From contig PWMO01000446.1 of NCBI GenBank assembly GCA_003558175.1, forward strand, positions 1 through 10,864: a DNA stretch of 10,864 bases, read 5' to 3'. This DNA comes from Spirochaetaceae bacterium (GTDB lineage: Bacteria; Spirochaetota; Spirochaetia; DSM-27196; PWMO01). Below are positions 1 to 10,864 of the stretch, one piece after another. Numbering within the stretch: position 1 is the stretch's first letter; every line of letters starts with the position of its first letter. Below the pieces are notes generated by a model. That model made no database searches. It saw only the letters and a list, made by a program, of their open reading frames with translations, and had not been told where the DNA came from. The translations under genes and the position numbers were made by a program.

Positions 1-74
1 GCGGCGGCCGGAGCGGCGCCGCAGGCCGGGCAGTGGTGCCGCTCCGGACGGCGTTGCCGAGAACACGCCTCTGA
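1..74 (+). other. Possible 3' end of an upstream gene (left edge)
   Basis: One forward frame is open from base 3 to a TGA at 72-74, nine bases before the rsmG start. This spacing would suit the tail of an upstream co-transcribed gene; mnmG often precedes rsmG in bacteria. The roughly 23 residues it encodes are rich in Arg, Gly and Ala and show no motif I recognise. The rsmG frame itself is also open to the left edge, so this stretch could instead belong to a longer rsmG or be plain intergenic DNA. Confidence 0.2.
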
Positions 75-82
75 GCGCGCCC

Positions 83-793
83 GTGCGCAGCTCTGGGCTC
101 AGCGACACCGATCGCGCCCTGCTGCGCGAAGGGCTCTCGACGCTGGCCCTCCCGGCCGACCATTCCGTACTTGAGAAGCTGGGGCGCTACCTGGCGGAAC
201 TGCAGCTCTGGAGCCGCCGGACCGATCTGGTACGCTTTGCCGATACGCGGGAACTCATCGTGCGCCACGTGCTCGACAGCGTGGCCCCTGCCGCCATCCT
301 TATCGATGCGCTGCGCAGGCGAGGGATCGAGCCGGAGCGAGCCCGTGCCTGCGATGCAGGCTCGGGAGCGGGGCTGCCCGGTGTGCCGCTCGCTCTCTGT
401 ATGCCGTTTCAAAGCGTCCATCTACTGGAACGCTCCGCGTCGCGGGTGGCCTTTCTGCAGACCGTGTGCGCCGTTGTGCAACGTCCCGGCCTTTCGGTCA
501 TTGAAGGCGACCTGGCACTGCCGGCGGACCGCTTCGACCTGGTGCTGGTGCGCGCGCTCAGCCCTTTCGACGAGGCTGCCGTGCGCGGGCTGGCGCGAGC
601 GGTTGCCGATGCGGGCGTGCTTGCCCTCTACCAGGGTAAACCGGAGACGGCGCGAGCCGCGGCGCGACGGTTGAGGAGCTGGTTTGCGGCGGTGGACGTA
701 CTACCGGTTACGGTGCCGTACCTCGGGGCCGAGCGGCACATGGTCGTGGCGCACTCCGTCACGGGATCAAGTGCACTCCGTCACGAGATCTGA
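83..793 (+). CDS. rsmG: 16S rRNA (guanine(527)-N7)-methyltransferase RsmG (GidB)
   Basis: RsmG uses S-adenosylmethionine to methylate N7 of G527 in the 530 loop of 16S rRNA; loss of the family enzyme in other bacteria gives low-level streptomycin resistance. The 236 residues are close to the usual 205-240. Visible family signatures are the N-terminal helix with the RHVLDS box (residues 61-66), the SAM-binding loop GSGAGLPG (93-100) followed by VPLAL, an acidic residue after the second strand (LLERSASR, E116), and the VRALSPF motif (156-162) matching the family SRAxxxL segment. The GTG at 83 is chosen because it gives a family-like N-terminus; there is no strong Shine-Dalgarno and the frame stays open upstream, so the exact start is uncertain. 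The C-terminus (VAHSVTGSSALRHEI) is encoded by a short tandem duplication and overlaps the 3' end of the converging TPR gene by 13 bp. Confidence 0.95.
   Translation: MRSSGLSDTDRALLREGLSTLALPADHSVLEKLGRYLAELQLWSRRTDLVRFADTRELIVRHVLDSVAPAAILIDALRRRGIEPERARACDAGSGAGLPGVPLALCMPFQSVHLLERSASRVAFLQTVCAVVQRPGLSVIEGDLALPADRFDLVLVRALSPFDEAAVRGLARAVADAGVLALYQGKPETARAAARRLRSWFAAVDVLPVTVPYLGAERHMVVAHSVTGSSALRHEI
751..790. repeat. Two-copy near-tandem repeat, 22-bp period, at the rsmG 3' end
   Basis: GCACTCCGTCACGGGATC (751-768) recurs as GCACTCCGTCACGAGATC (773-790), one mismatch in 18 bp, with four bases (AAGT) between copies. Because 22 is not a multiple of three, the two copies are read in different frames of rsmG. 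The minus-strand stop of the TPR gene (781-783) lies in the second copy. Confidence 0.9.
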
Positions 794-2130
794 TTCAGGA
801 TCTTGACCAGTTCTTCCTTCTCAATCAGGTCGATCAGCCGAGCTTCAACAAAGCTCCTGGCACTGTCGGAAAACTCTCCTGCGGTCAGACAGAAGCCTCG
901 TCCCGCCTTGAGATCCTTGAGCCGGGCGTGAAAATCACGCAGCATGAGCTCGCCAATCTGTCCACTGGTGCGCAGGTAGCGAAAAAGAATCAGGTCAACC
1001 CACTTGGCCGTCTCGACCTCAGCCAGGATGTCGGCGTATTCGTTTCTGGTTACCGAAACGTCGGTGATCTTGATGCGCGCCTGGGGAAAGTAGTTATCAG
1101 TGATTTTGCGGCAGAGCGCCACGAATTCCGACGAGTTTGAAGCAAGAAACGTGTGCAGGTTCTTATTGGAATGCAGTTCGCGCATACGGCCGATCTGGGC
1201 CGACACGTCCTTATATCCCGGGCGCACCTTCTGAATCTGCTCGAGCAGTGCGAGCGCTTTGCCGATCTGCTGCTGTCGGCCGTACGCCCCGGAGAGGCGG
1301 TAGCGCAACTCAACGGCAATGTCGGGAGGTATTTCCGGATGACGCAGGCCCAACTCGAAATCCGTCTGTGCCTTCTCGTACTGCTTCTGCTTGAGCCGGA
1401 TGGTTCCGGCAAACAGCGACGAGCGCGGGCCAAAGGTTGGATCGGTGCGCAGGTGCGAAAAGATTCGTGCCGCCTGATCCTGCTGCCCGAGTTCAAAATG
1501 GGCCTGTGCCAGCACGAAAAGCGATTCTTTGTCGTCCGGTTGCAGTTCGAGCACGCGCTTCAGCAGCGCAATGGCATCGTTGTATTTTTTTATCTTGTAG
1601 AGCGCTTGCGCCAGATAGCGGTTCGTACCCGGGTGCTCGGGCTTCTCTTCGCGCGCCGCGCGCAGGTAAGAGACCGCCTTCTCGTAGTTGCGGCGCAGAA
1701 ACTCGAGGTAGCCCAGGTTGTAGTTGAGATCGAACCCTTCAGGGTTGAGCGAACGCGCGAACACAAGCGATTTGTAGGCCGATTCGTACTGCTTGAGTTG
1801 GACGCCGCAGAGCCCGTGACGCAGATTGACATAGTAACCGTCCATATCCGGGTTGGTGGCGCTGATATCGAGCAGCGCCGCATAGGTCTTCAGCGCCTTG
1901 TCCCAGTTCTGCTCTTCAAAGTAGAGGTCGGCCAACGTCTGGAGTGCTTCCGGGTCTTTGGGGTTCTGACTGAGCGCCCGATTGGCCTCGCGAACGATGG
2001 TCTCCCGGTCACGCTTGGCCTTGCGTTTACGAGCGGGTGCCGTCCCGCTTCCACGGAACAGAATCAGAGCGACACCGATGAGGACGAAGATCGTTGCAAT
2101 CAGAAGAGCAATCGCCGTAAATTGGACCAC
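781..2130 (-). CDS. Membrane-anchored TPR protein with degenerate Mrr-like C-terminal domain
   Basis: The 449-residue protein begins with one hydrophobic segment (about residues 5-25) followed by a strongly basic stretch (ARKRKAKR, 33-40). By the positive-inside rule this tethers a cytoplasmic body to the inner membrane. Residues ~42-305 are tetratricopeptide-type helical repeats, with recognisable A-L-Y/NYNLGYLEFLRRNYEKAV-like and YLAQALYKIKKYNDAI-like units, so the protein probably scaffolds protein contacts. Residues ~330-449 resemble the Mrr/restriction-endonuclease-like fold: an ADILAE strand carrying D367, a second strand ending ILFRYLR, a GRGFCLTAGEFSDSAR segment like the Mrr xKGxFxTTSGFSxEAR block, and RLIDLIEKEELVKIL at the end. 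The catalytic Q/E-x-K is replaced by L-F-R (R384), so nuclease activity is unlikely. The GTG at 2128-2130 is the only reasonable start: an in-frame TGA lies at 2152-2154 and no other start follows before the TM segment. No known gene name fits. Confidence 0.85.
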   Translation of the reverse strand: MVQFTAIALLIATIFVLIGVALILFRGSGTAPARKRKAKRDRETIVREANRALSQNPKDPEALQTLADLYFEEQNWDKALKTYAALLDISATNPDMDGYYVNLRHGLCGVQLKQYESAYKSLVFARSLNPEGFDLNYNLGYLEFLRRNYEKAVSYLRAAREEKPEHPGTNRYLAQALYKIKKYNDAIALLKRVLELQPDDKESLFVLAQAHFELGQQDQAARIFSHLRTDPTFGPRSSLFAGTIRLKQKQYEKAQTDFELGLRHPEIPPDIAVELRYRLSGAYGRQQQIGKALALLEQIQKVRPGYKDVSAQIGRMRELHSNKNLHTFLASNSSEFVALCRKITDNYFPQARIKITDVSVTRNEYADILAEVETAKWVDLILFRYLRTSGQIGELMLRDFHARLKDLKAGRGFCLTAGEFSDSARSFVEARLIDLIEKEELVKILNQIS

Positions 2131-2136
2131 TGCAGC

Positions 2137-2165
2137 ATTATCCGGCCGCCGTCACCGTCTGTCAA
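2137..2165 (-). promoter_or_regulatory. Sigma70-like promoter of the TPR gene (leaderless?)
   Basis: On the minus strand a perfect TTGACA -35 box (2160-2165) is followed, after exactly 17 bp, by GATAAT (2137-2142), five of six bases of the -10 consensus. Only six bases (GCTGCA) separate the -10 box from the GTG start, so the expected +1 coincides with the G of the start codon. There is no Shine-Dalgarno for this gene, which agrees with a leaderless transcript. Confidence 0.7.
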
Positions 2166-2196
2166 CCGACTCTTTCCGAGTGAAATACGAAACCCT

Positions 2197-2230
2197 GACC
2201 GGCACTACGGTTCGACCGGGACTACGGTTC
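2197..2230. repeat. 17-bp tandem direct repeat between divergent promoters (candidate operator)
   Basis: GACCGGCACTACGGTTC (2197-2213) is immediately followed by GACCGGGACTACGGTTC (2214-2230), 16 of 17 bases identical. The second copy ends one base before the plus-strand -35 box and the array lies 31 bp from the minus-strand -35 box. The position is what one would expect for a regulator serving both genes, but it could also be a neutral slippage duplication like others in this window. Confidence 0.75.
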
Positions 2231-2231
2231 G

Positions 2232-2260
2232 TTGACAAACTGCCGATAAAGAAATAGGCT
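2232..2260 (+). promoter_or_regulatory. Sigma70-like promoter of the Hsp70-SBD-like gene
   Basis: A perfect TTGACA (2232-2237) is separated by 17 bp from TAGGCT (2255-2260), which keeps the first, second and last bases of the -10 consensus. The expected start near 2266-2268 gives a leader of about 20 bases that contains the ribosome binding site. The weak -10 next to a repeat abutting the -35 is compatible with activator dependence. Confidence 0.5.
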
Positions 2261-2272
2261 CACTTTCGGGAC

Positions 2273-2279
2273 GAGGAGG
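2273..2279 (+). promoter_or_regulatory. Strong ribosome binding site fixing the GTG start at 2286
   Basis: GAGGAGG lies six bases before GTG 2286-2288. It decides the start of the downstream gene and shows that this genome uses canonical Shine-Dalgarno sites, in contrast to the divergent TPR gene, which has none. Confidence 0.8.
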
Positions 2280-2285
2280 CTGCAC

Positions 2286-3599
2286 GTGTCGGGTTCCCAT
2301 ATCGGGATAAAAATTGCGGATGGATCCTTTTATCCCATCTTCGAGAAGACTGCGCAAGGGAAGAAACGACTCACACTGACCACCGCCCATGAAGGCCAGC
2401 AGGCGGTTCACGTGTCACTGTACCAGGGCGACGACAGCGGCAACGCCGAGTACATCGGCACTCTGATGGTGGAGAACATAAGCCCGGCGGGTCAGGGTGA
2501 AGCCGAGATCAGTCTGGTGCTCGGTGTCGATGAATCGGGCAACCTCAACGCCACCGCCACCGACCTTGGTAGCGGCGAGTATCAGAGCCTTTCGGTGAGC
2601 CTCCAGTCCATTCATGAACAGAATCTGTACGAGATGCCCGATTTTTCGCTCGAAGAGGACGAGGGCGAAGAGTTCTCCGTTGACTATGAAGACGAAGACC
2701 AGCCGGCAGACGCGGAGATCGCGGATACCGAAGCTGCGGATACCGACGCCGCAGCGGGTTCCGAAGCCGCACCGGCATCGGAGCCGGAGGGTGAAGAACT
2801 CACACTGGACGAAGATTTCGATCTCGACGATCTGGATTCGCTCGATCTCGAACTGCCGGAGCCTGATACCGACGATCTCAATTCGATCGAGCAAGAGGGA
2901 GATTCCGCGGCAACAGAGGACAGCTTCACGTTTGACAGCGGCGAGGAGGCCGACGCTGAGTGGCAGGCAGCCCTCGATGCAGACGAACAGCGCTATGCCG
3001 GTGAGCCGGGCGTGGCGCAGCAAGCCACCGCTGCCGCACCTGAGGCTGCGGCCGAAGATGAGTTCGATCTCAGCCTGGACGAAGAAGACATCAGCCTGGA
3101 TTTAGGCGACGCTGAGGCAGACGAGGACGCCGATTCCGGCGCCGACGGCACGTTCGACGAGCTTGATGATCTCGGTGCCGACAGCGGCTTTGATCTGAGC
3201 GATCTGGGAGATCTGGACGATTACCAGCTGGACGAAGGTGAAGAAGCTGCAGGTCAACCGGCGGTCGAAGCCGCCGAAGAACCGGAGACTCCGGCAGCCG
3301 CGGCAGCGGAACCGGAACGCGCAGAATCGGCCGCTGCAACGCCGCGGACGGCGAGGATGGGGTTCACCGCCGACTTCGATACCGAACCGGCTCAACGCGG
3401 TGCGAGCGTGATTCTGTTCCTCGGGTTTGTCATACTGGCACTTGCAGCGCTCGGGTTTCTGACGTACATTATTTTCCGTGCGATCGAGAGTCCAAGCGTC
3501 CCGCCGATTGAGGCCGGGATCTCCCTGTTCTTGCCGTTCAGAACGCGTGGTGCGACCCTGTTGCGGCGCCTTTGGCAGCGCCGCAGTTCACCGACTTGA
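2286..3599 (+). CDS. Hsp70 substrate-binding-domain-like protein with acidic linker and C-terminal TM segment
   Basis: Residues ~5-107 of 437 follow the beta-sandwich peptide-binding domain of DnaK block by block: GIKIADGSFYPIFEK matches the strand and I-P-T-K entry, RLTLTTAHEGQQAVHVSLYQGD matches the DnaK F-S-T-A-E-D-N-Q-S-A-V-x-I-x-V-L-Q-G-E block, then YIGTLMVENISPAGQG (DnaK L-G-x-F-x-L-x-G-I-x-P-A-P-R-G), VLGVDESGNLNATATDLGSG (F-D-I-D-A-D-G-I-L-x-V-S-A-x-D-x-x-S-G) and a final SLSVSL strand. There is no ATPase domain and no alpha-helical lid. Residues ~119-350 are an Asp/Glu/Ala-rich, probably disordered linker with repeated FDLxxLxxL-type motifs near residues 178, 260, 290 and 302. One hydrophobic segment spans ~374-399, followed by a 38-residue basic tail. 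There is no signal peptide, so I infer a tail-anchored cytoplasmic protein that may bind extended peptides without ATP. The start is set by a strong RBS. No established gene name applies; function is unknown. Confidence 0.85.
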   Translation: MSGSHIGIKIADGSFYPIFEKTAQGKKRLTLTTAHEGQQAVHVSLYQGDDSGNAEYIGTLMVENISPAGQGEAEISLVLGVDESGNLNATATDLGSGEYQSLSVSLQSIHEQNLYEMPDFSLEEDEGEEFSVDYEDEDQPADAEIADTEAADTDAAAGSEAAPASEPEGEELTLDEDFDLDDLDSLDLELPEPDTDDLNSIEQEGDSAATEDSFTFDSGEEADAEWQAALDADEQRYAGEPGVAQQATAAAPEAAAEDEFDLSLDEEDISLDLGDAEADEDADSGADGTFDELDDLGADSGFDLSDLGDLDDYQLDEGEEAAGQPAVEAAEEPETPAAAAAEPERAESAAATPRTARMGFTADFDTEPAQRGASVILFLGFVILALAALGFLTYIIFRAIESPSVPPIEAGISLFLPFRTRGATLLRRLWQRRSSPT

Positions 3600-3613
3600 A
3601 CCCAACCGTCTAT

Positions 3614-3649
3614 TCACGCCGTCGCGTGCCGTCACGCCGTCGCGTGCCG
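3614..3649. repeat. Perfect 18-bp tandem duplication in the intergenic region 3600-3795
   Basis: TCACGCCGTCGCGTGCCG occurs twice head to tail (3614-3631 and 3632-3649) without mismatch. It begins 15 bases after the stop of the Hsp70-like gene and lies in the 196-bp gap before the lytic transglycosylase gene. The rest of the gap shows no clear promoter, terminator or small gene. Confidence 0.9.
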
Positions 3650-3795
3650 GCTTGAGTCTTTCACTGCGCGTGTCAGGCTGTTTTGGCCCGGGCGTTGCGG
3701 GGTGCACGCGCTGGTTGAGCCGGATGGCCGCGCCGCACCACTGGAAGGCAACGGACGGCGTGCGGTCGACTCTTGCGCGCTAACCGGACGTCGCT

Positions 3796-6021
3796 ATGCT
3801 GAGATTTGTCTCCTTTTGCGCGGCACTTCTGTTCTTGAGTCTGCCCGGATGCGCTGAGTACAGCGAGGTCTGGGGGTTCGACGTTGCCGCGGCGCGGGCC
3901 AAGCTCGAGAACGGCAATTTTGGTCCCTTCCTTGAAATCGATTTCTCCGAGGTCAACCCGTCCGAGGTACTGCGAATTGGTGACGGTGCCGCGTATTATC
4001 TTGCGTACGCGTTTCGGCAGGAGGGGCGCACTGAGGAGTCTCGGCATCTGTTCCGGCAGTCGTGGCGCGCCGACCCGGAACCGTGGCGCCGGGCTTCGTT
4101 GATCCGACTTCTCGACGACCTGCTGGAACAAGAACAGTATGCCGACGTTCTTGAACTTGCCGCTGAAGGACTCGCGCGCTACCCGGACGACGTTGAAGTA
4201 GAATCCTACCGCTACGAGGCTCTCTACCGCAGCAGGCAATACGCGGCGCTGCTGCTGGAACTCGACACGTTCGAGCGGATCCCACACGCCGCCGGTCGCT
4301 GGCTGCCGGTCGACCGGGCGTTGTGGATCGCCGTAGCCGCCTACCGACAGGATCGTCCGGATTGGGAAGAACAATTCCTGGCTGCGTTTCGCGATTATCG
4401 CGCGTCGGCACATCATTCGCGACTGTTCCTGTTTGCGGTTGCCGAGGGCGACATCCTCAACCGCTACCATCGGCCGCAATCGTTGCTGATTGAGGCCAGG
4501 TATCACCTTGCCGAAGACCGCCCCGGGCAAGCGGCGCGGATCTTCCGCGCGCTCATCAACGAATACGCCGAAAACCCGGAGATCGCTTCGGTTCTGGTGA
4601 ATGCGGCGGTACTGACCGACATTGGCCGCGCCACCGTTGCCGGCGGCGATTGGGCCCAGACGGCCGCAGCACTGCAGCGGCTGCTGCGGGTAGCCGAGAC
4701 GCACGGCAGCGCCTACGACCGCGCTCGAATACTCGAGTATCTCGGCAGGGTCCAGCGATCGGTGGGCAACCGCCCGGCGGCGCTGAACTCGTTCGAACAG
4801 GCGATGCAACTGGACCTTCGCGGGGCCGACCGAGACCGCGTACTGTGGTATCTGCTGCAGACTACGGTCGATCGGGATCCAGACGCAACCGTTGGGTTGC
4901 TGGAACGCTACGCCTCGGCCATCTCCAACCCTGCGCTGTTTCGCAACACGCTGGACGCGCTCGCCTCGCGTCTGGTGCAGCAGCGCAACTGGCCGGCGTT
5001 GCAGCGTGCGTGGGTGGCGCTGGAAGGGACGGTCGACGCGGGCAGTGTGGCACAGTATTCCATCATCAATGCCGTGGCGCTGCAGGCCGGCCTGACGGAG
5101 GGCGAAGAAGAAGACATTCGCAGCTACCTGCGCCAGGCGCAGCGACAGTGGGAGAATCCCTATTACGCGCTCCTGGCTGCGGTTCTGCTGGATCGAGACC
5201 GGGGGCTTCTGAACAGCAGACCGGAGGTGCCCGAGCCGGCCGAGCTCTCACCTGCCGACCCGTTGCCCGCCGAAGAACAAGACGCCGATTCCCTCGCGCA
5301 GGCGTATGCGCAGGCGTATGTAGACGGCTACTTTGCTTTCGGGCTGCTGGAGGAAGGCTACCGCCAGGCGCGGCAACGGGCGGATCGGCTCTCATCCGAG
5401 CGGCTTGCTCAGTATGCACAACGGCTTGGAGAAGCCTCCAACTATATAGACTCGATGCGGCTGATGGACGTGGTTGCCCGACGCGAAAACCGAATGCTGC
5501 CGCGGGAATGGGCCCTGGTGATGTATCCGCGCGCGTTTGGCGCTGAGATGGGAGCGGTGATCCGCGACGAGACCCTCGATCCGGAGCTGTTCTTTGCTCT
5601 GGTGCGTGAGGAGAGCTACTTCGACGCCGGGATCAGTTCACACGTAGGGGCGACGGGCCTGGCACAGCTCATGCCGGCAACGGCCGCCGAGGTTGCGCGC
5701 GCGATGCGTCTCGATAACCCCGTCCTGACAGACCCTGCGACCAATCTCGCGATTGGCGCGCGCTATCTGCGCGGCCTGATCAACCGGTTTGACTCCGTGC
5801 ACGATGCTCTTCTCGGTTACAATGCCGGTCCGACGCGGGCGCGCCGCTGGCGAGCGCAGAACGGCGCACTGCCGCCGATCCTTTTCCAGGAGGCGGTTCC
5901 CTTCCACGAGACACGCCACTACGTGCGCAAGATTTTCGTCAGCGCGGCGCACTATGGTGCGCTGTACGGCGGGCTGCAACCCCGGGCAGTGCTGCAGCAG
6001 ATCTTCTCCAACGGCTGGTAA
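3796..6021 (+). CDS. Slt70-like soluble lytic murein transglycosylase, predicted lipoprotein
   Basis: The enzyme cleaves the MurNAc-GlcNAc bond of peptidoglycan, leaving 1,6-anhydro-MurNAc ends, and should act in the periplasm. The first 18 residues form a lipoprotein signal (MLRFVSFCAALLFLSLPGC): the lipobox LPGC places a lipidated cysteine at position 19. Residues ~30-570 are alpha-helical, TPR-like repeats comparable to the U/L ring of Slt70, and ~580-735 are the GH23 SLT domain. Key motifs are VREESYF with the predicted catalytic E606 and S607, GLAQLMP (621-627) and LLGYNAGP (672-679), followed by ARRW and the HETRHYVRKI helix. At 741 residues it is about 100 longer than E. coli Slt70. 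ATG 3796 is chosen because it gives a complete lipoprotein signal; the Shine-Dalgarno is weak. ftsK follows 100 bp downstream on the same strand, so a shared role in wall remodelling at division is possible but not shown. The AQAY tetrapeptide repeat near residue 501 comes from a 12-bp duplication. Confidence 0.92.
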   Translation: MLRFVSFCAALLFLSLPGCAEYSEVWGFDVAAARAKLENGNFGPFLEIDFSEVNPSEVLRIGDGAAYYLAYAFRQEGRTEESRHLFRQSWRADPEPWRRASLIRLLDDLLEQEQYADVLELAAEGLARYPDDVEVESYRYEALYRSRQYAALLLELDTFERIPHAAGRWLPVDRALWIAVAAYRQDRPDWEEQFLAAFRDYRASAHHSRLFLFAVAEGDILNRYHRPQSLLIEARYHLAEDRPGQAARIFRALINEYAENPEIASVLVNAAVLTDIGRATVAGGDWAQTAAALQRLLRVAETHGSAYDRARILEYLGRVQRSVGNRPAALNSFEQAMQLDLRGADRDRVLWYLLQTTVDRDPDATVGLLERYASAISNPALFRNTLDALASRLVQQRNWPALQRAWVALEGTVDAGSVAQYSIINAVALQAGLTEGEEEDIRSYLRQAQRQWENPYYALLAAVLLDRDRGLLNSRPEVPEPAELSPADPLPAEEQDADSLAQAYAQAYVDGYFAFGLLEEGYRQARQRADRLSSERLAQYAQRLGEASNYIDSMRLMDVVARRENRMLPREWALVMYPRAFGAEMGAVIRDETLDPELFFALVREESYFDAGISSHVGATGLAQLMPATAAEVARAMRLDNPVLTDPATNLAIGARYLRGLINRFDSVHDALLGYNAGPTRARRWRAQNGALPPILFQEAVPFHETRHYVRKIFVSAAHYGALYGGLQPRAVLQQIFSNGW
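5296..5319. repeat. 12-bp in-frame tandem duplication inside the transglycosylase gene
   Basis: GCGCAGGCGTAT is repeated exactly (5296-5307, 5308-5319), encoding an AQAY-AQAY duplication in a helical part upstream of the catalytic domain. The reading frame is preserved. Confidence 0.9.
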
Positions 6022-6121
6022 TCGACCAGGCCGGAAATCCCGCGGCCATCGGTGCATCGGCACGCGGAATTCCCATCGACTGCGTGTCAACGTGCGCGCC
6101 TGACGTTCCGATACATAAGAT

Positions 6122-8599
6122 ATGGTGCAACCGCGATCGACGTCGCTTGTGGTCTCATCGATCCTCGTGGCCACAGGTATCGTGCTTCTGGCGTCCTGCG
6201 TGACGCATATGCTCGGATTTGGCTCGCGTAGCTTCTTCCTGCTGATTCTTGAGGTGCCGGGACAGTTTCTCTATAACAGTTTTCACCTGGCGGGCTTCAC
6301 GGTTCCGCTGTTCTTCCTGGCTGCGGGCATCCTCGTTATACGGCCGTATGTGCGGCCCGGGGCGGTGGCCGGCCTGAACCTTTCGCTGCTGCCGTTTCTG
6401 ACACTCAGCCTCTCCCTGCGGCTGCTGTTCCGGGCCGATATTCAGCGCTCGCCGGCCACACGACTTGCGGCGGAACGGTTCACTCCACTGGGAGGAGCGT
6501 TCTTCTTCCTGGTGCTTTCGCTCGTGCTGGTTGTGCTGATTCGCCGTGTCGCTCTCTGGTTGAACTCCGTCCTGGATGTCCGGGACGACTCCAGACGCAG
6601 GACTGCCGCCGCCGCGGGAGCAGACTCGGGTGATGATCCATTTGAAGGTTCGGTAGACGGCTCGGTAGAGTCGGTTGATGACGCGGGCCGCGCGGGCACC
6701 GACGCTGTCCACGCTACCGGCGCTCCGCTGCTGATAACCGACGGAACTGTCGTTGACGATGCTCCCGGGCTGTCGGGAACCCGAGACGACGACGGTGTAG
6801 ACTGGACCGCGCCCCCCGTTTCGCAAATGGTTGCCGAATCGCTCGCCGCGCTGCGCCGACAGTCGCAGACCGAAGATCCCGTCCAGTACGCAGATTCGCG
6901 CCACGAGGCGTTTGATGAAGATCAAGCGCTGTATGAGGCTGAAGTTGAGTTCGTTGATGAAGACGTCGAGGCGGAACTGCTCGATGAGGATGTCGAAGAC
7001 GAGGCATCCGACGAAGTACCGATACTGCGCTTCAGCGAAGGTCGGTTCAGCGACGTGGACGTGGACATGGACATGGACATGGACATGGAGTGGGACGACG
7101 CCGACGACGCTCCCGACGCAGTGCACGCCGACAGTCCCCGGAACCCGTCCGCCGGCGCGGCGCCAGGCAAGGCCCCGCGGCGCAGACGCAACCGGCGCTA
7201 CCAGGTTCCGATCGACGGTATTCTGGACAAGTACGCCGACGTCGGGTACTGGGTGATCGACGATGAAACCCGCCAGGCGGCCGAGATGCTGCGCGTGACG
7301 CTGGAGGAGTTTCAGATACAGGCCGAGGTTACCGGCATTCGCAAGGGGCCGGTGATCACGATGTTCGAGATTCTCCCCGCCCCGGGGGTCAAGCTGGCCA
7401 AGATCACCAATCTGGCCGACAATATCGCACTGCGGCTTGCCGCACAAAGCGTGCGCATTGTCGCGCCAATTCCGGGCAAGCACGCCGTGGGGATTGAGAT
7501 TCCCAACCGGCGGCGCAACATCGTTTCCTTCGGCGAGCTGCTGCAGGAAGAGACGTTCCGCAACCCCAAGCTGTCTATCCCAATTGCGCTCGGCAAGGAC
7601 ATCCCCGGTGACGCGCAGATTGTCGATCTGGCGCGCACCCCGCATCTGCTGATAGCAGGTGCAACCGGATCGGGGAAGTCGGTGTGCGTCAACTCCATCA
7701 TCTGCTCGGTTCTCTATCGGCGCTCACCGCGCGAAGTGCGCATGATGCTGATTGACCCGAAGATTGTTGAATTGAAGTTCTACAACGATATCCCTCATCT
7801 GCTGACTCCGGTGATCACCGATCCCAAGCGGGCGTTTCAGGCGCTGCAGTGGTGCATCTACGAGATGGAGCGGCGCTACAGCCTGCTCGACAGTCTTGCG
7901 GTGCGCGACGTGCGCTCGTACAACGCCAAAGTCGAGAAGCGCAATCTGGCCACCGAGCAGCTGCCCTACATCGTGGTGGTGATCGACGAGTTTGCCGACC
8001 TGATGCAAACCAGCGGGAAGGAACTGGAGTCCACCCTGGCGCGGCTGGCCGCCATGTCGCGTGCGGTGGGGATCCACCTGGTGCTCGCGACCCAGCGGCC
8101 CTCTACCGACGTGATCACCGGTCTGATCAAGGCCAACATTCCGTCGCGCATCGCTTTCATGGTTTCGAGCAAGGTGGACTCACGGATTATCCTGGATGCC
8201 CAGGGTGCCGAGAAACTGCTGGGGCAGGGCGACATGCTCTTTACCTCGGCGTGGGACCCGTTTCCAACGCGGATGCAGGGCGCATTTCTCTCCGAGGAAG
8301 AGGTGGAGCGCGTGGTCGACCACGTCAAGACCCTCGGCGAGCCGGAGTACATCGACGACGAAATCTTCATTGATGAGGACGACGAAGACTACATCCGCGA
8401 CGAACTCGAGGACCCGTTGATGGAGAAGGCGATCGAGATCGTGGTCTCCGCCAGAAAGGCCTCGGCCTCCTACCTGCAGCGCCGTTTGAAGATTGGCTAC
8501 AATCGTGCGGCGCGGCTGGTGGAGGAGATGGAGCGCATCGGAATTGTCGGGCCCCAGAACGGCAGCAAGCCGCGCGACATAATCGGCGCGCCGAACTGA
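6122..8599 (+). CDS. ftsK: DNA translocase FtsK/SpoIIIE
   Basis: FtsK is a septal, ATP-driven hexameric pump that moves double-stranded DNA and clears chromosomes from the closing septum. The 825-residue protein has an N-terminal membrane part with hydrophobic segments at about 8-28, 37-55, 56-74, 79-103 and 122-142. A long acidic linker follows (about 150-345, with a DVDVDMDMDMDM run at 311-322), then a basic patch (RRRRNRR, 353-359). The alpha/beta motor starts near 365, with Walker A GATGSGKS (513-520, K519), the phosphate loop context LIDPKIVELKFY, and Walker B VVVIDEFADL with D622/E623. The C-terminal winged-helix gamma domain occupies ~764-825 (SASYLQRRLKIGYNRAARLVEEME), which in FtsK/SpoIIIE reads the polarity sequences on the chromosome. 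The start at ATG 6122 has only a weak RBS. The length and order match the family; the linker is shorter than in E. coli and unusually rich in Asp/Glu. The 100-bp gap upstream (6022-6121) shows no convincing promoter or hairpin. Confidence 0.97.
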   Translation: MVQPRSTSLVVSSILVATGIVLLASCVTHMLGFGSRSFFLLILEVPGQFLYNSFHLAGFTVPLFFLAAGILVIRPYVRPGAVAGLNLSLLPFLTLSLSLRLLFRADIQRSPATRLAAERFTPLGGAFFFLVLSLVLVVLIRRVALWLNSVLDVRDDSRRRTAAAAGADSGDDPFEGSVDGSVESVDDAGRAGTDAVHATGAPLLITDGTVVDDAPGLSGTRDDDGVDWTAPPVSQMVAESLAALRRQSQTEDPVQYADSRHEAFDEDQALYEAEVEFVDEDVEAELLDEDVEDEASDEVPILRFSEGRFSDVDVDMDMDMDMEWDDADDAPDAVHADSPRNPSAGAAPGKAPRRRRNRRYQVPIDGILDKYADVGYWVIDDETRQAAEMLRVTLEEFQIQAEVTGIRKGPVITMFEILPAPGVKLAKITNLADNIALRLAAQSVRIVAPIPGKHAVGIEIPNRRRNIVSFGELLQEETFRNPKLSIPIALGKDIPGDAQIVDLARTPHLLIAGATGSGKSVCVNSIICSVLYRRSPREVRMMLIDPKIVELKFYNDIPHLLTPVITDPKRAFQALQWCIYEMERRYSLLDSLAVRDVRSYNAKVEKRNLATEQLPYIVVVIDEFADLMQTSGKELESTLARLAAMSRAVGIHLVLATQRPSTDVITGLIKANIPSRIAFMVSSKVDSRIILDAQGAEKLLGQGDMLFTSAWDPFPTRMQGAFLSEEEVERVVDHVKTLGEPEYIDDEIFIDEDDEDYIRDELEDPLMEKAIEIVVSARKASASYLQRRLKIGYNRAARLVEEMERIGIVGPQNGSKPRDIIGAPN
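7052..7087. repeat. Hexanucleotide microsatellite in the ftsK linker (6 units)
   Basis: Two GACGTG units are followed by four GACATG units, giving (Asp-Val)2(Asp-Met)4 in the acidic linker of FtsK. A six-base unit can expand or shrink without breaking the frame, so linker length could vary between strains. Confidence 0.9.
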
Positions 8600-8642
8600 G
8601 CTCGCCCCGCCTCGCTTCGCCCGGCCGCCGCCCGCAGAGTGC

Positions 8643-8660
8643 GGCCCCGGCTCCGGGGCC
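8643..8660. terminator. GC-rich hairpin between converging ftsK and PHP genes
   Basis: GGCCCCGG (8643-8650) and CCGGGGCC (8653-8660) form a perfect inverted repeat, most likely a 7-bp stem with a GCTC loop. It lies in the 73-bp gap between two converging genes, where a bidirectional terminator is expected. No T-run follows on either strand, so it is not a textbook intrinsic terminator. Confidence 0.45.
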
Positions 8661-8672
8661 CGTTGCCGGGCT

Positions 8673-9389
8673 CTACCAGTCGATGCTCAGCCGGATCGCG
8701 CCGCGGGCGAGAGCCTCTTTCAGGCCGCTGAAGTCCGGCACGTCGGCTTCGAACTCAAACCAGCGTGAGGCGATGTCATCCAGGAAGTGGGCGTCGGAAT
8801 CGCAGATCTGCGTGTACCCGCCGGTATCCAGTGAGCACGGGGAGCGCAGCACCTCGACCGCATGGTAGTTGCCCTCCGGCAGAAACCCCAGTTGGGACTG
8901 CATGCTGGTGACCGCACGGTCGATATGTGCCGGGATGAACAGGCCCCCGCGCGCCAGAACGAGATCGTTGATCTCGTCCGCGCTGTAACTCACCGCTGCG
9001 GTCAGGTGTTTGTCCACCGTGCCGAGAATTACCTCGTCAATATCGACATAGACCTGGTCACCGAAGGTCTCCGGCCTGTTTGGAATGTTGGCCAGCGCGG
9101 CGTAGAGCACCTGCCCCATCTCCAGCGCTTGTGCGACGGTTTCGAAAAGACAGAGCAGGTGTACCTCTTCGCGGCTGGTCACCTCCATCCCGAAAAGCGC
9201 GGCAACTCTGTTCCGCCGGCACGCTTCGGCAAATGCAGGGCAGTTGAGTGCGCTGTTGTGATCGGTCAGCGCGGCAAGCGCGATGCCGCGCTCCTTAGCG
9301 GTGGCAGCGATTGCCGACGGTGAGCACTCGAGGTCTCCGCACGGACTCAGGCACGAGTGCAGATGCAGATCGGCCCGAAACCACGGCAT
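8673..9389 (-). CDS. PHP-domain metal-dependent hydrolase
   Basis: PHP proteins are TIM-barrel-like metal phosphoesterases related to histidinol phosphatase and the polymerase III PHP domain. The 238 residues carry the expected ligands: DLHLHS (H9, H11), LTDHN (D43, H44), GMEVTSREEVHLL (E69, H77), IPAHID (H155) and CDSDAH (D199, H201). All four classical PHP motifs are therefore intact and catalysis on a phosphoester is plausible; the substrate cannot be read from the sequence. It is the last gene of a three-gene minus-strand operon, starting eight bases after the DRTGG gene stop, with no good Shine-Dalgarno of its own, which suggests translational coupling. PHP genes next to DRTGG and CBS/HATPase genes are known from anaerobes, so a signalling or cofactor-phosphate role is more likely than histidine biosynthesis. 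Confidence 0.88.
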   Translation of the reverse strand: MPWFRADLHLHSCLSPCGDLECSPSAIAATAKERGIALAALTDHNSALNCPAFAEACRRNRVAALFGMEVTSREEVHLLCLFETVAQALEMGQVLYAALANIPNRPETFGDQVYVDIDEVILGTVDKHLTAAVSYSADEINDLVLARGGLFIPAHIDRAVTSMQSQLGFLPEGNYHAVEVLRSPCSLDTGGYTQICDSDAHFLDDIASRWFEFEADVPDFSGLKEALARGAIRLSIDW

Positions 9390-9397
9390 CGCGGCGC

Positions 9398-9733
9398 TTA
9401 CTCCGTCTTGAGCCGGTTGTAGATCTCGCCGCTTACGGTGAACTGGTTCTTCTCAGTCAGAAACAGCGCAATCTGCTCGCCGGCCGCGGCCTGGATCATG
9501 TCTTCGGGCAGCGGCCTGGAGTTGCAGATCACAATGGCCGAGATCCCCGCCATGCTCGAGACCGCGATGGTATTCTTGTGCGCCTGTATGGTCACCAGCA
9601 CGCAGTTCTCGGCCGCGTTGGCCATGACATCGCTGAGGAGGTCCGAGGTATAGCCGCTACTGATCTCGCGGTCGGTGTAGTCCTGCTGCACCGGCTCATA
9701 CCCAAGGGCTGTGCCAAGATCAGAGGTCTTCAT
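9398..9733 (-). CDS. DRTGG-domain protein
   Basis: The 111-residue protein is essentially one DRTGG-type domain (residues ~2-108). This fold is also found between other domains in some phosphotransacetylases and in proteins related to HprK and CobQ, where it is thought to bind small ligands or regulate. The repeated beta-alpha pattern is visible in CVLVTIQAHKN, GISAIVICNSRPLP and QIALFLTEKNQFTV. The frame is open further upstream to 9898, but I choose ATG 9733: a strong AAGGAG lies six bases before it, and the extra residues upstream overlap the CBS-HATPase gene and do not look like the family. The start lies 14 bases inside the end of the preceding gene, so the two are co-transcribed and probably coupled. 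The biochemical role of stand-alone DRTGG proteins is unknown to me. Confidence 0.82.
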   Translation of the reverse strand: MKTSDLGTALGYEPVQQDYTDREISSGYTSDLLSDVMANAAENCVLVTIQAHKNTIAVSSMAGISAIVICNSRPLPEDMIQAAAGEQIALFLTEKNQFTVSGEIYNRLKTE

Positions 9734-10745
9734 TCTGTTCTCCTTTCGGGATGCGAATTGTTGCGGACACCCTGGTTCCGGCGGGACTGGACTCGATCGA
9801 GAAGTCGTCCGCCACGCGCTTGGTATTGGGCAAGCCCATGCCTGCTCCAAAACCCAGTGAGCGTACCCACTCGGTGGCGGTTGAATAGCCTTCTTCAACC
9901 GCCTGCTCTACATCCGGAATCCCGGGTCCCGTATCGACTGTTCGTATGGTGGCCTTTTCGTTCTCCCAGTTGAAGAACACTTTCCCCCCGTTGGAGTGTA
10001 CTACCAGGTTCATCTCCAGCTCGTATGCCGCGACCGCTATGCGCCGAATCAGTTTTGGATCATTGTGCCGCTCTTTACAGAGCTTCTTGATTTCGAACGA
10101 AGCCTTGCCGGCGTTCTCAAAGTCAAACTTGCGAATTACGAACTCCCGATGAGTACCGGTGCTGGTGCTGATCGGCTCATCGAGATGAACTCGCTTCTCG
10201 AGCGCCTCGACTTCCTTGTTGAACTCCAGCAGCAGCGCAACGAGGATATCCCGGCTGGTGATGATCCCGACCAGCTTCTTATGCCGATTCAGGACCGGGA
10301 ATCGGCCGTAACGATACTTGTCAAAGTACGAGATTCCGAAGGACAGCGGCATGTCGTCCTCGAGCACAATCAGGTTGCGTGACATCCGGTCTTCAACCAG
10401 GTCTTCTACATGGCCGTTGTCGAGCGCGTGGATGATGTCGTCAACGCTGATCATGCCGAGCAGCCGCCCGTCTTCCGCCACCGGCACCCCGGTTATGGCG
10501 TTCTCCTTCATGATGGCCTGCACATGACGGAGCGGGGTACCGCGTGGAACGGTGATGACGTTCTCGGTCATGGCGTCGCGAATGCGGAGCCGGTAGACGA
10601 GTTCCAGCAGAAAGGAAGGAGAGTCGTCGGTATTGATCGGCAGCGTGCTCATCCAGAGTCCCCATGTGGCTTCCGCGTCACTCACCGTTGTGGCCATGAT
10701 CGCAGATTTGATCGCGGAACCGATGGCTCCGTAGTCTCCCGGCAT
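9720..10745 (-). CDS. CBS-pair protein with RsbT/RsbW-type HATPase (serine kinase-like) domain
   Basis: Two CBS motifs (about residues 59-108, MTENVITV to DDIIHAL, and 121-173, MSRNLIVL to SRDILVALL) form a Bateman module that typically binds adenine nucleotides. After a short helical link comes a GHKL ATPase domain (about 200-332): N-box YELEMN (E242, N246), G1 box DTGPGIPD (271-278) and G2 box GFGAGMGLPN (298-307), closest in look to RsbT/RsbW anti-sigma-type serine kinases. No histidine-kinase phosphoacceptor region is present. I infer a cytoplasmic switch that senses adenylate or redox state and acts by phosphorylation or binding of a partner. It is the first gene of the operon with the DRTGG and PHP genes. 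The start is uncertain: ATG 10745 gives 341 residues, whereas ATG 10652 (residue 32) gives 310 and removes a stretch that looks unlike the family; neither has a strong RBS. No STAS-domain partner is encoded in the window. Confidence 0.85.
   Translation of the reverse strand: MPGDYGAIGSAIKSAIMATTVSDAEATWGLWMSTLPINTDDSPSFLLELVYRLRIRDAMTENVITVPRGTPLRHVQAIMKENAITGVPVAEDGRLLGMISVDDIIHALDNGHVEDLVEDRMSRNLIVLEDDMPLSFGISYFDKYRYGRFPVLNRHKKLVGIITSRDILVALLLEFNKEVEALEKRVHLDEPISTSTGTHREFVIRKFDFENAGKASFEIKKLCKERHNDPKLIRRIAVAAYELEMNLVVHSNGGKVFFNWENEKATIRTVDTGPGIPDVEQAVEEGYSTATEWVRSLGFGAGMGLPNTKRVADDFSIESSPAGTRVSATIRIPKGEQNEDL
9740..9745 (-). promoter_or_regulatory. Ribosome binding site deciding the DRTGG start
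   Basis: The minus strand reads AAGGAG here, six bases before ATG 9733, within the 3' end of the upstream CBS-HATPase gene. It supports 9733 over any longer start. Confidence 0.8.
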
Positions 10746-10780
10746 TGTAGCCTACCAGTAGATTTCGCGCAACAACGATC

Positions 10781-10810
10781 TTGAAATATCGATAAAACAA
10801 TATCTATCAA
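10781..10810 (-). promoter_or_regulatory. AT-rich control region of the CBS-DRTGG-PHP operon with palindrome
   Basis: This is the most AT-rich stretch of the window. It contains TTGAAATATCGATAAAACAA (10781-10800), which has the symmetric form TTG-N3-TATCGATA-N3-CAA around a perfect 8-bp core. On the minus strand TTGATA (10805-10810) could be a -35 box with TATTTC (10783-10788) as a weak -10 at 16 bp, placing the palindrome over the promoter. That would be a repressor-like arrangement. The promoter call is weak; the symmetry is plain. Confidence 0.4.
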
Positions 10811-10864
10811 ATCTCCGTGGAATGCGGGATTTCACGTGGTATCTTGACCTCTGCGGGACGATTA

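Follow-up and report, generated by a model that had tools for sequence, protein, structure and literature searches.

The open reading frame (ORF) at 2286-3599(+) encodes a member of a real and conserved family of spirochaete membrane proteins (SBD-TM family), in which the peptide-binding sandwich of Hsp70 (SBD-beta) forms the N-terminus and is followed by an acidic leash and one transmembrane (TM) segment. The proteins form a spirochaete family, present in the class to which the analyzed organism belongs and, in the same phylum, at the loci read from a second class. The family is undescribed as far as open-licence PMC papers show, since no description of an Hsp70 SBD-TM-LysM protein was found there (with locus tags guessed from gene numbering). 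Regarding its function, our leading but tentative reading, to which we give somewhat less than an even chance, is that of a bitopic inner-membrane adaptor or scaffold with the SBD as a nucleotide-free, lid-less clamp, probably in flagellum or cell-wall work.

The stretch of DNA analyzed here (the window) is contig PWMO01000446.1 of a Spirochaetaceae bacterium (GCA_003558175.1), with a length of 10,864 nucleotides. It contains, in this order, genes for RsmG, a divergently oriented TPR protein, the SBD protein, a BB0259-type lytic transglycosylase and FtsK (Table 1). The end of the membrane-anchored TPR protein matches Mrr_cat (PF04471), an endonuclease-like fold. At 9398-10745(-) of the window, a DRTGG-domain ORF overlaps the end of a gene with CBS and HATPase_c_2 domains by about 35 bases; matches to these two genes and to a PHP gene also follow FtsK in five related loci (L008, L010, L017, L046, L062).

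Table 1. Coordinates of the SBD gene segments and of the neighboring genes in the window.
Feature	Position	Strand	Characteristics
Divergently oriented gene for a TPR-repeat protein with an N-terminal TM and a Mrr_cat-like domain at the C-terminus	781..2130	-	TPR_19 E 6.1e-25; PF04471 E 1.6e-7; pI 9.2
Hsp70 SBD-beta-like domain	2286..2606	+	residues 1-107, 8 strands; predicted cytosolic
Acidic leash	2607..3401	+	residues 108-372; 93 D/E and 5 K/R in 265
Single transmembrane helix	3402..3476	+	approximately residues 373-397; peak hydropathy 2.76 (19 residues)
Short basic tail, predicted periplasmic	3477..3599	+	PPIEA stretch; without LysM
Lytic transglycosylase for flagellar assembly (BB0259-type), directly following the SBD gene	3796..6021	+	NF047373, 519.6 bits, cut-off 234
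FtsK DNA translocase, end of recurrent block	6122..8599	+	PF01580 E 1.1e-66

The start of the ORF product matches Hsp70 SBD-beta (Pfam HSP70, E 1.6e-7). An AlphaFold model of 125 residues (pLDDT 83) gives an eight-strand sandwich with about 24% identity to solved SBDs, and Hsp70 entries account for 49 of the 50 best rows in Foldseek and in VIA alike. The SBD-beta sandwich of Hsp70 is thus present according to Pfam, AlphaFold, Foldseek, and VIA, and a chance match is ruled out by the Pfam E-value together with the structural matches. An earlier, sequence-only reading had assigned the first ~107 residues to the DnaK peptide-binding sandwich and had proposed structure prediction with a structural match as the check; the assignment is confirmed. 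The same reading described a further ~250 acidic residues and one C-terminal TM segment, which correspond to the 265-residue stretch and the hydropathy peak listed in Table 1.

The remaining parts of an Hsp70 are absent, in agreement with the earlier description of a free-standing SBD without ATPase or lid. The actin-fold ATPase (NBD) is missing from the ORF, as the HSP70 profile match only begins at profile position 395. The ORF opens directly at the sandwich, and the upstream DNA is occupied by the divergent TPR gene and contains no NBD, confirming that no frameshifted ATPase precedes the SBD. As for the helical lid (SBD-alpha), no helix follows residues 107-110 in the 125-residue model, and residues 112-180 of P0041, a relative with LysM, have no predicted structure (AF2). 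Matches of full-length Hsp70 profiles reach past the sandwich into acidic residues, up to residue 154 for Pfam and 188 for NCBIfam, with scores on the window protein that are no better than those of the SBD piece alone. The window protein therefore carries a real Hsp70 SBD-beta, yet is not a member of the full Hsp70 chaperone family given the absence of NBD and lid; it may work like an Hsp70 SBD-beta.

With window residues 1-120 as query, 182 proteins were found at E ≤ 1e-3 among 345 candidates. Every fully shown organism name among the 120 listed matches is spirochaetal, and many of these proteins carry PF01476 (LysM). LysM-bearing members as query yielded at least 1059 proteins at E ≤ 1e-10 in a search that scored only the 7999 candidates sharing most words; among the 120 matches listed, all contain HSP70 and 115 also LysM. 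Relatives for locus analysis were found with one peptide pattern, and 80 of 239 were kept. The 89 relative loci are the 97 loci minus L001-L007 and L092, i.e., the Hsp70 loci of the window's own genome and the window itself. Locus counts are not independent, because L023/L088, L039/L089, and L096/L097 look like the same or near-same genome.

Complete ORFs are available in 79 of the 89 loci and all encode a hydrophobic, TM-like segment (threshold 1.6), reaching at least 2.2 in 78 of them (only 1.68 in L028). A LysM motif, scored by motif, follows the TM in 61 complete relatives. In fifteen of the other 18, only 25-47 residues follow the TM, as in the window protein, whose subgroup is without LysM and in which Pfam gave no LysM match; the last three (L049, L054, L086) have 113-141 residues after the TM. 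The PPIEA stretch in the tail of the window protein recurs after the TM in relatives. The window protein thus shows the N-terminal SBD-beta, the acidic leash and the one TM of the family, without the LysM of the majority. The full-length AF2 model of P0041 comprises a sandwich (5-107), an unstructured leash, a helix (181-205), an unstructured stretch, and a LysM (278-327) with a pLDDT of 94-96 from residue 281. The whole-model pLDDT is 72.1, and with a pTM of 0.39 the arrangement of these domains is not fixed by the model. The genome G329 encodes two SBD-TM paralogs (L123, L124): the paralog without LysM is found at the canonical place, whereas the LysM-bearing paralog has a new location next to a single-strand-binding-protein-like gene.

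As LysM functions on the outer side of the inner membrane, the SBD should be cytosolic and the C-terminus periplasmic. The charges flanking the TM point to the same predicted topology: in 62 LysM members (61 complete, one cut) there are on average 3.8 K/R before versus 1.9 after the TM, and K/R are more abundant before the TM in 46 of the 62.

The peptide-binding groove was mapped by aligning a DnaK stretch to 186 distinct family sequences. We take I8, A11, L31, T32, Q38, V41, and I/V43 of the family to be the equivalents of I401, M404, F426, S427, Q433, V436, and I438 in DnaK, respectively, and position 40 that of A435. The groove-equivalent positions are mostly hydrophobic and highly conserved (I8, I 89%; A11, A 99%; L31, L 92%; T32, T 99%; V41, V 96%; I/V43, I 88%), and Q38 is found in every one of the 186 aligned sequences with a letter there (100%). 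Position 40 is variable, and the member from a Treponema pallidum-like genome (G056, see below) departs from the pattern at positions 41 to 43. The mean entropy of 11 groove positions is 0.69 bits versus 1.57 for the rest of the domain (permutation p 0.0009). It rises to 2.68 in seven positions of a putative NBD-docking loop, presumably the loop that has this role in DnaK. A constrained groove combined with a variable docking loop is as expected if peptide binding was kept and nucleotide coupling lost, and peptide binding by the SBD clamp is predicted from this pattern.

A PDFxL motif (window 2637-2651(+), residues 118-122), for which we know of no DnaK counterpart, lies directly after the sandwich and could be a docking or pseudo-substrate motif. 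It bears on the rather unlikely alternative that the SBD fold merely serves as a protein-protein or oligomerization module, with a groove that is peptide-free or filled by a segment of the protein itself, such as the PDF stretch. F120 of the motif is indeed invariant in a 63-row alignment, and there is no lid or nucleotide control for the release of a client. Against such a module, constraint is stronger at the groove positions than elsewhere in the domain, the invariant Q38 (186-row alignment) included; moreover, inspection of the G056 protein by eye reveals no evident F120 motif, and AF2 models give the PDF stretch low confidence. A decayed or frameshifted Hsp70 gene, of which the SBD would be the sole Hsp70 part left, is scarcely credible and was rejected: 79 complete relatives share the SBD-plus-TM plan, which recurs in another class, the constraint is strong, and two full-length Hsp70 genes are located elsewhere in the window's genome.

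Neighbors in the 89 loci were identified in tblastn searches that used the proteins encoded in the window as queries, an approach that misses divergent neighbors and those beyond contig ends, by which some of the loci without a match are cut. The transglycosylase gene is downstream on the same strand in 63 out of 63 loci where both match (26/89 without a match in reach), and the TPR gene is divergent and within 800 bases in 53 out of 53 (36/89 without a match in reach), as upstream of the window ORF. FtsK has the same strand as the SBD gene in all 26 loci where both match. No transglycosylase match was found in L051 and L063, which have full flanks, nor a TPR match within 10 kb on either side in L059 and L087, which come from complete Treponema chromosomes. 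Many treponemes are without the TPR neighbor, and a universal SBD-TPR pairing is ruled out by the 36 loci without a TPR match in reach and by G056. In the class survey, 94 genomes with both places listed were entered. The transglycosylase gene is at most 4 kb downstream in 74 of them, on a different contig in 18, and far apart in two (G049, G006, family f6). This count relies on the best listed SBD place per genome and leaves out G410, whose listed places are also adjacent; in G453 and G459, counted as ‘different contig’, a second SBD copy adjoins the transglycosylase gene. Genetic linkage to the BB0259-type transglycosylase was thus found at the level of both loci and genomes. For L098-L103 and L120-L132, gene names rest on inspection of the translations by eye, save where a profile result is given. 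In another class, the complete order TPR-SBD-transglycosylase-UppP-FtsK is seen in L129, while only the TPR-SBD pair is noted for L127 and L128.

Of 49 complete copies of the TPR protein, 47 have a pI higher than 8, and residues 108-160 of the leash have a pI of about 4.1 in the values listed. The N-terminal TM of the TPR protein is followed by basic residues, which predicts a cytosolic TPR domain. TPR co-chaperones read the acidic tail of Hsp70. Given this analogy and the opposite charges of the basic TPR protein and the acidic leash, a pairing of the SBD and TPR proteins is plausible.

Divergent relatives are found in Borrelia-like genomes and in a Treponema pallidum-like genome. One Borrelia-like genome has, flanked by the TPR and transglycosylase genes, a gene for 414 residues of the family plan, with an N-terminal domain, an acidic leash and a TM but no LysM. 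An hhalign comparison of 14 Borrelia-like proteins (that of L118 truncated by N) with the family gave a probability of 90 and an E-value of 1.6e-6 over 71 columns. By gene number, this gene would be BB0260 in B. burgdorferi; the term ‘bb0260’ is absent from the main text of PMC8517470. The Borrelia-like locus L099 further contains an Hsp70 gene and, by eye, a signal-peptidase-like gene within ~5 kb. This Hsp70 (L099:10728-12239(-), 503 aa), a few genes from the SBD-TM gene, has an ATPase and SBD-beta but no helical lid by eye. The Treponema pallidum-like genome G056 (1.14 Mb) encodes a 310-residue SBD-TM-LysM protein whose gene shares 35 bases with the transglycosylase gene, with a chemotaxis-receptor-like gene instead of the TPR gene as upstream neighbor. 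At L098:3512-6557(+), the SBD-TM-LysM and transglycosylase genes overlap by 35 bases, which suggests translational coupling. Named Treponema species with family members are T. vincentii, T. parvum, and T. saccharophilum. TPASS_0049 is a LytM hydrolase in the published annotation.

Among 218 genomes of the class, FlhA is present in 182, the transglycosylase (above cut-off) in 152, and the SBD gene (E ≤ 1e-15) in 120. FlhA occurs in 118 of the 120 genomes with the SBD gene versus 64 of the 98 without; the two exceptions (G495, G507) are 81-82% complete. Conversely, the SBD gene is missing at this threshold in 34 of 36 FlhA-negative genomes (Fisher p 1e-11, uncorrected for relatedness). Phylogeny confounds this association, as does the threshold, which overlooks divergent members. 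The survey undercounts, since all 23 Borrelia-like genomes (f9) and G056 scored negative, although the SBD gene was found in G056 and in all 14 f9 loci read; it may also overcount near the threshold (G499 of f20, 7.1e-16). At E 1e-3, 384 of 392 genomes are positive and the family is inseparable from background scores of ~1e-8 to 1e-14, which are taken to be DnaK. Beyond the class, an SBD with a LysM-like end is encoded at each of six loci from other families of the phylum (L127-L132), and many other families gave background scores only at E 1e-3.

A strict link between SBD gene and flagellum is ruled out by three families. Family f20 (L102, L103) keeps FlhA and the transglycosylase, the TPR gene adjoining the transglycosylase gene with no gene in between. 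In f18 (L100), a LysM-M23-like gene takes the place of the SBD gene upstream of the transglycosylase. Ten of the 11 f12 genomes have the SBD gene without an over-cut-off transglycosylase (G441 has both, on different contigs). In five f12 loci (L120-L122, L125, L126) the SBD-LysM gene directly precedes FtsK with no transglycosylase between them. These five loci and the uniform FtsK orientation would fit a tether for FtsK in division or chromosome segregation rather than a flagellar factor. We consider this improbable, as L102 keeps an FtsK-like gene (by eye) without an SBD gene at the locus, and FlhA-negative genomes mostly lack the SBD gene at the threshold used although division is obligatory. 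The latter absence is equally at odds with the prediction for a general holdase, i.e., an ATP-independent membrane protein whose SBD holds unfolded or secretory chains in solution close to the inner membrane, which is the view nearest to the peptide holder of the earlier reading. The conserved, mostly hydrophobic groove positions are in line with such a holdase, for which the acidic leash could serve as solubilizer, and the Hsp70 and signal-peptidase-like genes of L099 would fit a chaperone role; the genes that recur around the SBD gene, as searched with proteins of the window, have to do with wall and division, and we regard the holdase as fairly unlikely.

In the preferred adaptor or scaffold model, the SBD clamp would be the cytosolic end of the protein, connected by the long acidic leash to the single TM helix, and its target would be a hydrophobic segment in extended form, belonging to a partner in the cytosol or the membrane. 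The periplasmic LysM of most relatives would grip peptidoglycan, and the periplasmic end would mark the wall site where the flagellar lytic transglycosylase (and FtsK) act. The SBD-TM protein could thereby be a locator for the transglycosylase, with the wall gripped outside, a peptide gripped inside and its gene immediately upstream of that of the enzyme. In lineages with the TPR gene at this place, a candidate for the partner on the cytosolic side is the basic TPR protein with its membrane anchor. Wall binding would not be essential everywhere, because the window's subgroup is without LysM. While fold, membrane segment, LysM architecture and gene block follow directly from the computational analysis, we infer the topology, peptide binding, the scaffold role and the partners. 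A more specific version is a split, nucleotide-free Hsp70-like membrane device, consisting of SBD clamp, acidic leash, LysM grip, and, in many lineages, the TPR partner, that would read or hold a flagellar or FtsK-linked cytosolic peptide and license periplasmic wall opening by the transglycosylase. It is unlikely, its odds being lowered by a TPR pairing that is not universal.

In the usual picture of Hsp70, peptide binding makes up half of a cycle driven by ATP. If the adaptor model is true, a peptide clamp has been kept alone and tied across the membrane to the wall, which would make the SBD viable as a stand-alone recognition module. As the SBD gene is frequently located beside that of the enzyme for hook passage, the placing and timing of wall cutting would become directly testable. 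The divergent copies beside the transglycosylase in Borrelia-like and Treponema pallidum-like genomes would give the family a wider relevance.

Compared to known systems, the SBD-TM family shares the eight-strand sandwich with Hsp70/DnaK SBD-beta (PF00012, 1dkx family), including the invariant equivalent of Q433. It differs in that neither NBD nor helical lid was found, the putative NBD-docking loop is shorter and variable, and an acidic leash, a TM, and usually a LysM are added. Bitopic division proteins of the DamX/FtsN type combine a cytosolic part, a long leash, one TM, and a periplasmic wall-binding module. Their plan is like that of the SBD-TM family, except that they have SPOR instead of LysM and no Hsp70 domain. 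In the BB0259/LTase-Bb system of B. burgdorferi, BB0259 binds FlgJ, and without it the hook does not get through the peptidoglycan (PMC8517470). A figure legend in the Discussion of that paper calls it ‘pre-localized’, and the Discussion reports unsuccessful attempts at an enzyme assay (PMC8517470). The window SBD gene is immediately upstream of the gene for this type of enzyme, and its product has no enzyme domain itself. The LysM-bearing FliO of Myxococcota, as described in PMC12403147, likewise has a cytosolic beta domain, one TM, and an extracytoplasmic LysM in a flagellar context; its core, however, is part of the export apparatus and consists of an antiparallel sheet, whereas the cytosolic domain of the SBD-TM proteins is an Hsp70 SBD homologue in both sequence and fold.
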